This document shows, piece after piece, positions 1 through 64,000 of a stretch of DNA of 64,000 bases. The translations under genes and the position numbers were made by a program. The notes under the pieces are model-generated. The model was not told the origin of the DNA. It did no database searches and worked only from the letters and a program-made list of their open reading frames with translations. The DNA lies in the NCBI RefSeq assembly GCF_003627075.1, contig NZ_CP032630.1, positions 2,480,001 to 2,544,000 on the forward strand, read 5' to 3'. This DNA is from Protaetiibacter intestinalis (lineage in GTDB: Bacteria; Actinomycetota; Actinomycetes; Actinomycetales; Microbacteriaceae). Each line of letters opens with the position of its first letter. The stretch's first letter is position 1.

Positions 1-455
1 GCCTTCTTGGCGCGGTGCAGGCGGATGCTCGTGGCGTTCGGGCTGATCCCGAGGGCGATCGCCGCCTCGCCCACGGGCAGCTCGTCGAGCACGACGAGCG
101 CGAGGATCTCGCGGTGTCGCGCGGGCAGACCGCGCCAGGCGGCGGCGAGCTCCGGGTCGGCCTCGACGAACGCATCCGCGCCGGGCGCCGAGTCGGGCGC
201 GCTCAGCAGGCCGAGCGCGCTCGCGCGGATCGCGAGCCGACGCCGGTGGTTGGCGACCTGGTACGAGGCGATGCGGTAGAGCCACGGCAGCTCCTCGCCG
301 GCCGCGACGGCGTCGCGCTTGCGCCACGCGATCGCGAAGGTGTCGGCGGCGAGATCCTCGACGTCGGCCCGGTCGACGCGGCGGGCGAGGTAGGCGCTCA
401 CGGCGGGCAGATGCCGCCGGTAGACGTCCGTGAACTCGGCGGGCGCGTCGGGCAT
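1..455 (-). CDS. ECF-type RNA polymerase sigma factor, 3' end cut by window edge
   Basis: This would direct RNA polymerase to a small set of promoters. The visible 151 residues contain sigma region 2 (residues about 5-75, with the conserved DLAADTFAIAWR stretch and a WLYRIA helix) and most of region 4 (about 105-151, ARHREILALVVLDEL followed by a helix-turn-helix ending RLHRAKK). The last codons lie outside the window. The ATG at 455 lies six bases after CACACT (minus strand 467-462), a spacing shared with many starts here, so the mRNA may be leaderless. It diverges from nusA. An anti-sigma partner would lie downstream, beyond the window, so the stimulus is unknown. Confidence 0.88.
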   Translation of the reverse strand, partial: MPDAPAEFTDVYRRHLPAVSAYLARRVDRADVEDLAADTFAIAWRKRDAVAAGEELPWLYRIASYQVANHRRRLAIRASALGLLSAPDSAPGADAFVEADPELAAAWRGLPARHREILALVVLDELPVGEAAIALGISPNATSIRLHRAKK

Positions 456-543
456 GCTCCCAGTGTGGGGCCGGGCGCCGACCGGACGCGCCCCAACGTT
501 TCCGGCGTGTCCCGCGTCGGTGCGCCCGCCGCATCCGCTCGGG

Positions 544-600
544 TAGAGTGGACGGTCGCGGCACCCCCGGGGCGCCGGGACGAGATCTGAATATCGGAGG
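544..600 (+). promoter_or_regulatory. nusA promoter and Shine-Dalgarno
   Basis: TAGAGT at 544-549 fits an actinobacterial -10 box. It leaves a leader of about 50 bases containing GGAGG at 596-600, close in front of the GTG at 606. No clear -35 box is visible. Position and match are the only evidence. Confidence 0.5.
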
Positions 601-605
601 CTGAC

Positions 606-1586
606 GTGGACATCGACCTCGCCGTACTGCGGCTCATGGAACGTGAGCGCGAGATCCCCTTCGACGAACTCGTCCAGATCATCGAGCAGGCCATCCTGAC
701 CGCCTACCTCAAGCACACCGGGCAGGCCCCCGACGCGGGCGCCCGCGCCGAGCTCGACCGCAAGACCGGACACGTCGCCATCTACGTGCCCGAGCGCGAC
801 GAGAACGACGAGATCATCGGCGAGGCCATCGACAGCCCCGACGACTTCGGTCGGATCGCGGCCTTCGCCGCCAAGCAGGTCATCAACCAGCGGTTGCGCG
901 ACATCGGCGACGACAAGGTGCTCGGCGAGTTCCGCGGGCGCGAGGGCGACATCGTCGCGGGCGTCATCCAGCAGGGGCCGAACCCGCGGATGGTGCACAT
1001 CGACCTCGGCACCGTGGAGGCGATCCTGCCGCCCGAGGAGCAGGTGCCGGGCGAGGAGTATCCGCACGGCGCCCGCATCCGCGTCTACGTGACGAGCGTC
1101 GCGAAGGGGCTCAAGGGCCCCTCGATCACGGTGAGCCGCACGCATCCGGGGCTCGTGCGCAAGCTCTTCGCACTCGAGGTTCCCGAGATCGCGTCGGGCG
1201 TCGTCGAGATCACCTCGCTCGCCCGCGAGGCCGGTCACCGCACCAAGATCGCGGTCCGCGCCACCCAGCCCGGCATCAACGCCAAGGGCGCGTGCATCGG
1301 CGAGCTCGGCGCACGGGTGCGTGCCGTCACGACCGAGCTCAACGACGAGAAGATCGACATCGTCGACTACTCCGATGACCTCGCGACCTTCGTGGCCCAC
1401 GCGCTGAGCCCCGCGAAGGTGACGAGCGCCTTCGTCGTCGACCAGTCGCTCAAGGCCGTGCGGGCGCTCGTTCCCGACTACCAGCTGTCGCTCGCGATCG
1501 GCAAGGAGGGGCAGAACGCCCGCCTGGCCGCGAAGCTCACGGGGGCGCGCATCGACATCCAGCCCGATTCCGTCATGGAGTCCTGA
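606..1586 (+). CDS. nusA: Transcription termination/antitermination factor NusA
   Basis: NusA binds elongating RNA polymerase and RNA and modulates pausing, termination and rRNA antitermination. The 326-residue protein has an N-terminal polymerase-binding domain (about 1-105), an S1 domain (about 110-185, starting REGDIVAGVIQQG), and two KH domains (about 200-326; GARVRAVTTEL and the GKEGQNARLAAKLTG motif). It ends after KH2 without the acidic repeats of enterobacterial NusA, as usual in actinobacteria. The GTG start follows GGAGG. It begins the nusA-ylxR-infB-rbfA cluster. RimP, which often precedes nusA, is not immediately upstream; an ECF sigma gene is there instead. Confidence 0.97.
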   Translation: MDIDLAVLRLMEREREIPFDELVQIIEQAILTAYLKHTGQAPDAGARAELDRKTGHVAIYVPERDENDEIIGEAIDSPDDFGRIAAFAAKQVINQRLRDIGDDKVLGEFRGREGDIVAGVIQQGPNPRMVHIDLGTVEAILPPEEQVPGEEYPHGARIRVYVTSVAKGLKGPSITVSRTHPGLVRKLFALEVPEIASGVVEITSLAREAGHRTKIAVRATQPGINAKGACIGELGARVRAVTTELNDEKIDIVDYSDDLATFVAHALSPAKVTSAFVVDQSLKAVRALVPDYQLSLAIGKEGQNARLAAKLTGARIDIQPDSVMES

Positions 1587-1627
1587 GGCGCGCGCCGGTC
1601 GGCGACGCGTCCGGGCGAGGGGGTAGG

Positions 1628-1906
1628 ATGGAGTCCGTCAGAACCTGCCTGGGTTGCCGGCAGCGTGCTCCCCGAACCTCACTCGTGAGATTCGTCGCGC
1701 GCGACGGACGGGTCGTGGTGGATACCGCGGCACGACTCCCAGGGCGCGGCGCCTGGGTCCACCCGGATCCGGGATGCGTCGCGACGGCCATCCGGAAGCG
1801 CGCCCTCGGGCGGGCCCTCCGGACGGACGGGGCGCTCGATGCGAGCGAGCTGACGAACCTCTATCCAGTCCCTGACGAACAGGCTGAACGGCACATGGAC
1901 AACTAA
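1628..1906 (+). CDS. ylxR: YlxR family (DUF448) RNA-binding protein
   Basis: A small basic protein of 92 residues encoded between nusA and infB, the standard position for YlxR. It shows the family signatures TCLGCRQRAP near the N terminus and LPGRGAWVHPDPGC in the middle. YlxR-type proteins bind RNA, and in some bacteria are reported to interact with RNase P. The ATG at 1628 overlaps TAGGAT (1624-1629), so either the start lies slightly downstream or translation depends on read-through from nusA. The next gene follows after 74 bases. Confidence 0.9.
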   Translation: MESVRTCLGCRQRAPRTSLVRFVARDGRVVVDTAARLPGRGAWVHPDPGCVATAIRKRALGRALRTDGALDASELTNLYPVPDEQAERHMDN

Positions 1907-1942
1907 TGAGCGGCTCGAAATGAGACCCCTCCACCGATAACG

Positions 1943-1963
1943 TCCGCTCCTGCCTGGAGCGGA
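1943..1963 (+). promoter_or_regulatory. Hairpin in the infB leader
   Basis: An 8-bp perfect inverted repeat, TCCGCTCC / GGAGCGGA with loop TGCCT, sits about ten bases before the infB Shine-Dalgarno (CAGGAG). Just upstream, GATAAC (1936-1941) could be a -10 box. A stem this close to the ribosome site could adjust IF2 translation, or could simply be an intergenic stem. Confidence 0.4.
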
Positions 1964-1980
1964 ATCCAGACAGGAGAATT

Positions 1981-4671
1981 GTGGCCAACCCCCGCGTGCA
2001 CGAGATCGCGAACGAACTCGGCATCGACAGCAAGATCGCCCTTGAGAAGCTCAAGGACATGGGCGAGTTCGTGAAGAGTGCGTCCTCCTCCATCGCACCG
2101 CCGGTCGCGCGTCGCCTCAAGGCGGCGCTGCAGGCCGACGGCGTGGCGCCGGCATCGCCGTCGCCCGCTCCCGCCAAGCCGGCACCGCGTCCGGCGGCCG
2201 CGAAGCCGGCCCCCGCGCCCGCCGCCGAGGCGCCCGCGGCTCCGGCCCCGGCTCCCGCCGAGACCCCGAGCGCGCCCGCGGCGCCCGCCGCGCCCGCGGC
2301 GGAGCGTCCGGCGGCCCCCGCGGCCCCGCGCACCCCGGGCGCGCCCGCCGCAGGCGGCCCGCGTCCCGGTGCTCCGCGTCCCGGGAACAACCCCTACGCG
2401 CCCAGCCAGGGCATGCAGCGTCCCGGCGCCCCGCGTCCCGGCAACAACCCGTTCTCCTCGACGCAGGGCATGCCGCGTCCGGGCGGCGGCGCGATCCCGC
2501 GTCCGGCCGCTCCGCGCCCCGGCGCCCCGCGTCCGGGAGCCCCGCGCCCCGGTGCCCCGCGTCCCGGCGGCGCGCCGTTCCAGCAGCGTCCCGGCGGCCC
2601 CGGCCGTCCCGGCGGCGCCGGCGGCGGCTTCCAGCGTCCCGGCGGCGGCCCCGGCGGTGGCGGCGGCTTCGCCGGTCGTCCCGGTGGCGGCGGCGGCCGT
2701 GGTCGTGGCCCCGGCGGCGGCACGGCCGGTGCGTTCGGCAAGGGCGGCGGCAAGTCGCGCGCCCGCAAGTCGAAGCGGACGAAGCGCGCCGAGTTCGAGA
2801 TGCGGGACGCCCCGCAGCTCGGCGGCGTCAGCGTTCCCCGCGGCGACGGCAAGACCGTCATCCGCCTGCGCCGCGGCGCGTCCATCAGCGACCTCGCCGA
2901 CAAGCTGGAGGCCCTGACCGGCTTCACCGTGCAGCCCGGCTCGCTCGTGACCGCCCTGTTCCACCTGGGCGAGATGGCCACCGCGACCGAGTCGCTCGAC
3001 GAGGCGACCTTCACGATCCTCGGCGAGGAGCTCGGCTACAAGATCCAGGTCGTGAGCCCCGAGGACGAGGACAAGGAGCTCCTCGAGGGCTTCGGGCTCG
3101 ACCTCGAGCAGGAGCTCGAGGACGAGGACGACGAGGACCTCGAGATCCGGCCCCCGGTCGTCACCGTCATGGGTCACGTCGACCACGGAAAGACCAAGCT
3201 GCTCGACGCCATCCGCAAGGCGAACGTCGTCGCGGGCGAGGCGGGCGGCATCACCCAGCACATCGGCGCCTACCAGGTGTGGACCGAGCACGAGGGCATC
3301 GAGCGCGCCATCACCTTCATCGACACCCCGGGTCACGAGGCGTTCACCGCCATGCGTGCCCGTGGTGCGCAGGTGACCGACATCGCGATCCTCGTGGTCG
3401 CGGCCGACGACGGCATCATGCCCCAGACGGTGGAGGCCCTGAACCACGCCCAGGCGGCGAACGTGCCGATCGTGGTCGCGGTCAACAAGATCGACAAGGA
3501 GGGGGCCAACCCCGCCAAGGTGCGCCAGCAGCTCACCGAGTTCGGTCTCGTGGCCGAGGAGTACGGCGGCGAGACGATGTTCATCGACGTGTCGGCGCTC
3601 AACAACATCGGCATCACGGACCTGCTGGATGCGGTGCTGCTCACCGCGGACGCCGGCCTCGACCTGCGCGCGAACCCCAACAAGGACGCGCGCGGTGTCG
3701 CGATCGAAGCCAAGCTCGACAAGGGCCGCGGCGCCGTGGCGACCGTGCTCATCCAGTCGGGAACCCTCCGCGTCGGCGACGCGATCGTGGCGGGCACCGC
3801 CTACGGCCGCGTGCGTGCCATGCACGACGAGAACGGCGAGCCGGTCGAGGAGGCGTGGCCGTCGCGCCCCGTGCAGGTGCAGGGTCTGTCGACCGTGCCG
3901 CGCGCGGGCGACACCTTCCTCGTCACCGAGGAGGACCGCACCGCCCGCCAGATCGCCGAGAAGCGCGAGGCCGTCGAACGCAACGCCCAGCTGGCGAAGG
4001 CCCGCAAGCGCATCAGCCTCGAGGACTTCACCCGTGCGCTCGAGGAGGGCAAGGTCGACTCGCTCAACCTCATCATCAAGGGTGACGTCTCCGGTGCCGT
4101 CGAGGCGCTCGAGGAGTCGCTGCTCAAGATCGAGGTCGACGACTCGGTCCAGCTGCGCATCCTGCACCGCGGCGTCGGTGCGATCACCGAGTCGGATGTG
4201 GATCTCGCCACGATCGACAACGCGATCGTGATCGGCTTCAACGTGCGCCCGGACGTCAAGGCGCGCGAGCGGGCCGCCCGCGAAGGCATCGACATCCGCT
4301 TCTACTCGGTCATCTACTCGGCCCTCGACGACATCGAGCAGTCCCTCAAGGGCATGCTCAAGCCGGAGTACGAGGAGGTGCAGTCGGGTGTCGCCGAGAT
4401 CCGCGAGGTGTTCCGCTCCTCCAAGTTCGGCAACATCGCGGGTGTGCTGGTGCGCTCGGGCACGATCACGCGCAACGCCAAGGCGCGCGTCATCCGCGAC
4501 GGCGTCGTGCTCGCCGACGGTCTCGCGATCGAGTCGCTGCGTCGTTTCAAGGACGACGTGACGGAGGTCAAGGAAGGGTTCGAGTGCGGTATCGGGCTCG
4601 GCAAGTACAACGACATCCAGCTCGGCGACGAGATCGAGACCATCGAGATGGTGGAGAAGCCGCGCGGCTGA
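1981..4671 (+). CDS. infB: Translation initiation factor IF-2
   Basis: IF-2 is the GTPase that places initiator fMet-tRNA on the 30S subunit and promotes 50S joining. Of 896 residues, 1-50 form the IF2 N-terminal domain. About 55-265 is a low-complexity Pro/Ala/Gly/Arg linker typical of actinobacteria, ending in a basic patch. The G domain (about 390-560) has GHVDHGKT (G1), DTPGHEAF (G3) and NKID (G4). Domains II-IV follow, including the C-terminal fMet-tRNA-binding barrel. The GTG start follows AGGAGAATT. The repetitive linker leaves very long antisense open frames that are not genes. Confidence 0.98.
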
Positions 4672-4676
4672 TGCAT

Positions 4677-4711
4677 CGAACGGTGCCGGGGCCCCGCCTC
4701 GGCACCGTTCG
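4677..4711 (+). terminator. Strong hairpin between infB and rbfA
   Basis: A 12-bp perfect stem, CGAACGGTGCCG (4677-4688) paired with CGGCACCGTTCG (4700-4711), encloses an 11-base GC loop, right after the infB stop. No T-run follows, which is common for actinobacterial terminators. It may partly terminate infB transcripts or protect their 3' ends, uncoupling rbfA from infB. Confidence 0.6.
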
Positions 4712-4734
4712 CGGCTCTCGGAGAGGAGAGACCC

Positions 4735-5178
4735 ATGGGTGAGAACCCCCGGGCGGCCAAGGTCGCCGACCGCATCCGCGAGATCATCGCGCGTCGCCTC
4801 GAGCGCGGCATCCGCGACCCGCGCCTCGGCTTCGTGACCATCACGGATGTGCGGGTGACGGGCGACCTGCAGCACGCGAGCGTCTTCTACACGGTGTACG
4901 GCAGTGAGGAAGAGCGCGTGGATTCCGCGGCCGCCCTCAAGGCGGCGACCGGGATGCTGCGCACCGAGGTGGGCAAGAACCTCAACCTGCGGCTCACGCC
5001 GAGCCTCGAGTTCATCGCCGACGCGATCCCCGAGAACGCGGCCGCGATCGACGCGCTGCTGCGCGAGGCGACCGAGCGCGACAACGAGGCGCGGGCCCTC
5101 GCCGCGAACGCCCACTACGCGGGCGACGAGGACCCGTACGTGAAGCCCCGCGAGCTCGACGAGGACGACGAGGACTGA
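4735..5178 (+). CDS. rbfA: 30S ribosome-binding factor RbfA
   Basis: RbfA is a KH-type protein for late 16S rRNA processing and 30S maturation. The 147-residue product begins NPRAAKVADRIREIIARRLE and contains the family pattern DPRLGFVTITDVRVTGDLQHASVFYTV and TPSLEFIADA. The last 40 residues form an acidic tail ending EDDED, longer than in E. coli RbfA. GGAGAGGAG stands in front of the ATG. It closes the cluster and is separated from infB by a strong hairpin. Confidence 0.95.
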   Translation: MGENPRAAKVADRIREIIARRLERGIRDPRLGFVTITDVRVTGDLQHASVFYTVYGSEEERVDSAAALKAATGMLRTEVGKNLNLRLTPSLEFIADAIPENAAAIDALLREATERDNEARALAANAHYAGDEDPYVKPRELDEDDED

Positions 5179-5188
5179 ACCGCGCCTG

Positions 5189-5262
5189 TTTCGCAACTCA
5201 GGAGATCCGGGCCTGTGCGGTGTTTCTCCCGTGGATGCGATCGGATTTCCTGAGTTGCGAAA
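5189..5262. repeat. Long inverted repeat, family 1 copy 1
   Basis: The left arm (5189-5209, beginning TTTCGCAACTCAGG) is complementary over 21 bases to the right arm (5242-5262, ending CCTGAGTTGCGAAA) with one G-U pair. The loop is 32 bases. It lies just after rbfA and may act as a terminator. The arm core CGCAACTCAGGAG recurs in two other places here with different loops. Confidence 0.85.
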
Positions 5263-5271
5263 ACCCGCGGG

Positions 5272-5343
5272 TTCGCGACTCAGGAGATATCGCCTTTCGG
5301 CGTGGCTGCATAGGCGTTTTCGCAGGTTCTCCTGAGTTGCGGA
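5272..5343. repeat. Long inverted repeat, family 1 copy 2
   Basis: The left arm 5272-5287 (TTCGCGACTCAGGAGA) pairs with 5328-5343 (TCTCCTGAGTTGCGGA) over 16 positions with two G-U wobbles around a 40-base loop. It lies ten bases after copy 1, with the same arm core and an unrelated loop. Nothing else is visible between here and the gene start at 5389. Confidence 0.8.
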
Positions 5344-5388
5344 GACATCGCCGGGAATCGGGTCGGTCGTGGATGCGTTGAGGCGAGG

Positions 5389-6468
5389 GTGACCCCCGCT
5401 CTCTCCGTGCTCGACCTCGTGCCCGTGCGCACCGGCCAGAGCTCGGCGGATGCCGTGGCCGCCTCGCTCGCGCTCGCCCGGCGCGCCGACGAGCTCGGCT
5501 ACACGCGCTACTGGTTCGCCGAGCACCACAACATGCCGTCTGTGGCATCGACCACGCCGCCCGTGCTCATCGCGGCCGTCGCGGCGCGCACCGAACGCAT
5601 CCGTGTCGGCTCGGGCGGCGTCATGCTGCCGAACCACGCGCCGCTCGTGGTCGCCGAGCAGTTCGCGGCGCTCGAGGCGCTCGCCCCGGGCCGCATCGAC
5701 CTCGGGATCGGGCGGGCGCCCGGCTCCGACCCCGTCATCTCGGCGCTGCTGCGCTCGAGCGGCCCGACGAGCGAGGTCGACCGCTTCGAGGAGCACCTCG
5801 GCGACATCCGGGCACTCGCGGGCGACGGCGCGACCGTCACCGTCAACACGCGCGACGGCCTGCGCGACTACGAGGTGCGGGCGACCCCTGCGGCGGCGGG
5901 GCTGCCCGAGCTCTGGCTGCTCGGCTCGAGCGAGTACTCCGCCCACCTCGCGGCCAAGCTCGGCCTGCCCTACGTGTTCGCGCACCACTTCTCGGGCGAG
6001 GGCACCGAGTTCGCCCTCGACGTCTACCGGCGCGAGTTCCGCGCCTCCGAGACGCTCGCCGCGCCGCGCACCTTCCTGACCCTCAACGTGGTCGTCGCCG
6101 ACACCGCCGAGGAGGCGGAGGCCCGCGCCCTCCCCGCGCTGCAGAACATGGCGCGGCTGCGCACCGGGAAGCCGCTGCGCGCCCTCGACACGGTCGAGAC
6201 GGCCGAGCGCGAGGAGCTCGACACGGCCGCGCGCCACGTCATCGAGCTCATGCGCGAGCGCTGGGTGGTGGGCGCCCCGGATGCCGCGGCCGCCCGCATC
6301 CGGGAGCTCGCGGAGCGCTTCGGGGTCGACGAAGTCATGGTGTCGCCGGGTGCCGGATCGCGCGAGGACGAGCCCGTCGACCGCGCGGTGGGTCGCGAGC
6401 GCACCCTGGAGCTGCTCGCCGAGCGTCTGCCCGCTACTTCAGCAGCCGATCCAGTACCCGGTCGCTGA
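5389..6468 (+). CDS. LLM-class flavin-dependent oxidoreductase (MsnO8-like)
   Basis: A 359-residue member of the bacterial luciferase-like fold, expected to use reduced FMN. It begins LSVLDLVPVRTGQSS, then ARRADELGYTRYWFAEHH, PVLIAAVAARTERIRVGSGG and LAPGRIDLGIGRAPGSD, all hallmarks of the MsnO8 subgroup of alkanal-monooxygenase-like proteins. No tailoring cluster surrounds it and the substrate cannot be predicted. The GTG start is the first in frame after the repeat block. Its last 35 bases overlap the end of the convergent glycosylase gene. Confidence 0.85.
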   Translation: MTPALSVLDLVPVRTGQSSADAVAASLALARRADELGYTRYWFAEHHNMPSVASTTPPVLIAAVAARTERIRVGSGGVMLPNHAPLVVAEQFAALEALAPGRIDLGIGRAPGSDPVISALLRSSGPTSEVDRFEEHLGDIRALAGDGATVTVNTRDGLRDYEVRATPAAAGLPELWLLGSSEYSAHLAAKLGLPYVFAHHFSGEGTEFALDVYRREFRASETLAAPRTFLTLNVVVADTAEEAEARALPALQNMARLRTGKPLRALDTVETAEREELDTAARHVIELMRERWVVGAPDAAAARIRELAERFGVDEVMVSPGAGSREDEPVDRAVGRERTLELLAERLPATSAADPVPGR

Positions 6469-7297
6469 GCTTCCTCCCGCCCGTCTGGCATCCGGGGCAG
6501 TACTGGAAGGTGCGGTCGGCGAGGATCACCTGCTCGATCCGGCGCCCGCAGACCGGGCACGGTTCGCCGAAGCGCCCGTGCACGCGCAGCTTCGACTTCT
6601 TCTCGGCCTTGAGCTCGGTGGCCGCCGTGCCCTCGGCGCGTGCCACGGCATCCGCGAGCGTCGTGCGCAGGGCGTCGAAGAGCGCCGCGGAGTCCTCCTC
6701 GCCCATCGCGGCGGGCTTGTACGGCGACATGCGCGCGAGGTGCAGGATCTCGTCCGAGTAGGCGTTGCCGACGCCCGCGATGACGGACTGGTCGCGCAGC
6801 ACGCCCTTGAGTTGCGTGCGGCCCTGCTCCGCGAGGATGCCGCGGAAGCGTTCCAGGGTGAAGTCGGCGGCGAGCGGATCCGGCCCGAGGCGCGCGATGC
6901 CCGGCACCTCCGCGGGGTCGCGCACGACGTACAGCGCAAGGCTCTTCTTCGTGCCGGCCTCGGTCACGTCGAAACCGGAGCCGTCGTCGAGCACGAGGCG
7001 TGCCGCGAGCGGGCCGGAGCCCGGGCGGCCCGAGGTCTTCGGCGCGCCCGCGCGCCAGCGGACCCAGCCGGCGCGGGCGAGGTGCATCACGAGATGCGGG
7101 CCGCCCTCGGTCGAGACGTCGAGGAACTTGCCGTGCCGGGCGACGCCCGCGATCCGTTCGCCCGCGAGGGCCTCGACGGGCGGGTCGTAGGTTTTGAGCG
7201 CGGGGAACGCCACCACCTGCAGCCGCTCGATCACCCGGCCGCGCAGGCGCGCATCCAGCTCGGTCGCGAGCGCGTGCACCTCCGGCAGCTCGGGCAT
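6434..7297 (-). CDS. Fpg/Nei family DNA glycosylase
   Basis: A bifunctional base-excision repair enzyme that removes oxidised bases and nicks the abasic site. The 287-residue protein starts PELPEVHALA, placing the catalytic Pro2 and Glu3 after Met. It has the helix-two-turn-helix region (LKGVLRDQSVIAGVGNAYSDE) and a C-terminal zinc finger with CPVCG and CPGCQ. This N terminus fixes the ATG at 7297; CAGACT lies six bases upstream. Fpg and Nei/MutM orders are hard to separate by eye. MutY follows on the same strand, a coherent oxidative-damage pair. Confidence 0.93.
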   Translation of the reverse strand: MPELPEVHALATELDARLRGRVIERLQVVAFPALKTYDPPVEALAGERIAGVARHGKFLDVSTEGGPHLVMHLARAGWVRWRAGAPKTSGRPGSGPLAARLVLDDGSGFDVTEAGTKKSLALYVVRDPAEVPGIARLGPDPLAADFTLERFRGILAEQGRTQLKGVLRDQSVIAGVGNAYSDEILHLARMSPYKPAAMGEEDSAALFDALRTTLADAVARAEGTAATELKAEKKSKLRVHGRFGEPCPVCGRRIEQVILADRTFQYCPGCQTGGRKLSDRVLDRLLK

Positions 7298-7364
7298 GCG
7301 AACAGTCTGCCGCGGACGCGCGGCGGGCGCTGCGGATCGAGCGCCTTCCGCCGGTCGGGCCGGG

Positions 7365-8276
7365 TCAGGCCGTCGGGAGGGCGTACGCGTCGTCGACCGC
7401 GACGGCGAGGCCGTCGGCGAGCAGGCCCGCGAGGGCGCGCTCGCGTTGCACGGCATCCGCCCACAGCTCTGCCACCCGGGAGGCGGGCACCGGGAGCTCG
7501 CTCGCCCGCAGTTCGCGCAGGATCCGGCCGCGCACCTCGCGATCGGATCCCGCGTACGGCTTCTGCCTGGGCGCCGCCGGGCCGGTGTACGCGGGGTAGC
7601 CCGCCGCCCGCCAGGCGCACGCCGCGGCGATCGGGCAGCGTGCGCAGTCGGGGGTGCGGGCCGTGCAGACGGTCTGCCCGAGCTCCATCATCCCCGCGTT
7701 CGCGAGTCGTGCCGTGGGCGCGTCGGCGGGCAGCAGCGACTCCATGAGGGCGAGCTCCTCGGTCGTGCGGGCGGGGCCCGGTTCCCCGACCCCACGCACC
7801 GCGCGGGCGAGCACGCGGCGCACGTTGACGTCGACGACCGGCACCCGGATGCCGTAGGCGAACGCCGCGACGGCGCGCGCCGTGTACGGTCCGACCCCCG
7901 GCAGCGCGAGCAGCGCCTCGATGTCCTCCGGCACGACGCCCGCGTGCCGTTCGGTGATCGCGACGGATGCCGCGTGCAGGTTGAGCGCGCGCCGGGGGTA
8001 GCCGAGCCGGTCCCACGCGCGCACCGCCTCGCCGGGCGGCACCGCGGCGAGCGCCGCGGGCTCCGGCCAGCGTTCGAGCCACTCCGCGAGGCGCGGGATC
8101 ACCCGCGCGACGGGGGTCTGCTGCAGCATGAACTCCGAGACGAGCACGCCCCAGGCGGGGAAGCCCGTCGCGCGCCACGGCAGCGGCCGGTGCCCCGCCG
8201 CGAACCAGGCGGCGACGCTCTCGCCGATCCCCGCATCCGCCGCCCGCTGCACCTGCTCAGCGTAGGCTGACGCCAT
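7365..8276 (-). CDS. mutY: A/G-specific adenine glycosylase
   Basis: MutY removes adenine mispaired with 8-oxoguanine. The 303-residue protein has the catalytic helix (SEFMLQQTPVARV), the helix-hairpin-helix (LPGVGPYTARAVAAFAYG) with the conserved Asp after it (VPVVDVNVRRVLAR), and a four-cysteine iron-sulfur loop (C-x6-C-x2-C-x5-C near residue 215). The NUDIX-like C-terminal domain of longer MutY proteins appears absent. The ATG at 8276 overlaps the ATG of the divergent gene at 8275 within CCATGG, so promoters of each gene sit inside the other; a slightly internal start is possible. Confidence 0.93.
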   Translation of the reverse strand: MASAYAEQVQRAADAGIGESVAAWFAAGHRPLPWRATGFPAWGVLVSEFMLQQTPVARVIPRLAEWLERWPEPAALAAVPPGEAVRAWDRLGYPRRALNLHAASVAITERHAGVVPEDIEALLALPGVGPYTARAVAAFAYGIRVPVVDVNVRRVLARAVRGVGEPGPARTTEELALMESLLPADAPTARLANAGMMELGQTVCTARTPDCARCPIAAACAWRAAGYPAYTGPAAPRQKPYAGSDREVRGRILRELRASELPVPASRVAELWADAVQRERALAGLLADGLAVAVDDAYALPTA

Positions 8277-8943
8277 GGCGCGCTGGGCACCCCTGCGCCG
8301 CGACGTGATCGCGGCGACCGTCGACGAGATCCTCGGCAACTACCGGCGCGGGCGCATCGCGATCGCGGTCGACGGGGCGGATGGCGCCGGCAAGACGGTC
8401 TTCGCCGACGACCTCGCGCGCGAGTTCGAGCGGCGCGGGCTCGCCGTCGCGCGCGCCTCGATCGACGACTTCCACGCGCCCGCCGAGCAGCGCTACCGTC
8501 GCGGCCGCTTCTCGGCCGAGGGCTGCTACCGCGACGGCTACCAGTACGACGTGTTCCGTCGCGTGCTCATCGAGCCCTTCCGGGTGGGAGGCTCGGCCGC
8601 CTTCGTGACCGCCGCCTTCGACTACCGGCGCGATACGCCGATCGAGCCGAAGTGGACGACGGGCCCCGCCGACCTGTTCCTCATCGTCGACGGCGTGTTC
8701 CTCAACCGCCCCGAACTGCGCGGCATCTGGAACTACTCGATCTGGCTCGAGGCGGACGCCGAGGTGCGGGCCGAGCGGATGCGGGTGCGCGACGGCTCCA
8801 CCCCGTCGCCCGAGCTGGCCGCCCGCTATGACGGCGCGCAGGAGCTCTACGAGCGCGACGCGAAGCCGCGGCAGGCGGCGATCGCGATCATCGACAACAC
8901 CGACGTCGAGCATCCGCGGCGCGTGTTCGCCGACGCCTGCTGA
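8275..8943 (+). CDS. Uridine kinase-like P-loop NTPase
   Basis: A 222-residue nucleoside-kinase-fold protein. The Walker A motif is GADGAGKT at about residues 38-45, followed by a DDFH element typical of uridine kinases and phosphoribulokinase relatives, and a LIVDGVFL strand for Walker B. Actinobacterial homologues are annotated as uridine kinases, but the substrate is not proven. TAGGCT at 8263-8268 lies exactly six bases before the ATG, so the message is probably leaderless. Confidence 0.8.
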   Translation: MARWAPLRRDVIAATVDEILGNYRRGRIAIAVDGADGAGKTVFADDLAREFERRGLAVARASIDDFHAPAEQRYRRGRFSAEGCYRDGYQYDVFRRVLIEPFRVGGSAAFVTAAFDYRRDTPIEPKWTTGPADLFLIVDGVFLNRPELRGIWNYSIWLEADAEVRAERMRVRDGSTPSPELAARYDGAQELYERDAKPRQAAIAIIDNTDVEHPRRVFADAC

Positions 8944-8958
8944 TCCCCGGGGAGGCCC

Positions 8959-9954
8959 CTAGACCGGCACCCGCGCCGCGACCTGGTCGACGCCGAGGAA
9001 CTCGCGCGTGCCCTCCACCTCGTGCACGAGGGCGACGATCGCGGCGTTGACCGGGGCGCTCAGCCCGTGCTCGGTCGCCGCATCGACGACGGCGCCGTTC
9101 AGGAACTCGATCTCGGTGAGCTGCCCGCGCCGGATGCTCTGCAGCGTCGAACCCGGGTTGGGCACCGCGCCCATGCGCCGCGCGAGCAGCCGGGGGAACT
9201 GCTCGCCGAGCGCGAGCGGCAGCACCCCGAGCAGGTCGAGCACGCGGCCCGAGACGCCCTGCACCTTCCCGAACCGCACGCCGATCCGTCGGGCGACGCG
9301 CACCGTCTCGCGCATGCTCGCGCTGAGGATGCGACGCAGGCGTCGGTCGGCGACCACCTCCTGCACCGAGAGGCCGGTGATCGCGGGGAGCGCGTTGACG
9401 TGGTTGATGAGCAGCTTCGTCCACTGCGCGCCCACCAGGTCGTCGGTGAGCTCGACGGGCAGCGCCTCGCCGACCAGGGCCCCGACGCGCTCGAGCAGCG
9501 CCCGGTCGGCGCCCGGCCCCTCGCCGATGACGACGGGGTTGGCGCCCGTGACGGTCACGTGGCCGGGCTCCAGGTAGGAGGCGGCGAACAGGGCGAGGCA
9601 GCCGAGCAGGGGCGAGTCGGGCAGTTCCTCATGCGCGACGCGCAGCCCGCCGAGGCCGTTCTGCACGACGAGCAGCGGCACCCCCTCGAGCCGGGTCGCG
9701 TTCGCCGCGAGGGCGGTCGCGGCATCCTGCGCCTTCGTGGCGAGGATCGCGAGCTCGGGTCGCACCGTGAGCGTGGGGTTCGCCTGGACGGCGGCGGTGT
9801 GCTCGCCCCAGCCGCCGTCGAGGTGCAGGCCGCCCGCGCGGATCGCGTCGAGCTGCGCGCCGCGGGCGGCGACCTCGACGTCGTGGCCGGCCGCGGCGAG
9901 CAGGCCCGCGAAGGTGCCGCCGACGGCCCCCGCCCCGATCACGCCGATCCGCAT
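8959..9954 (-). CDS. Ketopantoate reductase family (2-dehydropantoate 2-reductase)
   Basis: A 331-residue NADPH-dependent reductase of the ApbA/PanE family; PanE makes pantoate for pantothenate and CoA. It begins MRIGVIGAGAVGG (Rossmann GxGxxG), has NGLGG in the middle, and the conserved AQWTKLLINHVNALPAITG segment carrying the catalytic Lys. The C-terminal helical domain includes the typical GSTLQSIRRGQLTEIEFLNG. Many paralogues in this family have other substrates, so the exact role is open. The start was chosen at the Rossmann Met; TAGGCT and GGAGG lie just upstream. Pantothenate genes are not adjacent. Confidence 0.85.
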   Translation of the reverse strand: MRIGVIGAGAVGGTFAGLLAAAGHDVEVAARGAQLDAIRAGGLHLDGGWGEHTAAVQANPTLTVRPELAILATKAQDAATALAANATRLEGVPLLVVQNGLGGLRVAHEELPDSPLLGCLALFAASYLEPGHVTVTGANPVVIGEGPGADRALLERVGALVGEALPVELTDDLVGAQWTKLLINHVNALPAITGLSVQEVVADRRLRRILSASMRETVRVARRIGVRFGKVQGVSGRVLDLLGVLPLALGEQFPRLLARRMGAVPNPGSTLQSIRRGQLTEIEFLNGAVVDAATEHGLSAPVNAAIVALVHEVEGTREFLGVDQVAARVPV

Positions 9955-9988
9955 GCCTCCGAGCCTAGGCGGTGTCCGGCGGACCGCC

Positions 9989-11455
9989 TCAGCCCGCGAC
10001 GGCCACCGGCTCCTCGGCGACGACTTCGGCATCCGCGGGGGCGTGTGCCGCGGCGCGGCGGCCGGCGGGCAGCAGCAGGGCGACGGCCGCGGTCACGGCG
10101 ACGACGGCCGCCCCCGTCAGCACCGCGGGGATTGCGGCGTCGACGTAGCCGGTCGGGGTGAGCTCGCCGCCCGCCCCGGTGAAGACGGCCGTCAGCACGG
10201 CGATCCCGAGCGCGATGCCGATCTCGCGGATGGTGGAGTTCGTTCCGGATGCCTTGGCGGTGTCCGCCGGGACCATGTTCGCGAGCACGGCCGTCGAGGA
10301 GGGCGCGAAGACGAGCCCCATGCCGATGCCCGCGACGATGAACGCGCCGACGAGTTCGCCGTAGGGCACGTCGGCCGTCATGACGGCGGCGAGCCAGAAC
10401 AGGCCGGTCGCCTGCAGCACGAGGCCCGCCACGATGAGCGTGCGCGTGCCGACGCGCGGCGCGAAGATGCCCGCGAGCGGCGCCACGAACATGGGGGCGA
10501 GCGTCCACGGCATGGTCAGCACTCCCGCCTCGAGCGGGGAGTAGCCCTGCACGATCTGCAGGAACTGGATGAGGATGAACACCGAGCCGAACATCCCGAA
10601 GCCGAAGCCGAGGCCCACGACGTTCGCGATCGAGAACGAGCGGTCGCGGAAGAGCCGCAGCGGCAGCAGCGGGGCGCTCGCACGCGTCTCCCACAGCAGG
10701 AAGAGCGCGAGCAGGATGCCGCCGCCGATGAGCCCGAGCAGCACCTCGGCGCTGTCCCAGCCGGCGTCGTTGCCGCGCACGATGCCCCAGACGAGTCCGA
10801 GCACGCCGAGGCCGGCGAGCGCGAGGCCGAGCAGGTCGGCGCGCACCTTCTCGCCGAAGGCGTTCGGCAGCAGGGCGAGGGCGACGGGGATCGCGATGAG
10901 GCCGATCGGCACGTTGAGCCAGAAGATCGCGTTCCAGTTCCAGCCTTCGACGACGGCGCCGCCGATGAGCGGGCCTGCCGCGACGGCGAGCCCCGAGATC
11001 CCGCCCCAGATGCCGATGGCGAGCGGGCGGCGCCGTTCGGGCACCGAGCCGGCGAGCAGCGCGAGCGAGAGCGGCATGATGGCCGCCCCGCCGAGGCCCT
11101 GGAAGGCGCGCGCGACGATGAGCTGGGTGGGGTCGGTCGCGAGCGCGGCCGCGGCGGAGGATGCGGTGAACAGCCCGATGCCGATCGCGAACACGGTGCG
11201 CCGCCCGTAGCGGTCGCCGAGGGCGACGGCCATGAGGATGAAGCTCGCGAACACGAGCGTGTAGGCGTTCATGAACCACTGCAGCTCCTCGATGTCGGCA
11301 CCGAGGTCGAGGCGGATGGCGGGGAGCGCGTTCGTCATGACGAGGTTGTCGAGGGTGGCCATGAACATGGGGAGGGCCGTGGCGAGCACGGCGAGGCCGA
11401 AGGGGATCCGCCGTGCCGGGCGGGTCTCGACGTCGATTGCGGGGGAGGTGGTCAT
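9989..11455 (-). CDS. MFS drug-type exporter, DHA2 family
   Basis: A 488-residue membrane transporter with about 14 hydrophobic segments. Motif A (LGDRYGRRTVFAIG) follows segment 2, and motif C-like glycines occur around GISGLAVAAGPLIGG, typical of DHA2 proton-coupled exporters. The loss-of-proton motif LDNLVMTNALPAI is in segment 1. It is transcribed away from a TetR gene with two matching operators between them, so it is very likely repressed by that protein and induced by its substrate. The substrate is unknown. Confidence 0.93.
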   Translation of the reverse strand: MTTSPAIDVETRPARRIPFGLAVLATALPMFMATLDNLVMTNALPAIRLDLGADIEELQWFMNAYTLVFASFILMAVALGDRYGRRTVFAIGIGLFTASSAAAALATDPTQLIVARAFQGLGGAAIMPLSLALLAGSVPERRRPLAIGIWGGISGLAVAAGPLIGGAVVEGWNWNAIFWLNVPIGLIAIPVALALLPNAFGEKVRADLLGLALAGLGVLGLVWGIVRGNDAGWDSAEVLLGLIGGGILLALFLLWETRASAPLLPLRLFRDRSFSIANVVGLGFGFGMFGSVFILIQFLQIVQGYSPLEAGVLTMPWTLAPMFVAPLAGIFAPRVGTRTLIVAGLVLQATGLFWLAAVMTADVPYGELVGAFIVAGIGMGLVFAPSSTAVLANMVPADTAKASGTNSTIREIGIALGIAVLTAVFTGAGGELTPTGYVDAAIPAVLTGAAVVAVTAAVALLLPAGRRAAAHAPADAEVVAEEPVAVAG

Positions 11456-11493
11456 GATGGCTCCAGCGTCGGTGGACGAGAAACGTGGATGAG

Positions 11494-11539
11494 GTAATCG
11501 GATGATTACAAGCAGCGAGATTAGTAATCGGTTGATAAC
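11494..11539. promoter_or_regulatory. Two phased TetR operators
   Basis: Two 16-bp sites lie 30 bp apart: GTAATCGGATGATTAC (11494-11509, perfect 6-4-6 palindrome) and GTAATCGGTTGATAAC (11524-11539, one mismatch). They fill the gap between the exporter and tetR. Three helical turns put both on the same face. The second abuts the tetR ATG and includes the start of a possible -10 box TAACAT (11536-11541), so binding would block both genes. Confidence 0.85.
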
Positions 11540-12181
11540 ATGTCAAGCGTGAGCCTGAGCACCGATGACGCCGTCGTCACCCGCATGCGATCCGAGGACC
11601 GCCGCGCCCTCGTGCTCGAGGCGGCGACCCGGGTCTTCGGCGACCGCGGCTACTACGGAGCCACCACCGACCAGATCGCCCGCGAGGCGGGCGTCAGCCA
11701 GCCCTACGTCGTGCGGATGTTCGGCAACAAGGAGACCCTCTTCCTCGAGGTGCTGCAGCGCGCGCTCGACCGCATGATGTCGGCCTTCCGCACCGCGCTC
11801 GAGGAGAACCGCGAGACCGCGGACCCGGGCGATCACGAGGCGCTGCAGCGCTGCATCGGCCGCACCTACGTCGACCTGCTGGCCGACCGCGGGCTGCTGC
11901 TGAGCCTCATGCACGCCTTCGCGATGGGCGCCGACCCCGTCATCGGGCGCGCCGCCCGTCAGGGCATGCTCGACGTGTACCGCTTCCTGCGCGACGAGGT
12001 GGGACTCGACGCCGCCGAGTGCAGCGACTTCCTCGCGGGCGGCATGCTGCTCAACACCGTCGTGGGGATGCGGATGGCCGACGACTACGACGACGACCCG
12101 CTCGCGCGCGAGCTGCTCGAGGCGATCCTGCCCACCAAGCTCGACCTGCTGCTGGCCCTGCGCGACGAGCCGACCTCGTGA
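11540..12181 (+). CDS. TetR family transcriptional regulator
   Basis: A 213-residue repressor. The helix-turn-helix lies at about residues 22-68 (VLEAATRVFGDRGYYGATTDQIAREAGVSQ, split as usual by the turn, then VVRMFGNKETLF). The rest is the ligand-binding helical domain. It diverges from a DHA2 exporter and the shared gap holds two near-identical operators, so it probably controls itself and the exporter. ATG 11540 overlaps a possible -10 box; GTG 11549 is an alternative leaderless start. Its stop overlaps truB by four bases (GTGA). Confidence 0.93.
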   Translation: MSSVSLSTDDAVVTRMRSEDRRALVLEAATRVFGDRGYYGATTDQIAREAGVSQPYVVRMFGNKETLFLEVLQRALDRMMSAFRTALEENRETADPGDHEALQRCIGRTYVDLLADRGLLLSLMHAFAMGADPVIGRAARQGMLDVYRFLRDEVGLDAAECSDFLAGGMLLNTVVGMRMADDYDDDPLARELLEAILPTKLDLLLALRDEPTS

Positions 12182-13092
12182 CGAGCGGTGTGCTGCTCGT
12201 CGACAAGCCGCAGGGGGTCACGAGCCACGACGTCGTCGCGCGCGCCCGGCGCATCCTCGGCACGCGCAAGGTCGGCCACGCGGGAACCCTCGATCCGATG
12301 GCGACGGGGCTGCTGCTGCTCGGCGTCGACAGCGCGACCCGGCTGCTCACCTACCTCGTGGGCCTCGACAAGGAGTACACCGCGACCATCCGGCTCGGCG
12401 TCGCGACCGACACCGACGACGCCGACGGCACCCCGATCTCCGAGGCCGACGCCTCCGGCGTGACGGATGCGGCGGTCGCCGCCGGGATCGCCGCGCTCAC
12501 GGGCGAGCTCGAGCAGGTGCCGAGCAGCTACAGCGCCATCAAGGTCGACGGGCGTCGCGCCTACGACCTCGCGCGTGCGGGGGAGGAGGTGACGCTCGCG
12601 GCCCGGCGGGTCGTCATCCGCAGCTTCGAGCTGCTCGCCACCCGCCGTGCGGGCACGGCCGTCGAGCTCGACGTGCGCGTCGAGTGCAGTTCGGGCACCT
12701 ACATCCGCTCCCTCGCCCGCGACCTGGGCGCCGGGCTCGGCGTGGGCGGGCACCTCACGGCGCTGCGGCGCACGCGCGTGGGCCCGTTCCGCATCGACGA
12801 CGCGGTCACGCTGCCCGACCCGCGACACGATCCCGACGCGGCGGCGGCCCTCGACGCGGATGCCGTGCTGCGCGACCCGGCCGACGTCGCCTCGGCGCTG
12901 TTCCCCGTCGTCCGCCTCGACGCCGACGCGACGCGCGACCTCGCCCACGGCAAGCGCGTCGAGCTCGACGCCCCCGACGCCGAGACCGCAGCCGCGCTCA
13001 CGCCGGAGGGACGGCTCGCGGCGCTCGTCGCCCTGCGCGGCGGACGCGCGCGCGTGCTGCTCGGGCTGCCGACCTCGGAGGTGCTGCCATGA
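12178..13092 (+). CDS. truB: tRNA pseudouridine(55) synthase
   Basis: TruB converts U55 of the tRNA T-loop to pseudouridine. The 304-residue protein starts with the motif I region (LLVDKPQGVTSHDVV), then GHAGTLDPMATGLLLL with the catalytic Asp, and YTATIRLG. Later come SSYSAIKVDGRRAYDLAR and the CSSGTYIRSLARDLG segment, all diagnostic. The GTG start overlaps the tetR stop, so translation is probably coupled. It is followed without gaps by membrane proteins and ribF. Confidence 0.97.
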   Translation: MTSGVLLVDKPQGVTSHDVVARARRILGTRKVGHAGTLDPMATGLLLLGVDSATRLLTYLVGLDKEYTATIRLGVATDTDDADGTPISEADASGVTDAAVAAGIAALTGELEQVPSSYSAIKVDGRRAYDLARAGEEVTLAARRVVIRSFELLATRRAGTAVELDVRVECSSGTYIRSLARDLGAGLGVGGHLTALRRTRVGPFRIDDAVTLPDPRHDPDAAAALDADAVLRDPADVASALFPVVRLDADATRDLAHGKRVELDAPDAETAAALTPEGRLAALVALRGGRARVLLGLPTSEVLP

Positions 13093-13460
13093 TCATCGGC
13101 TTCACGATCGTGCAGGGCGTCTACGCGGCCCTCGTGGGGCTCGTGTGCGTCGTGCTCGGGCTCGCGGGACGCAAGCCCAACGACCTCACGGTGCTCTCGG
13201 TCGCCGCGATCGAGCTGCTGCTCGTCGCGCAGGCGGTCGTCGCGATCGTCGCGCCGTTCGCCGGCAACACGCCCACCGGCAACCCCCTCGAGTTCTGGAT
13301 GTACCTGATCTCGGCGCTCATCATCCCCCCGCTCGCGATCGTCTGGTCGCTCGTCGAGCGCACCCGCTGGTCCAACGTCGTGCTGGGCGCCGCGGCCTTC
13401 GCGATCGCCGTCATGCTGTGGCGGATGGAGCAGATCTGGAGCGTGCAGCTGGCGGGATAG
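13089..13460 (+). CDS. Small membrane protein, unknown function
   Basis: A protein of 123 residues with four predicted membrane segments (about 5-25, 35-58, 70-90, 98-115). I recognise no family motif. The ATG overlaps the truB stop (ATGA), so it is translated with truB. Neighbours truB and ribF are conserved together in actinobacteria, and small membrane proteins often sit between them. No function can be given. Confidence 0.8.
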   Translation: MIIGFTIVQGVYAALVGLVCVVLGLAGRKPNDLTVLSVAAIELLLVAQAVVAIVAPFAGNTPTGNPLEFWMYLISALIIPPLAIVWSLVERTRWSNVVLGAAAFAIAVMLWRMEQIWSVQLAG

Positions 13461-13471
13461 TCTGGTGGGCG

Positions 13472-13903
13472 ATGTCCGCCCAGCCCCGCACCCGCACCAT
13501 CGGCGTCGGTCGCGTCCTCGTCGCCCTCTACGGGATCCTCGCGATCGCCGCCCTCGGCCGATCGAGCTTCCAGATCATCGACCGCTTCGACGAGGCGCCC
13601 GTCGCGTTCACCCTGTCGGCCGTCGCGGCCGTCGTCTACGTGCTCGCGACGCTGTCGCTCGCCCTCGGCTGGGATCGCGTGGCCTGGGTCACGATCAGCT
13701 TCGAGCTCGCGGGCGTGCTCGTCGTCGGCGCGCTCTCGCTGCTCGCGCCCGCCGTGCTGGGCCTGCACGACGCGAACCCCTTCGGCCGCGAGGCGACGGT
13801 CTGGAGCGCCTTCGGAGCCGGCTACCTGTTCGTGCCGCTCGTGCTGCCCGTGCTCGGCATCCTCTGGCTGCGCGCCCGGCGGCGCGCGGAGACGCCCGCC
13901 TGA
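13472..13903 (+). CDS. Small membrane protein, unknown function
   Basis: A protein of 143 residues with four hydrophobic segments (about 15-35, 50-70, 78-98, 118-138) and a basic C-terminal tail RARRRAE. It resembles multi-pass proteins of unknown function. TAGTCT at 13458-13463 lies eight bases before the ATG and could provide a second, near-leaderless promoter inside the operon for this gene and ribF. The stop overlaps the ribF start by one base (TGATG). Confidence 0.8.
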   Translation: MSAQPRTRTIGVGRVLVALYGILAIAALGRSSFQIIDRFDEAPVAFTLSAVAAVVYVLATLSLALGWDRVAWVTISFELAGVLVVGALSLLAPAVLGLHDANPFGREATVWSAFGAGYLFVPLVLPVLGILWLRARRRAETPA

Positions 13904-14862
13904 TGCAGTTCTTCGCGTCGCTCGGGGAGGTGCCGGCCGACTTCGGGCCGAGCGCCGTCACGATCGGCAAGTTCGACGGCGTGCACACGGGCCACCGCGC
14001 GGTGCTCCGCCGGCTCGCCGACGTCGCCGCGGAGCGCGGGCTGCACTCGGTCGCGGTGACCTTCGACCGGCATCCGCTGTCGCTCCTCGCGCCCGCGTTC
14101 TGCCCCGCGCCGCTCGTGAGCAACCCGCAGAAGCGCGAGCTGCTCGCGGACGCCGGGGTGGATGCGACCCTCATGCTGACCTTCGACCAGGCCCTCGCCG
14201 ACCTCGAGCCGACCGAGTTCGTGCGCCGCGTGCTCGTCGACGGTCTCGGCGCGCGCGTCGTGCTCGCGGGCAGCGACTTCCGCTTCGGTCGCAAGGGCGC
14301 GGGCGACGTGGAGCTGCTGCGGGAGCTCGGCGCCGCGCACGGCTTCGAGGTCGTGCTCATCGACGACGTGCGCACGGGCGAGGACCGGGCGGATGCCGCC
14401 GAGCGGCGCGCGTCGTCGACCTGGGTGCGCGAGGCGCTCGACGCCGGACGCGTCGTCGAGGCCGGGCGCGTGCTCGGCCGGTACCCGACCGTGCGCTCGG
14501 TCGTCGTGGCGGGGGAGCGGCGCGGTCGCGAGCTCGGCTACCCGACCGCCAACCTCGACCCCGAGCGCCTCGAGGGCTTCCTCCCCGCAGACGGCGTCTA
14601 CGCCGCGTGGGCGACCGTCGACGGACACCGCTACCCGGCGGCGGTCTCGATCGGCAACAACCCCACCTTCGACGGCGTGCCGCAGCACCAGGCCGAGGCG
14701 CACCTGCTCGACGTCGACCTCGACCTCTACGGGCGCACGATCGAGCTCGCCTTCGTCGACTTCGTGCGCGGCATGGAGAAGTTCGACGACCTCGACGCGC
14801 TCGTCGCCGCGATCCGCAGCGACGCGGATGCCGCCCGCCGCATCCTCGCGGACGCCCCGTGA
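13903..14862 (+). CDS. ribF: Bifunctional riboflavin kinase / FAD synthetase
   Basis: RibF phosphorylates riboflavin to FMN and adenylates FMN to FAD. In 319 residues, the N-terminal FAD synthetase domain (about 1-180) carries the nucleotidyl-transferase motif GKFDGVHTGH and later RASSTWVREAL. The C-terminal riboflavin kinase domain (about 190-315) has RGRELGYPTANL with the metal-binding PTAN, and SIGNNPTFDG. The length matches the family. It is tightly coupled to the flanking genes by one- and four-base overlaps. Confidence 0.97.
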   Translation: MQFFASLGEVPADFGPSAVTIGKFDGVHTGHRAVLRRLADVAAERGLHSVAVTFDRHPLSLLAPAFCPAPLVSNPQKRELLADAGVDATLMLTFDQALADLEPTEFVRRVLVDGLGARVVLAGSDFRFGRKGAGDVELLRELGAAHGFEVVLIDDVRTGEDRADAAERRASSTWVREALDAGRVVEAGRVLGRYPTVRSVVVAGERRGRELGYPTANLDPERLEGFLPADGVYAAWATVDGHRYPAAVSIGNNPTFDGVPQHQAEAHLLDVDLDLYGRTIELAFVDFVRGMEKFDDLDALVAAIRSDADAARRILADAP

Positions 14863-16151
14863 CGACGCGCCCGCTGTGGGCGGGACGCTCGCTCGCGCTC
14901 CTCGGCATCCTGCTCGTCGCGCTGAGCCTGCGCACACCCGTCGCGGCACTCTCGCCGATCCTCGACCAGGTCGGGCGCGACATCCCGCTCGACACCGTCG
15001 TGCTCGGGGTGATCGGCTCGGCGCCGCCGCTCGCCTTCGCCGCGAGCGGACTGCTGGCCCCGCTGGTCGCCCGCCGGCTCGGGCTCGAGCGCGCGCTCAT
15101 GGCGGCGCTCGGGGCGATGGTGCTCGGGCACCTCGGCCGCACGCTGGCGCCCGAGTCGCTCGTGCTGACGTTCGCGAGCATGGTCGCGCTGCTCGGCGCG
15201 GGATTCGGCAACGTGCTGCTGCCGCCCGTCGTGCGCCGGTACTTCCCCGACCGGGTCGGGCTCGTGACCGCGCTCTACGCGACCCTGCTGTCGGTCTCGA
15301 CCGGCATCCCGGCGTTGCTCGCCGTGCCGATCGCCGACTCGGCGGGCTGGCGCACCTCGCTCGCGGTGTGGGTGCTCGTGGCGGCGATCGCCGCGGTGCC
15401 GTGGATCCCGTACCTGCGGCGGCCGGAACCGGTCGCCGCGTCGCCGACGGAGACCGTCGCGACCGGCCCGATCGAGCTCGGCGCGGTCGCGATGGAGGAC
15501 GCGCAGGCCGCCGCGACGGAGGCGGCCGTCGAGCATCCGGGGGCACCCCGCGGACCGCGCCTCGGGGTGCGGATGCTGCGCTCGCCCACCGCCTGGTCGA
15601 TCGGCGTGATCTTCGGCTCGTCGAGCCTCGCCGCGTACGCCGCCTTCGCCTGGCTGCCGAAGCTGCTCACCGAGCACGCCGGCATGGACGACGCGGCGGC
15701 GGGCGCCCTGCTCGCGCTCTACGCCCTCATGGGCTTCCCGGCGGGCCTGCTCGTGCCCGTCATCACGGCGCGGTTCCCGCGCAGCTCGGCACCGCTCGCC
15801 CTGCTCGGCATGGCCTGCTTCGTGGTGGGCTACCTCGGGCTGCTGTTCGCGCCCGCGGCGGCGCCCGTCGTGTGGGTCGCGAGCGCGGGGCTCGGGCCGC
15901 TGCTGTTCCCGCTCGCCCTCGTGCTCATCAACCTGCGCTCGGCGAGCCCGGCATCCACGGTCGCGCTCTCGGGCTTCGTGCAGACCGTGGGCTACCTGCT
16001 CGGGGCGACGGGCCCGTTCATCGTGGGGATCCTGCACGACGCGACGGGCGGCTGGACCGTGCCGCTCGTGTTCCTGCTCGCGACCGTCGTGCTCATCCTC
16101 CCCGCGAGCGCGATCCTCGCCCGCGGCCGCTCCGTCGACTCGGAGCTCTGA
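14859..16151 (+). CDS. MFS transporter, CynX/NimT-like
   Basis: A 430-residue transporter with 12 hydrophobic segments and a hydrophilic central loop (about 190-235). The first segment reads LLVALSLRTPVAALSPIL, the LR(T/P)xV pattern typical of the CynX/NimT (cyanate / 2-nitroimidazole) subfamily. The substrate is unknown. The GTG overlaps the ribF stop (GTGA). Transcription probably ends at the long inverted repeat starting eleven bases after the stop. Confidence 0.85.
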   Translation: MTTRPLWAGRSLALLGILLVALSLRTPVAALSPILDQVGRDIPLDTVVLGVIGSAPPLAFAASGLLAPLVARRLGLERALMAALGAMVLGHLGRTLAPESLVLTFASMVALLGAGFGNVLLPPVVRRYFPDRVGLVTALYATLLSVSTGIPALLAVPIADSAGWRTSLAVWVLVAAIAAVPWIPYLRRPEPVAASPTETVATGPIELGAVAMEDAQAAATEAAVEHPGAPRGPRLGVRMLRSPTAWSIGVIFGSSSLAAYAAFAWLPKLLTEHAGMDDAAAGALLALYALMGFPAGLLVPVITARFPRSSAPLALLGMACFVVGYLGLLFAPAAAPVVWVASAGLGPLLFPLALVLINLRSASPASTVALSGFVQTVGYLLGATGPFIVGILHDATGGWTVPLVFLLATVVLILPASAILARGRSVDSEL

Positions 16152-16161
16152 CCCGAGTCCC

Positions 16162-16221
16162 CGAAAGTACGTGCTTTTGGGCCGACACGCCGCATCCCGA
16201 GCCCAAAAGTGCGTACTTTCG
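16162..16221. repeat. Long inverted repeat, family 2
   Basis: Arms 16162-16181 (starting CGAAAGTACGTGC) and 16202-16221 (ending GTGCGTACTTTCG) pair over 20 bases with two G-U wobbles, extended by one C-G pair, around an 18-base loop. It lies directly after the transporter gene and could terminate the truB-ribF operon. The sequence is unrelated to the CGCAACTCAGGAG repeats, but the architecture is the same. Confidence 0.85.
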
Positions 16222-16273
16222 CGGACGGGCGAGGCGGCACGGCGGTGACGGTGCCGCGGCGTAGCGTTGAGGC

Positions 16274-16714
16274 GTGGACGAGTTGCGCGCCGAGCGGTCG
16301 ATCCCGCTGCCGCGCGGGATCGTGTGGGAGGCGCTCGTCGACCCCGTGCTCGTGGAGGGCTGGCTGCACCCCGCCGAGCGGCTCGTCTCGGGCACGACGC
16401 CCGTGCGCTTCGAGGAGCCGGAGACCCCTGCGGCACCCGCGGTCCTGCAGGTCGTCTCGCCCGCCTTCGGTGACGTGACGATCGAGCTCGCGGGCGCCCT
16501 CGGCGGCCCCCGCGGCGAATCGACGGTGCTGCGCCTGACCGTGGTCGACGCGTGGGGGCGGCTCTCCGAGCGCGAGGCGCTGTGGTCGCTGCGCCTCGAC
16601 CAGCTCGAAGACCTGCTGCACGGGCATCCCGTCGACTGGGCCACCTGGTCGACGCGCCACCACGCGGAGGACGCCGCTGCGCGCGCCGAGCTCGGTCGGC
16701 GCCGCGCGCGCTGA
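16274..16714 (+). CDS. SRPBCC (START/AHSA1-like) domain protein
   Basis: A 146-residue protein of the helix-grip fold. It opens ERSIPLPRGIVWEALVDPVLVEGWLHPAERL, the usual first strand and helix of AHSA1/START-like proteins that bind small hydrophobic ligands or Hsp90. The ligand is unknown. TAGCGT (16262-16267) lies exactly six bases before the GTG, so it is probably leaderless and transcribed on its own. The upstream inverted repeat separates it from the ribF operon. Confidence 0.75.
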   Translation: MDELRAERSIPLPRGIVWEALVDPVLVEGWLHPAERLVSGTTPVRFEEPETPAAPAVLQVVSPAFGDVTIELAGALGGPRGESTVLRLTVVDAWGRLSEREALWSLRLDQLEDLLHGHPVDWATWSTRHHAEDAAARAELGRRRAR

Positions 16715-16744
16715 GCGCAGCCGCGCCGACGAGCGCCCGCAGCT

Positions 16745-16802
16745 GCTCATTCGAGCACACTCGCACGCGAATGTTGCCGCACGTCCCGCCGAGGGCTACC
16801 GT
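16745..16802. promoter_or_regulatory. Candidate operator and promoter of the deo operon
   Basis: GCTC-ATTC-GAGC (16745-16756) is a small palindrome. CATTCG (16748-16753) also pairs with CGAATG (16768-16773), 14 bases away. TACCGT at 16797-16802 could be the -10 box. Autoregulation is common for SorC/DeoR regulators, so this is the best place for its own site. Evidence is sequence symmetry only. Confidence 0.4.
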
Positions 16803-16818
16803 CGGATGCGGAGGGACG

Positions 16819-17754
16819 ATGGACGACGAACTGCTCGCCGTGCGCGTCGCCGAGCTCTACTACGACGAGGACAAGACGCAGGACGAGATCGGCGGCCTGC
16901 TCGGCATCTCGCGCTGGAAGGCCGGTCGCCTGCTCGCCGAGGCGCGTGAGCGCGGCATCGTGCGCATCGAGATCGTGCATCCGCGCGCACGCCGGCTCGT
17001 GAGCGAGCGGATGCTGCGCGAGCGCTTCGGTCTCGCCGACGCCGTGGTCGTCCCCACCCCCGACGACGAGGCCGGCGTCACCGGCCGGGTCGCCCAGGCC
17101 GCGGCCGACTTCCTCACGGCCTTGCGCCCCGCCCCGCGCGTGCTCGGCGTCAGCTGGGGTCGCACGCTCACCGAGGTCGCCGAGCGGATGCCGGACGGCT
17201 GGGCGCACGGCATCACGGTCGTGCAGATCAACGGCGGGGTGAGTCTCAACCGGCGTCCCGGCACGGCGGCGACCCTCGCCGCGACGATCGCCCAGCGCGG
17301 TCGGGGCGAGGCCGTGCTGCTGCCGAGCCCCGCGATCCTCGAGCGCGTCTCCACGAAGCAGGCCATCGAGGCCGACCGCACCGTCGCGGGGGTGCTGGAG
17401 CGCGCCGCCCACGCCGACGCCTACCTGTACAGCGCCGGCGTCGGCGACGAGAACTCGGCGCACGTCGAGAGCGGCTACCTGCGTGCCGACGACGTCGAGG
17501 AGCTCGCCCGGCGGGGCGCCATCGGCGACGTCGTCGGGCGCTACATCGACGCGAACGGCAACATCGTCGACCCGGCGCTCGACGAGCGCACGCTCGGCAT
17601 CTCGCTCGAGACGCTGCGTGCCGCATCGACGGGCATCTGCGTCGTCGCCGGACGCGCCAAGCACGACATCGCGCGGGCGATCGTGCTGAGCGGCCTGTGC
17701 AGCGTGCTCATCACCGACGAGGCGACCGCCCGCGCCCTTCTGGAGGACTCATGA
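16819..17754 (+). CDS. Sugar-binding transcriptional regulator, SorC/DeoR family
   Basis: A 311-residue regulator. The N-terminal helix-turn-helix (about 5-50) reads VRVAELYYDEDKTQDEIGGLLGISRWKAGRLLAEARERGIV. The C-terminal sugar-binding domain has LGVSWGRTLTEVA and QINGGVS, the phosphosugar-sensing elements of SorC proteins. It overlaps deoC by four bases (ATGA), so it is very probably the deoxyribonucleoside repressor, sensing deoxyribose-5-phosphate as the Bacillus DeoR of this family does. The start is set by GGAGGG just before the ATG. Confidence 0.9.
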   Translation: MDDELLAVRVAELYYDEDKTQDEIGGLLGISRWKAGRLLAEARERGIVRIEIVHPRARRLVSERMLRERFGLADAVVVPTPDDEAGVTGRVAQAAADFLTALRPAPRVLGVSWGRTLTEVAERMPDGWAHGITVVQINGGVSLNRRPGTAATLAATIAQRGRGEAVLLPSPAILERVSTKQAIEADRTVAGVLERAAHADAYLYSAGVGDENSAHVESGYLRADDVEELARRGAIGDVVGRYIDANGNIVDPALDERTLGISLETLRAASTGICVVAGRAKHDIARAIVLSGLCSVLITDEATARALLEDS

Positions 17755-18761
17755 CCATCGAGACGACCGTGCTCGCCCCCGCCGACCGCGCCGTGCGCCT
17801 GCTCGGAGGCGACCTCACCGAACGCAGCCTCCGGCAGCACCTCGAGGGGCTCTCCGGGGTCGACGCGGTCGGGCTCGAGCAGCGCGCCGCATCCCTCGGT
17901 ACCCGCTCCATCAAGACGAGCTCGAAGGCGTGGGCGCTCGACCGCATCATCGAGCTCATCGACCTGACGACCCTCGAGGGCGCCGACACCCCCGGCAAGG
18001 TGCGCTCGCTCGTGGCGAAGGCGCTGCAGCCGGACGCCTCCGATCCGACGACACCGCGCGTCGCCGCGGTGTGCGTCTACGGCGACATGGTGCCGGCCGC
18101 GGTGGAGGCGTTGGGTGCCGCCCACGGCGACCCGGACGACGGTCTCGTCTCGGTCGCCGCGGTCGCCACGGCGTTCCCCTCCGGTCGCGCCTCGCTCGCC
18201 GTCAAACTCGCCGACACGCGCGACGCGGTCGCGGCGGGGGCCGACGAGATCGACATGGTCATCGACCGCGGCGCCTTCCTCGCGGGCCGCTACGGCACGG
18301 TGTTCGAGCAGATCGTGGCCGTCAAGGAGGCCTGCCGCCGCGCCGACGGCAGCTACGCGAGCCTCAAGGTGATCCTCGAGACCGGCGAGCTGAACAGCTA
18401 CGACAACGTGCGCCGCGCCTCCTGGCTCGCGATCCTCGCGGGCGGCGACTTCATCAAGACCTCCACCGGCAAGGTGAGCCCGGCCGCGACCCTGCCCGTG
18501 ACGCTCCTCATGCTCGAGGCCGTGCGCGACTGGCATCGGCTCACGGGCGAGTACGTCGGCGTGAAGCCGGCGGGCGGCATCCGCAGCTCGAAGGACGCCG
18601 TCAAGTACCTCGTGACGGTGGCCGAGACGGTCGGCGAGCAGTGGCTGCAGCCGCACCTGTTCCGCTTCGGCGCCTCGAGCCTGCTCAACGACGTGCTCCT
18701 GCAGCGCCAGAAGCTCCGCACCGGCCACTACTCCGGCCCCGACTACGTGACGATCGACTAG
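17751..18761 (+). CDS. deoC: Deoxyribose-phosphate aldolase
   Basis: DeoC splits 2-deoxyribose-5-phosphate into glyceraldehyde-3-phosphate and acetaldehyde in deoxynucleoside use. The 336-residue protein is longer than E. coli DeoC (259) because of an N-terminal extension, as seen in actinobacterial versions. Catalytic features are visible: AVCVYGDMVPAA, ADEIDMVIDRGAF, LKVILETGEL, the Schiff-base Lys in DFIKTSTGK, and VGVKPAGGIRSSKDAVKYL. Two aldehyde dehydrogenase genes follow, a plausible route for acetaldehyde. Confidence 0.96.
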   Translation: MTIETTVLAPADRAVRLLGGDLTERSLRQHLEGLSGVDAVGLEQRAASLGTRSIKTSSKAWALDRIIELIDLTTLEGADTPGKVRSLVAKALQPDASDPTTPRVAAVCVYGDMVPAAVEALGAAHGDPDDGLVSVAAVATAFPSGRASLAVKLADTRDAVAAGADEIDMVIDRGAFLAGRYGTVFEQIVAVKEACRRADGSYASLKVILETGELNSYDNVRRASWLAILAGGDFIKTSTGKVSPAATLPVTLLMLEAVRDWHRLTGEYVGVKPAGGIRSSKDAVKYLVTVAETVGEQWLQPHLFRFGASSLLNDVLLQRQKLRTGHYSGPDYVTID

Positions 18762-18772
18762 GAAGCCCTCCC

Positions 18773-20239
18773 ATGAAAGACCTCGACATCTCCGGCCGCG
18801 GCTTCCTCGACTACGCCCCGGCACCCGAGTCGACCTCGGTGCTGCACCTGAGGGAGAGCTACGGGCTCTTCATCGACGGCGAGTTCCGCGACGGCACGGG
18901 CGGTTCGTTCACGACCATCTCGCCCGCCACCGAGAAGCGGATCGCCGAGATCGCGACCGCCTCCGAGGTCGACGTCGACGCGGCCGTCGCCGCCGCGCGC
19001 CGCGCGTACACGAAGACGTGGTCGCGGATGTCGGGCTCCGATCGCGGCAAGTACCTGTTCCGCATCGCCCGACTCGTGCAGGAGCGCGCCCGCGAGCTCG
19101 CGGTCGCCGAGTCGCTCGACAACGGCAAGCCCATCAAGGAGAGCCGCGACGTCGACGTGCCGCTCGTCGCGGCCTGGTTCTTCTACTACGCGGGCTGGGC
19201 CGACAAGCTCGACTACGCGGGCCTCGGGGCGGACCCGCGCGCGCTCGGGGTCGCCGCGCAGGTCATCCCGTGGAACTTCCCGCTGCTCATGCTCGCCTGG
19301 AAGATCGCGCCGGCCCTCGCGGCGGGCAACACGGTCGTGCTGAAGCCCGCCGAGACCACGCCGCTCACGGCGCTGCTGTTCGCCGAGATCCTGCAGCAGG
19401 CCGACCTCCCCGCGGGCGTCGTCAACATCGTGACGGGGGCGGGCGAGACCGGCGCGGCGCTCGTTCGGCATCCGGATGTCGACAAGGTCGCCTTCACGGG
19501 CTCGACCGCCGTCGGCCGCGAGATCGCGCGCACGGTCGCCGGTACGCACAAGAAGGTGACGCTCGAACTCGGCGGCAAGGCCGCCAACATCGTCTTCGAC
19601 GACGCCCCCCTCGATCAGGCGGTCGAGGGCATCGTGAACGGCATCTTCTTCAACCAGGGGCACGTGTGCTGTGCGGGCAGCCGGCTGCTCGTGCAGGAGA
19701 ACATCCACGACGAGGTCGTCGAGCGGCTCAAGCGGCGACTCGCGACGCTGCGCCTCGGCGACCCGCTCGACAAGAACACCGACATCGGGGCGATCAACTC
19801 CCGCGAGCAGCTCGACCGCATCCGCGCGCTGAGCGAGCTCGGCGAGCAGGAGGGCGGCGAGCGCTGGAGCGCGCCGTGCGAGCTCCCGGAGAACGGCTTC
19901 TGGTTCGCCCCGACGATCTTCACGGGGGTGTCGACGTCGTCGACGATCGCGCGCGAGGAGATCTTCGGACCGGTGCTCTCGGTGCTCACCTTCCGCACGC
20001 CCGCCGAGGCGATCGCGAAGGCCAACAACACCCCCTACGGGCTCTCGGCCGGCATCTGGTCGGACAAGGGCTCGAAGATCCTCGCCGTCGCCGACAGGCT
20101 GCGCGCGGGCGTCATCTGGGCCAACACCTTCAACCGCTTCGACCCCGCGAGCCCCTTCGGCGGATTCAAGGAGTCGGGCTACGGCCGCGAGGGCGGCCGC
20201 CACGGTCTCGCCGCGTACCTCAAGGGAGCATCCGCATGA
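18773..20239 (+). CDS. Aldehyde dehydrogenase (NAD-dependent), full length
   Basis: A 488-residue member of the aldehyde dehydrogenase superfamily. Features in order: PWNFPLLMLAWKIAPALAAGN (cofactor-domain motif), KPAETTPLTA, FTGSTAVGREIA, the general-base Glu in LELGGKAANIVFDDA, the catalytic Cys in FFNQGHVCCAGSRL, EEIFGPVLSV, and the C-terminal PFGGFKESGYGREGG. Its place behind deoC suggests it oxidises the acetaldehyde released there. Together with the next, half-length gene it resembles the two halves of ALDH16. Confidence 0.93.
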   Translation: MKDLDISGRGFLDYAPAPESTSVLHLRESYGLFIDGEFRDGTGGSFTTISPATEKRIAEIATASEVDVDAAVAAARRAYTKTWSRMSGSDRGKYLFRIARLVQERARELAVAESLDNGKPIKESRDVDVPLVAAWFFYYAGWADKLDYAGLGADPRALGVAAQVIPWNFPLLMLAWKIAPALAAGNTVVLKPAETTPLTALLFAEILQQADLPAGVVNIVTGAGETGAALVRHPDVDKVAFTGSTAVGREIARTVAGTHKKVTLELGGKAANIVFDDAPLDQAVEGIVNGIFFNQGHVCCAGSRLLVQENIHDEVVERLKRRLATLRLGDPLDKNTDIGAINSREQLDRIRALSELGEQEGGERWSAPCELPENGFWFAPTIFTGVSTSSTIAREEIFGPVLSVLTFRTPAEAIAKANNTPYGLSAGIWSDKGSKILAVADRLRAGVIWANTFNRFDPASPFGGFKESGYGREGGRHGLAAYLKGASA

Positions 20240-21090
20240 CCCGCCTCACGATCCCCAAGACCTACAAGCTCTACATCGGCGGCAAGTTCCCGCGCAGCGA
20301 GTCGGGGCGCAGCTACGAGGTGCGCACCGCCGACGGCGCCTTCCTCGCGAACGCCTCGCTCGCCTCCCGCAAGGATGCCCGGGATGCCGTGGTCGCGGCA
20401 CGCGCGGCCGTCTCCGGATGGTCGGGGGCGACCGCGTACAACCGCGGGCAGGTGCTCTACCGCGTCGCCGAGGTGCTCGAGGGGCGTCGGGCCCAGTTCG
20501 TGGCCGAGCTCGTGGCCGCGCAGGGGCTCACGACCGCCGCCGCGGGGCGCGAGGTCGACGAGGCGATCGACACCTGGGTCTGGTACGCGGGCTGGGCCGA
20601 CAAGTTCGTGCAGGTCGCGGGTTCGGGCAACCCGGTCGCGGGGCCCTACTTCAACCTCTCGGTGCCGGAGCCGACCGGGGTCGTCGCGATCGTCGCCCCG
20701 CAGGCGGATGGTCTGCTCGGCCTCGTGCGCACCGTCGCGCCCGCGCTCGTCGCGGGCAACACGGTCGTGGTGGTCGCGAGCGAGCGCTTCCCGCTCCCGG
20801 CGGTCAGTCTCGCCGAGGTGCTCGCCACGAGCGACGTGCCGGGCGGCGTCGTCAACGTGCTCACGGGTTCGCCGGCCGAGATCGCCCCGTGGCTCGCCTC
20901 GCACGCCGACGTCGACGCGCTCGACCTCACGGGCGCGGGGGAGCTCGACTGGGTCGACCTCGAGATCGCGGCCGCCGAGACGCTCACGCGCGTGCTGCGT
21001 CCGGAGCCGGGGGTGCCCGGCCTCGCGCTCGACCGGGTGACGGCGTTCACGGAGACGAAGACGGTCTGGCACACGAAGTCGCTCATCTGA
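20236..21090 (+). CDS. Half-length aldehyde dehydrogenase-like protein without catalytic Cys
   Basis: Only 284 residues, against about 480 for a normal aldehyde dehydrogenase. It has the N-terminal part (TYKLYIGGKFPRSESGRSYEV, TWVWYAGWADKF, PTGVVAIVAPQADGLLGLVRTVAPALVAGN), but the Asn of the usual PWNFP motif is missing. It ends before the catalytic-cysteine domain with VTAFTETKTVWHTK, a tail like the oligomerisation strand. It is therefore probably not an active enzyme. It overlaps the full-length gene by four bases (ATGA). The second domain of ALDH16 proteins is a similar inactive truncated copy, so it may form a complex with its neighbour. Confidence 0.88.
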   Translation: MTRLTIPKTYKLYIGGKFPRSESGRSYEVRTADGAFLANASLASRKDARDAVVAARAAVSGWSGATAYNRGQVLYRVAEVLEGRRAQFVAELVAAQGLTTAAAGREVDEAIDTWVWYAGWADKFVQVAGSGNPVAGPYFNLSVPEPTGVVAIVAPQADGLLGLVRTVAPALVAGNTVVVVASERFPLPAVSLAEVLATSDVPGGVVNVLTGSPAEIAPWLASHADVDALDLTGAGELDWVDLEIAAAETLTRVLRPEPGVPGLALDRVTAFTETKTVWHTKSLI

Positions 21091-21101
21091 CCCCGAACGC
21101 G

Positions 21102-21143
21102 GGTCACGAAGAGGTCACGAAACGATAACGGACGTGTTACAGT
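21102..21143 (+). promoter_or_regulatory. Direct repeats and -10 box before the phosphodiesterase gene
   Basis: GGTCACGAA occurs at 21102-21110 and again at 21113-21121, an 11-bp period (one helical turn), followed by CGATAACG. TACAGT at 21138-21143 is a plausible -10 box, about 40 bases before the first start codon. The tandem repeat could be an activator or response-regulator site. No regulator can be named. Confidence 0.45.
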
Positions 21144-21182
21144 CGGCTCACCCCGCGATCGGGCGGGGAACCCGAGTCGGAA

Positions 21183-22070
21183 GTGGACGTGTCGATGGTG
21201 ACGCATCCGGTGAGACGGGCGCTCGCGTCCGCGGTGGTGACACTCGCCCTGGTGGCGGTGCTGCTGCTCGTGCCGGATGCCGTGCGCGTCTACGCGACGA
21301 ACCTCATGGGGCCGTTGCGGGCGCCCGGCGAGCCCGCCTTCGTCGCCGGCCACCGCGGTGACCGGGCATCCGCCCCCGAGAACACGATGCCGGCGTTCGC
21401 CTCGGCGTTCGCCTCCGGCCTCGAGTTCGTCGAGACGGATGTGCAGCTGACGGCCGACGGGCATCCGGTGCTCATTCACGACGAGACCGTCGACCGCACG
21501 ACCGACGGCACGGGCGCGGTCGCCGACCTCACGCTCGAGCAGATCCGGGCGCTCGACGCCGGCTCCTGGTACGCACCCGAGTTCGCCGGAACACAGGTGC
21601 CCGTGCTCGACGAGTTCCTCGACGCGCTCGCCGGCTCGAAGAAGAAGGCGCTCGTCGAGCTGAAGGGGTTCTGGACCGCGGACGAGATCCGCGGCATCCT
21701 CGGCGACATCTACGCGCGTGGGGTGCAGAACCGCGTCGTCTTCGCGAGCTTCGACCTCTCGACCGTCGCGAACGCGGTCGACGCGGCGCCCGCCATCCCG
21801 CGCGTCATCATCAAGCGCGACCTGCCGAGCGACCCCGTGGGGCTCGCGCAGTACTACGACGCGATCGCGATCCTCACGACCCCGAACTCCCTCGAGAGCG
21901 ACCCGGAGGCCGTGACCCGCATGCACGAGGCGGGCCTCGGCGTGCTCGTCTACACGCTCAACTCGGCGAAGCGCTGGAGCGAGGCGCTCGAGTACGGCGT
22001 CGACGGCATCATCACCGACAAGCCGTCGAAGCTCGACGGCTGGATCGCCGAGACCGCCCCCGGCACCTGA
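21183..22070 (+). CDS. Glycerophosphodiester phosphodiesterase, membrane-anchored
   Basis: Hydrolyses glycerophosphodiesters to glycerol-3-phosphate and an alcohol, probably outside the membrane. Of 295 residues, about 12-40 is a signal or anchor (VRRALASAVVTLALVAVLLLVP). The TIM-barrel domain starts AGHRGDRASAPENT with the catalytic His and Arg, followed by FVETDVQLTADGHPVLIHDETVDRTT (metal-binding Glu/Asp and second His) and VDGIITDKPSKL. GTG 21183, GTG 21189 and ATG 21195 are all possible starts; the longest is given. Confidence 0.9.
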   Translation: MDVSMVTHPVRRALASAVVTLALVAVLLLVPDAVRVYATNLMGPLRAPGEPAFVAGHRGDRASAPENTMPAFASAFASGLEFVETDVQLTADGHPVLIHDETVDRTTDGTGAVADLTLEQIRALDAGSWYAPEFAGTQVPVLDEFLDALAGSKKKALVELKGFWTADEIRGILGDIYARGVQNRVVFASFDLSTVANAVDAAPAIPRVIIKRDLPSDPVGLAQYYDAIAILTTPNSLESDPEAVTRMHEAGLGVLVYTLNSAKRWSEALEYGVDGIITDKPSKLDGWIAETAPGT

Positions 22071-22082
22071 GCCCGTCGGCTG

Positions 22083-22155
22083 TTTCGCAACTCAGGAGGG
22101 GCGGCGGATACGGGTGGTCGCGGGGCGGATGTCGCGGAATCTCCTGAGTTGCGGA
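22083..22155. repeat. Long inverted repeat, family 1 copy 3
   Basis: TTCGCAACTCAGGAG (22084-22098) pairs with CTCCTGAGTTGCGGA (22141-22155) over 15 bases with one wobble; the loop is 42 bases and unlike those of the other copies. It lies between two convergent genes, where a bidirectional terminator would be useful. The arms are almost identical to those near 5.2 kb. Confidence 0.82.
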
Positions 22156-22165
22156 GAACAGCGCG

Positions 22166-23491
22166 TCAGAGGCGGCCGACGAGGGCGTCGAAGAACGCGA
22201 TCGCGCGCAGGTACGTGGAGACGCGGATGCGTTCGTCGACGCCGTGGATGGACTGCAGCTCCTCCTGGCGCAGGTCGAACGGCAGGAAGCGGTACACGGC
22301 GCGCGAGATGCGCGAGAAGTGCCGCGCGTCGCTCGCCTGCAGCATGACGTAGGGCGCGACGGCGGCCTCCGGGAACACCTCGCGGATGCTCGCCGAGATC
22401 GCCTCCCAGGCGGGCCCCTCGGCGGGCGACACGGGCGCCGGGTCCGCGCCGTCGAGCACGCGCAACTGCACGGCCGGGTCGTCGATCGTGCGCGCGATGT
22501 CGGCGAGGGCGGTCTCGACGGTCGCGCCCGGCAGGATGCGCACGTTGAGGGTCGCGCTCGCGCGCTCGGGGACGACGTTCTTGCTGGAGGAGCCGCGCAG
22601 CTGCGTCACGGCGCGCGTCGTGCGCGTCATGGCGGCGAGCTGCGGGCTCGAGGAGGCGAGCGTCTTCGCGAGCGGGCCGCGCAGCATCCGGGCGTGCCGC
22701 AGCGCCCACCCGCGGATGCCTCCCATCCGCGCCCCGAGGGCCTCCAGGAGCCCGATCGTGGGCTCGATGAGGTGCGGGGGCTCCGGCTGGTTCTCGAGCC
22801 GCAGGATGGCGCGGGCGAGCACCGCGGTCGATCCGCCGGAGAGCGGGATGGCCGCGTGACCGCCGGCCTGCTCGACGACGAGCTCGACGTTCATGATGCC
22901 CTTCTCGGTGAGCCCCACGACGGCGGTCGGCCCGAGACCCGGCAGCAGGCCGTCCATGACGGCGCCGCCCTCGTCGATCACGAGCCACGGCTCGACGCCG
23001 CGCGCGGCCAGCTGCTCGACGATCGCCTCCGCGCCGGTGCCGCCCGCCTCCTCGTCGTGGCCGAAGGCGAGGTACACGTCGCCGCGCGGGGTGAAGCCCG
23101 CGGCGAGCCGCGCCTCGACGGCCTCGAGGGTCGACACGAGGGCCGCCTTGTCGTCGAGGGCGCCGCGGCCCCAGATCGTGCGCTCCTCGCCGTCGCCGTC
23201 GAGCTCGGCGGCGAACGGCGGATGCGTCCAGCGGCTGTCGTCGTCGACGGCCACGACGTCCTGGTGGGCGAGCAGCACGGCCGCGCGTGTCGGGTCGTCG
23301 CCCGCCCAGCGGTACAGCAGGCTGCGGCCGGCCACCAGCTCGCGCTCGAGCCGCTCGTGGACGAGCGGGAACAGCCGCGCGAGGTCGGCGTGGAATCCGT
23401 CGAAGGCCTCGTCGACGCCCTCCGCCCCGTCGTGCGAGAAGGTCGCGTGGCGCAGCAGGGTGCGGAAGCGCTCGAGGGCGGCGTCGCTCAT
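22166..23491 (-). CDS. M20 family metallopeptidase
   Basis: A 441-residue dinuclear-zinc hydrolase of the M20 (carboxypeptidase/aminoacylase) family. Metal-site motifs are visible: VLLAHQDVVAVD (first ligand region), IWGRGALDDKAALVSTLEAVE, and GHDEEAGGTGAEAI with the catalytic Glu pair. The dimerisation lid carries GHAAIPLSGGSTAVLARAI. The long form with a charged N terminus matches carboxypeptidase-S-type members. The substrate is unknown. TAGGAT lies six bases before the ATG on this strand, so it is probably leaderless. Confidence 0.92.
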   Translation of the reverse strand: MSDAALERFRTLLRHATFSHDGAEGVDEAFDGFHADLARLFPLVHERLERELVAGRSLLYRWAGDDPTRAAVLLAHQDVVAVDDDSRWTHPPFAAELDGDGEERTIWGRGALDDKAALVSTLEAVEARLAAGFTPRGDVYLAFGHDEEAGGTGAEAIVEQLAARGVEPWLVIDEGGAVMDGLLPGLGPTAVVGLTEKGIMNVELVVEQAGGHAAIPLSGGSTAVLARAILRLENQPEPPHLIEPTIGLLEALGARMGGIRGWALRHARMLRGPLAKTLASSSPQLAAMTRTTRAVTQLRGSSSKNVVPERASATLNVRILPGATVETALADIARTIDDPAVQLRVLDGADPAPVSPAEGPAWEAISASIREVFPEAAVAPYVMLQASDARHFSRISRAVYRFLPFDLRQEELQSIHGVDERIRVSTYLRAIAFFDALVGRL

Positions 23492-23548
23492 GCTCCGATC
23501 CTAGGAGCGGCGGACGGCGTCACCGGCCGGGCTCGATACGCTGGGGGC

Positions 23549-23914
23549 GTGAGCAGCCCGCGTCCCGCCTCCCGCTACGGCGACCCCGGCTTCCGGCGCC
23601 TCGCGCTCGCGCCCGGCCTCATCGCGGCGGTGGTGCTGTTCGTCGGGATCGCGCTCATCGGCGACGACGCCTTCGTCTACATCAGCTGGGGCGTCGCGGT
23701 GCTCGCGCTCATCGTCATGGTGTTCGCCGTGCAGGCCCGCCACTGGTGGTGGCTCCCGGTGTTCGCCGCGGTCGCGGTGCTGTGGAACCCCGTCGTGCCG
23801 TTCGGCTTCGGTGGACCGCTCTGGCTCGGCGCCCAGTACGTGGCGATCATCGCGTTCCTCGCGGCGGGCGTGCTCATCAAGGTGCCGCTGCCGCCGGGGG
23901 AGAGCCGCCGGTGA
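23549..23914 (+). CDS. DUF6804-like small membrane protein
   Basis: A protein of 121 residues with four hydrophobic segments and the stretch RHWWWLPVFAAVAVLWNPVVPFGFGGPLW, the WNPxxP pattern I associate with DUF6804. No function is known. TACGCT (23537-23542) lies six bases before the GTG: probably leaderless and the first gene of a four-gene cassette joined by GTGA, ATGA and longer overlaps. Confidence 0.75.
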   Translation: MSSPRPASRYGDPGFRRLALAPGLIAAVVLFVGIALIGDDAFVYISWGVAVLALIVMVFAVQARHWWWLPVFAAVAVLWNPVVPFGFGGPLWLGAQYVAIIAFLAAGVLIKVPLPPGESRR

Positions 23915-24552
23915 GCGCGGGGACGGAGACCGCCGTCCGTCGTCGTCGCCCGGGCCGCAGTGCGACGGTCGCGATCGCGGTGCTCGTGTTGCTCGGCGTC
24001 GCGGCGCTCGTGGCGATCCCGCTCGGCGGTTGGAGCACGGCGACGCTCCGCACGGCCGAGATCCCGGAGCTGGCGGTCGGCGAGACCTACGCTGGTCGGC
24101 ACTTCTCGGTGTCGATCGAGGAGGCCTGGGTCGGTGAGACCATGCCCGACGACTACGACGTGCCCGAGGAGGGGATGACGTTCGTCGTCGTCCGCGCCGT
24201 GCTGCGCAACGAGTGGGTCGAGACCGACTCGGGCGCCGCCGGACTTCTCCTCTTCGACGCGCTCGACGCGCTGAAGCCGATCGACCGCGACGCCCTGGTG
24301 CGGGTGGTCGCCGACGGAACCTGGACCTCGGCGCTGCCGCCGGGCGTCGAGACGGAGGTGCTGCTGCGCTGGGAGGTGCCGCTCGGCTCGGTCACGGCGG
24401 GTGAGCCGCTCGAGCTGCACATCGTCGACGGACGCCCCGATCGCGCGGTGCTGTACAGCGGCACGATCTGGCGCGACGAGCACGCCGCGGTTCGCGTGAC
24501 GCTCGTGCCGCATCCGAGCGATGAGCTCGTCTACCCGTGGAGCCATGGATGA
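23911..24552 (+). CDS. Membrane-anchored protein with DUF4352-like extracellular domain
   Basis: A 213-residue protein: basic N terminus, one membrane helix (about 18-40), then a beta-rich extracellular part. The pattern AVGETYAGRHFSVSIEEAWVGE...MTFVVVRAVLRNEWVE resembles DUF4352-type immunoglobulin-like domains, in which a conserved strand is followed by a 'becomes N-terminal' clause. I do not recognise a specific family. The GTG overlaps the upstream stop (GTGA). The next two genes look like diverged copies, so this is probably a tandem-duplicated surface protein. Confidence 0.7.
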   Translation: MSAGTETAVRRRRPGRSATVAIAVLVLLGVAALVAIPLGGWSTATLRTAEIPELAVGETYAGRHFSVSIEEAWVGETMPDDYDVPEEGMTFVVVRAVLRNEWVETDSGAAGLLLFDALDALKPIDRDALVRVVADGTWTSALPPGVETEVLLRWEVPLGSVTAGEPLELHIVDGRPDRAVLYSGTIWRDEHAAVRVTLVPHPSDELVYPWSHG

Positions 24553-25112
24553 GGACGAGGCTCGCATCCGTGACCGCGGCGCTCGTGCTGCTCGCGCTCG
24601 CGTTCGTGGTCGCCCGGACCGAACCCGAGTCGGAGGTCAGGTTCGCACCGTTCGTGCAGACGGTGGCGATCGGAGAGCGTGCGACGGGGCGCAACATCGC
24701 GGCGCAGGTGGATGGCGCGGAGTTCGCCGACACCGTCTCGATGGGCTCGTGGACGGGCGAGACGCGCGGGGTGTGGCTCGTCGTCGAGGCGCAGACGGCG
24801 GCGATGCTCACGAGTTCACTCCCGGGCGCGGAACTGCACGTCGGGGAGCGCACCTGGATCCCGAGCCAGCGCGCCGACTACTCGAGCCTGCAGAAGACGA
24901 CGCTCGCGCCGGGTCTGCCGATGGCGGGCGTCTTCGTCTTCGAACTCCCCTCCGACATCGCGTCGGTGCCGGGGGCGGATCGCGCGGTGTTGTGGATCAT
25001 GTCGGGTTCCGACGCGCGGCTCGACAGCGTGGTCCAGGCGACGATCGACCTGGGGACCCTCGGGCGGTCCGATCGGCTCGACCTCGCGCCTGCGGAGCGT
25101 GCGACATGGTGA
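24549..25112 (+). CDS. Membrane-anchored protein, diverged paralogue 2
   Basis: A 187-residue protein with an N-terminal membrane helix (about 5-22) and an extracellular domain beginning TVAIGERATGRNIAAQVDGAEFADTVS and TRGVWLVVEAQTA, parallel to the gene before it. No catalytic residues can be recognised. The ATG overlaps the upstream stop (ATGA), which decides the start over an in-frame GTG twelve bases earlier. Confidence 0.68.
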   Translation: MRTRLASVTAALVLLALAFVVARTEPESEVRFAPFVQTVAIGERATGRNIAAQVDGAEFADTVSMGSWTGETRGVWLVVEAQTAAMLTSSLPGAELHVGERTWIPSQRADYSSLQKTTLAPGLPMAGVFVFELPSDIASVPGADRAVLWIMSGSDARLDSVVQATIDLGTLGRSDRLDLAPAERATW

Positions 25113-25663
25113 CCTCGCACGGCGGATGGTGGCGCTCGGCGCGTGCCGGATTGCTGGCCCTCGTGCTGCTGCTGCCCGCGGCCGCGGTCGCCGCGCTGTC
25201 CGTCGACTTCGCCGACTACTGGAACGGGCGGCCCCGTGAGATCACGACGGTGGCCGCGGGGGAGACGGGAGAGCTCGGCGGCGTTCGGCTCCGGGTGATC
25301 GACACCTGGACCGCGACCGCAGACTCACCCGACGGGGAGCTCTACGGGGTTCCGGAGGGGGCCGCACTCGTCTCGGTCACCTACGAGGTCGACCCGACGG
25401 GGGCCGGCGAGGAGTTCATCGGGTGCACGGTCAAGCTCCTGCAACCGGATTCCGACCGCCGCTGGAGCGACTCGGCGATGGGCACCGACTACTGGCCGGG
25501 ACGCGGGCTTCCGGACGGCGTGCCCGTCTCGTGTGGACCGTTCGAGGAGCCCTTCCCGGTCGAGTCGGCCTTCCTGATCCCCGAGGACGCCGTGGGCGAC
25601 GTCGTCGCCGAGGTCGTCATCGGTTCGGAACTGCCTCGGGCTCTGCAGCTGCGACTGGACTGA
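25106..25663 (+). CDS. Membrane-anchored protein, diverged paralogue 3
   Basis: A 185-residue protein with one membrane helix (about 10-32), then TVAAGETGELGGVRLRVIDTWTA and EGAALVSVTYEVD, the same layout as the two upstream proteins. Two cysteines (IGCTVKL and VSCGPFE) could form a disulfide outside the cell. ATG 25106 or GTG 25109 may be the start. The 3' end overlaps the convergent membrane gene by 47 bases. Confidence 0.68.
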   Translation: MVTSHGGWWRSARAGLLALVLLLPAAAVAALSVDFADYWNGRPREITTVAAGETGELGGVRLRVIDTWTATADSPDGELYGVPEGAALVSVTYEVDPTGAGEEFIGCTVKLLQPDSDRRWSDSAMGTDYWPGRGLPDGVPVSCGPFEEPFPVESAFLIPEDAVGDVVAEVVIGSELPRALQLRLD

Positions 25664-26843
25664 GGGGCGCGACACCGCCGCGCGCCGCGGTGTCGTAGGC
25701 GGCCGCCACGAGCACGAGCTGAAGGGGGATTACGATCATCACGATCGCGAGGTCGATCAGCTCGTCGACCGCGGCCCAGAAGGCGTACGGGTTCGGTCCG
25801 AGCATCCGGAACAGCCCCATCCCGGCCCACTCTCCCGCAGCGTGCACGACGGCGTAGGCGAGGAGGAACCCGGCGAGCACGAGGGGCCCGGCGGACCAGA
25901 TGAGGCGCACGGAGCCCGCGATCGGCAGCCAACGCTCCTGGAATCCGCCCGTGATCGCGGTGACGCCCGTGCGCACCCATCCGGGTAGCCGGTTCCAGCG
26001 CTCGACGGCCACGGCACGAGCACGGCGTGTGCGCGCCCCCGCCGTCGAGCGGTCGGCGACGGTGCGCGAACCGAGATACACGACCCCGGCGAGCGCGACC
26101 CACGCGAGCGGTTGGAACACGACATCGCCGAGTTGGGTCATGAGCCAGGAGAATGCGTCGCCGAGCCCGCGGAACCACGGGGTGTCGTCACGCCAGCGGA
26201 CGACCGCGTCGACGACGGGCGCGAACATCCGACGCGTCGCGAACCAGTTCGGCACGCCCGCGAGCAGCTCCCGCACGATGAGCAGCGCCACGAGCACCCA
26301 GACGGCCTCGAGGTACGCCGAGACGACGGCCGTCCAGCGCGGGAGCTTTTCCCGGAATCGCTGCAGCAGCCAGCGCGCGGCGAACGCTACCGCGAGCAGC
26401 GAGAGCGACCACGCGTCGACCGTGACATCGAGGGCTCGGGCGGACTGGTCGGCGAAGTAGTTCGCCTGGTCGAGTGCGGAGCTCGCGTAGTCGCGGGAGT
26501 CCTCGGCGATCATGCCCCACGCCGCGTAGATCACGAAGAACGGCAGGATCGCCGCGGAGATCGCGGTGCCCCAGCGGGACAGGAAGCCGCGCCAACCCGC
26601 CGCGGTGCTCTCGGGATCGGGCACGTGCGGCAGCGCGGAGCGCAGCACGAGGAACATCGCGACGTAGCTCGCGAGACGGGCGATGACGGCGAGGGGGAGG
26701 ATGAGCTGGCCGAGCAGCGGCCACTCGTTGCCGACCGCCCCCGCGAGCCGCAGCAGCAGCAGCCGCGCCGTCCAGCCGGCGAGGAACCAGGCCAGCAGCC
26801 CCGGCCAGCTCCGCGCGAGTGCGCGGGCGGCCGTCGTGAGCAT
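25617..26843 (-). CDS. Large multi-pass membrane protein, unknown function
   Basis: A 408-residue protein with about eight hydrophobic segments and a basic cytoplasmic loop (RTRRARAVAVERWNRLPGW) before the last group. It contains no motif I recognise. TAGGGT lies exactly six bases before the ATG on this strand, so it is probably leaderless. It converges on, and overlaps by 47 bases, the last of three small anchored proteins, so the two units may work in the same process. Confidence 0.78.
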   Translation of the reverse strand: MLTTAARALARSWPGLLAWFLAGWTARLLLLRLAGAVGNEWPLLGQLILPLAVIARLASYVAMFLVLRSALPHVPDPESTAAGWRGFLSRWGTAISAAILPFFVIYAAWGMIAEDSRDYASSALDQANYFADQSARALDVTVDAWSLSLLAVAFAARWLLQRFREKLPRWTAVVSAYLEAVWVLVALLIVRELLAGVPNWFATRRMFAPVVDAVVRWRDDTPWFRGLGDAFSWLMTQLGDVVFQPLAWVALAGVVYLGSRTVADRSTAGARTRRARAVAVERWNRLPGWVRTGVTAITGGFQERWLPIAGSVRLIWSAGPLVLAGFLLAYAVVHAAGEWAGMGLFRMLGPNPYAFWAAVDELIDLAIVMIVIPLQLVLVAAAYDTAARGGVAPLSPVAAAEPEAVPNR

Positions 26844-26890
26844 GCCCCCACCCTAACGGCGCTTCGCGCCCCATCCGGGCCGTCGTGCGC

Positions 26891-27049
26891 TAGACTGGCG
26901 GTGCTCACCACCCCGTCCGGCCAAGCCGGGTTCAGGGGAGAACCACAGGAGAGCGATCTGCACCGAGAATCCGGTCCGGCGTCTGCGCCGCACCGCCGAA
27001 GACGCGACGGTGCTCCGTCGCGATGGGGTCACAGCCCCCGAGGAGAACG
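26891..27049 (+). promoter_or_regulatory. Structured 5' leader of the SNF2 helicase gene
   Basis: TAGACT (26891-26896) is a good -10 box, giving a leader of about 145 bases. It holds successive hairpins: CCGGC/GCCGG (26917-26929), CGGCG/CGCCG with an outer CGGT/ACCG (26972-26995), an 8-bp CGCGACGG/CCGTCGCG (27003-27022) and GGGG/CCCC (27025-27038). The last ends two bases before the Shine-Dalgarno GAGGAGA (27040-27046). No known riboswitch class was recognised. Confidence 0.55.
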
Positions 27050-29182
27050 ATGGCCACATCGGGCCAGAAATCCCGTACCGGCACCAAGACGTCCGGGAGT
27101 CGGGGGACGCAACGACGCCGTCCCCACCAGGACGAGACGGGCATCATCCCCGTGCTCGCGCGCGTCGTGCGCGGCATCGAGAACGCGGCCGACCGCGGCA
27201 AGGTGAACGCGGCGAACCGCGTGCGCTACCGCGTGGTCGCCGTGCTCGCGCGCGAGGAGCGCGCCCGCATCAAGGCGGATGCGGGTCTCAGCGACGCGGA
27301 GCGCACCAAGGAGCTCACGCGTCTCGACGGCATCGCCACGATCATGGCGAAGACGGCCGCGCGCGACGCGAGCCTCATCCAGCTGCTCACGGATGCCGCG
27401 CCGCTCACGCCCGCGCAGCAGGAGGTGCGTCGCGGCCTGCTGCTCGAGGCCGGCACCCCGCTCGCGCCCGAGGATCTCGTGGTCGTCGTGGAGCCCGAGC
27501 AGAAGCCGGTCGCCGAGGAGCGGCGCGTCGTGCCGCAGTCGGTGCGGCAGTACCAGATGTCGAACCCGTTCCTCGCGCCCGACTTCAGCGCCTACCAGAA
27601 GCCGGCCCCCGCCTCGCGCAGCGGCCAGCTCGACAACTGGGAGCTCATCGAGCCGCTGTTCCGCGCCTTCGAGGTGGGGGCGGGCGGCGGAGCCGCGAGC
27701 ATGGAGCTGCCGGAGGCGCGCTCCCTCGCGACGCCCGGCTCCCTCGAGCTCATGCGCCACCAGGCCCGTTTCGTCGAGTCGGCCCGGGAGGGCCACCGCA
27801 GCTACCTGCTCGCCGACGAGCCGGGCCTCGGCAAGACGGCGCAGGCGCTGCTCGCGGCCGACGTCGCGAACGCCTACCCGCTGCTCGTCGTCGTGCCCAA
27901 CGTCGTCAAGGTGAACTGGGCGCGCGAGGTCGAGAAGTGGACGCCGCAGCGCACCGCGACCGTCGTGCACGGCGACGGCGACGACATCGACGCCTTCGCC
28001 GACATCGTCATCGTCAACTACGAGGTGCTCGATCGGCACGTCGCGTGGCTCTCGCGGCGCGGCTTCCGCGGCATGATCGTCGACGAGGCCCACTTCATCA
28101 AGAACAAGGACTCCCAGCGCTCGAAGCACGTGCAGGCGCTCTCGCGCAGCATCCGGCAGAGCATCCGGCAGCCGTTGCTCGTCGCACTGACCGGCACGCC
28201 GCTCATCAACCAGATCGAGGACTTCCGGATGATCTGGCAGTTCCTCGGCTGGATCGACGAGAAGAAGCCGCTGCCGGCGCTCATGGCGGCGCTCGAGGAG
28301 ACCGAGCTGACCCCCGTCGACCCCGGCTTCTTCGCCGCCGCACGTCGCGCCGTGGTGGGCATGGGCATCGTGCGTCGCAAGAAGGTCGACGTCGCCGCCG
28401 ACATCCCGGCGCGCCGCATCGCCGACATCCCGGTCGAACTCGACGGCGAGGCCGGCCGCTCGATCCGCGAGGCCGAGCGCGCGCTCGTCGCGCGGCTCGT
28501 GGAGCGCTACCGGCGGCTGCGCGCGACGCGACCGGATTCGGAGACCGACGACCTCATCCGCCTCGTCGCGGCGGCCGAGCTCGAGGAGTCGAAACAGGCG
28601 GACGCCTCGGGCGACAACGTCTTCACGATGGTGCGCCGCATCGGCCAGGCGAAGGCGACCCCGGCCGCGGACTACACGGTGAACCTCGCGCGCAACGTCG
28701 GCAAGGTGGTCTTCTTCGCGAAGCACATCGACGTCATGGACGCGGCGGAGCGCTACTTCGCCCAGGCGGGGCTGCGCACGGTCTCGATCCGCGGCGACCA
28801 GAGCTCGAAGGCGCGCCAGGCGGAGATCGACGCCTTCCAGAACGATCCCGAGGTCGCCATCGCGGTGTGCTCGCTCACGGCGGCGGGCGTCGGGGTGAAC
28901 CTGCAGGCGGCGTCCAACGTCGTGCTCGCGGAGCTGAGCTGGACCAACGCCGAGCAGACCCAGGCGATCGACCGCGTGCACCGCATCGGTCAGGAGCTGC
29001 CGGTGACCGCCTGGCGGATCATCGCGGCGCAGACGATCGACGGCCGCATCGCCGAGCTCATCGACTCGAAGGCGGGCCTCGCGGCGCGCGCCCTCGACGG
29101 CGAGGCGGCCGAGGGCGTCGAGGTGTCGGTGCAGCTCGAGGCGCTCGTCGCGCTGCTCCGCGACGCGGTGGCCGAGCTCTGA
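27050..29182 (+). CDS. SNF2-family DNA-dependent ATPase/helicase
   Basis: A 710-residue superfamily 2 translocase. The first 190 residues are a charged region without recognised domains. The ATPase core follows: motif I DEPGLGKTAQ (about 255), PNVVKVNWAREVEKW (Ia), motif II DEAH (about 344), LTGTPLIN (III), and in the C-terminal lobe KVVFFAKH, LTAAGVGVNLQAASNVV (V) and QAIDRVHRIGQ (VI), the SWI2/SNF2 signature. It probably remodels protein-DNA complexes or acts in repair. ATG 27050 is chosen for its GAGGAGA site over an in-frame ATG at 27023. Confidence 0.93.
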   Translation: MATSGQKSRTGTKTSGSRGTQRRRPHQDETGIIPVLARVVRGIENAADRGKVNAANRVRYRVVAVLAREERARIKADAGLSDAERTKELTRLDGIATIMAKTAARDASLIQLLTDAAPLTPAQQEVRRGLLLEAGTPLAPEDLVVVVEPEQKPVAEERRVVPQSVRQYQMSNPFLAPDFSAYQKPAPASRSGQLDNWELIEPLFRAFEVGAGGGAASMELPEARSLATPGSLELMRHQARFVESAREGHRSYLLADEPGLGKTAQALLAADVANAYPLLVVVPNVVKVNWAREVEKWTPQRTATVVHGDGDDIDAFADIVIVNYEVLDRHVAWLSRRGFRGMIVDEAHFIKNKDSQRSKHVQALSRSIRQSIRQPLLVALTGTPLINQIEDFRMIWQFLGWIDEKKPLPALMAALEETELTPVDPGFFAAARRAVVGMGIVRRKKVDVAADIPARRIADIPVELDGEAGRSIREAERALVARLVERYRRLRATRPDSETDDLIRLVAAAELEESKQADASGDNVFTMVRRIGQAKATPAADYTVNLARNVGKVVFFAKHIDVMDAAERYFAQAGLRTVSIRGDQSSKARQAEIDAFQNDPEVAIAVCSLTAAGVGVNLQAASNVVLAELSWTNAEQTQAIDRVHRIGQELPVTAWRIIAAQTIDGRIAELIDSKAGLAARALDGEAAEGVEVSVQLEALVALLRDAVAEL

Positions 29183-29200
29183 CGCCACCCGCGCGCAACC

Positions 29201-29256
29201 CTCAACTATCTAGCGAGACTTCACGGGTTGTGCGGTGTTCACCGCTGAGTATTCTC
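29201..29256 (+). promoter_or_regulatory. Promoter module, copy A of a 56-bp repeat
   Basis: A 56-bp block matches 29643-29698 at 51 of 56 positions. It contains an upstream CTCAACTATCTAGCGAG near-palindrome, TTGTGC (29228-29233) as -35, a 16-bp spacer with GTTCACCGCTGAG, and TATTCT (29250-29255) as -10. A second GTTCACC follows 22 bp after the first (29259-29265). It would start transcription near 29262. Confidence 0.7.
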
Positions 29257-29261
29257 GTGTT

Positions 29262-29380
29262 CACCGAAAGGCGCGGATCCCCCCGGGGATCGGCCGGACG
29301 GTGACAGAAAGGCCCTCGGGGCTCGACGAACCGCTGGTGCTTCGGCGCCGGGGGAACGCGGCAACCGGGGGCCTTTCGTC
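29262..29380 (+). ncRNA. Candidate small RNA A, about 120 nt
   Basis: The segment between promoter copy A and a terminator-like stem folds into two domains. The first pairs CACCG (29262-29266) with CGGTG (29299-29303) and carries GATCCCC/GGGGATC with a run of six C (29279-29284). The second is closed by GAAAGGCCC (29307-29315) and GGGCCTTTC (29369-29377), and holds a GGTGC-TTCG-GCGCC hairpin with a UUCG tetraloop (29336-29349). No protein-coding frame fits. The C-run recalls the actinobacterial 6C RNA, but that family has two C-rich loops. Confidence 0.6.
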
Positions 29381-29477
29381 GTTCCCGGGGAGCGGCTGCC
29401 GGCCCGGATGCTAGGCCCGTGGGCGGCCCGTCGTCAGTCACCCGTAGTGGGGGGCGCGCGGGTCGGACGCGGGCTTC

Positions 29478-29600
29478 TATGGTGATGACTGCACTAGTTG
29501 GGGGACTAGGCGGCGGCGGTGATCCTGTCTTCATCGCGATTCCGATACGGGGGTACGAGGAATCGCGGACAGCATCACCGCCGCCCATGTTTAACCCCTC
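29478..29600 (+). ncRNA. Long near-perfect hairpin, candidate RNA or DNA cruciform
   Basis: GGCGGCGGTGAT (29512-29523) pairs with ATCACCGCCGCC (29574-29585). After one mismatch come five more pairs. After a five-base bulge, CGCGATTCC (29535-29543) pairs with GGAATCGCG (29559-29567). The loop contains GGGGG. Just upstream is a second hairpin, CTAGT-TGGGGG-ACTAG (29494-29509), also with a G5 loop. TATGGT (29478-29483) could be its -10 box. No coding frame, and no matching copy elsewhere in the window. Confidence 0.5.
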
Positions 29601-29642
29601 GTGCGCGCCCCGAGGCCGTTCGGCCGGCGTCCGACGAGGAGT

Positions 29643-29698
29643 CTCAACTATCTAGTGAGACTTCACGGCTTGTGCGCCGTTCACCGCTGAGTAATCTC
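29643..29698 (+). promoter_or_regulatory. Promoter module, copy B of a 56-bp repeat
   Basis: The second copy has CTCAACTATCTAGTGAG, TTGTGC (29670-29675), a 16-bp spacer with GTTCACCGCTGAG, and TAATCT (29692-29697). The conserved spacer and upstream palindrome suggest a shared regulator. It would start transcription near 29704, leading into a hairpin-rich stretch of over 500 bases. Confidence 0.7.
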
Positions 29699-29702
29699 TA
29701 CT

Positions 29703-30221
29703 CAACCGATGAGGCGCGAACCCGACGCAAACGGAGAGATCCGGGAGTGAGCGGGGCGCAGCCGAAGCGGGGACGGTGTCTTCTCACGCCGAACGGGTCA
29801 GCCCGGGAGGGGTGGGGAGCGGTCCCAAGGGAACACGGAACGTGAGTTCCGTCCGTGGGACAGCACCGGGAAGCCGAGGGTGACACCTCGCAGCCGAGGA
29901 TGGTGGGCCGTAGGGCTCATCGGAGCCGGAGGCGGGGCGGATTCCGAGGATCCGACGCCGGAAGGCGGCGGTGACGAAGGGCCGGGCCGAGACGCAGCGG
30001 GGGAGACTCCGCAGGCGCCGACGCCCGGACCGGGTGCACCACCGGCTCCGGCCGAGGTCCCTCGGGGGAGACCCGCGATCCCGGAGCGGCCTCGGACGAG
30101 GTGGTTCGCCACCGGATCCGAGCTTCCGTCCTCACGGCGAACGCCCGACCCGAGAGCTCGCGGGGCGCGGCGGCCACATCGACACAGAAGGGCCCCTGGA
30201 CTAGCTACCCGGGGGCCCTTC
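29703..30221 (+). ncRNA. Candidate long structured RNA B, about 520 nt
   Basis: No frame here looks like protein: open frames are Pro/Arg/Gly-rich and lack starts with ribosome sites. Many local stems are visible. One pairs GTCCCA (29822-29827) with TGGGAC around a CACGGAA-CGTGAG-TTCCGT hairpin. Others are GGTGG-TTCG-CCACC (30100-30113, UUCG tetraloop) and TCCC-TCGG-GGGA (near 30058-30069). It runs from promoter copy B to the strong hairpin at 30187-30221. It lacks the conserved cores of RNase P RNA, tmRNA and SRP RNA. Ms1 (the mycobacterial RNA polymerase-binding RNA) or an unnamed family are possibilities. Confidence 0.55.
30187..30221. terminator. Bidirectional terminator-like hairpin
   Basis: GAAGGGCCCC (30187-30196) pairs with GGGGCCCTTC (30212-30221) around a 15-base loop. 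It lies at the end of the candidate long RNA and six bases beyond the stop of the convergent pabC, so it could end both transcripts. No T-run follows. Confidence 0.7.
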
Positions 30222-30226
30222 GTATG

Positions 30227-31102
30227 TCAGCGGACGCGCGCGAGCAGGGCGGCGTTCAGCCGGTCGCTGAGCTCCCGATCGACGGCGCGTGCGACCCCGT
30301 CCACGGCCCGCACGGGCGCCACGTGGCGCACGCTCGAGACGAGCCAGGCCGCATCCGCCGAGGCGAGGTCCGCGGGCGTCAGCAGCTCGTAGCCGGTCTC
30401 GTAGCCCTCGGCCTCGGCCCAGGTGAACAGGTCGGCCTGCGTCGTGCCCGCGAGGATGCCGAGGTCGACGCGCGGCGTCACGAGGCGCCGGCCGTGACGC
30501 AGCAGGAGCGTCGAGGTGGGTCCCTCGAGCAGGTAGCCGTCGCTCGAGGTGAACAGCACGTCCTCCGCGCCTCGCCTGGCCGCCTCGCGCAACGCCGCAC
30601 GGTTGACGGCGTAGCTGAGGGTCTTGGCCCCCGCGAGCAGCCACGGGGCCGTCTGCGGCACGTCGTGCCGGTAGCCGCGGTCGAGCAGCACGATGCGCAC
30701 GCCCTCCGTGCGTTCCCGGGAGAAGTCGGGGGATGCGGTGCCGTACACCCAGCCGGTCGGCGTGGAGCCGCCCTCGACGCCGCGCGTGAGCACGAACTTG
30801 ACGGCGCCCTCGTCGACGCCCTGGGCCGTCAGCGCCTCGCCGACCGCCTCGACGGCCGCGCGCCAGACGGCGGGGTCGGGCTCGGGGAGCTGCAGCATCG
30901 CGGCGGACTGGGCGAGTCGCGCGAGGTGCGCCTCGAGCGCGTGCACGTGGCCGTGCGCGAGGCTCGCGGTCTCGAAGATCCCGTCGCCGCGGGTCGCCGC
31001 GAGGTCGGTGACGAGCAGCTGCGGCTCCTCGGCGTCGCCGAGGTGGAAGCCGGTGGCCTCGCCCGTCGCCGGGTCGAAGTCGATGAGGGCGACGACGCTC
31101 AC
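30227..31102 (-). CDS. pabC: Aminodeoxychorismate lyase / class IV aminotransferase
   Basis: PabC converts 4-amino-4-deoxychorismate to 4-aminobenzoate for folate. The 291-residue PLP protein of fold type IV shows RGDGIFETASLAHGHV near the N terminus, KFVLTRGVEGG, the PLP-lysine region LAGAKTLSYAVNRAALREAARRGAEDVLFTSSDGYLLEGPTS, and GILAGTTQADL. Branched-chain aminotransferases and D-amino acid transaminases share this fold; the length and short loops favour PabC. The GTG start overlaps the upstream stop (GTGA). It converges on the non-coding region. Confidence 0.8.
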   Translation of the reverse strand: MSVVALIDFDPATGEATGFHLGDAEEPQLLVTDLAATRGDGIFETASLAHGHVHALEAHLARLAQSAAMLQLPEPDPAVWRAAVEAVGEALTAQGVDEGAVKFVLTRGVEGGSTPTGWVYGTASPDFSRERTEGVRIVLLDRGYRHDVPQTAPWLLAGAKTLSYAVNRAALREAARRGAEDVLFTSSDGYLLEGPTSTLLLRHGRRLVTPRVDLGILAGTTQADLFTWAEAEGYETGYELLTPADLASADAAWLVSSVRHVAPVRAVDGVARAVDRELSDRLNAALLARVR

Positions 31103-31428
31103 GCGGTCCTCCGTCGGGTGCGTTCGGCGTCCAGCAGCGACCAGACGGTCGCGCTGAGGGCGGGGTAGGCGAGCGCGATCTGCCGCAGCATCCGGTAGTC
31201 GACCTCGGGGGTGGGCCGCCGCGCGTTGTCGGCGCGGATGAGTTCGGCGCGCAGGGTGAGCACGACGAGCTCGTCGACGGTGGGGAGCTCCTGCATGAAC
31301 TCCCACGGGTCCTCGCCGGCGCGCAGCCGCTCGAGCACGACGCTGCCGAGCTCGTCGCCCGCCTCGGCGCGCAGCACCTCGAGGCTCGCCCGGCGCCGGA
31401 CGCCCGCGATCTCCTCGTCCCTGCTCAC
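31099..31428 (-). CDS. Conserved-looking small protein, unknown function
   Basis: A soluble, charged, mostly helical protein of 109 residues with no recognised motif. TAGGCT (minus strand 31440-31435) lies six bases before the GTG, so it is probably leaderless. Its last codons overlap the pabC start (GTGA), so it is co-translated with pabC; whether it acts with folate metabolism is unknown. Confidence 0.72.
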   Translation of the reverse strand: MSRDEEIAGVRRRASLEVLRAEAGDELGSVVLERLRAGEDPWEFMQELPTVDELVVLTLRAELIRADNARRPTPEVDYRMLRQIALAYPALSATVWSLLDAERTRRRTA

Positions 31429-31486
31429 CCCACGAGCCTACGTCGCACCCGGGCGGCTCCGAGGCGGCGCGCTCTACGATCGTGGA

Positions 31487-32392
31487 GTGCCCGACAGCCC
31501 GCTCGCCGACTCGCCCTACGAGATCCTCGGCGTGAGCGCGCAGGCGAGCGCCGAGGAGCTGCGCCGCGCGTACCGCAGGAGGCTCCGGGAGACGCATCCG
31601 GATGCGGGGGGCCGCGCGGCCGAGTTCCACGCCGTACAGGACGCCTGGGAGCTCGTGGGCACCCCGGAGGCGCGCGCCGCCTACGACGCACGGGGTGCCC
31701 GCACGACGGATTCGGTGCCGCCCGCCTACGCGCCGCGTGCGCCGCGGCCGCGCGCCGACTCCCGGCCGCAGGCGCGTTCGAGTGGGCACCCGGGCGGTTG
31801 GTACCGTGAGCGCTACCTCGCCGAGGTGCGCGAGTGGGCGGGGCGCGGGGTCGAGCTCCCGGACCCCTACGACCCGGCGCTCGTGCGCTCGGCGCCCCGA
31901 CAGGTGAAGCACCTGCTGGCGGCCGCGATCGCCGAGGAGAACTCGGCGCGCGAGCTCACCGGCCTCGGCATCGGCTACACGGTGTGGCACGACGTCGACA
32001 CCCCGGCCGGGAAGATCGATCACGTGGTGCTCGGTCCCAGCGGCCTCTGGGCGCTCCTGAGCGAGGACTGGGGCGGCGAGGTGAAGGTCAAGGGGTCCGA
32101 GCTCATCGGGCCCGCCGTCGGCGGCGAGAGGCCCGTCCACGCGCTGTCCACGCGGGCGCGCGCCTTCGCGCGGAGCGCCCGGGTGAGGTTCTCGGCGATC
32201 GGGATCGTCGTGCCCGAGGCGGATGCGCCGCGGCTCGTCGACCTCGGCTCGGTGCGCGGCTCGCGCGCTCTGCTGATCCCCGCACCGCAGCTCGCCCACG
32301 TGGTGCGCAGCGGGCTGCCCGGGGTCGGCACGGGGGGCACGGACCTCTTCGAGCTGCGCACGCGCATCCAGGCGGCCGTGCGCTTCGTCTGA
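31487..32392 (+). CDS. J-domain protein with C-terminal NERD-like domain
   Basis: A 301-residue protein. Residues about 8-65 are a J-domain (PYEILGVSAQASAEELRRAYRRRLRETHPDAGG, with the HPD motif at 37-39) that would stimulate an Hsp70 ATPase. A basic proline-rich linker follows. The region from about 155 (TVWHDVDTPAGKIDHVVLGPSGLWAL) has the strand-loop pattern of nuclease-related (NERD) domains, including IDHVV. The zinc and client domains of true DnaJ are absent. TACGAT lies six bases before the GTG. Confidence 0.8.
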   Translation: MPDSPLADSPYEILGVSAQASAEELRRAYRRRLRETHPDAGGRAAEFHAVQDAWELVGTPEARAAYDARGARTTDSVPPAYAPRAPRPRADSRPQARSSGHPGGWYRERYLAEVREWAGRGVELPDPYDPALVRSAPRQVKHLLAAAIAEENSARELTGLGIGYTVWHDVDTPAGKIDHVVLGPSGLWALLSEDWGGEVKVKGSELIGPAVGGERPVHALSTRARAFARSARVRFSAIGIVVPEADAPRLVDLGSVRGSRALLIPAPQLAHVVRSGLPGVGTGGTDLFELRTRIQAAVRFV

Positions 32393-32398
32393 CGCGTC

Positions 32399-34072
32399 CT
32401 AGATGCGGTGCAGGGGCGCACCGAAGTCGGTGCGGCCGTCGGGCGCGAGGTCGCGCGTGCGGTCGGGCTCCTGCGGGAGCGCGAGAGCGGTCGCGGGGGC
32501 CGGACCGAGCGGGCCGGAGTCATTCGGCATGGGCACCGGCTGGGGCCCGGTCGCGGGCGCGTTGGAGTCGACGGGACGCGGAGCTCCGGGCGCCGTGAGG
32601 CCGAGCGAGGCGAGGTACGCGGCGTTCGCCTCCACCGACGATCCGCCCCCGGTCGGGGCGCTCGGGGCGGGGGAGTGCTGCGACACCGACGGCACCGTCG
32701 CCGAAGGCGACATCGTGGGGTGATGTGCATCGGGGGCCGGCGTGGGGGCCGGCGCTGACGGTGCCGCAGCGGTCGTGGACGCGCCGCCGAGCAGGGCGGG
32801 CAGCGCGAGGACTGTAGGGGCGGGGGTGAAGCCGGGGATGGTCGAGCCGGCCGTGTAGGCGGAGGGGCCCGCCTCGAGCGCGCCGAGGGGCGCGGCGGGC
32901 GCCGGGGCGTTGGCGTACATCGAGGGCGGCTGGGCGCTCTGGTAGACCGACGGTGCGGCACCGGGCGGGGCGACCCGCGGCGGACCCGCGTCGGCGGGCG
33001 CTGCGGGCGCGGGCGAGACGCTCGGCGGCGAGACGCTCGGCGGGGCGACGAGGGCGGGCGGCTCGGGCGCGGGCGCCGCGGCGTAGGCGGGCGCGGACTC
33101 CGCGGGCGAGACGGCGGGCAGCACCGTCGGCGTCACCGCGGGAGCTGCGGGGGCGGCCGAGGACACCGAGGCGTACGGGGTCGAGGCGACCGGTGCGACC
33201 GACGGCGCAACCGGGGCGACCGGGGCGACCGACGCGACGGGCGGGCCCGATGGCGGCGCCTGCTGCGCGAGGAGCTGCGGCGGCACGGGCGGCGTCGCCG
33301 GTCGGCTGGGCTGCGGAGCCGGCTGCTGGCTGTAGGCCGGGACGGCGGGAGCCGCAGCCGCGGGTGCGGAGACCTCCGGGGCGACGGATGCCGCGACCGG
33401 CGTGACCGGAGCGGGCTGCGCGACCGGAGCGGCGGGCGCGGTCACCTGCGGGTAGCTCGGCGCCGACGCGGCGGGCTGCTGTGCCGGGGCGGCGGGCTGC
33501 TGCGGCAGCAGCGGTTGAGCCGGGGCCTGGACGGTGGGCTGCACAGGCTGCACAGGCTGCACAGGCTGCACAGGCGGGAACGTCTGCTGCACGGGCTGCA
33601 CGGGCTGAGCCGGCGCCTGCTGGACCGGCACGACGGGCGCGGAGACGGGCTGCTGCTGGGGCGTGACCGGCGCCTGCTGCGTCGGCGGGACGTGCACGGG
33701 CTGCACGGAAGGCTGGGTGACGGGCTGCTGCGGAGCCTGCTGCACGGGCTGCACCGACTGCGGGGTGACCGGCTGCGGCACCGCGGGCTGCTGCACCGTC
33801 GGCTGCTGCACCGTCGGCTGAACCGGCTGCTGGGCGACCGGCTGGACCGGCTGGACCGGCTGGGCGACGGGCTGCGGCACTGCGGGCTGCGACGCGACGG
33901 CCGGCTCGACCGTCGGCTCCGGCAGCTGCGGTGGCGACATCGTCGCGAACATCGGCGGAGGGGGCGGGATCGGCGTGGTGTACGCGGTCCAGGCGCGACC
34001 ATCCCACCAGCGCTGCATGTTCGCATTGCTGGGGTCGGGATACCATGCCGCCCGAGGCGACACGCTGGTCAT
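32399..34072 (-). CDS. DUF2510 protein with very long disordered tail
   Basis: A 557-residue protein. The first 35 residues carry a DUF2510 unit (RAAWYPDPSNANMQRWWDGRAWTAYT). The remaining 500 are almost entirely Pro, Gln, Val and Ala, with repeats of PVQP type around 100-190, and no membrane helix or enzyme domain. The tail may span or sense the wall, or act as a scaffold. ATG 34072 is used; TAGGCT at minus strand 34121-34116 would give a leader of about 37 bases. It is one of four DUF2510 genes in 5 kb, all on this strand. The repetitive tail makes its length prone to change. Confidence 0.82.
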   Translation of the reverse strand: MTSVSPRAAWYPDPSNANMQRWWDGRAWTAYTTPIPPPPPMFATMSPPQLPEPTVEPAVASQPAVPQPVAQPVQPVQPVAQQPVQPTVQQPTVQQPAVPQPVTPQSVQPVQQAPQQPVTQPSVQPVHVPPTQQAPVTPQQQPVSAPVVPVQQAPAQPVQPVQQTFPPVQPVQPVQPVQPTVQAPAQPLLPQQPAAPAQQPAASAPSYPQVTAPAAPVAQPAPVTPVAASVAPEVSAPAAAAPAVPAYSQQPAPQPSRPATPPVPPQLLAQQAPPSGPPVASVAPVAPVAPSVAPVASTPYASVSSAAPAAPAVTPTVLPAVSPAESAPAYAAAPAPEPPALVAPPSVSPPSVSPAPAAPADAGPPRVAPPGAAPSVYQSAQPPSMYANAPAPAAPLGALEAGPSAYTAGSTIPGFTPAPTVLALPALLGGASTTAAAPSAPAPTPAPDAHHPTMSPSATVPSVSQHSPAPSAPTGGGSSVEANAAYLASLGLTAPGAPRPVDSNAPATGPQPVPMPNDSGPLGPAPATALALPQEPDRTRDLAPDGRTDFGAPLHRI

Positions 34073-34176
34073 GTCCGACACGTCAGAGCCCCCACTGTGT
34101 CCGTGATGTGTGTCGAGCCTATGCGTCACCGCGGGGGAGGCTCAGTCCCCCGTTCGGGTGATGAAGCATGGCGCGC

Positions 34177-35073
34177 TCAGTTGAACTTGGGCAGATGCCA
34201 CTTGCGGCCGTGCTCGTCGACCTGCTGGTCGTCGGACGTCGCCTGCGCGGCGGCTTCGGCCTTCGCCTTCGCGGCGGCGGCGCGGGCGGCCGCGACCGAC
34301 ACCGGACGGGCGTCGTCGGTGCTCGCGGGCGCCGGAGCGAGCACGGAGGGTGCCGCCTCGGCCGGCGCCTCCACCTTGGCCTCCGCCGCGGCGGCGCGCT
34401 TTGCGGCGAACGCGGCGCGGGCCTGGGCGACCGAGGTGAACTGGTCCTCGCCGCCGCCGGCCGCCGGAGATGCGGGTGCGGCGGCCGGGGCGGCGAGAGT
34501 CTCAGCAGGTGCGATCGAAGCCTCCGACGGCGTCGCCACGGGGGCGGACACCGACGCGACGCCCGCGGCGGCCTCGACGGCCGCCTGGGCGGCGGCAGCT
34601 GCGGCGGCCGCGGCCTTCTCCGCCTGGGCGGCGGCGAACGCGGCACGGGCGGCCGCGACGGACTGGTTGTCCTCGACGGGCGCGGCGGCGACGGGCGGGG
34701 CCGGAGGCGCGGCGGGCGGAGCCTCGGCGGGGAAGGCGCTCGTGGGCGACGGCACCGCGGCGATCCCCGCGGTGCCCGCGGCGGGTGCAGGGGCCGCCGC
34801 GAGCGCCGCGGCGATCTGACTGGGGTCCGGGGCGGGCTGCGCGCTCGGCGGCGCGACGCCGGCCATCGGCTCGACGTTCACGGGAGCCGCCGTGGGAGGC
34901 GCCTCCGGGATGTAGGCGGTCGCGGGATCGGGCATCGGCAGGCTGGCGGGCGGCTGCGCCGGACGCGGTCGCGTGTGCGACGTCCAGCCGAGGCCGTCCC
35001 ACCAACGAAGCAGATCCGCGTCGGTCGGATCCGGATACCAGGCGGCGACCGGTGCGGCGGCACTGAGACTCAC
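34177..35073 (-). CDS. DUF2510 protein with alanine-rich coiled region
   Basis: A 298-residue protein. DUF2510 lies at about 8-38 (VAAWYPDPTDADLLRWWDGLGWTSHTRP), followed by a Pro/Ala linker and three repeats of a short alanine-rich unit (VAAARAAFAAAQAEKAA, VAQARAAFAAKRAAAAE, VAAARAAAAKAKAEAA) that may be helical. There is no membrane segment. It ends WHLPKFN. The GTG start follows GGGGGAGG. It lies directly upstream of the other tail-rich DUF2510 gene. Confidence 0.82.
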   Translation of the reverse strand: MSLSAAAPVAAWYPDPTDADLLRWWDGLGWTSHTRPRPAQPPASLPMPDPATAYIPEAPPTAAPVNVEPMAGVAPPSAQPAPDPSQIAAALAAAPAPAAGTAGIAAVPSPTSAFPAEAPPAAPPAPPVAAAPVEDNQSVAAARAAFAAAQAEKAAAAAAAAAQAAVEAAAGVASVSAPVATPSEASIAPAETLAAPAAAPASPAAGGGEDQFTSVAQARAAFAAKRAAAAEAKVEAPAEAAPSVLAPAPASTDDARPVSVAAARAAAAKAKAEAAAQATSDDQQVDEHGRKWHLPKFN

Positions 35074-35221
35074 GAGTTCCCTCCCCCTTGAGCAGCAGCC
35101 TCCCCTTTGGCTGCTGGCAAGGAGTCTAGGGCCGCCTCGCGCGCGCACGAGATCCCCATTAGGGGGACCCCCGGCTATGGGGTAGACAGCATGGGGCGCC
35201 CGGCCTCCCGGCCGGAATCGC

Positions 35222-35419
35222 TCACGCCGACGCGTCCCCCTCATCGTCGGCGAGTTCGTCGGCGAGCTCGCCCGCGGAATCGAGGACGTCCTCGGCGGGG
35301 TAGCCCACGGCGGAGCCCGGCGCTTCGAGCGCCTCGTGGTCGAAGGAGTCGCCGGCGAGCGAGGCGCGGGCGCGCAGGGCGTCCTCCGCCTCCTCGCGGT
35401 CGGAACGGTGCGCGGTCAT
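35222..35419 (-). CDS. Small acidic protein, unknown function
   Basis: A 65-residue acidic protein (RSDREEAEDALRARASL near the start, ending ADDEGDASA). No family recognised. TAGGCT on this strand (35431-35426) lies exactly six bases before the ATG, matching the leaderless pattern of neighbouring real genes, which supports it as a gene despite its size. It sits inside the DUF2510 group. Confidence 0.6.
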   Translation of the reverse strand: MTAHRSDREEAEDALRARASLAGDSFDHEALEAPGSAVGYPAEDVLDSAGELADELADDEGDASA

Positions 35420-35452
35420 GCTGCGAGCCTACGCGCGTCCCCGCGCGGCGGC

Positions 35453-36232
35453 TCAGTTGATCGCGAAGGAGGTGCTGTAGTCGCCCTGCTCGGAGTCGAT
35501 GCTCACCCACAGCGTCTTGTGGCTGCCGTCGACGAGCGTCACGTCGCACGTGTACAGCGAGCCCACCGTCGTGGTGTCGGCGACCGGCGGGCAGGAGACG
35601 GCGCTGGCCGTCCCGTTCCCGACGAGCTCGTCGCGCAGCTCGGCCTGGATGCCGACCGCGAGCTGCACGCTCGGGAGGGCACCGCCGAACCAGGCGGCCG
35701 CGGGGCCGCCGACGAGGGCGACGAGCAGTCCGAGCCAGACGATCGGCAGCGCCCAGCTCTTGAGCCGTACCGCGCGGCCGAGGAGGTACACGAACGCCCC
35801 CAGGATCACGAGGATCACCCCGGGAGCGGTGTGGCCCCAGCGGCGGAGCTTGCGGCGGTCGAGCAGCGCGACGACGACGCCGAACGCGTACACCACGGCG
35901 ACGGCGACCCCCACCCACAGCAGCTGCGGGGAGACGTAGAGCCACGCCCATCCGGCGGCCAGCAGGCCGAGCGCGAGCAGGATGGGGCTGAAGGCCAGCA
36001 GCCAGCTCTCGCTCGTCGAGGTCGACCGCACGCGCACGCGGCTGCGCACGGCGGCGGACTCGGCGAACTTCTCCTCGAGCTCGGCGGTCTCGGCCTCGGC
36101 GATCGCGTCGAGGTCGGGCTTGTCCTGGGTGTGGTCGGTCCAGGCGATGCCGTTCCACCACCGCACCTTCTCGGCGTCGGACGGATCCTGGTACCACCCG
36201 GCCGGGACCACGCGGGTCGCCTGATCGGTCAT
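35453..36232 (-). CDS. DUF2510 membrane protein with DUF4333-like tail
   Basis: A 259-residue protein: DUF2510 at about 10-38 (PAGWYQDPSDAEKVRWWNGIAWTDHT), four membrane segments between about 75 and 185, then an extracellular domain with two cysteines (AVSCPPVADTTTVGSLYTCDVTLVDG) resembling DUF4333. ATG 36232 is chosen because AGGAGG stands eight bases before it; an in-frame GTG at 36310 would add 26 residues and overlap the upstream gene. Its partner upstream has the same layout. Confidence 0.82.
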   Translation of the reverse strand: MTDQATRVVPAGWYQDPSDAEKVRWWNGIAWTDHTQDKPDLDAIAEAETAELEEKFAESAAVRSRVRVRSTSTSESWLLAFSPILLALGLLAAGWAWLYVSPQLLWVGVAVAVVYAFGVVVALLDRRKLRRWGHTAPGVILVILGAFVYLLGRAVRLKSWALPIVWLGLLVALVGGPAAAWFGGALPSVQLAVGIQAELRDELVGNGTASAVSCPPVADTTTVGSLYTCDVTLVDGSHKTLWVSIDSEQGDYSTSFAIN

Positions 36233-36302
36233 GCGTACCACCTCCTGTACGTTCTCGGGTTGGTCGGCGTCGACCGGAACATCGTTCAGCGGATCCCGCG
36301 GC

Positions 36303-37565
36303 TCAGCCACGGTTGGTCGAGTACGTGCCCCAGTCGTCGACGCGCCAGCCGATCCAGCCGTTCTTGCGGACGAGGCTCACCTCGACGTTCGAGACCTTCG
36401 ACGGCGAGACGGCGCTGCACGTCATGCTGTCGCCGATGATGAGCGGCGGGACGTCGTCGCAGGTGACCTTGAGGCTGGCGCCGAGGATGCTCGCCTGCTC
36501 GACGACAGCATCCTCCGCCTGCTCGGAGAACACGCCGGGCGCGAGCGCCATGACGATGCCGGGCACGGCGACGGCGGACGCGATGAGCACGATCGTGAGC
36601 GCCGACCAGGTGAGGAACGGACGCAGGCCCTTGCCGGTCTCGCGGACGACGTTCGCCATGCGGGCGATGAGGTACACCGGGGCGCCGAGGAACGCCCAGT
36701 CCCAGTTGGCGGTGCGGGCGTGCCCCATGCGGTTGAGCATGGTGCGGTCGATGACGGCGAGGATCACGGTCGCGATGTACGAACCGCCGAGGATGATCCC
36801 GGCGAACAGCGTCGAGTCGCGGCCCGCCTCGCCGGCGAGCAGGAACAGCAGCGCGAGCACGAGCATGATGACCGGCATGAGCGCGATGATCCACACGGGG
36901 CCCGTGTTGATCGAGAGGCCGTTCTCGGCCATGACGGCGCGGCGCGTGAGCGGCTGCGTCAGGTCGGGGGCCTGCACGGTGGGCGTGAAGCTGTAGTTGC
37001 CGAACGACGACGGGTCGAAGTTCGTGCTCGTGAACGTCCCGGCGCCGGCGGCGGCGTTGGGGTCGACGGTGAAGGCCTGCTCGAAGACGCCCGCGTGGTC
37101 GAACGCCGAGCGCGGGGTGGCCTGCTGGGCCTCGGCCGGGTTGATCGGCACGCCGAGCAGGTCGTCGTAGCTCGTGTCGAGCAGGAACGGGGCGCTCTGC
37201 GGGGCGTCCTCGATGACGTGCTCCTGGGCGAAGCGCAGACCGGGGGAGACCTCCGCCTCGTCACGGGCCTGCGCCTGCGGCGCCGCCTCGAGCGAGAGCA
37301 CCGGGTCGGCGGTCGCGAAGATCGTCTCGCCGGAGGACTGCGCACCACCGGAGTCGGTGTGCAGCTCCTCGCGGGTCTCGCGGGTCAGGAACTCGTCGTC
37401 GTCCGCGTACGCGAGCTTCGCGGTGACCGTCTCCTGGGCGACCATCGGCTGGCGCGCGTCGGAGGTGTGCTCGGTCCATGCGTGGTTGTCCCACCAGCGC
37501 AGCTGGGGAAGCCCGAGCGGATCGGGGTACCACCCCGCCGGCACATGGCCTTCCTCTTCCGCCAT
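36303..37565 (-). CDS. DUF2510 membrane protein with long acidic linker
   Basis: A 420-residue protein: DUF2510 at about 8-36 (PAGWYPDPLGLPQLRWWDNHAWTEHT), a hydrophilic linker to about 215, four membrane segments (about 225-335), and an extracellular domain with a cysteine pair (KVTCDDVPPLIIGDSMTCSAVSPS), parallel to the next gene. The ATG follows GAGGAAGG. The two membrane proteins are adjacent and similar, probably a duplication. Function unknown. Confidence 0.82.
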   Translation of the reverse strand: MAEEEGHVPAGWYPDPLGLPQLRWWDNHAWTEHTSDARQPMVAQETVTAKLAYADDDEFLTRETREELHTDSGGAQSSGETIFATADPVLSLEAAPQAQARDEAEVSPGLRFAQEHVIEDAPQSAPFLLDTSYDDLLGVPINPAEAQQATPRSAFDHAGVFEQAFTVDPNAAAGAGTFTSTNFDPSSFGNYSFTPTVQAPDLTQPLTRRAVMAENGLSINTGPVWIIALMPVIMLVLALLFLLAGEAGRDSTLFAGIILGGSYIATVILAVIDRTMLNRMGHARTANWDWAFLGAPVYLIARMANVVRETGKGLRPFLTWSALTIVLIASAVAVPGIVMALAPGVFSEQAEDAVVEQASILGASLKVTCDDVPPLIIGDSMTCSAVSPSKVSNVEVSLVRKNGWIGWRVDDWGTYSTNRG

Positions 37566-37739
37566 GAGATACCTTCCTCACCGCGTCTCCGTCGGGGTGC
37601 TTCGGATCGCATCCCCCGCCGAAAACGTCACGTTTCCCGTGTGCATGATAGAGGCGCGCGCATCGGCGCCGATAGACATGACGGCACCCCCAAGCCTAGG
37701 GACACGGGCCGATCGCCCCGGGTGCGGCAGACTCGACGG

Positions 37740-40271
37740 ATGGCCCCGTCCGAGCTCCCCGCAGCCCTTCCCCGGCCGTGGGATCCGGATGCCTTCCTCG
37801 CCGTCTTCGAGGACTGGGCGCGCGGCCGCGGCACGCCGCTGTACCCGGCGCAGGAGGAGGCGGTGCTGGAGCTCGTGCTCGAGAAGCACCTCGTGCTCAG
37901 CACGCCGACGGGCACCGGCAAGTCGCTCGTGGCGGTCGCCTCGCACGCGATCGCGCTCGCCCAGGGCAGGCGCTCCGTGTACACGGCGCCCATCAAGGCG
38001 CTCGTGAGCGAGAAGTTCTTCGACCTCGTGCACCTGTTCGGGGCCGAGAACGTGGGCATGGTGACGGGCGACTCGCGCGTGAACCCGGACGCGCCGATCC
38101 TGTGCTGCACGGCCGAGATCCTCGCCAACATGGCCCTCCGGCAGGGCGCGGACGCGCCGGTCGACTCCGTCGTCATGGACGAGTTCCACTTCTACGCCGA
38201 CCCGGAGCGCGGCTGGGCGTGGCAGGTGCCGCTCCTGCTGCTGCCGGGCACCCGTTTCGTGCTCATGTCGGCGACCCTCGGCGACGTGACGGCCATCGCC
38301 TCCGACCTCGAGCGCCGCACGGGCCGCGAGGTCGCGCGCGTGACGGGGGTCGAGCGGCCCGTGCCGCTGCACTACCGCTACCTCGTCACACCCGTGCAGG
38401 AGACGGTCGAGGAGCTCCTGGCCGACGGCCTCGCCCCCGTCTACATCGTGCACTTCTCCCAGGCGGCGGCCGTCGAGCGCGCCCAGGCGCTCGCGAGCGT
38501 GCGGGTCGCGAGCCGCGAGCAGCGCGACGCGATCGCCGAGGCGATCGGGGCGTTCCGCTTCTCGACGGGTTTCGGGCAGACGCTCGGGCGGCTCGTGCGG
38601 TCCGGCATCGGCGTGCACCACGCGGGCATGCTGCCGCGCTATCGGCGGCTCGTCGAGCAGCTCGCCCAGCAGGGGCTGCTGCGCGTCATCTGCGGCACCG
38701 ACACGCTCGGCGTCGGCATCAACGTGCCGATCCGCACCGTGCTGCTGACCGGGCTCACGAAGTTCGACGGGGCGCGGATGCGGCAGCTCACGGCGCGCGA
38801 GTTCCACCAGGTGGCGGGGCGTGCGGGGCGTGCGGGCTTCGACACCGCGGGCGAGGTCGTGGCGCTCGCCCCCGAACACGAGATCGAGAACACGCGGGCG
38901 GCCGCCAAGGCGGGCGACGACCCGAAGGCGAAGCGCAAGCTCGTGAAGAAGCGCGCCCCCGACGGTTTCGTCAACTGGGGTCCCGCGAGCTTCGAGCGGC
39001 TCATCGGCGCCGAGCCCGAGGCGCTCGCGAGCTCGCTGCGGATCACGGCGGCGATGCTCCTGCAGCTCATCGGTCGCGAGGGGGCGGATGCGCCGGCCTC
39101 CGACCCGGCGAGCGCCTTCCGGACCGTGCGGGCGCTCGTCACCGACAACCACGAGCCTCCCGCCCGCCGCGCGGCCCTCGCGCGCCGCGCGATCGCCCTC
39201 TACCGCACCCTGCGGACCGCGGGGGTCGTCGAGCAGGACGGCGGCGGCTTCGACGGCACCGCGCGGATGCGGGTCACGGTGCAGCTGCAGGACGACTTCG
39301 CCCTCAACCAGCCGCTGTCGCCGTTCGCGCTCGCCGCCCTGGAACTGCTCGACCCGGCGTCACCGGGCTACGCACTCGACGCCCTGAGCGTCATCGAGGC
39401 GACCCTCGACGACCCGCGGCCCGTGCTCGCGCAGCAGCAGTTCCGCGCCCGAGGCGAGGCCGTCGCCGCCATGAAGGCCGAGGGCATCGAGTACGACGAG
39501 CGCATGGAGCTGCTCGAGGAGGTCGGCTGGCCGAAGCCGCTCGCCGAGCTGCTCGCCGAGGCCTACGAGACCTTCGCCTCGAGCCAGCCGTGGATCCGCG
39601 ACTTCGAGCTGCGGCCGAAGTCGGTCGTGCGCGACCTCTGGGAGCGGGCGATGACGTTCTCCGAATACGTCTCCTTCTACCAGCTCGGGCGCAGCGAGGG
39701 GCTCGTGCTGCGCTACCTGAGCGACGCGTACCGGGCGGCCAGGCAGACGATCCCCGACGAGGCGAAGACCGAGCAGCTGCGCGACCTCGTCGAGTGGCTC
39801 GGCGAGCTCGTGCGGCAGGTGGACTCGAGCCTGCTCGACGAGTGGGCGGCGCTCACCGATCCCGCACGCGCACTCGAGGGCCCCGCAGCGGAGGTCGCGC
39901 CTCCCGCGCCCTCGGATGTCGTGTCGAACCGTCGCGCCTTCCTCGTGCTCGTGCGCAACCAGCTGTGGCGGCGCGTGCAGCTCGCCGCGCGGCAGGCGGA
40001 CGACGAGCTCGTCGCGCTGGACCCGGATGCCGGCTGGCCGGAGGCGCTCGACGCGTACTACGCCGAACACGACGCGATCGGCATCGGCCCCGACGCGCGC
40101 GGCGCATCCCGGCTGCTCATCACGGAGCACCCGGATCGCTGGGAGGTGCGGCAGATCGTCGACGACCCCGCGGGCGACCACGACTGGGGGATCGCGGCGG
40201 TCGTCGACCTCGACGCCTCCCGGCTCGCGGGCGAGGCGATCGTGACCGTCGGCGGCCTCACGCGCCTGTGA
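37740..40271 (+). CDS. Ski2-like DEAD/DEAH helicase with DUF3516
   Basis: An 843-residue superfamily 2 RNA/DNA helicase. The core has PTGTGKS (motif I, about 57), TAPIKALVSEK (Ia), DEFH (II, about 147), MSATLGD (III), and in lobe 2 GIGVHHAGMLPRYR, GTDTLGVGINVPIRTVLLTGLTKFDG (V) and HQVAGRAGRAGFD (VI), the Ski2/Mtr4 pattern. The C-terminal 400 residues correspond to DUF3516 of actinobacterial helicases. It probably acts in RNA decay or processing. The ATG at 37740 lies six bases after CAGACT. The last 14 bases overlap a convergent gene. Confidence 0.93.
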   Translation: MAPSELPAALPRPWDPDAFLAVFEDWARGRGTPLYPAQEEAVLELVLEKHLVLSTPTGTGKSLVAVASHAIALAQGRRSVYTAPIKALVSEKFFDLVHLFGAENVGMVTGDSRVNPDAPILCCTAEILANMALRQGADAPVDSVVMDEFHFYADPERGWAWQVPLLLLPGTRFVLMSATLGDVTAIASDLERRTGREVARVTGVERPVPLHYRYLVTPVQETVEELLADGLAPVYIVHFSQAAAVERAQALASVRVASREQRDAIAEAIGAFRFSTGFGQTLGRLVRSGIGVHHAGMLPRYRRLVEQLAQQGLLRVICGTDTLGVGINVPIRTVLLTGLTKFDGARMRQLTAREFHQVAGRAGRAGFDTAGEVVALAPEHEIENTRAAAKAGDDPKAKRKLVKKRAPDGFVNWGPASFERLIGAEPEALASSLRITAAMLLQLIGREGADAPASDPASAFRTVRALVTDNHEPPARRAALARRAIALYRTLRTAGVVEQDGGGFDGTARMRVTVQLQDDFALNQPLSPFALAALELLDPASPGYALDALSVIEATLDDPRPVLAQQQFRARGEAVAAMKAEGIEYDERMELLEEVGWPKPLAELLAEAYETFASSQPWIRDFELRPKSVVRDLWERAMTFSEYVSFYQLGRSEGLVLRYLSDAYRAARQTIPDEAKTEQLRDLVEWLGELVRQVDSSLLDEWAALTDPARALEGPAAEVAPPAPSDVVSNRRAFLVLVRNQLWRRVQLAARQADDELVALDPDAGWPEALDAYYAEHDAIGIGPDARGASRLLITEHPDRWEVRQIVDDPAGDHDWGIAAVVDLDASRLAGEAIVTVGGLTRL

Positions 40272-40590
40272 GGTCGTCCTCCTCGTCGTCGCGCACGCGC
40301 GCGGACGGGCCCTGCGAGTAGTCGACGTCGGTGTGCCGTGCCGTCTGGTGCTGCGAGACGGTCTGCACGAGCCACAGGATCGCCGGGACGATGCCGCCGA
40401 GCAGCGCCAGCGCGCCGATCGCGGCGCACACGACGGCGATCGGGGGCACGGTGCGCTCCTCGCCGCAGACGGTGCGGGCGTCCAGGCAGCCGTTCGCGGC
40501 CGAGGTCGACACATCGACCACGGCGAAACTGATCGCTGCGACGACGATCGCGATGAGCGCGATCGCGCCCAGCACTCTCCGGGAGCGCAC
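40258..40590 (-). CDS. Small two-helix membrane protein
   Basis: A 110-residue protein with two hydrophobic segments (about 5-25 and 48-75), two cysteines in the loop between (NGCLDARTVCGEE), and an acidic tail (DDEEDDLTGA). GTG 40590 follows AGGAGAA and is preferred to a longer reading from 40668. Function unknown; it overlaps the helicase 3' end. Confidence 0.65.
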   Translation of the reverse strand: MRSRRVLGAIALIAIVVAAISFAVVDVSTSAANGCLDARTVCGEERTVPPIAVVCAAIGALALLGGIVPAILWLVQTVSQHQTARHTDVDYSQGPSARVRDDEEDDLTGA

Positions 40591-40721
40591 GCGCTGTTCT
40601 CCTGCCGGATCGGCCCGACTGTCGTCTCGGATAGTAGGGCCGCCGAGAAGAGGCCGGACATTCCCCATTCCGGGGGTTTCGGATCCTGTCTGCCACCCGA
40701 TCGGACGCCGTCGTGTACCCC

Positions 40722-40743
40722 GTTCACCGGACGTTCACCCGCA
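40722..40743 (+). promoter_or_regulatory. PHO-box-like direct repeat before the phosphate transporter
   Basis: Two contiguous 11-base units, GTTCACCGGAC and GTTCACCCGCA, match the direct-repeat unit bound by PhoP in Streptomyces (GTTCACC core, 11-base spacing). A weaker unit may follow. The site lies about 40 bases before the start of a PiT phosphate transporter, which supports control by a PhoR-PhoP system. Confidence 0.7.
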
Positions 40744-40782
40744 AGTTGCCCACCGTCCTCTCACGTGTGAGGATTGCCCGCA

Positions 40783-41924
<1,142 letters not shown>

Positions 41925-41928
<4 letters not shown>

Positions 41929-42143
41929 TCGACTGGATGGCGTTCGTCACGGTGCTGGTCGCCTCGCTCGTGTCCGCGTGCGTCGCCGTGACGCTGTTCT
42001 CGCTCGCCCTGCGTTTCGGCGACGGCGAGGCCAGCTGGCGGCGTCCGCTGTCCGTCGCACTGTTCGTGCTGTGCGCCGTCGTCGTCGTGTTCGGGCTGTA
42101 CCTGATCGTGGGCGACCACCTCACCACGCTCTTCACGCGTTGA
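41925..42143 (+). CDS. Small membrane protein next to PiT
   Basis: A 72-residue protein with two hydrophobic segments (about 5-28 and 45-65). The ATG overlaps the PiT stop (ATGA), so it is co-translated and may be an accessory of the transporter. No family recognised with certainty. Confidence 0.7.
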
Positions 42144-42195
42144 GGCATGTGCCCCGGCATAGACTCGGGGCACACCCCATCGAAGGAGATGCGTG

Positions 42196-43737
42196 ATGCC
42201 CGATACGACCGGACTGACCGCCTCCGAGCAGCTGATCGTGGGCGACGAGGATCTCGTCACCACCGGGCCCGACGGCGCCCGTGAGCTGCTCTCAGGCACC
42301 GGACCGACCCGCACCGAGACCGACTCGCTCGGCAGTCTCGAGATCCCGGCCGAGGTCTATTGGGGGGTGCATACCGCTCGCGCGCTCGTGAACTTCCCCA
42401 TCACGCGGCGCGCGATCTCGAACTACCCCGACCTCATCCGCGCCCTCGCCCGCGTGAAGCAGGCCGCCGCGCGGGCCAACCGCGAGCTCGGGGTGCTCGA
42501 CCCGGCGAAGGCCGACGTGATCGACGCCGTGTGCGAGCGCATCGTCGCGGGGGAGCTGCACGACCAGTTCGTCGTGGGCGTCATCCAGGGCGGCGCCGGC
42601 ACGAGCACCAACATGAACACCAACGAGGTGATCGCGAACGCGTGCCTCGAGGTGCTGGGCCACCCGAAGGGCGACTACGCCCACCTGCACCCCATCGACG
42701 ACGTCAACCGCAGCCAGTCGACGAACGACGTGTACCCGACGGCGATCAAGCTCGCGATGGTGTTCGGGGTGCTGCGGCTGCTCGAGGAGCACGCCAAGCT
42801 CACCGCGAGCTTCCGCGCGAAGGGGCGCGAGTTCGCCCACGTGCTCAAGGTCGGGCGCACCCAGCTGCAGGATGCCGTGCCGATGACGCTCGGCCAGGAG
42901 TTCGCGGGCTTCGCGACGACCCTCGCCGAGGACGAGGACCGGCTCTCCGAGGTCGTGCCGTGGCTCAACGAGATCAATCTCGGTGCGACGGCGATCGGCA
43001 CCGGCATCACGGCCGACCCGCGCTATGCGGAGGCCGTGCGCCGGCACCTCGAGGAGCTCACCGGCATCCCGCAGGAGACCGCGCCCGACCTCATCGAGGC
43101 GACCGCCGACGCGGGCATCTTCATGACGCTCTCGGGCACGCTCAAGCGCGCGGCCGTGAAGCTCTCGAAGGTGTGCAACGACCTGCGGCTGCTGTCGTCG
43201 GGCCCGCAGGCGGGGCTCGGCGAGATCCACCTCCCGGCCCGACAGGCCGGCAGCTCGATCATGCCCGGCAAGGTGAACCCGGTGATCCCCGAGGTCGTCA
43301 ACCAGGTCGCGTTCAGCGTCATCGGCGCGGATGCGACCGTCACGGCCGCCGCCGAGGGGGGTCAGCTGCAGCTCAACGCCTTCGAGCCGGTCATCGCGCA
43401 CTCGATCCTGCAGTCGCTCGCCTGGATGACGAACGCCTGCCGCACGCTGCGCATCAACTGCGTCGACGGGATCACCGCGAACGAGGCCCGGCTCGCCGGC
43501 CAGGTCGCCACGAGCGTCGGCGTCGTCACCGCCCTCACGCCGTACATCGGCTACACCGAGGCGGCGCACCTCGCGCACCTCGCGCTCACCACGAACGCCT
43601 CGATCGCCGACCTCGTCGTCGGCCACGGCCTCATGTCGCGCGAGGAGGTCGGGCGCGTGCTCGCCCCCGAGCGGCTCTCGGGCATCGTGCCGCCCACGGG
43701 GGCGATCCCGGTCGTGGTCGGCAAGATCGTGGAGTAG
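42196..43737 (+). CDS. aspA: Aspartate ammonia-lyase
   Basis: Converts L-aspartate to fumarate and ammonia. The 513-residue protein of the fumarase/aspartase superfamily has an N-terminal extension of about 40 residues. Then come PAEVYWGVHTARALVNFPI, GAGTSTNMNTNEVIAN, NRSQSTNDVYPTAIKL, VGRTQLQDAVPMTLGQEF, and the superfamily signature GSSIMPGKVNPVIPEVVNQVAF with the catalytic Ser. The EVVNQVAFSVIG continuation favours aspartase over fumarase, but this is a family inference. AAGGAGA precedes ATG 42196. TAGACT near 42160 may be the -10 box. Confidence 0.9.
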   Translation: MPDTTGLTASEQLIVGDEDLVTTGPDGARELLSGTGPTRTETDSLGSLEIPAEVYWGVHTARALVNFPITRRAISNYPDLIRALARVKQAAARANRELGVLDPAKADVIDAVCERIVAGELHDQFVVGVIQGGAGTSTNMNTNEVIANACLEVLGHPKGDYAHLHPIDDVNRSQSTNDVYPTAIKLAMVFGVLRLLEEHAKLTASFRAKGREFAHVLKVGRTQLQDAVPMTLGQEFAGFATTLAEDEDRLSEVVPWLNEINLGATAIGTGITADPRYAEAVRRHLEELTGIPQETAPDLIEATADAGIFMTLSGTLKRAAVKLSKVCNDLRLLSSGPQAGLGEIHLPARQAGSSIMPGKVNPVIPEVVNQVAFSVIGADATVTAAAEGGQLQLNAFEPVIAHSILQSLAWMTNACRTLRINCVDGITANEARLAGQVATSVGVVTALTPYIGYTEAAHLAHLALTTNASIADLVVGHGLMSREEVGRVLAPERLSGIVPPTGAIPVVVGKIVE

Positions 43738-43747
43738 CGGGCGGGAC

Positions 43748-45271
43748 TCACCCCGGGGTGCGCTCCCAGCGCACCTCGGCGGGGGACTTGTCGAAGCGCC
43801 AGCCGCGCCAGACGGGATGCCGCAGGCGGCCGTCGGGGGTCGACTCGCCGTACTCGACTTCGCCGACGAGCGCGGGCGTCACCCAGTGGGCGTCGCGCGC
43901 GTCCTCGGCGGGCACGCCGTCGAGCGCGGGGGCGTGGATCGCGAGGGCGTCGAGCCGCTCGCGCACCCGCGTGAGCTCGCGGTCGCGGAAGCCGCTGCCG
44001 ACCCGGCCGGCGTAGCGGAGGCGTCCCGCGGCATCCGGGATGCCGACGAGCAGCGAGCCGATCGTGTCGGCGCGCGCCCCGTTGCCGGTGCGCCAGCCCG
44101 CGACGACGACCTCCTGGGCGCGGGTGTGCTTGAGCTTGAGCCAGTCGCGGCTGCGTCGGCCCTCCCGGTAGGGCGAGTCGGCGCGCTTCGCCATCACCCC
44201 CTCGAGCCCGAGCTCGCGACTCGTGGCGAGGGCGTCGTCCAGCCCGTCGCCCGCCGCGGGCGGCACCCGCACGAGCGCGTTGCCGCGGACGAGTTCCTCG
44301 AGCCGCGCGCGCCGCTCGGTGTAGGGGAGTGCGGTGAGCGATCGACCGCCCTCCTCCAGCATGTCGAAGACGTAGTACTCGACTCCCACGACGCGTCGGG
44401 CGCGGTCCACGTCCCGGGGATTGGTGAGTCCCGCACGCTGCTGGATGCGGGCGAAGCGGGGCACCCCGTGCTCATCCGGGGCGACGATCTCGCCGTCGAG
44501 CACGGCGTCGCCGCGCACGGCATCCGCGAGCACCGCGAGCTCGGGGAAGGTGGGGGTGAGGTCGAGGCCGTTGCGGGAGGTGAGCGTCACCTCGTCGCCC
44601 GAGATGCGGGCGATCGCCCGGAAGCCGTCCCACTTCATCTCGAAGCGCCATCCGGTCTTCCCCCGCAGCTCGGCGGGCTCGGCGGCGGTCGCGAGCATGG
44701 GGTGCACGACGCCCGCGACCTGCTTGCGCGAGCCGACGACGGTCTTGCCGCGGCGGAGGCCCCGGCCGGGCGACGTCGAGGGCGGCCTGCGGTACGGCTC
44801 GTCGCCGGCATGCTCCGGGTGCGGTGTCTGATCCTTCATGAGGTGGATGAGCCACTGCGGCTTGGCGTCGTCCCCGCCCGTGCGGATGAGGGCGAGCCGG
44901 TGGTCGCCGTGGTTCCGGCCGTGGATGGTGACGATGATCTCCTGCCCGTCCCGCCACTTCTCGAGGTCGTACGTGCCGGTGTCCCAGATCGTGACGGTGC
45001 CCGCACCGTACGCGCCCCGCGGGATGGTGCCCTCGAAGGAGCCGTACTCGAGCGGGTGGTCCTCCGTCTGCACCGCGAGGTGGTTGACGCCCGGATCGGT
45101 GGGGAGGCCCTTCGGCAGCGCCCACGACACGAGCACGCCGTCGTGCTCGAGCCGGAAGTCGTGGTGCAGGCGGGTGGCGTGGTGCTCCTGGATGACGAAC
45201 ATCGGCTCGGCGGCCCGGCTCGCCGCATCCGCGCCGCCCATCGGCTCGGGCGTCTTCGCGGCGTCGCGCAT
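43748..45271 (-). CDS. ligD: LigD phosphoesterase-ligase (NHEJ DNA ligase)
   Basis: Seals DNA ends in bacterial non-homologous end joining. In 507 residues, the N-terminal 3'-phosphoesterase domain (about 20-165) shows FVIQEHHATRLHHDFRLEHDGVLVSWALPKG and EYGSFEGTIPRGAYGAG. The ATP-dependent ligase domain follows with the adenylation Lys in FEMKWDGFRAIA, LDGEIVAPDE and EGVMAKRADSPYREGRRSRDWLKLK, and an OB-fold at the end. It lies 31 bases after the separate polymerase gene. Long LigD proteins fuse all three domains, so this is a split form. Confidence 0.95.
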   Translation of the reverse strand: MRDAAKTPEPMGGADAASRAAEPMFVIQEHHATRLHHDFRLEHDGVLVSWALPKGLPTDPGVNHLAVQTEDHPLEYGSFEGTIPRGAYGAGTVTIWDTGTYDLEKWRDGQEIIVTIHGRNHGDHRLALIRTGGDDAKPQWLIHLMKDQTPHPEHAGDEPYRRPPSTSPGRGLRRGKTVVGSRKQVAGVVHPMLATAAEPAELRGKTGWRFEMKWDGFRAIARISGDEVTLTSRNGLDLTPTFPELAVLADAVRGDAVLDGEIVAPDEHGVPRFARIQQRAGLTNPRDVDRARRVVGVEYYVFDMLEEGGRSLTALPYTERRARLEELVRGNALVRVPPAAGDGLDDALATSRELGLEGVMAKRADSPYREGRRSRDWLKLKHTRAQEVVVAGWRTGNGARADTIGSLLVGIPDAAGRLRYAGRVGSGFRDRELTRVRERLDALAIHAPALDGVPAEDARDAHWVTPALVGEVEYGESTPDGRLRHPVWRGWRFDKSPAEVRWERTPG

Positions 45272-45302
45272 TGAGCGGTAGGTGCCGAGCCGCGCGTCGA
45301 CC

Positions 45303-46223
45303 TCAGCGCCCAGGTGGATGGCTCGCCGAGAGTTCGGCGAGCGGATCCCCCTTCTTCCGAAGGCGTTCGAGCACCTCGCCGAACTCGAGCTGGCGCAGCG
45401 TCGGCGAGGAGAGCTCGCGCCAGGTGCGGGGCGCCGCGACGGTCGGCCGCAGCCTGCCGCGCAGCGAGTACGGCACGATCGTCGTCTTGCTGCCGTTGTT
45501 CTGGCTCCAGTCGAGCAGCACCTTGCCGCCGCGGATCGCCTTCTTCATGTCGCTCACGACGAGCTCCGGGTGGTCGGCCTCGAGCGCGCGGGCGAGCTCG
45601 TGCGCGATCGCCGAGATCTGGTCGCTCGAGCGGCTGCCGTCGAGCGCCGCGTACAGGTGGATGCCCTTGCTGCCGCTCGTGACGGGCATCGGGTCGAGCC
45701 CGATGTCGGTGAGGATCTCGCGCACGAGCTTCGCGACCTCGACGCACTCGGGAAGGCCCGCGCCCTCGCCCGGATCGAGGTCGAGCACCATGCGGTCGGG
45801 GTTCCGGCGGGCACCGCGCGGACCGAAGCGCCACTGCGGCACGTGCAGCTCGAGCGCGTTCTGCTGGGCGATCCAGACGAGCGTCGCCAGGTCGTCGACG
45901 AGCGGGTAGCTGTTGACGTGGTCGGCGTGCTGGATCTCGCGGCGTGCGATCCAGGCGGGCGCCGAATCCGGCAGGTTCTTCTCGAAGAACACCTGCCCGG
46001 GTTTGTCGGCGGTGCCGACGCCCGAGACCCACCGTTTGCGGGTCGCGGGGCGGTCCTTCGCGTGCGGGATGAGGAACTCGGCCACGCGCGTGTAGTAGTC
46101 GATCACCTCGGCCTTCGTCGTGCCCGTCTCCGGGTACATGACCTTGTCGAGGCTCGTGAGCCGCAGCCGGTGACCGCCGACGCTCACGTACTGCTCGGCG
46201 GACGGATCGCGCGGGGGCGTCAT
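45303..46223 (-). CDS. ligD: LigD polymerase domain (NHEJ primase/polymerase)
   Basis: The archaeo-eukaryotic primase-like polymerase that fills gaps and adds ribonucleotides at breaks. 306 residues: LTSLDKVMYPETGTTKAEVIDYY at the N terminus, PVTSGSKGIHLYAAL, metal-binding Asp pair in MVLDLDPGEG, and DWSQNNGSKTTIVPYSLRGR, all standard for LigD polymerase. TAGGGT lies six bases before the ATG on this strand, so it is probably leaderless. It diverges from ku and precedes the ligase gene, a complete NHEJ locus. Confidence 0.95.
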   Translation of the reverse strand: MTPPRDPSAEQYVSVGGHRLRLTSLDKVMYPETGTTKAEVIDYYTRVAEFLIPHAKDRPATRKRWVSGVGTADKPGQVFFEKNLPDSAPAWIARREIQHADHVNSYPLVDDLATLVWIAQQNALELHVPQWRFGPRGARRNPDRMVLDLDPGEGAGLPECVEVAKLVREILTDIGLDPMPVTSGSKGIHLYAALDGSRSSDQISAIAHELARALEADHPELVVSDMKKAIRGGKVLLDWSQNNGSKTTIVPYSLRGRLRPTVAAPRTWRELSSPTLRQLEFGEVLERLRKKGDPLAELSASHPPGR

Positions 46224-46299
46224 CCGGGCACCCTATCCCCGCGCAGCGGGCGATTCAACGGGGGTTCACACTGTCCACATTCGGTGGGACGATGACGGG

Positions 46300-47124
46300 A
46301 TGCGCTCCATCTGGAAGGGCTCGCTCAGCTTCGGGCTCGTCAACGTGCCCGTGAAGCTGTACTCCGCCACCGAGGACCACGATGTGCCACTGCACCAGGT
46401 GCACGACGCGGACGGCGGACGCATCCGCTACAAGCGGATCTGCGAGCTCGACGGCGAGACGGTCGACTACGAGCACATCGCGAAGGCGTACGTCGACGGC
46501 GACCAGACCGTCATCCTCACTGACGACGACTTCGCGGCGCTGCCCGTCGAGCGCTCGCGCGACATCGACGTCGTCGAGTTCGTGCCGACCGCCCAGATCG
46601 ACCCGATCATGTTCGAGAAGAGCTACTACCTCTCGCCCGACTCGAAGTCGACGAAGGCCTACGTGCTGCTCATGCGCACACTCGAGGAGTCGGACCGCAC
46701 CGCGATCGTGAAGTTCGCGCTGCGGCAGAAGACCCGACTGGCGGCACTGCGGGTGCGCGACGGCGTGCTCACGATGCAGACGCTGCTCTGGGACGACGAG
46801 GTGCGCGAGGCCCGCTTCCCGGAGCTCGACGAGACCCCGAAGATCACGGACGCGGAGCTGAAGATGTCGAAGCAGCTCGTCGAGAGCTTCGCCTCCGACT
46901 TCGAGCCGGAGAAGTTCACCGACGACTACCAGGAGCAGCTGCGCACCCTCGTCGAGGCGAAGCTCGAGCAGGGCGACGCACTCGACACGGAGGCCACCTT
47001 CGGTCGGCAGGCGGAGGCCGGGGGAGAGGTGCTCGACCTCATGGAGGCGCTCAAGCGCTCCGTCGAGAAGCGCCGCGGGTCGGCCCCCGCCAAGAAGAAG
47101 CCCGCCAAGCGCTCCGCCGGCTGA
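46300..47124 (+). CDS. ku: Ku DNA end-binding protein
   Basis: Homodimeric Ku rings load on double-strand ends and recruit LigD. The 274-residue protein begins MRSIWKGSLSFGLVNVPVKLYSAT and has the bridge and core pattern (IRYKRICELDGETVDYEHIAKAY, FEKSYYLSPDSKSTKAYVLLMRTLEE, VKFALRQKTRLAALR), ending in a lysine-rich tail (KKKPAKRSAG) typical of actinobacterial Ku. GACGAT lies six bases before the ATG, a weak leaderless pattern. It diverges from the two ligD genes. Confidence 0.97.
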   Translation: MRSIWKGSLSFGLVNVPVKLYSATEDHDVPLHQVHDADGGRIRYKRICELDGETVDYEHIAKAYVDGDQTVILTDDDFAALPVERSRDIDVVEFVPTAQIDPIMFEKSYYLSPDSKSTKAYVLLMRTLEESDRTAIVKFALRQKTRLAALRVRDGVLTMQTLLWDDEVREARFPELDETPKITDAELKMSKQLVESFASDFEPEKFTDDYQEQLRTLVEAKLEQGDALDTEATFGRQAEAGGEVLDLMEALKRSVEKRRGSAPAKKKPAKRSAG

Positions 47125-47144
47125 GCCCCTGACACACTGGAGGC

Positions 47145-47951
47145 ATGCAGCAGCCCGTCGCCGCCTGGTCGCGACGCGCGCTCGTCCCCGCGTCCGGGGT
47201 CGCCGCATCCGCGCTCGTGCTGTTCGGCTTCCAGCTGCCCGGCTGGGGGCACCTGCTGCTCGTCGCGTCCGTCGGCCTCGCGTGGTGGCTCGACCGCGAA
47301 CTCGGCGCCGATCTGACCCTCATCGGGGTCGGCATCGCGATCGTCTCCGCGACCTCCGTCGAGGCGGACGTCGCCTGGGGCGCATTCTTCCGGATCGGCA
47401 CGGTGCTCGCGCTCGCCGTCGCGGTGCCGTTCGTGCTCGACCGCTTCCTGCTGCGGCGGCGCGCCATCACCTTCCCGTGGCGCAGTCGCGAGAAGAAGAC
47501 CCGGCTCGAGATCGCCTACCTGGTCGCGGTGCCGCTGCTCGGCTGGCTCATCCTGCCCTTCTACTTCATCCGCTCGGGCGCGTACCTCAACTGGCCGCAC
47601 ATCACCGACCTCTCCGAGCTGCTGCGCTTCCTCGTCGGCGTCATCGCGGTCGGCACCTGGGACGAGCTGTTCTTCATCTGCACGTGCTTCGCCCTGCTGC
47701 GGCGGCATATGCCGGTCTGGCCGGCGAACCTCGTGCAGGCGGTGATCTTCGTGTCGTTCCTGTGGGAGCTCGGCTACCGTGCCTGGGGCCCGCTGCTGAC
47801 CTTCCCGTTCGCCCTGCTGCAGGGCTACCTCTTCGCCCGCACCCGCTCGCTCGGCTACGTGCTCTCGGTGCACCTGCTGTTCGACGCGATCGTGTTCCTC
47901 GCGATCGTGCACGCGCACAACCCCGGCTGGATCCCGATCTTCGTCTACTGA
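47145..47951 (+). CDS. CPBP (CAAX/Abi-like) membrane protein with altered motif
   Basis: A 268-residue protein with about eight hydrophobic segments. The region GTWDELFFICTCFALLRRH corresponds to motif 1 of CPBP intramembrane proteases (EExxxR), and HLLFDAIVFL resembles the later His motif. But the first Glu is Asp and the Arg is missing at its usual place, so protease activity is uncertain. CACACT lies six bases before the ATG. It may be unrelated to the adjacent ku gene. Confidence 0.65.
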   Translation: MQQPVAAWSRRALVPASGVAASALVLFGFQLPGWGHLLLVASVGLAWWLDRELGADLTLIGVGIAIVSATSVEADVAWGAFFRIGTVLALAVAVPFVLDRFLLRRRAITFPWRSREKKTRLEIAYLVAVPLLGWLILPFYFIRSGAYLNWPHITDLSELLRFLVGVIAVGTWDELFFICTCFALLRRHMPVWPANLVQAVIFVSFLWELGYRAWGPLLTFPFALLQGYLFARTRSLGYVLSVHLLFDAIVFLAIVHAHNPGWIPIFVY

Positions 47952-47957
47952 CCCGTC

Positions 47958-48224
47958 CTAGTGGTGGCGGATGAGGTCGATCAGCTGCGCCTTGGTCTTG
48001 CCCGAGTAGCCGGTGATGCCGAGCTCCTTCGCGCGCGAGCGCAACTGCGGCACCGTGCGCTCGTCGAGGTCGGTCGCCTTCCCGCCCTTCCGCCCGACGG
48101 ACTTCCCGCCGCGCGCCGCGACCGCGTTCGAGATCCGGGCGGCCTTCTCCTTGCTGTCGCCCTCATCCCGCAGCTTCTCGTAGAGCTCCGGGTTCTTGAG
48201 CGAGTCGTTCCGTGATCCGGGCAT
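47958..48224 (-). CDS. Small basic protein with Rho N-terminal-like (SAP-like) domain
   Basis: An 88-residue protein. The first half (SRNDSLKNPELYEKLRDEGDSKEKAARISNAVAARGG) is a stress/plasmid-type charged motif seen in many actinobacterial and proteobacterial small proteins; the end (LRSRAKELGITGYSGKTKAQLIDLIRHH) is a helix-extended-loop-helix of the Rho N-terminal type, likely binding nucleic acid. GGAAGGGGG stands before ATG 48224; a longer start at 48242 is possible. Confidence 0.75.
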   Translation of the reverse strand: MPGSRNDSLKNPELYEKLRDEGDSKEKAARISNAVAARGGKSVGRKGGKATDLDERTVPQLRSRAKELGITGYSGKTKAQLIDLIRHH

Positions 48225-48305
48225 GAGAGCCCCCTTCCGCATCGCCTCCAGCCCACCCCCTCAGGGGCGGAGCCTCAAGGGGGTTCCGCATCCGGGGCGG
48301 GCGTG

Positions 48306-49331
48306 CTACTCGTCGGTGCGCTCGCGGATGCGGCGGGCCTCCGCGACGTCGGCGTCGTGACGGCTGGCGATCCAGTGGTTGCGGCGGGTGTCGCGCACCG
48401 GCAGGCGCACGAGCTCCGCGGCGTCGATGCCGCGCGCGAGCTGCCGCAGCCGCACGAACTCGGCGTCGAGCTCGGCTCCCGCGACGAGGGCGAGATTGCC
48501 GAGGTAGCCCCACAGCAGGGCGACGAGGAGGGTGCCGATCGAGCCGTAGATCGCCCCGTAGGCGCCGACGAGGCTCACGTAGAGCGCGTAGCCGCCGGTC
48601 GCGACCGCCCAGACCGCGATCGCGAAGACCGAGCCGACGCTCGCCCAGATGGTGCGCTGGTGGCGCACGTTCGGCGTGAGCGTGTAGAGCAGGGCGACCG
48701 CCAGCACGAGCACCGCGAGCAGCACCGGCCACCGCAGCACCGCCCACACGGTCGTCACGGCGGGCGCGATGCCGCGTTCCCCCAGGATGTCGTCGACGGC
48801 CGTCGGCGTCGAGAGCAGCGTCGCAGCGGCGATCGTGGCGAGCACGACGAGCGCGGCGGCGACGAGCAGCATCCGGGCCCGGAAGGCCCAGAACGGCCGC
48901 CCCTCCTGCACCTCGTAGACGGCGTTCACGGCGCGGCCGAAGGCCGTCGCATAGCCGGAGACCGTCCACACGAGCAGCACGAGGGCGATCGCGAGCGCGA
49001 CCCCCGCGTTCTCGAGGCGCAGCAGCTGCCCGACCGGCGCCGCGAGCGACTCGGCCACGTCGTCCGGCAGCAGCGTGCGCGCGATCGCCACGAGGTCCTC
49101 GACCGCGCGTTCGCGGTCGCTCGCGAGCGCGAAGGCGGATGCCACGGCGAGCGCCGCCGGGAAGGCCGCGACCGCCGTGAAGAAGGTGAGCGCCGCCGCC
49201 GCGTCGACGCCGCGGTGGCGCACGAAGCCGTGCCACGCGCGTCGCACCGCGAGGCGCCAGCTCCCCGGGGGCAGCCGCGTCGGGCGTCCCGGGTCGCCCG
49301 GGTCGAGGGCACGCCGCAGCTCCTCGTCCAT
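48306..49331 (-). CDS. YihY/BrkB family membrane protein
   Basis: A 341-residue protein with six membrane segments. Family features: AWHGFVRHRGVDAAAALTFFTAVAAFPAAL at the start (the conserved xAAALTxxxxxxxFP region), an ATAFGRAVNAVYEVQEGRPFW middle and YGSIGTLLVALLWGYLGNLALVAGAELDAE near the end. Often called ribonuclease BN by mistake; the true function is unclear. It overlaps the gene before it by one base (TGATG). Confidence 0.9.
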   Translation of the reverse strand: MDEELRRALDPGDPGRPTRLPPGSWRLAVRRAWHGFVRHRGVDAAAALTFFTAVAAFPAALAVASAFALASDRERAVEDLVAIARTLLPDDVAESLAAPVGQLLRLENAGVALAIALVLLVWTVSGYATAFGRAVNAVYEVQEGRPFWAFRARMLLVAAALVVLATIAAATLLSTPTAVDDILGERGIAPAVTTVWAVLRWPVLLAVLVLAVALLYTLTPNVRHQRTIWASVGSVFAIAVWAVATGGYALYVSLVGAYGAIYGSIGTLLVALLWGYLGNLALVAGAELDAEFVRLRQLARGIDAAELVRLPVRDTRRNHWIASRHDADVAEARRIRERTDE

Positions 49332-49828
49332 CAGAGGGGGGAGCGCATCCGGATCCGCACCGCGGCGGGCATCGCGAACCATGCGATCACCCCGCCCGCG
49401 AGCACCACCCCGCCCGCGACGAAGCCCGCCGGATGCCCCGCGACCATGTCGAAGATGAGCATCGCGGTGCCCGCCAGGGTCAGCAGCACCGCGGCGAGGG
49501 TCGCGATGAGGATGCTGTTCGCCACGTGCACGATCTGCGGCTTCGCACGGCGCCGGAACAGCGCCCGGTGCATCCCGACCGGGGTGAGCGCGAGCAGCGT
49601 CGCGATCGCCGCGAGGCTCACGAGCACGAGGTAGACGGTGACCTGGTAGTGGTCGAGCTCGTCGAAGCGCTGCTGGAACGCCACCGTCAGCAGGAAGCCG
49701 GTGAGGATCTGCGTACCCGTCTGCACGACGCGCAGCTCCTGCAGGATCTCGTTCCAGTTGCGGTCGAGGCGCTCGGTCTCCGTCTCGTCCCGCCCGTCGC
49801 CGGGGAGGGCGTCGTCGTCAGCGGCCAT
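49331..49828 (-). CDS. DUF6328 family membrane protein
   Basis: A 165-residue protein with four hydrophobic segments after a charged N terminus. The stretch NWNEILQELRVVQTGTQILTGFLLTVAFQQRF is typical of DUF6328. TAGCAT (minus strand 49840-49835) lies six bases before the ATG, so it is probably leaderless and drives the YihY gene too. Function unknown. Confidence 0.85.
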   Translation of the reverse strand: MAADDDALPGDGRDETETERLDRNWNEILQELRVVQTGTQILTGFLLTVAFQQRFDELDHYQVTVYLVLVSLAAIATLLALTPVGMHRALFRRRAKPQIVHVANSILIATLAAVLLTLAGTAMLIFDMVAGHPAGFVAGGVVLAGGVIAWFAMPAAVRIRMRSPL

Positions 49829-49863
49829 GGGGGCATGCTACGACCCCCGGCGGATCCGGGGCC

Positions 49864-49901
49864 GCCCCGTTGCCGGGCGCCGGGTGGCCTGCTAACGGGG
49901 C
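49864..49901. terminator. Hairpin over the stop of the AdaA-AlkA gene
   Basis: GCCCCGTT (49864-49871) pairs with AACGGGGC (49894-49901) around 22 bases; inner GC pairs are possible. The right arm overlaps the stop codon of the minus-strand gene. A plausible terminator for it, without T-run. Confidence 0.4.
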
Positions 49902-51370
49902 GTGCTCGCGGGGCGTGGGCTGCCGGCGCGCCACAGGTGCAGGGCGGCGTAGCTGCGCCAGGGGGACCACGCCTCGGCGTGCGCCGCGAGGGTGCGTCGC
50001 TCGCCGGGGAGGCCGAGGGCGGAGGCCGAACGTCGGATGACGAGGTCGTCCACGGGCAGCACGTCGGGGGATCCCAGGATGTGCATCGCGAGGAAGTCGG
50101 CCGTCCACGGGCCGATGCCGCGCTGGGCGAGGAGCGCCCGACGGAACTCCATCGCCGGCATCCCGATGTCGAGCACGAGCCGACCCTCCGCGAGCTCCTC
50201 CGCGACGCCGACGATGGCGTCGATGCGGCCCGCCGGCCCGCGCAGCACCTCGCGCCCGCGCTCCGCGATGACGGCGGCGGACGGGAACCCGCCGTCGCCG
50301 AGCGCGGCGACGAGCCTGCCGAGCACGGTGCGGGCGGCGGGGACCGAGATCTGCTGGCCGAGCAGCGTGCGGAACAGCGCCTCCTCGGGGTCGAAGGCGC
50401 CCGCGATCCGGATGCCCGGCACCGCCGCGACGAGCGGCCCGAGCGCGGGGTCGGCGGCGAGTGCGACGTCGATGGCCGACGCGTCGGCGTCCAGATCGAA
50501 GGCGCGTCGGATGCGCGCGACCGCGGCCGTCACGTCGGACAGCCGCGTGAGGCGCACGGTGCACAGCAGTCCGGGCCCCGCCGGGTCGACGCGCACCTCG
50601 AGCGCACCGGGGCCGCCCGGAAGGGCCAGCGGGCGGCGGAGCTGGGCGCCGTCAGCGCTCTCGAGCCCCGGGATGGCATGGCGTGCGAAGTAGTCGAACA
50701 GCCCGGCGCGGTCGATGGGCTCGCGCGCCGGGAGGCGCAGCGTGAGGGTACCCGTGTCGCCGGTCGCGGCGGTCGGCGCGCCGACGCCACGGCGGCTCAG
50801 GGCACGGAGCTCGGTGGGGGTCGCACGGTAGACCTCCGCGATGGTCTCGTTGAACTGCCGCAGGCTGCCGAAACCGGACGCGAACGCGATGTCGGCGACC
50901 GGCAGCTCGGTCGCGGCGAGCAGGGTGCGCGCCGTCTGCGCGCGATGGGCGCGGGCGAGCGCGAGCGGCCCGGCGCCGAGTTCGGCCGTCAGCACCCGCG
51001 TGAGGTGCCGGCTCGAGTAGCCGAGCCGGGTGGCCAGGCCCTCGACGCCCTCCCGGTCGACGACGCCGTCCTGCACGAGCCGCATGGCGCGCGCGGCGAG
51101 GTCGTCGCGCAGGTTCCAGTCGGGGGAGCCGGGCACGGCGTCCGGCTGGCAGCGCTTGCAGGCCCGCAGCCCGGCCTCGTGCGCGGCGGCGGCGGTGCGG
51201 TAGAAGCTCACATTGCCGGGCTTGGGGGTCATCGCGGGGCAGCTCGGCCGGCAGTAGATGCCCGTCGAGTGCACGCCCACGATGAACTGCCCGTCGAAGC
51301 GCGCATCGCGCGAGGCGACCGCGGCGTACCGCCGCGAGAACTCCGCCGCATCCGCCGCATCCGCCCGCAT
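49892..51370 (-). CDS. AdaA-AlkA fusion: alkylation sensor and 3-methyladenine glycosylase
   Basis: A 492-residue DNA repair protein. Residues about 15-80 form the Ada zinc/methyl-acceptor domain with Cys40, Cys44, Cys71 and Cys74 (GVHSTGIYCRPSCPA and ACKRCQP); Cys40 corresponds to the methyl-triester acceptor. An AraC-type helix-turn-helix follows (about 90-190). The rest (about 205-485) is an AlkA-type glycosylase with the helix-hairpin-helix (AQRGIGPWTADFLAMHILG) and catalytic Asp after it. It probably senses phosphotriester damage and both activates genes and removes 3-methyladenine. Confidence 0.93.
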   Translation of the reverse strand: MRADAADAAEFSRRYAAVASRDARFDGQFIVGVHSTGIYCRPSCPAMTPKPGNVSFYRTAAAAHEAGLRACKRCQPDAVPGSPDWNLRDDLAARAMRLVQDGVVDREGVEGLATRLGYSSRHLTRVLTAELGAGPLALARAHRAQTARTLLAATELPVADIAFASGFGSLRQFNETIAEVYRATPTELRALSRRGVGAPTAATGDTGTLTLRLPAREPIDRAGLFDYFARHAIPGLESADGAQLRRPLALPGGPGALEVRVDPAGPGLLCTVRLTRLSDVTAAVARIRRAFDLDADASAIDVALAADPALGPLVAAVPGIRIAGAFDPEEALFRTLLGQQISVPAARTVLGRLVAALGDGGFPSAAVIAERGREVLRGPAGRIDAIVGVAEELAEGRLVLDIGMPAMEFRRALLAQRGIGPWTADFLAMHILGSPDVLPVDDLVIRRSASALGLPGERRTLAAHAEAWSPWRSYAALHLWRAGSPRPASTPR

Positions 51371-51465
51371 CCCCTCACCCTGCCACGCCCCGCCCCCTCC
51401 TCCCAGCGGAAATCGGACACGACCTCCGTGGCATGGCTTCCGCCGCGCCTCGATACGCTCGGGGG

Positions 51466-52824
51466 ATGCTGGAGGAGCTGCGCGCGGCCGTGGGCGAGGC
51501 GCTCGTCACGGATGCCGCGGCGCTCGAGGCGGCGCGCGGCGACAAGTCGGGGCAGCGCTCGGCGGCGGCCCCGCTCGCGATCGTCGAGGCGCGGGAGATC
51601 GGTCACGTGCAGGCGGCGCTGCGCTGGGCGAGCGCGCACGGGGTGCCCGTCGTGCCGCGCGGCGCGGGCACCGGCCTCGCGGGCGGCGCCCTGGCGGGCG
51701 CGGGGGAGCTCGTGCTCTCGACGTCGCGCCTCGACCGCATCCTCGAGATCTCCGCCGCCGACGAGCTCGCGGTCGTCGAGGCGGGTGTCATCAACGCCGA
51801 GCTCAACACGGCGCTCGCTGAGCACGGCCTCTGGTACACGCCCGACCCCGCGAGCCGCGCGATCTCGACGATCGGCGGCAACCTCGCCACGAACGCGGGC
51901 GGCCTCATGTGCGTCAAGTACGGCGTGACGCGCGAGTCGGTGCTCGGCATGAAGGTCGTGCTCGCCGACGGCCGCCTGCTCGAGCTCGGGCACCGCACCG
52001 TCAAGGGTGTCACCGGCTACGACCTGACCGCGCTCATGATCGGCTCGGAGGGCACGCTCGGGGTGATCGTGGAGGCGACCGTGCGGGTGCGCCCGGTCGA
52101 GCGCGGCGCCGTCGTGACGGTGAGCGCGGCGTTCCCGGATGTCGACGCCGCCGCGCGCGCGGCCGCGGCGATCACGGCCTCCGGAGTGCGCCCGGCGGCG
52201 CTCGAACTGCTCGACACGGGTGCGCTCGACGCGATCGGGGCGTATCTCGGAGTCGGGCTCGGCGGGGGCGCACGCCTGCTCGTGCAGACCGACGGCGGCC
52301 ATGCGGACGCGGAGGCGGCGCGCGTGCTCGCCGTCGTGGAGGCCTCCGGCGGCACCGCGGAGCTCGGCGACGCCGAGGAGGGCGAGCGGCTGTTCGCGAT
52401 CCGCCGCGCGTTCCACCCCGCCATGGAACGCCAGGGCAGCGTGCTCATCGAGGACGTCGCCGTGCCGCGCAGCGCCCTGCCCGCCATGTTCGCGGCGATC
52501 GCCCGCATCGAGGGGCGGTACGGCATCCGCATCCCGACCGTCGCGCACGCGGGCGACGGCAACCTGCACCCCAACTTCGTCTACCGGCCCGTCCTGCGCG
52601 ACGGGCGCGAGGAGGTGCCCGAGCACATCTGGGACGCCGCGCACGAGCTGTTCCAGGAGTGCCTGCGGCTCGGCGGCACGCTCACGGGCGAGCACGGCGT
52701 GGGGCTGCTCAAGCGCCGCTGGCTGCGCGACGAGCTCGGCGACGACGGCTACGGGCTGCAGCGGCAGCTCAAGGCGGTGTTCGACCCGCAGGGCATCCTC
52801 AACCCCGGCAAGGTGTTCTCCTAG
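51466..52824 (+). CDS. FAD-binding oxidase, GlcD/lactate dehydrogenase-like
   Basis: A 452-residue flavoprotein of the VAO/PCMH family. FAD-domain motifs: PVVPRGAGTGLAGGALAGAGELVLS, STIGGNLATNAGGLMCVKYG and GHRTVKGVTGYDLTALMIGSEGTLGVI. The C-terminal domain has HAGDGNLHPNFVY and LTGEHGVGLLKRRWL, shared by glycolate oxidase subunit D and D-lactate dehydrogenase. The substrate is probably a 2-hydroxy acid. ATG 51466 is chosen because TACGCT lies exactly six bases before it; an earlier in-frame ATG exists at 51433. Confidence 0.9.
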   Translation: MLEELRAAVGEALVTDAAALEAARGDKSGQRSAAAPLAIVEAREIGHVQAALRWASAHGVPVVPRGAGTGLAGGALAGAGELVLSTSRLDRILEISAADELAVVEAGVINAELNTALAEHGLWYTPDPASRAISTIGGNLATNAGGLMCVKYGVTRESVLGMKVVLADGRLLELGHRTVKGVTGYDLTALMIGSEGTLGVIVEATVRVRPVERGAVVTVSAAFPDVDAAARAAAAITASGVRPAALELLDTGALDAIGAYLGVGLGGGARLLVQTDGGHADAEAARVLAVVEASGGTAELGDAEEGERLFAIRRAFHPAMERQGSVLIEDVAVPRSALPAMFAAIARIEGRYGIRIPTVAHAGDGNLHPNFVYRPVLRDGREEVPEHIWDAAHELFQECLRLGGTLTGEHGVGLLKRRWLRDELGDDGYGLQRQLKAVFDPQGILNPGKVFS

Positions 52825-52878
52825 GCGGCACCGCTCGGCGGGAATGCATGCGCCTGCATACGCGTTGCACCACACGAT

Positions 52879-53439
52879 ATGACTGCTCTCCGTACCGCCG
52901 TCCCGCGCCCGACCACGGGCGTCCTCCGCCTGCGTCCGACCCTGCGTGGGCGCGGCTTCGTCGTCGGCACCGTGGATGCCGCCGGCCCCGACACGAACGG
53001 CTTCGCCCCGCGCGACCGGGTCGCCTGGCGCGACACCGGCGAGGAGCTCGGCGAACTCGTGCTGCGCGAGCAGCGCGACGTGCTGGGCGTGCCGCGCTGG
53101 ATCAGCGACGAGCAGGTCGTGAGCTACCTCGGCGCCGGCCTCATCGCGCGCGCCCTCGTGCGCACCCGCCCGTTCAGCCGCGGCGACGGCGTGCGCGTCG
53201 TCTCCGCCGACCCGCTGGTGGCCGAGATGACGGCCGCCTGGGCGCGTTCGCTCGGTGCGCGCATCGTCGAGGCGGCCCCCGACCTCGCCATCCGCGACGA
53301 CGTGCGGGTGCGCCGCACGGTGCTCACCGGCCACGGCAAGCTCGCCGAGGCGGCCGTCGAGGTGTTCCAGGCGATCCGCCGCGGGGTGTTCGACGAGGTC
53401 GAGCCGATCGCGGGTGCGTCGCCGCGCGTCGCGGCCTAG
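52879..53439 (+). CDS. Short quinone-oxidoreductase-like protein, role unknown
   Basis: A 186-residue protein. The segment RGRGFVVGTVDAAGPDTNGFAPRDRVAW parallels the GxVxxxGxxVxxxxxGDRV strand of medium-chain dehydrogenases, and YLGAGLIARALVRTRPFSRGDGVRVVSADPLVAEMTAAWARSLGARIVEAA parallels the cofactor half, but the GxGxxG turn and two thirds of the normal length are missing. It is either a reduced relative or a decayed one; reading frame and codon use look normal. Direct repeats TGCATGCG/TGCATACG (52845-52862) lie upstream. Confidence 0.65.
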   Translation: MTALRTAVPRPTTGVLRLRPTLRGRGFVVGTVDAAGPDTNGFAPRDRVAWRDTGEELGELVLREQRDVLGVPRWISDEQVVSYLGAGLIARALVRTRPFSRGDGVRVVSADPLVAEMTAAWARSLGARIVEAAPDLAIRDDVRVRRTVLTGHGKLAEAAVEVFQAIRRGVFDEVEPIAGASPRVAA

Positions 53440-53473
53440 CCTCAGCCGCGTCCGCGCGTCCTAGGCTGGGCGC

Positions 53474-54019
53474 ATGACCTTCCTGCCCATGTCCGAGGAT
53501 GCGGAGCTCTCGTCCGACGCGATCGCGGCGGCCGAGCGTCAGGTGCAGCTGCACGGTGGCCGCATCACCAACATGAAGCGCACCCTGCTCGGCCACGTGC
53601 CGAGCTTCGACGCCTACATGGAGTGGTACACGCTGAAGGACGAGCTCGAGCCGTACATCGGCGAGCGGGCGGTGTCGCTGTTCTCCTACGCCATCTCGGA
53701 CGCCAACGAGTGCCTCGTCTGCTCGGTGTTCTTCCGCCGCATCCTGATCGAATCGGGCGACGACCCCGACGACCCGCAGGTGACCGAGACCGAGCAGCTG
53801 CTGCTCGACTGGGGGCGGATGATCGCGACCGACCCGAACGGCATCCCGCCGGCGTTCCGCGAGCGGTTGGAGCGCGCGTTCTCGCCGAAGCTGCGCATCA
53901 TCCTGGTCGCGTTCGCGGGCCTCATGGTGGCGACGAACCTGTTCAACACGGTCGGGCGCGTGCCGCTCGACGAGGTGCTGTACGACTTCCGGAAGCCGGG
54001 GGATGACCGCACCGAGTGA
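53474..54019 (+). CDS. AhpD-fold-like protein with CxxC motif
   Basis: A 181-residue mostly helical protein. NECLVCSVFFRRIL contains a CxxC pair in the position and helix context of carboxymuconolactone decarboxylase/AhpD proteins, which often work in peroxide reduction. The family call is tentative. TAGGCT (53462-53467) lies exactly six bases before the ATG, so it is probably leaderless. Confidence 0.6.
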   Translation: MTFLPMSEDAELSSDAIAAAERQVQLHGGRITNMKRTLLGHVPSFDAYMEWYTLKDELEPYIGERAVSLFSYAISDANECLVCSVFFRRILIESGDDPDDPQVTETEQLLLDWGRMIATDPNGIPPAFRERLERAFSPKLRIILVAFAGLMVATNLFNTVGRVPLDEVLYDFRKPGDDRTE

Positions 54020-54061
54020 GGGGCGCCGCCCCGCGCCGCCCCATCGACGGGAGGGTCGTCG

Positions 54062-55108
54062 GTGACCGGCGAGCCCGAGCTTTCGGTGCTCCTCGCGCCC
54101 GCGCGTCCCGGCGAGGAGTCGTTCCGGTGGGCCGAGCCGATACGCAGGAACACCCTGGTGGTGTTCTTCCTCGCCGTGCTGCTCGGCTTGATCCTGCTCG
54201 TCGCGTGTCTCGTGCTGAGCGCGCTGCTGGCTCTGCAAGGACGTCCCGTGACGGCGCTCGCCTACCTGGGCTTCGCCGTGGTGCCGGGTGCGGCGCTCGT
54301 CGGCGCCTGGCGCTGGGATCGTCGCTGGATGCGCTGGGGCACCTCGGAGCAGGTGCGTCTCGCGCCCCGCCTGCCCGCGTTCGCGGAGGCGAACGGCTTG
54401 ACCCTCGACCGCGAGGTCGCGGTGCCGCGCGTGCGACCCGGCGTGTCCGGGTCCGGGCGCCTCATCGCGGATCGCCTCGAGAACCGGCTGCGCGCGGACG
54501 ACGGCGCCCCCGATCCGTCGCCGGGCGTCGCGGAGCTGGGCGACTACATCTGGCTCGAGGAGTATGCCGGCGGCTCCCGGGCGACGCGCTCGGTCGCCTA
54601 CGTCGCGATCCGGATGCCGCGCGAGCTTCCGACGATCGCGATCCAGTCGCGCGCGGACGGCGGCGCCGAGCTCGAGATCCACGAGACGCAGACCCTGTCG
54701 CTCGAGGGGGACTGGGACGCGCACTTCACCCTCTTCTGCCCGCCCGGCTTCGAGCGGGATGCCCTGCAGATCATGACGCCCGATGTGATGGCGGCCATGA
54801 TCGATCACGCGGGGTCGTGGTCGGCCGTCACCCGGGGAGCGTGGCTGGTGTTCGTCTCGGCGACCCCGTTCGTCTCGGCCCGGCCGCTCGACTACGCGGG
54901 CGCGTTCCGCCTCATCCGGGTCGCGCGGGAGGTGGCGGGGCAGGCGGAGCACTACCGCGATCCGGGCGCGGGGGTTCCCGGCCGCTCGGCGGTGGTAGCG
55001 CCCTTGAGGCGCACAGGGATCGCGGGGGTCGCGGCGACGATCGCGGGTGCGACCCTCGCGTGCCTGGCCATCCTCGCGGCGATCCCGTTGCTGACCGGGG
55101 GCGCCTGA
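54062..55108 (+). CDS. Membrane protein, unknown function
   Basis: A 348-residue protein: two membrane segments near the N terminus (about 30-55, 62-82), a soluble region with beta strands (about 95-300), and a C-terminal helix (about 320-345). No motif recognised. The GTG start is the first in frame; it ends directly before the dehydrogenase gene (TGAATG), so they are probably co-transcribed. Confidence 0.7.
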   Translation: MTGEPELSVLLAPARPGEESFRWAEPIRRNTLVVFFLAVLLGLILLVACLVLSALLALQGRPVTALAYLGFAVVPGAALVGAWRWDRRWMRWGTSEQVRLAPRLPAFAEANGLTLDREVAVPRVRPGVSGSGRLIADRLENRLRADDGAPDPSPGVAELGDYIWLEEYAGGSRATRSVAYVAIRMPRELPTIAIQSRADGGAELEIHETQTLSLEGDWDAHFTLFCPPGFERDALQIMTPDVMAAMIDHAGSWSAVTRGAWLVFVSATPFVSARPLDYAGAFRLIRVAREVAGQAEHYRDPGAGVPGRSAVVAPLRRTGIAGVAATIAGATLACLAILAAIPLLTGGA

Positions 55109-55924
55109 ATGACGCGGGAGCATCCGCTTGCGGGACGGGTGGCGCTCGTGACGGGCGCGGCGCACGGCCAGGGGCGCGCCATCGCGCGGGCCCTCGCCGA
55201 GGACGGCGCGGCGATCGTGGCACTCGACGTGGGCGCCGAGCTCGCCTACCCGGCCTACGCGCAGGGCACGACGGCCGAGCTCGAGACCCTGGTGGCCGAG
55301 ATCCTCGAGGCGGGCGGACGCGCGATCCCGGCCCTCGCCGACGTGCGGGATGCCGCGGCGGTGCAGCGGGCGGTCGACGCCGGCGTCGAGGCGTTCGGCG
55401 GCATCGACATCCTCATCAACAACGCGGGCATCGTCGCCTACGCCGAGCTCGAGTCCATGTCGGATGCGGAATGGGATGCCATGATCGGCATCAATCTGAC
55501 CGGTCCGTTCGTGGTGGCGCGCGCCGCCGTGCCGCACCTCAAGGCATCCGGGCACGGCGTGATCGTCAACAACTCGAGCGTCATGGGGCTGCGCGGCGGC
55601 AACCGGCTCTCGCACTACGTGGCATCGAAGCACGGCCTCACGGGCCTCACGAAGGCGTGGGCGATCGAGCTCGCGCCGTTCGGGGTGCGGGTCGTGTCGA
55701 TCCACCCGACGGGGGTCGACACCCCCATGAACGACGGTCTCGCAGCTCAGGAGGGCGCGACCCCGCAGGAGATCGCCGAGCGCAGCGCCGGCAACCTGCT
55801 GCCGGGCGTCCCGTGGATCGAGACCTCCGACGTCGCCGAGCTCGTGCGCTACCTCGTCTCCGACCGCGCCCGCTACGTGACGGGCGCCCAGTACACCCTC
55901 GACGCCGGCCTCCTCACCCGCTGA
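55109..55924 (+). CDS. Short-chain dehydrogenase, mycofactocin-coupled type
   Basis: A 271-residue NAD(P)-dependent dehydrogenase. VALVTGAAHGQGRAIARALAEDGA (cofactor loop), NNAGIVAYAE, the catalytic Ser in NNSSVMGLRG and YxxxK in YVASKHGLTGL are present. The insert LAYPAYAQGTTAELETLVAEI after strand 2 is the hallmark of mycofactocin-dependent SDRs in actinobacteria, which keep NAD bound and pass electrons to mycofactocin. No mycofactocin gene is in the window, so this is inference from the insert. The substrate is unknown. Confidence 0.85.
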   Translation: MTREHPLAGRVALVTGAAHGQGRAIARALAEDGAAIVALDVGAELAYPAYAQGTTAELETLVAEILEAGGRAIPALADVRDAAAVQRAVDAGVEAFGGIDILINNAGIVAYAELESMSDAEWDAMIGINLTGPFVVARAAVPHLKASGHGVIVNNSSVMGLRGGNRLSHYVASKHGLTGLTKAWAIELAPFGVRVVSIHPTGVDTPMNDGLAAQEGATPQEIAERSAGNLLPGVPWIETSDVAELVRYLVSDRARYVTGAQYTLDAGLLTR

Positions 55925-55938
55925 GCCTCCACATCCCT

Positions 55939-56014
55939 GGTCAAACGCTGCAGCGGTCGGCCCGGGGCGGCAGCAGTGTCTGGCGCGTGTGACGAAGCGC
56001 TACAGCGCTTGACC
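55939..56014. repeat. Long inverted repeat, family 3
   Basis: GGTCAAACGCTGCAGCG (55939-55955) pairs with CGCTACAGCGCTTGACC (55998-56014) over 17 positions with two mismatches; the loop is 42 bases. It follows the dehydrogenase gene and precedes the nad operon, so it may terminate the former. Loop length equals that of the family 1 copy at 22.1 kb although the arms are unrelated. Confidence 0.75.
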
Positions 56015-56090
56015 ACCCGCAGTGAGGGGCGGGGTGACCTTCAGTGGTAGGGTTTGTTCAGGTTTGGGTGACTCTAAGTCGGAGGGGCGG

Positions 56091-56774
56091 ATGAGCGGGA
56101 TCGAGCTGGCGGTGTCGACCGTGATCTTCGCGCTGCGCCCGGATGCCGAGGGGCGCCTCGTGCTGTCGCTGCCGCTCGTGCGGCGCATCCGGGAGCCCTT
56201 CGAGGGGCGCTGGGCGCTGCCGGGCGGTGCGGCGGATGCGGGGGAGAGCCTCGCCGACACCGCGGCCCGCAAGCTCGCCGAGACGACGGGCCTCGCCCCC
56301 AGCTATCTCGAGCAGCTCTACGCCTTCGGCGAGCCGGACCGGTCCCCGACCGGCCGCGTCGTCTCGGTCGTCTACTGGGCGCTCGTGCACGGTGACGAGG
56401 CGGACCGGGCGCTCGAGGGCGAGAACGTGGCCTGGTTCCCGGCCGACGCGCACCCGGCGCTCGCCTTCGACCACGACCTCATCGTCGGCTACGCCCTCTG
56501 GCGGCTGCGCACCAAGCTCGGCTACGCCCGCATCGCCCACGCCTTCCTCGGCCCCACCTTCACGCTCGCCGAGCTGCGTCAGGTGCACGAGCTCGTGCTG
56601 CAGAAGCCCCTCGACCCCGCCAACTTCCGTCGGCAGATCGAGGCGTCGGGTGCCGTCGTGCCGACCGGCGAGCGGCAGACCGGCGGCCGGCACCGCCCCC
56701 CGAAGCTCTACCGCTACGACACCACGATCGAACCGGTCGACACGGGTCCGCTCGGCGCAGCCGGCATCCGCTGA
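56091..56774 (+). CDS. nrtR: NrtR-type NUDIX transcriptional regulator of NAD synthesis
   Basis: A 227-residue protein with an N-terminal NUDIX-like domain (about 1-145; WALPGGAADAGESLADTAARKLAETTGL, a Nudix box that has lost key catalytic positions: AARKLAETTG instead of AxREExEE) and a C-terminal winged helix (about 150-225). NrtR proteins bind ADP-ribose through the NUDIX fold and repress NAD genes. It stands directly in front of nadA, nadB and nadC. ATG 56091 is set by GGAGGGG. The gap before it has TAGGGT (56048-56053) and repeated GGTTTG that may be its operator. Confidence 0.88.
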   Translation: MSGIELAVSTVIFALRPDAEGRLVLSLPLVRRIREPFEGRWALPGGAADAGESLADTAARKLAETTGLAPSYLEQLYAFGEPDRSPTGRVVSVVYWALVHGDEADRALEGENVAWFPADAHPALAFDHDLIVGYALWRLRTKLGYARIAHAFLGPTFTLAELRQVHELVLQKPLDPANFRRQIEASGAVVPTGERQTGGRHRPPKLYRYDTTIEPVDTGPLGAAGIR

Positions 56775-56797
56775 CCGACACCCCCGGAGATCCCCCC

Positions 56798-58087
56798 ATG
56801 ACGTCCGTCGACACCACCATCCGACTGATCCGCACGACCGGGCGCGACGCCGCGGGACGCCCCGCCGAGGCGTGCAGCCCCGCCCTCGCCCGCGCACCGT
56901 GGGAGTTCGACGGCGTGCTGCAGTACGGCCCCGGATCCTCGATGGGCGACGTCATCCCCGCGGGTGCCCCGCGCCAGGGCGCCCTGCCCGAGGAGTACCG
57001 CACGGCGAGCGCCGAGGAGCTCCACGCGCGCATCCGTGCCGCCAAGCGCACCCTCGGCGACCGCGTCGTGATCCTCGGGCACTTCTACCAGCGCGACGAG
57101 ATCGTGCAGCACGCCGACTTCCTCGGCGACTCGTTCCAGCTCGCGAACGCCGCCCAGACGGTGCCGGACGCCGAGGCGATCGTGTTCTGCGGCGTGCACT
57201 TCATGGCCGAGACGGCCGACATCCTGGCGCGGCCGGAGCAGCGCGTCATCCTGCCGAACCTGGCCGCGGGCTGCTCGATGGCCGACATGGCCGACGCCGA
57301 CTCGGTCGAGGAGTGCTGGGAGCAGCTCGAGGCGCTCTACGGCACCGAATCGGATGCCGCGGGCCGGGTCCCCGTGATCCCCGTCACCTACATGAACTCC
57401 TCGGCCGCGCTCAAGGCCTTCTGCGGGCGCCACGGCGGCATCGTCTGCACGAGCTCGAACGCCGAGACCGTGCTCGAGTGGGCCTTCGAGCGCGGCCAGC
57501 GGGTGCTGTTCTTCCCCGACCAGCACCTCGGCCGCAACACCGCCAAGAAGCTCGGGGTGCCGCTCGAGCGGATGCCGATGTGGGATCCGCGCAGGCCGCT
57601 CGGCGGCCACGCGGGGGATGCGCTGCTGGATGCCCGCGTGATCCTCTGGCACGGCTTCTGCTCGGTGCACAAGCGCTTCACGGTGGCGCAGATCGAGCAG
57701 GCCCGCGCCGAGCACCCCGGCGTGCGCGTCATCGTGCACCCGGAGTGCCCGATGGCGGTCGTCGACGCGGCCGACGAGGCCGGCTCGACCGACCACATCC
57801 GCAGGGCGGTGGCGGCCGCGAGCGAGCCGACGACCTTCGCGATCGGCACCGAGATCAACATGGTGAACCGGCTCGCCGCCGAGTTCCCGCAGCACGAGAT
57901 CTTCTGCCTCGACCCGGTCGTGTGCCCCTGCTCGACGATGTACCGCATCCACCCCGGCTACCTCGCCTGGGTGCTCGAGGCCCTGGTGCGCGGCGAGACG
58001 CCGAACGTGATCGCGGTGCCGGATGCCGTGGCGGCCGAGGCGCGCATCGCCCTCGAGCGCATGCTCGACGCCAAGCCGAGGGCCTGA
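56798..58087 (+). CDS. nadA: Quinolinate synthase
   Basis: Condenses iminoaspartate with dihydroxyacetone phosphate to quinolinate using a [4Fe-4S] cluster. The 429-residue protein has an N-terminal extension of about 60 residues, then VILGHFYQRDEIVQHADFLGDSF, IVFCGVHFMAETADIL, VCTSSNAETVLEWA, VHPECPM and LDPVVCPCSTMYRI; the cysteines in these motifs hold the cluster. It follows nrtR by 23 bases. Neighbour nadB makes its substrate; the desulfurase at the end of the operon could supply its sulfur. Confidence 0.97.
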   Translation: MTSVDTTIRLIRTTGRDAAGRPAEACSPALARAPWEFDGVLQYGPGSSMGDVIPAGAPRQGALPEEYRTASAEELHARIRAAKRTLGDRVVILGHFYQRDEIVQHADFLGDSFQLANAAQTVPDAEAIVFCGVHFMAETADILARPEQRVILPNLAAGCSMADMADADSVEECWEQLEALYGTESDAAGRVPVIPVTYMNSSAALKAFCGRHGGIVCTSSNAETVLEWAFERGQRVLFFPDQHLGRNTAKKLGVPLERMPMWDPRRPLGGHAGDALLDARVILWHGFCSVHKRFTVAQIEQARAEHPGVRVIVHPECPMAVVDAADEAGSTDHIRRAVAAASEPTTFAIGTEINMVNRLAAEFPQHEIFCLDPVVCPCSTMYRIHPGYLAWVLEALVRGETPNVIAVPDAVAAEARIALERMLDAKPRA

Positions 58088-58088
58088 G

Positions 58089-59597
58089 ATGCGCGTCGTC
58101 GTGGTCGGCAGCGGCATCGCGGGGCTCGTCACCGCGTGGCGCGCGAGCGCGCGGCACGAGGTGGTGCTCGTGACGAAGGGCGAGCTCACCGAGTCGAACA
58201 CCCGCCATGCCCAGGGCGGCATCGCGGCCGCCCTCTTCCCGGACGACAGCGCCGCGGCCCACGCCTCCGACACCCTGCGGGCGGGGGCGGGGCTCGCCGA
58301 CCCGGAGGCCGTGCGGGTGCTGTGCACCGAGGGCCCCGCGCGGGTGCGCGAGCTGGTCGCGCTCGGCGTGCCGTTCGACCGGGATCCCGACGGCGCGCTC
58401 GCCCGCGGGCGGGAGGCCGCCCACGGCGTGCGCCGCGTGCTGCACGCCGGGGGCGACGCGACGGGGCGCGCGATCGAGGCGACGCTCATCCGCGCGGTGC
58501 GGGCGACGACGACGGTCGTGCACGAGCACACGAGCCTGCGCGAGCTGCTCGTCGACGCCGGACGGGTGGTCGGGGCCCTGGTGCGGCATGCCGACGGCAC
58601 GGTCGGCGTGCTCGGGGCGGATGCCGTGGTGATCGCCACGGGCGGCGCCGGCCGGCTCTACGCGCACACCACCAACCCCGCGGTCACGACGGGCGACGGC
58701 ATCGCGGCGGCGTACCGCGCGGGAGCCGAGCTCGCCGACCTCGAGTTCATGCAGTTCCACCCCACCGCCCTCGCCGTGCCGGGCCGTCCGCTCGTCTCGG
58801 AGGCGGTGCGCGGCGAAGGCGCGGTGCTGCTCGACGCCGAGGGCCGGCGCTTCCTGACGGAGGTGCACGCGGATGCCGAACTCGCGCCGCGCGACGTCGT
58901 CGCCCGGGGCGTCGCGCGCGCCATGGCGCGGCAGGACGGGGCGCCCGTGCTGCTCGACGCGGCGCGGGTGGAGCGGGAACGCGGCGACGGCTACCTCGCG
59001 GCGCGCTTCCCGAGCCTCACGCGGCTGACGCGCGAGCACGGCCTCGACTGGAGGCGCGAGCCGGTGCCCGTGACGCCCGCCGCCCACTTCTGGATGGGCG
59101 GCATCCGCACGGATCTCGACGGGCGCACGAGCCTGCCGGGGCTGTTCGCGGTCGGCGAGGCCGCCCGCACGGGCGTGCACGGCGCCAACCGCCTCGCCTC
59201 CAACTCCTTGCTCGAGGGTCTCGTCTTCGGGCATCGGGTCGCTCAGGTGATCGAGGAGCTTCCGGCCGCGCCGACCGGCGCGCCACTACCCCCCGCGGGG
59301 AGCGACCGGGAACCGGTGGGCGCCGACGACATCCGCGCCCTCATGTGGAGCGCCGTCGGCCTCGAACGCGACGGCGACACCCTCGCCGCGGCCCTCCGCA
59401 CGCTCGAGGGGTGGAACGCCGACGGCGAGACCCGCGGCCTGCTCGAGCTCGCCCGCCTCACCACGCGCGCCGCCCTCGCGCGCACCGAGTCGCGCGGCGC
59501 CCACTTCCGCACCGACCACCCCGACACCGACCCCGCGCAGGCGCGCCCGCTCGTCTGGAGCACCGTGCCGACACGAGAACTGGAGCCCGCGCGATGA
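58089..59597 (+). CDS. nadB: L-aspartate oxidase
   Basis: Oxidises L-aspartate to iminoaspartate with FAD. The 502-residue protein starts MRVVVVGSGIAGLVTAWRA, the dinucleotide fold, then NTRHAQGGIAAAL, ATGGAGRLYAHTTNPAVTTGDG, DLEFMQFHPTAL and GLFAVGEAARTGVHGANRLASNSLLEGLVFG, the diagnostic family sequence. The C-terminal helical domain is present. The start is one base after the nadA stop; the end overlaps nadC by four bases (ATGA). Confidence 0.97.
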   Translation: MRVVVVGSGIAGLVTAWRASARHEVVLVTKGELTESNTRHAQGGIAAALFPDDSAAAHASDTLRAGAGLADPEAVRVLCTEGPARVRELVALGVPFDRDPDGALARGREAAHGVRRVLHAGGDATGRAIEATLIRAVRATTTVVHEHTSLRELLVDAGRVVGALVRHADGTVGVLGADAVVIATGGAGRLYAHTTNPAVTTGDGIAAAYRAGAELADLEFMQFHPTALAVPGRPLVSEAVRGEGAVLLDAEGRRFLTEVHADAELAPRDVVARGVARAMARQDGAPVLLDAARVERERGDGYLAARFPSLTRLTREHGLDWRREPVPVTPAAHFWMGGIRTDLDGRTSLPGLFAVGEAARTGVHGANRLASNSLLEGLVFGHRVAQVIEELPAAPTGAPLPPAGSDREPVGADDIRALMWSAVGLERDGDTLAAALRTLEGWNADGETRGLLELARLTTRAALARTESRGAHFRTDHPDTDPAQARPLVWSTVPTRELEPAR

Positions 59598-60439
59598 GCG
59601 CCGCGATCGACGACATCATCACCCGCGCCCTCGCCGAGGACGCCCCCTGGGGCGACCTCACGAGCGAGACGTTCCTGCCGGCGGAGGCCACGGCATCCGC
59701 GTCGCTCGTCGCGCGCGAGCCCGGCGTGCTCTCGGGGGCGGAGGTCTTCGCCCGGGTGTTCGCGCTCGTCGACGCCGAAACGACCGTCGAGCTGCTGCGG
59801 CACGACGGCGCGGCGTTCGCGGCGGGCGAGGCGCTCGCCCGCGTCGCGGGGCCCGCCCGCGCCGTGCTGCGCGCCGAGCGCATCGCCCTCAACCTCGTGC
59901 AGCGGATGAGCGGCATCGCGACCCTCACCGCGCGCTACGTCGCGGAGGTCGAGGGCACCTCCGCGCGCATCGTCGACACCCGCAAGACGACGCCCGGGCT
60001 CCGCATCCTCGAGCGTCAGGCGGTGCGCGACGGCGGCGGCCGCAACCACCGCTTCTCGCTCTCGGATGCCGTGATGGCGAAGGACAACCACCTCGCCGTG
60101 CTCGCGGCATCCGGGGTGCCACTCGGCGACGCGATCCGTGCCGCGCGCGCCCGGCTCGGTCACACGGTCCACCTCGAGGTGGAGGTCGATCGGCTGGATC
60201 AGGTGGAGGAGGTCGTGGCGGCGGGCGTCGACACGATCATGCTCGACAACTTCAGCCCGGCCGAACTCCGAGAGGGGGTCGCGCTCGTCGCCGGGCGGGC
60301 GCTCGTCGAGGCCTCGGGCGGCGTGAACCTCGACACCGTGCGCGCCATCGCCGAGGCGGGCGTCGACGTCATCTCGGTCGGCGCGCTCACCCACAGCGTG
60401 CGCGCCCTCGACCTCGGGCTGGATGTGACGGTCGGCTGA
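59594..60439 (+). CDS. nadC: Quinolinate phosphoribosyltransferase
   Basis: Makes nicotinate mononucleotide from quinolinate and PRPP. 281 residues: EDAPWGDLTSETFLP, RIALNLVQRMSGIATLTARYV, DTRKTTPGLRILERQAVRDGGGRNHRFSLSDAVMAKDNHL (active-site basic residues), VDTIMLDNFSP, EASGGVNLDTVRAIAEAGVDVISVGALTHS. All standard. It is coupled to nadB and to the next gene by overlaps. Confidence 0.97.
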   Translation: MSAAIDDIITRALAEDAPWGDLTSETFLPAEATASASLVAREPGVLSGAEVFARVFALVDAETTVELLRHDGAAFAAGEALARVAGPARAVLRAERIALNLVQRMSGIATLTARYVAEVEGTSARIVDTRKTTPGLRILERQAVRDGGGRNHRFSLSDAVMAKDNHLAVLAASGVPLGDAIRAARARLGHTVHLEVEVDRLDQVEEVVAAGVDTIMLDNFSPAELREGVALVAGRALVEASGGVNLDTVRAIAEAGVDVISVGALTHSVRALDLGLDVTVG

Positions 60440-61590
60440 TGACCGGGCAGCTCTACCTCGACACCGCCGCCACCACGCCGGTGCGACGCGAGGTGCTCGA
60501 GGCGATGTGGCCCTACCTGACGGGCGAGTTCGGCAACCCCTCGAGCCGCCACGAACCGGGGGAGCGCGCCGCGCATGCCGTGCAGGCCGCGCGGGCGGTC
60601 GTCGCGGAACAGCTCGGATGCCGGCCGTCCGAGGTCGTGTTCACCTCGGGCGGCACCGAGGCCGACAACCTCGCGATCAAGGGCATCGCGCTGGGTGCGC
60701 CGCGGGGGCGTCACCTCGTGATCTCGCCGATCGAGCACGAGGCGGTCGTCGAGTCCGCCGACCATCTGCGGCGACTGCACGGCTTCGAGGTGACGGTGCT
60801 GCCGGTCGACGCCGAGGGGCGCGTCGCGCCGGGCGACCTCGCCGCGGCGGTCCGCCCCGACACGACGCTCGTCAGCATCCAGCACGCGAGCAACGAGATC
60901 GGCACCGTGCAGCCGATCCGCGAGCTCGCCGATGTCGCCCGCGCGGCCGGCGTGCCGTTCCACACGGATGCCGTGCAGTCGGCGGGTGCGCTCGAGGTGG
61001 GCCTCGATGTGCTCGGCGTCGACGCCGTCAGCGTCGCCGGCCACAAGCTCGGCGCTCCGAAGGGCGTCGGCGCCCTCGCCGTGCGCGGCGCCCTCCCGAT
61101 CGAGCCGCTGCTGCACGGTGGCGGCCAGGAGCGCGGCCGGCGCTCGGGCACCGAGAACGTCGCGGGTGTCGTCGGCTTCGCCACCGCCCTCGCCCTCGCC
61201 GCGACCGAGCGGCGTGCCGAGCCGCGGATCGCGGCGGCGCGCGACGCGATCATCGACGGCGTCCTCGCGCGCGTGCCCGGTGCGATCCTGACCGGCTCCC
61301 GCACCCACCGCCTCCCGAACCACGCCTCGTTCTGCTTCCCCGGCACGAGCGGCGAGGCGGTGCTGCTCGAGCTGGAGCGGCGCGGCGTCGTGTGCTCCTC
61401 GGGTTCGGCGTGCGCGGCGGGCAGCGACGACCCGTCACCGGTGCTGGTGGCGCTCGGTCTCGCGCCCGAGGTGGCGCAGACCGCCGTGCGCCTGACGTTT
61501 CCCGCGGATGTCACCCCGCTTCAGGCGTCGGAGGTCGTCGACCGGCTGCTCGCCGCCGTCTCCTCGGTCGGCGGGCTCGCGGCGCGCTGA
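60439..61590 (+). CDS. Cysteine desulfurase (NifS/IscS-like) of the nad operon
   Basis: A PLP enzyme of 383 residues that takes sulfur from cysteine. Motifs: YLDTAATTPVRREVLEAMWPYL, SGGTEADNLAIKG, SIQHASNEIGTVQPI, the PLP Lys in SVAGHKLGAPKGVGAL, and the active-site Cys in VCSSGSACAAGSDDPSPV. Its place after nadC, with one-base overlap, suggests that it supplies the NadA cluster, as proposed for NifS-like genes beside nad operons elsewhere. Its last 70 bases overlap the end of the convergent membrane gene. Confidence 0.93.
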   Translation: MTGQLYLDTAATTPVRREVLEAMWPYLTGEFGNPSSRHEPGERAAHAVQAARAVVAEQLGCRPSEVVFTSGGTEADNLAIKGIALGAPRGRHLVISPIEHEAVVESADHLRRLHGFEVTVLPVDAEGRVAPGDLAAAVRPDTTLVSIQHASNEIGTVQPIRELADVARAAGVPFHTDAVQSAGALEVGLDVLGVDAVSVAGHKLGAPKGVGALAVRGALPIEPLLHGGGQERGRRSGTENVAGVVGFATALALAATERRAEPRIAAARDAIIDGVLARVPGAILTGSRTHRLPNHASFCFPGTSGEAVLLELERRGVVCSSGSACAAGSDDPSPVLVALGLAPEVAQTAVRLTFPADVTPLQASEVVDRLLAAVSSVGGLAAR

Positions 61591-63218
61591 CCGTCGCGCC
61601 GCCAGGGCCGGGTCACGAGGACCCACAGGCCGAGGGCGACCGCCGCGTAGGCCGCGTACATGCCGACCCAGGTCCAGAGGGCGAACGGCACCTCCGCCCA
61701 CGACGTGGGCATGGGCATGAGCACGAGGAAGAAGGCGAGCAGGCCCGCGGCGTAGACGCCGCCCCAGACGATCCGGTTCCAGGCGAACAGCGACGAGCCG
61801 GTCAGTCCGCGCACCGGCAGCAGCGCGATCGGCAGCGCCGAGACCCCCGCTGCGGTGAGCGAGGCCAGGGTCTCGCGGAGGAAGACGGTGCCGAGGTCGT
61901 CACCCGCATCCTGCAGCAGCGTGTAGCCGACCCACGCGAGCAGGGCGAGTCCGAGGCCCCAGCCGAGGGTGATGAGGGTCAGGCGCGCCTTCGCGGCGGA
62001 GGTGGCGATCGCGGTGCCGAACGCCACCCCGGCGACGAGGCCGAACACGATGCCGGGCTGGAACCCCGTGAGCCGCGTGAAGACGACCGTCGCGACGACC
62101 ACCAGGAGGGTCAGCGGGCGGAACTCGAACGCCGCGGTCGCCTGCGGGTGCAGCCTCCCGACGACCCAGATGAGCACGAACCAGCCCACCACGACGTCGA
62201 GGGCGAAGCCGATCGCGATCGAACCGAACTGGCGCAGGCTCGCGGCGTCGAAGCCGAAGGCGGGGTCGACGAAGGAGGTGATGAGCGCGGCGGCGAGCAC
62301 GCCGAGCGCGGCGGGCAGCCAGCCGCGGAAGCGGTCCGTCGCGCGGATGGTGGCGGGCTGGGCCTCGGCATCCGCGTCGGCCGCCTCCCCGGTCGCGCGC
62401 GGCGGCCGGACGCGCCGCCACCACGTGCCGAGCCGCGCCCCGAGCTCGTCCGACACCTTGCCGATGAGATGCGTCGGGAAGCCCATGAGGAGCGCCAGGA
62501 TGACGGCGAGCAGCGCGGCGAGCGCGCACTGCTGCACGCTGAGCGTCTCTGCCGGCGTCAAGAGCGCGCTCAGTACGGTGGGCGAGGTCGCGGTGCGGGG
62601 CACCGGCGCGGCGGTCACGGGTTCGTCGGCTGCGGCGACCGGCTCGGCTTCGACCTCCGGCTCCGGCGGGCAGATCGTCGCCTCGATCACACAGACGTTG
62701 CCCGACACGTAGGCGAGCGTCATCTCGTAGTGGAGTCCCCAGAAGTTGGTGTTCGTCCCGTCGCAGTCCATCCAGCCGCTGACGGGGGAGTCGACGGTGC
62801 CGACCAGTTCGCTCCCCGTCGCCGACACGAGCGTCATGGTGCGCGGTCGTCTCCCGTCCGGGCCGCACCAGGTGCCCTCGAGGGGGAAGTCCCACGTGCC
62901 GCTCGGTCCCGTGTAGGGGAAGGCATCGCCGGGCAGGCTCAACGGCCATCCGCTGATCGCGCAGGCGTCGTCGGCGGTGCAGGAGATCGTGAGGGTGACG
63001 TCCTGCCCCTCGCCCGGTTCGGTTCGGCCGTCGGGACTGATGTCGGTGAGCGCCGCGTGCCCGGCGTACACGATCTGCGTGCCCGGTGCCGGCGTCTCGG
63101 CGGGCGCGGGGGTCGGGGTGGGGGTCGCGGCGGAGGCGGATGCCGCGGTCCCGAGGGCGAGCGCCAGCGCCGCGAGCAGGCACACCGCGGTGCGGGCTCC
63201 GCGTCGCGTTCGGGTCAC
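61521..63218 (-). CDS. Secreted-domain plus multi-pass membrane protein, unknown function
   Basis: A protein of 565 residues from GTG 63218. A signal peptide (TRTRRGARTAVCLLAALALALGTAASASA) leads into a Thr-Pro linker and a cysteine-containing beta-rich domain (about 50-190: ISCTADDACAISGWPLS, GTWCGPDG, SGWMDCDGTN, NVCVIEATICPP). About nine membrane segments follow (about 225-545), then a polar tail. A longer reading from GTG 63266 is open, but TAGCAT (minus strand 63250-63245) inside it looks like the -10 box. I recognise no family; perhaps a sensor or transporter. Confidence 0.72.
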   Translation of the reverse strand: MTRTRRGARTAVCLLAALALALGTAASASAATPTPTPAPAETPAPGTQIVYAGHAALTDISPDGRTEPGEGQDVTLTISCTADDACAISGWPLSLPGDAFPYTGPSGTWDFPLEGTWCGPDGRRPRTMTLVSATGSELVGTVDSPVSGWMDCDGTNTNFWGLHYEMTLAYVSGNVCVIEATICPPEPEVEAEPVAAADEPVTAAPVPRTATSPTVLSALLTPAETLSVQQCALAALLAVILALLMGFPTHLIGKVSDELGARLGTWWRRVRPPRATGEAADADAEAQPATIRATDRFRGWLPAALGVLAAALITSFVDPAFGFDAASLRQFGSIAIGFALDVVVGWFVLIWVVGRLHPQATAAFEFRPLTLLVVVATVVFTRLTGFQPGIVFGLVAGVAFGTAIATSAAKARLTLITLGWGLGLALLAWVGYTLLQDAGDDLGTVFLRETLASLTAAGVSALPIALLPVRGLTGSSLFAWNRIVWGGVYAAGLLAFFLVLMPMPTSWAEVPFALWTWVGMYAAYAAVALGLWVLVTRPWRRDGQRAASPPTEETAASSRSTTSDA

Positions 63219-63274
63219 GGATGCGGTGGAGGGTATGGCCCCGGATGCTACCGACGCCCGCGCCACACGACAAT

Positions 63275-63297
63275 CCCCCGATCGACGGCACCGGGGG
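63275..63297. terminator. Hairpin after the LysR gene
   Basis: CCCCCG (63275-63280) and CGGGGG (63292-63297) form a stem, extended by a T-A pair, around 11 bases, between the LysR stop and the next minus-strand gene. A second GC stem, GCCGCC/GGCGGC (63336-63351), is nearby. One of them probably ends LysR transcription; neither has a T-run on the minus strand. Confidence 0.4.
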
Positions 63298-63362
63298 ACG
63301 ACCCGCCGCGTCGCCGTCGACGCGCGGGCGAGCCGGCCGCCGGGCGGCGGCTTTTCAGCACG

Positions 63363-64000
63363 CTACTGAGGGCTCAGCCCCCAGTCGTCGCCGTCGAGCG
63401 ACTCCACGGCGGCGAGCACGGTGGCGATGGCCGGAACCCGGCGCGCCCCCTGGAGGGCGACGACCTGGATCGAGCGGTCGCTCGACGGTGAGGTGGCGCG
63501 GATGACGGCGCCCGCCGGCACGGTCGCCGTCGCGAGGGCGAGGCGGGGGAGCAGCGCGACCCCGAGCTGGGTCGCGACGAGGTGGAGCACGGCGACCGCG
63601 TTGTCGGTCTCCAACTCGATGTCGGGGTCGACGCCGACCGCCTCGCACGCCGCGAGCAGGTGGCCGCGGCACAGCGGGCATCCGGCGATCCAACGCTCGT
63701 CCCCGAGCCGGGCGAGTTCGACGGGGGTGCCGGCCGTCGCGTGCGGATGCGTCTCGGGCAGGGCGATGACGACCGGCTCGGTGAACAGCGGGACGGTCTC
63801 GACCGGCCCCTCCGACTCGCGGTGCGGGTCGGCGCGGTCGCCGGGGTAGGCGAAGGTGATGGCGAGGTCGATCGCGCCGTCGCGCAGCATCGCGAGCGCC
63901 TCCGGGGGCTCCGCCTCGACGTAGCTGACCGTGAGTCCCGGATGCGCGCTGCGCAGGGTGCCGAGCAGCCGCGGCACGATCGTCGAGGAGGCGGTGGGGA
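63363..64000 (-). CDS. LysR family regulator, 5' end cut by window edge
   Basis: The visible part (212 codons) is the C-terminal effector-binding domain of a LysR-type regulator: the first residues read TASSTIVPRLLGTLRSAHPGL, then MLRDGAIDLAIT, VVIALPETHPHA and VATQLGVALLPRLAL, the usual two-lobe pattern. The DNA-binding domain lies beyond the window. Two cysteines (CPLCRG) in the effector domain are unusual. Its target cannot be told. Confidence 0.85.
   Translation of the reverse strand, partial: PTASSTIVPRLLGTLRSAHPGLTVSYVEAEPPEALAMLRDGAIDLAITFAYPGDRADPHRESEGPVETVPLFTEPVVIALPETHPHATAGTPVELARLGDERWIAGCPLCRGHLLAACEAVGVDPDIELETDNAVAVLHLVATQLGVALLPRLALATATVPAGAVIRATSPSSDRSIQVVALQGARRVPAIATVLAAVESLDGDDWGLSPQ

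Follow-up and report, generated by a model that had tools for sequence, protein, structure and literature searches.

What does a kilobase of DNA encode if it holds no credible protein gene? The stretch in question, positions 29183-30226 of the window (G000:C1:2480001-2544000, the whole 64,000 nucleotides analysed here, from the 3.1-Mb, single-contig genome G000), lies between a gene for an SNF2-family helicase (27023-29182, + strand; PF00176, E 3.1e-25) and a convergent gene for a pabC-like class IV aminotransferase (30227-31099, - strand, start approximate; PF01063, E 7.1e-47). A preliminary description had read it as a cluster of unnamed non-coding RNAs, two in number. Conserved position and covariation support the cluster. 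The locus very likely comprises three RNA genes on the + strand rather than two, referred to here as RNA1, the middle RNA and RNA2. Covariation beyond chance is combined with the lack of a coding signal, as expected of structured non-coding RNA genes, and sequence comparison makes it nearly certain that new structured RNA genes lie here. We therefore describe the stretch as a putative three-gene small-RNA locus.

A non-coding locus in part of the Microbacteriaceae

Open reading frames of at least 60 aa do occur inside 29183-30226. Compared with six genus relatives (L002-L007), however, the stretch as a whole had no codon phase in its substitutions (p 0.24-0.93); in both flanks, SNF2 and pabC, the phase was strong (all p <= 1e-7). 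The stretch is non-coding, in agreement with the preliminary description. In four of the six genus comparisons the middle RNA diverged by 7-8% vs 12-13% for the SNF2 gene; in the other two (L002 and L007) it differed by 12% and 19%, and SNF2 by 12% and 15%. Generic scans for sigma-70 promoters and U-run terminators gave no match in 28900-30400. The promoter boxes and RNA ends below were read by eye and from conservation, and all RNA starts and ends are to be taken as deduced in this way.

In searches of family and order genomes, convincing matches to the cluster were confined to some of the Microbacteriaceae. A DNA search recovered it in nine of nine genus genomes and 48 of 398 family genomes. 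A model of the middle RNA (R1) matched 28 of the 398, and a broader model (R2) at E <= 0.01 matched 53 of 329 family genomes, belonging to 24 of 85 genera; eight of these 53 are weak (E 5e-4 to 9e-3) and may be chance. At the order level R2 matched four of 366 genomes, namely G000 itself and three with weak, short matches (70-75 nt) that we took as chance rather than as a middle RNA outside the family, and the promoter pattern matched one of 366, again G000. A scan of the genome collection for the exact promoter motif returned 19 stretches, 17 of them in actinobacteria-named records, some named just to order or phylum; behind the motif in a Fischerella stretch no such RNA was seen. The same exact motif was found in no stretch of viral contigs. 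The remaining one of the 19 genome-collection stretches, on a contig of a Fimbriimonadaceae-named MAG (L057, JAHBTC010000032.1), carries a typical, Microbacteriaceae-like RNA1 and middle-RNA locus, and this contig is probably misbinned.

The position of the locus is also conserved. We inspected 47 middle-RNA loci, from 45 of the 53 R2-positive genomes plus G001 and G004, and found SNF2 and/or pabC within a flank of 500-1500 bases at 39 of them: SNF2 at 30, pabC at 25 and neither at eight (six of which have flanks of about 500 bases). In G030 pabC is on the opposite side of the RNA, and in genus g75 SNF2 is about 1 kb off. SNF2 was also present in 22 genera where the middle-RNA model had no match; no pabC was found around it, and the best middle-RNA match there had an E of 0.08.

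Two promoters and two probably related RNAs

The two near-identical promoters noted in the preliminary description hold up on closer comparison: a 67-nt sequence at 29201-29267 recurs at 29643-29709 with 85% identity. Promoter 1 (29201-29233, + strand), defined by this repeat, a pattern search and aligned sites, runs from the motif YTCAACYATCTAGYGAGACTTNACGNNTTGYG through a -35 box TTGTGC (29228-29233) and is followed by a -10 box TATTCT (29250-29255, + strand). Promoter 2 (29643-29675, + strand) has, on the same basis, the same motif with a -35 box TTGTGC (29670-29675) and a -10 box TAATCT (29692-29697, + strand); both -10 boxes were read from the sequence and its relatives. The motif comes from an alignment of 49 distinct sites in the fetched loci, with up to five substitutions allowed. 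At up to three mismatches a 29-base pattern matched twice in the whole of G000, with 0 control matches. The other eight genomes of the genus had one or two matches each, again with no control match. RNA1 and RNA2 would probably be induced together through this shared motif; PafBC was considered as a putative regulator.

RNA1 (29262-29382, + strand, about 120 nt) consists of a 5' hairpin, an ACAGAA linker and a terminator hairpin around a conserved CUCGACGAACC/GGAACGCGG internal loop. It folds better than its shuffles (z -4.32), and an alignment of 14 sequences gives 28 consensus pairs, seven of them with compensatory change. Two of the nine genus genomes, G002 and G007, have the middle RNA and RNA2 at the locus, but neither RNA1 nor its promoter was found there, and each has one copy of the motif. 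In genus g43 (L033/L073 and L036/L063), G303 and G266 each carry a tandem pair of 103-nt RNA1-like genes that share this promoter motif, spaced about 200 and 330 bases, and in G303 the middle RNA sits on a different contig from them.

RNA2 (29704-30222, + strand, about 519 nt) has a long-range closing helix (CGAUGAGGC with ...CAUCG), many inner hairpins, a ACACAGAA linker and a terminator hairpin. It also folds better than shuffled versions (z -5.57). The consensus of nine aligned genus sequences has 118 pairs, with 94.8% of cells paired and a double change in 29 pairs. None of 500 shuffles, a control that ignores kinship among the sequences, reached any of five measures, and slid versions of the structure had at most eight double-change pairs, a comparison that favours the real version in that the consensus structures were derived from the same MAFFT-aligned sequences (as for all three RNAs). 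Measured from the -10 box, RNA2 ranges from 117 to 533 nt at 18 loci; at a further one, L035, no end could be located. Since its length varies among loci, core and add-on parts can be told apart. One extra arm of about 100 nt occurs only in G000 and G002 among the nine aligned sequences, and within this arm G000 has a 23-nt direct repeat (29985-30007 and 30050-30072, 78% identical). RNA2 would be a large structured bacterial RNA with wide length variation.

The GC stems said to close both of these segments were found at 29307-29319/29365-29377 and 30187-30199/30209-30221, and UUCG-capped stems, too, are readable in both. RNA1 and RNA2 are probably paralogues, judging by their common promoter, closing helix, ACAGAA-type linker and terminator hairpin. 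The closing helix reads CACC/GGUG in RNA1 and CGAUGAGGC/GCCUCAUCG in the RNA2 of L002, and it has 5 bp in the RNA2 of G000. On the common plan of closing helix, inner hairpins, ACAGAA linker and terminator, RNA2 would have grown by the addition of hairpins. Both are probably stable, trans-acting RNAs.

The middle RNA and its G-tract loops

The very long hairpin that had been noticed between the two segments is real, its arms (29512-29529/29568-29585) being 94% complementary, and it belongs to a third RNA with a probable -10 box of its own, TATGGT (29478-29483, + strand; by eye), which is TAATCT- or TATCTT-like in relatives. This middle RNA (29490-29594, + strand, about 105 nt; model match 29482-29596) has a small hairpin with the loop UUGGGGGA, the long hairpin capped by UAC-GGGG-GUA, and a U-rich tail. 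Like RNA1 and RNA2, it folds better than shuffles (z -6.82), and compensatory changes are present in all three RNAs. For the middle RNA, 34 pairs were obtained from 18 sequences, 91.1% paired, with a double change in 11 vs up to seven in slid versions. None of 500 shuffles did as well on four measures, while 160 of 500 did on the fifth, further pair types. In a broader set of 20 sequences, seven of 15 pairs show a double change (slid versions up to five), and on four measures 0 of 500 shuffles reached the real value; on further pair types all 500 did.

Two loops stand out. Loop A (UUGGGGGA, 29498-29505, + strand), which carries GUUGGGGGAC in G000, and loop B (GGGGG, 29549-29553, + strand), which carries UACGGGGGUA, each have four of five Gs predicted unpaired, with P(unpaired) 1.0 in loop A. 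All 20 aligned sequences share four Gs of loop A and the five of loop B without variation, and the stem of loop B varies with compensatory changes while its loop stays invariant. Loop A has only four Gs in genus g80 and in G303 and six (CCGGGGGG) in G029, G030, G247 and G319; at divergent loci it always has at least four, with loop B lying outside the stretch displayed in L169, L172, L173, L174 and L176. In genus g49, G125, G179 and G227 have two further G-tract loops predicted to be exposed, GCGGAGGGGGAUUCCGC and the loop CGGGGG of a likely terminator, while their loop B is predicted to be partly paired. G268 has one extra loop, near-identical to GCGGAGGGGGAUUCCGC, and G056 one extra GCGGGGGGAAUCGC loop, likewise predicted to be exposed. 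G5 and G6 tracts beyond the middle RNA are seen at the g49 loci L132, L133, L134, L136 and L137, and some of these tracts fall in hairpin loops as predicted by folding; the CGGGGG likely-terminator loop is found at three of these five loci, and in three of them one tract is predicted to be paired. Altogether, the middle RNA likely works via its G-tract loops.

We asked on which strand, and as which molecule, these elements would act. A middle RNA read from the - strand would be a 6C-like RNA with C5 loops; this is ruled out by the -10 boxes on the + strand and the U-rich tail. Matches to R1 reach at most 35.5 bits on the opposite strand vs up to 130.3 bits on the assigned one. Upstream of the middle RNA lies a C-rich/G-rich dyad (29434-29460, + strand; by eye), similar in relatives (for example GACCCCCGGTCGGGGG...TGGGGGCA in L168), and such dyads are perhaps candidate regulator sites. 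Together with the strong promoter-like motif, dyads would be expected if the conserved elements acted as DNA, being regulator, recombination or replication signals rather than RNA. We consider this extremely unlikely, since the pairs are preserved by compensatory changes, nearly all R2 matches are on the assigned strand (G005 has a weak one, E 0.002, on the other), and the -10 boxes and terminator-like ends are in order. Transcription of the three RNAs is what we infer instead.

Possible partners of the G-tract loops

Loops of Gs invite pairing with loops of Cs, and the 6C RNA has two of them. In the model that we put forward tentatively, as quite possible but short of probable, the middle RNA titrates 6C: expressed from its own promoter, it would present G-tract loops on rigid stems, these would pair by kissing-loop contacts with C-tract loops, 6C's first of all, and 6C would thereby be titrated away from G-rich mRNA leaders. 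According to PMC10470900, a single C-rich loop of B11 (6C), whichever of the two, is enough for repression of a reporter carrying the eccB4 5' UTR with its six Gs, and mutation of both loops abolishes the repression; PMC6789036 reports a roughly two-fold increase of 6C in C. glutamicum treated with MMC. Should the middle RNA bind 6C, a conserved regulator of actinobacteria would have a natural antagonist. More doubtful is the larger proposal that a dedicated native 6C antagonist, a multi-loop G-tract decoy, and two structured RNAs induced together make up one regulatory unit in some of the Microbacteriaceae.

6C was present in 22 of the 25 genomes examined for it; no convincing copy was found in G001 and G005. 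The best match in G000 (G000:C1:1751361-1751436, 37.8 bits) is 0.76 Mb from the cluster and has two CCCCCC loops; the 6C loops are mostly UUCCCCCC, which the fold predicted for the G000 copy leaves exposed. Most genomes have loops that read UUCCCCCCAA; among the exceptions is G017, with five Cs. RF01066 matched 19 of 60 family genomes at E <= 0.001, one of the 60 over the cut-off, and seven of nine genus genomes at E <= 0.5, all seven below the cut-off. The RF01066 gathering value of 47 bits misses nearly all Microbacteriaceae copies of 6C as well as the C. glutamicum control.

A simple duplex-with-accessibility score ranked the pairing of a middle-RNA G-tract with a 6C C-loop first for 21 of 25 genomes (G224 entered with an offset stretch); in G000, G114, G017 and G040 the best duplex was not loop-loop. 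The probability that the middle-RNA stretch is fully open was at most 0.04 for 23 of the 25. It also speaks against pairing with 6C as such that a G-tract and a C-tract pair trivially. We then compared the loop flanks in 27 genomes where both RNAs could be read (G001 and G005, without a convincing 6C, and G224, whose loops were not extracted, are left out). Loop A has a C just before its Gs in 13 of them and a U in 14, and 6C has GA instead of AA in three of the 13 and none of the 14. GA occurs in both 6C loops of G125 and G179, where loop A has UC before its Gs, and in one 6C loop of G227. Since the change is confined to one genus it represents one event, and this co-variation is not counted as proof. 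In G227 a stretch that complements the 6C loop exactly (AUUGGGGGGAAU) was considered as an exposed loop and set aside, as it is predicted to pair with an upstream segment; its counterpart in G125 and G179 is also predicted paired.

Ten of the 13 genomes keep AA, so that the flank of loop A fails to follow 6C there. This would fit a middle RNA that targets mRNAs or other RNAs with C-rich stretches, 6C not being the partner, and G-tract loops would indeed bind any accessible C-tract. Such a role is rather unlikely in our estimate, as most of the genomes examined do have a 6C with two C-tract loops. The 16S rRNA 3' end offers another C-rich partner, as it carries CCUCC, which GGGGG can pair through one G-U, and one g49 hairpin reads GGAGGGGG. 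Mimicry of Shine-Dalgarno sequences by the G-tracts is nevertheless quite improbable: GGAGG is in none of the A and B loops read, and strict G-tracts better suit a C-tract. The partner could also be a protein. CsrB-type RNAs scaffold or sequester a protein, and if the G-loop hairpins were binding sites of this kind, the invariant loops on covarying stems and the extra G-tract loops of g49 would be equally expected; we consider this unlikely, and continue to favour titration of 6C as our working model.

Comparison with known RNA families

No Rfam family matched the cluster stretch at its gathering cut-off, and nothing credible appeared at E <= 10 in 29150-30280; mir-2242 and other weak matches were taken as chance. 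As the preliminary description had stated for the longer segment, the RNase P, SRP RNA and tmRNA cores are lacking: neither Rfam nor ARAGORN gave a match to these or to 6S. Among titles and abstract openings from a literature on 6C, on sRNAs of Microbacteriaceae and Clavibacter, on sponges and on structured-RNA discovery to which most subscription papers do not belong, none reports these RNAs, and a term search of the main text of two discovery papers (PMC11109978, PMC8632094) found no Clavibacter, Microbacteri-, Leifsonia or Actinobacteri-. They would be new RNA families in the Microbacteriaceae, for which the portion of the small-RNA literature that we found holds nothing related.

The nearest likenesses are partial. 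The terminator hairpin of RNA2 matches ftsZ-DE RNA (RF02985) weakly (26.5 bits, E 0.013), and membership is ruled out by a score far under the gathering value of 72.2. Mycobacterial Ms1 is a longer structured RNA encoded beside a short one, and the cluster has the same arrangement; RNA2, however, has no credible Rfam match even at E <= 10, in a library that may not hold Ms1. The comparison with 6C (RF01066; B11 in mycobacteria), which had been recommended, may prove useful in another sense than intended. The cluster is not 6C, given no RF01066 match at gathering in the window or at E <= 10 in 29150-30280 and a 6C encoded elsewhere, and 6C is instead a possible pairing partner. Like 6C, the middle RNA is a short actinobacterial RNA of two hairpins with a homopolymer tract in each loop, but its tract is G where that of 6C is C, with the strand taken as transcribed. 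In sRNA sponges a loop is complementary to that of a second sRNA, and this is the general class that the middle RNA would resemble if it paired with 6C as proposed.
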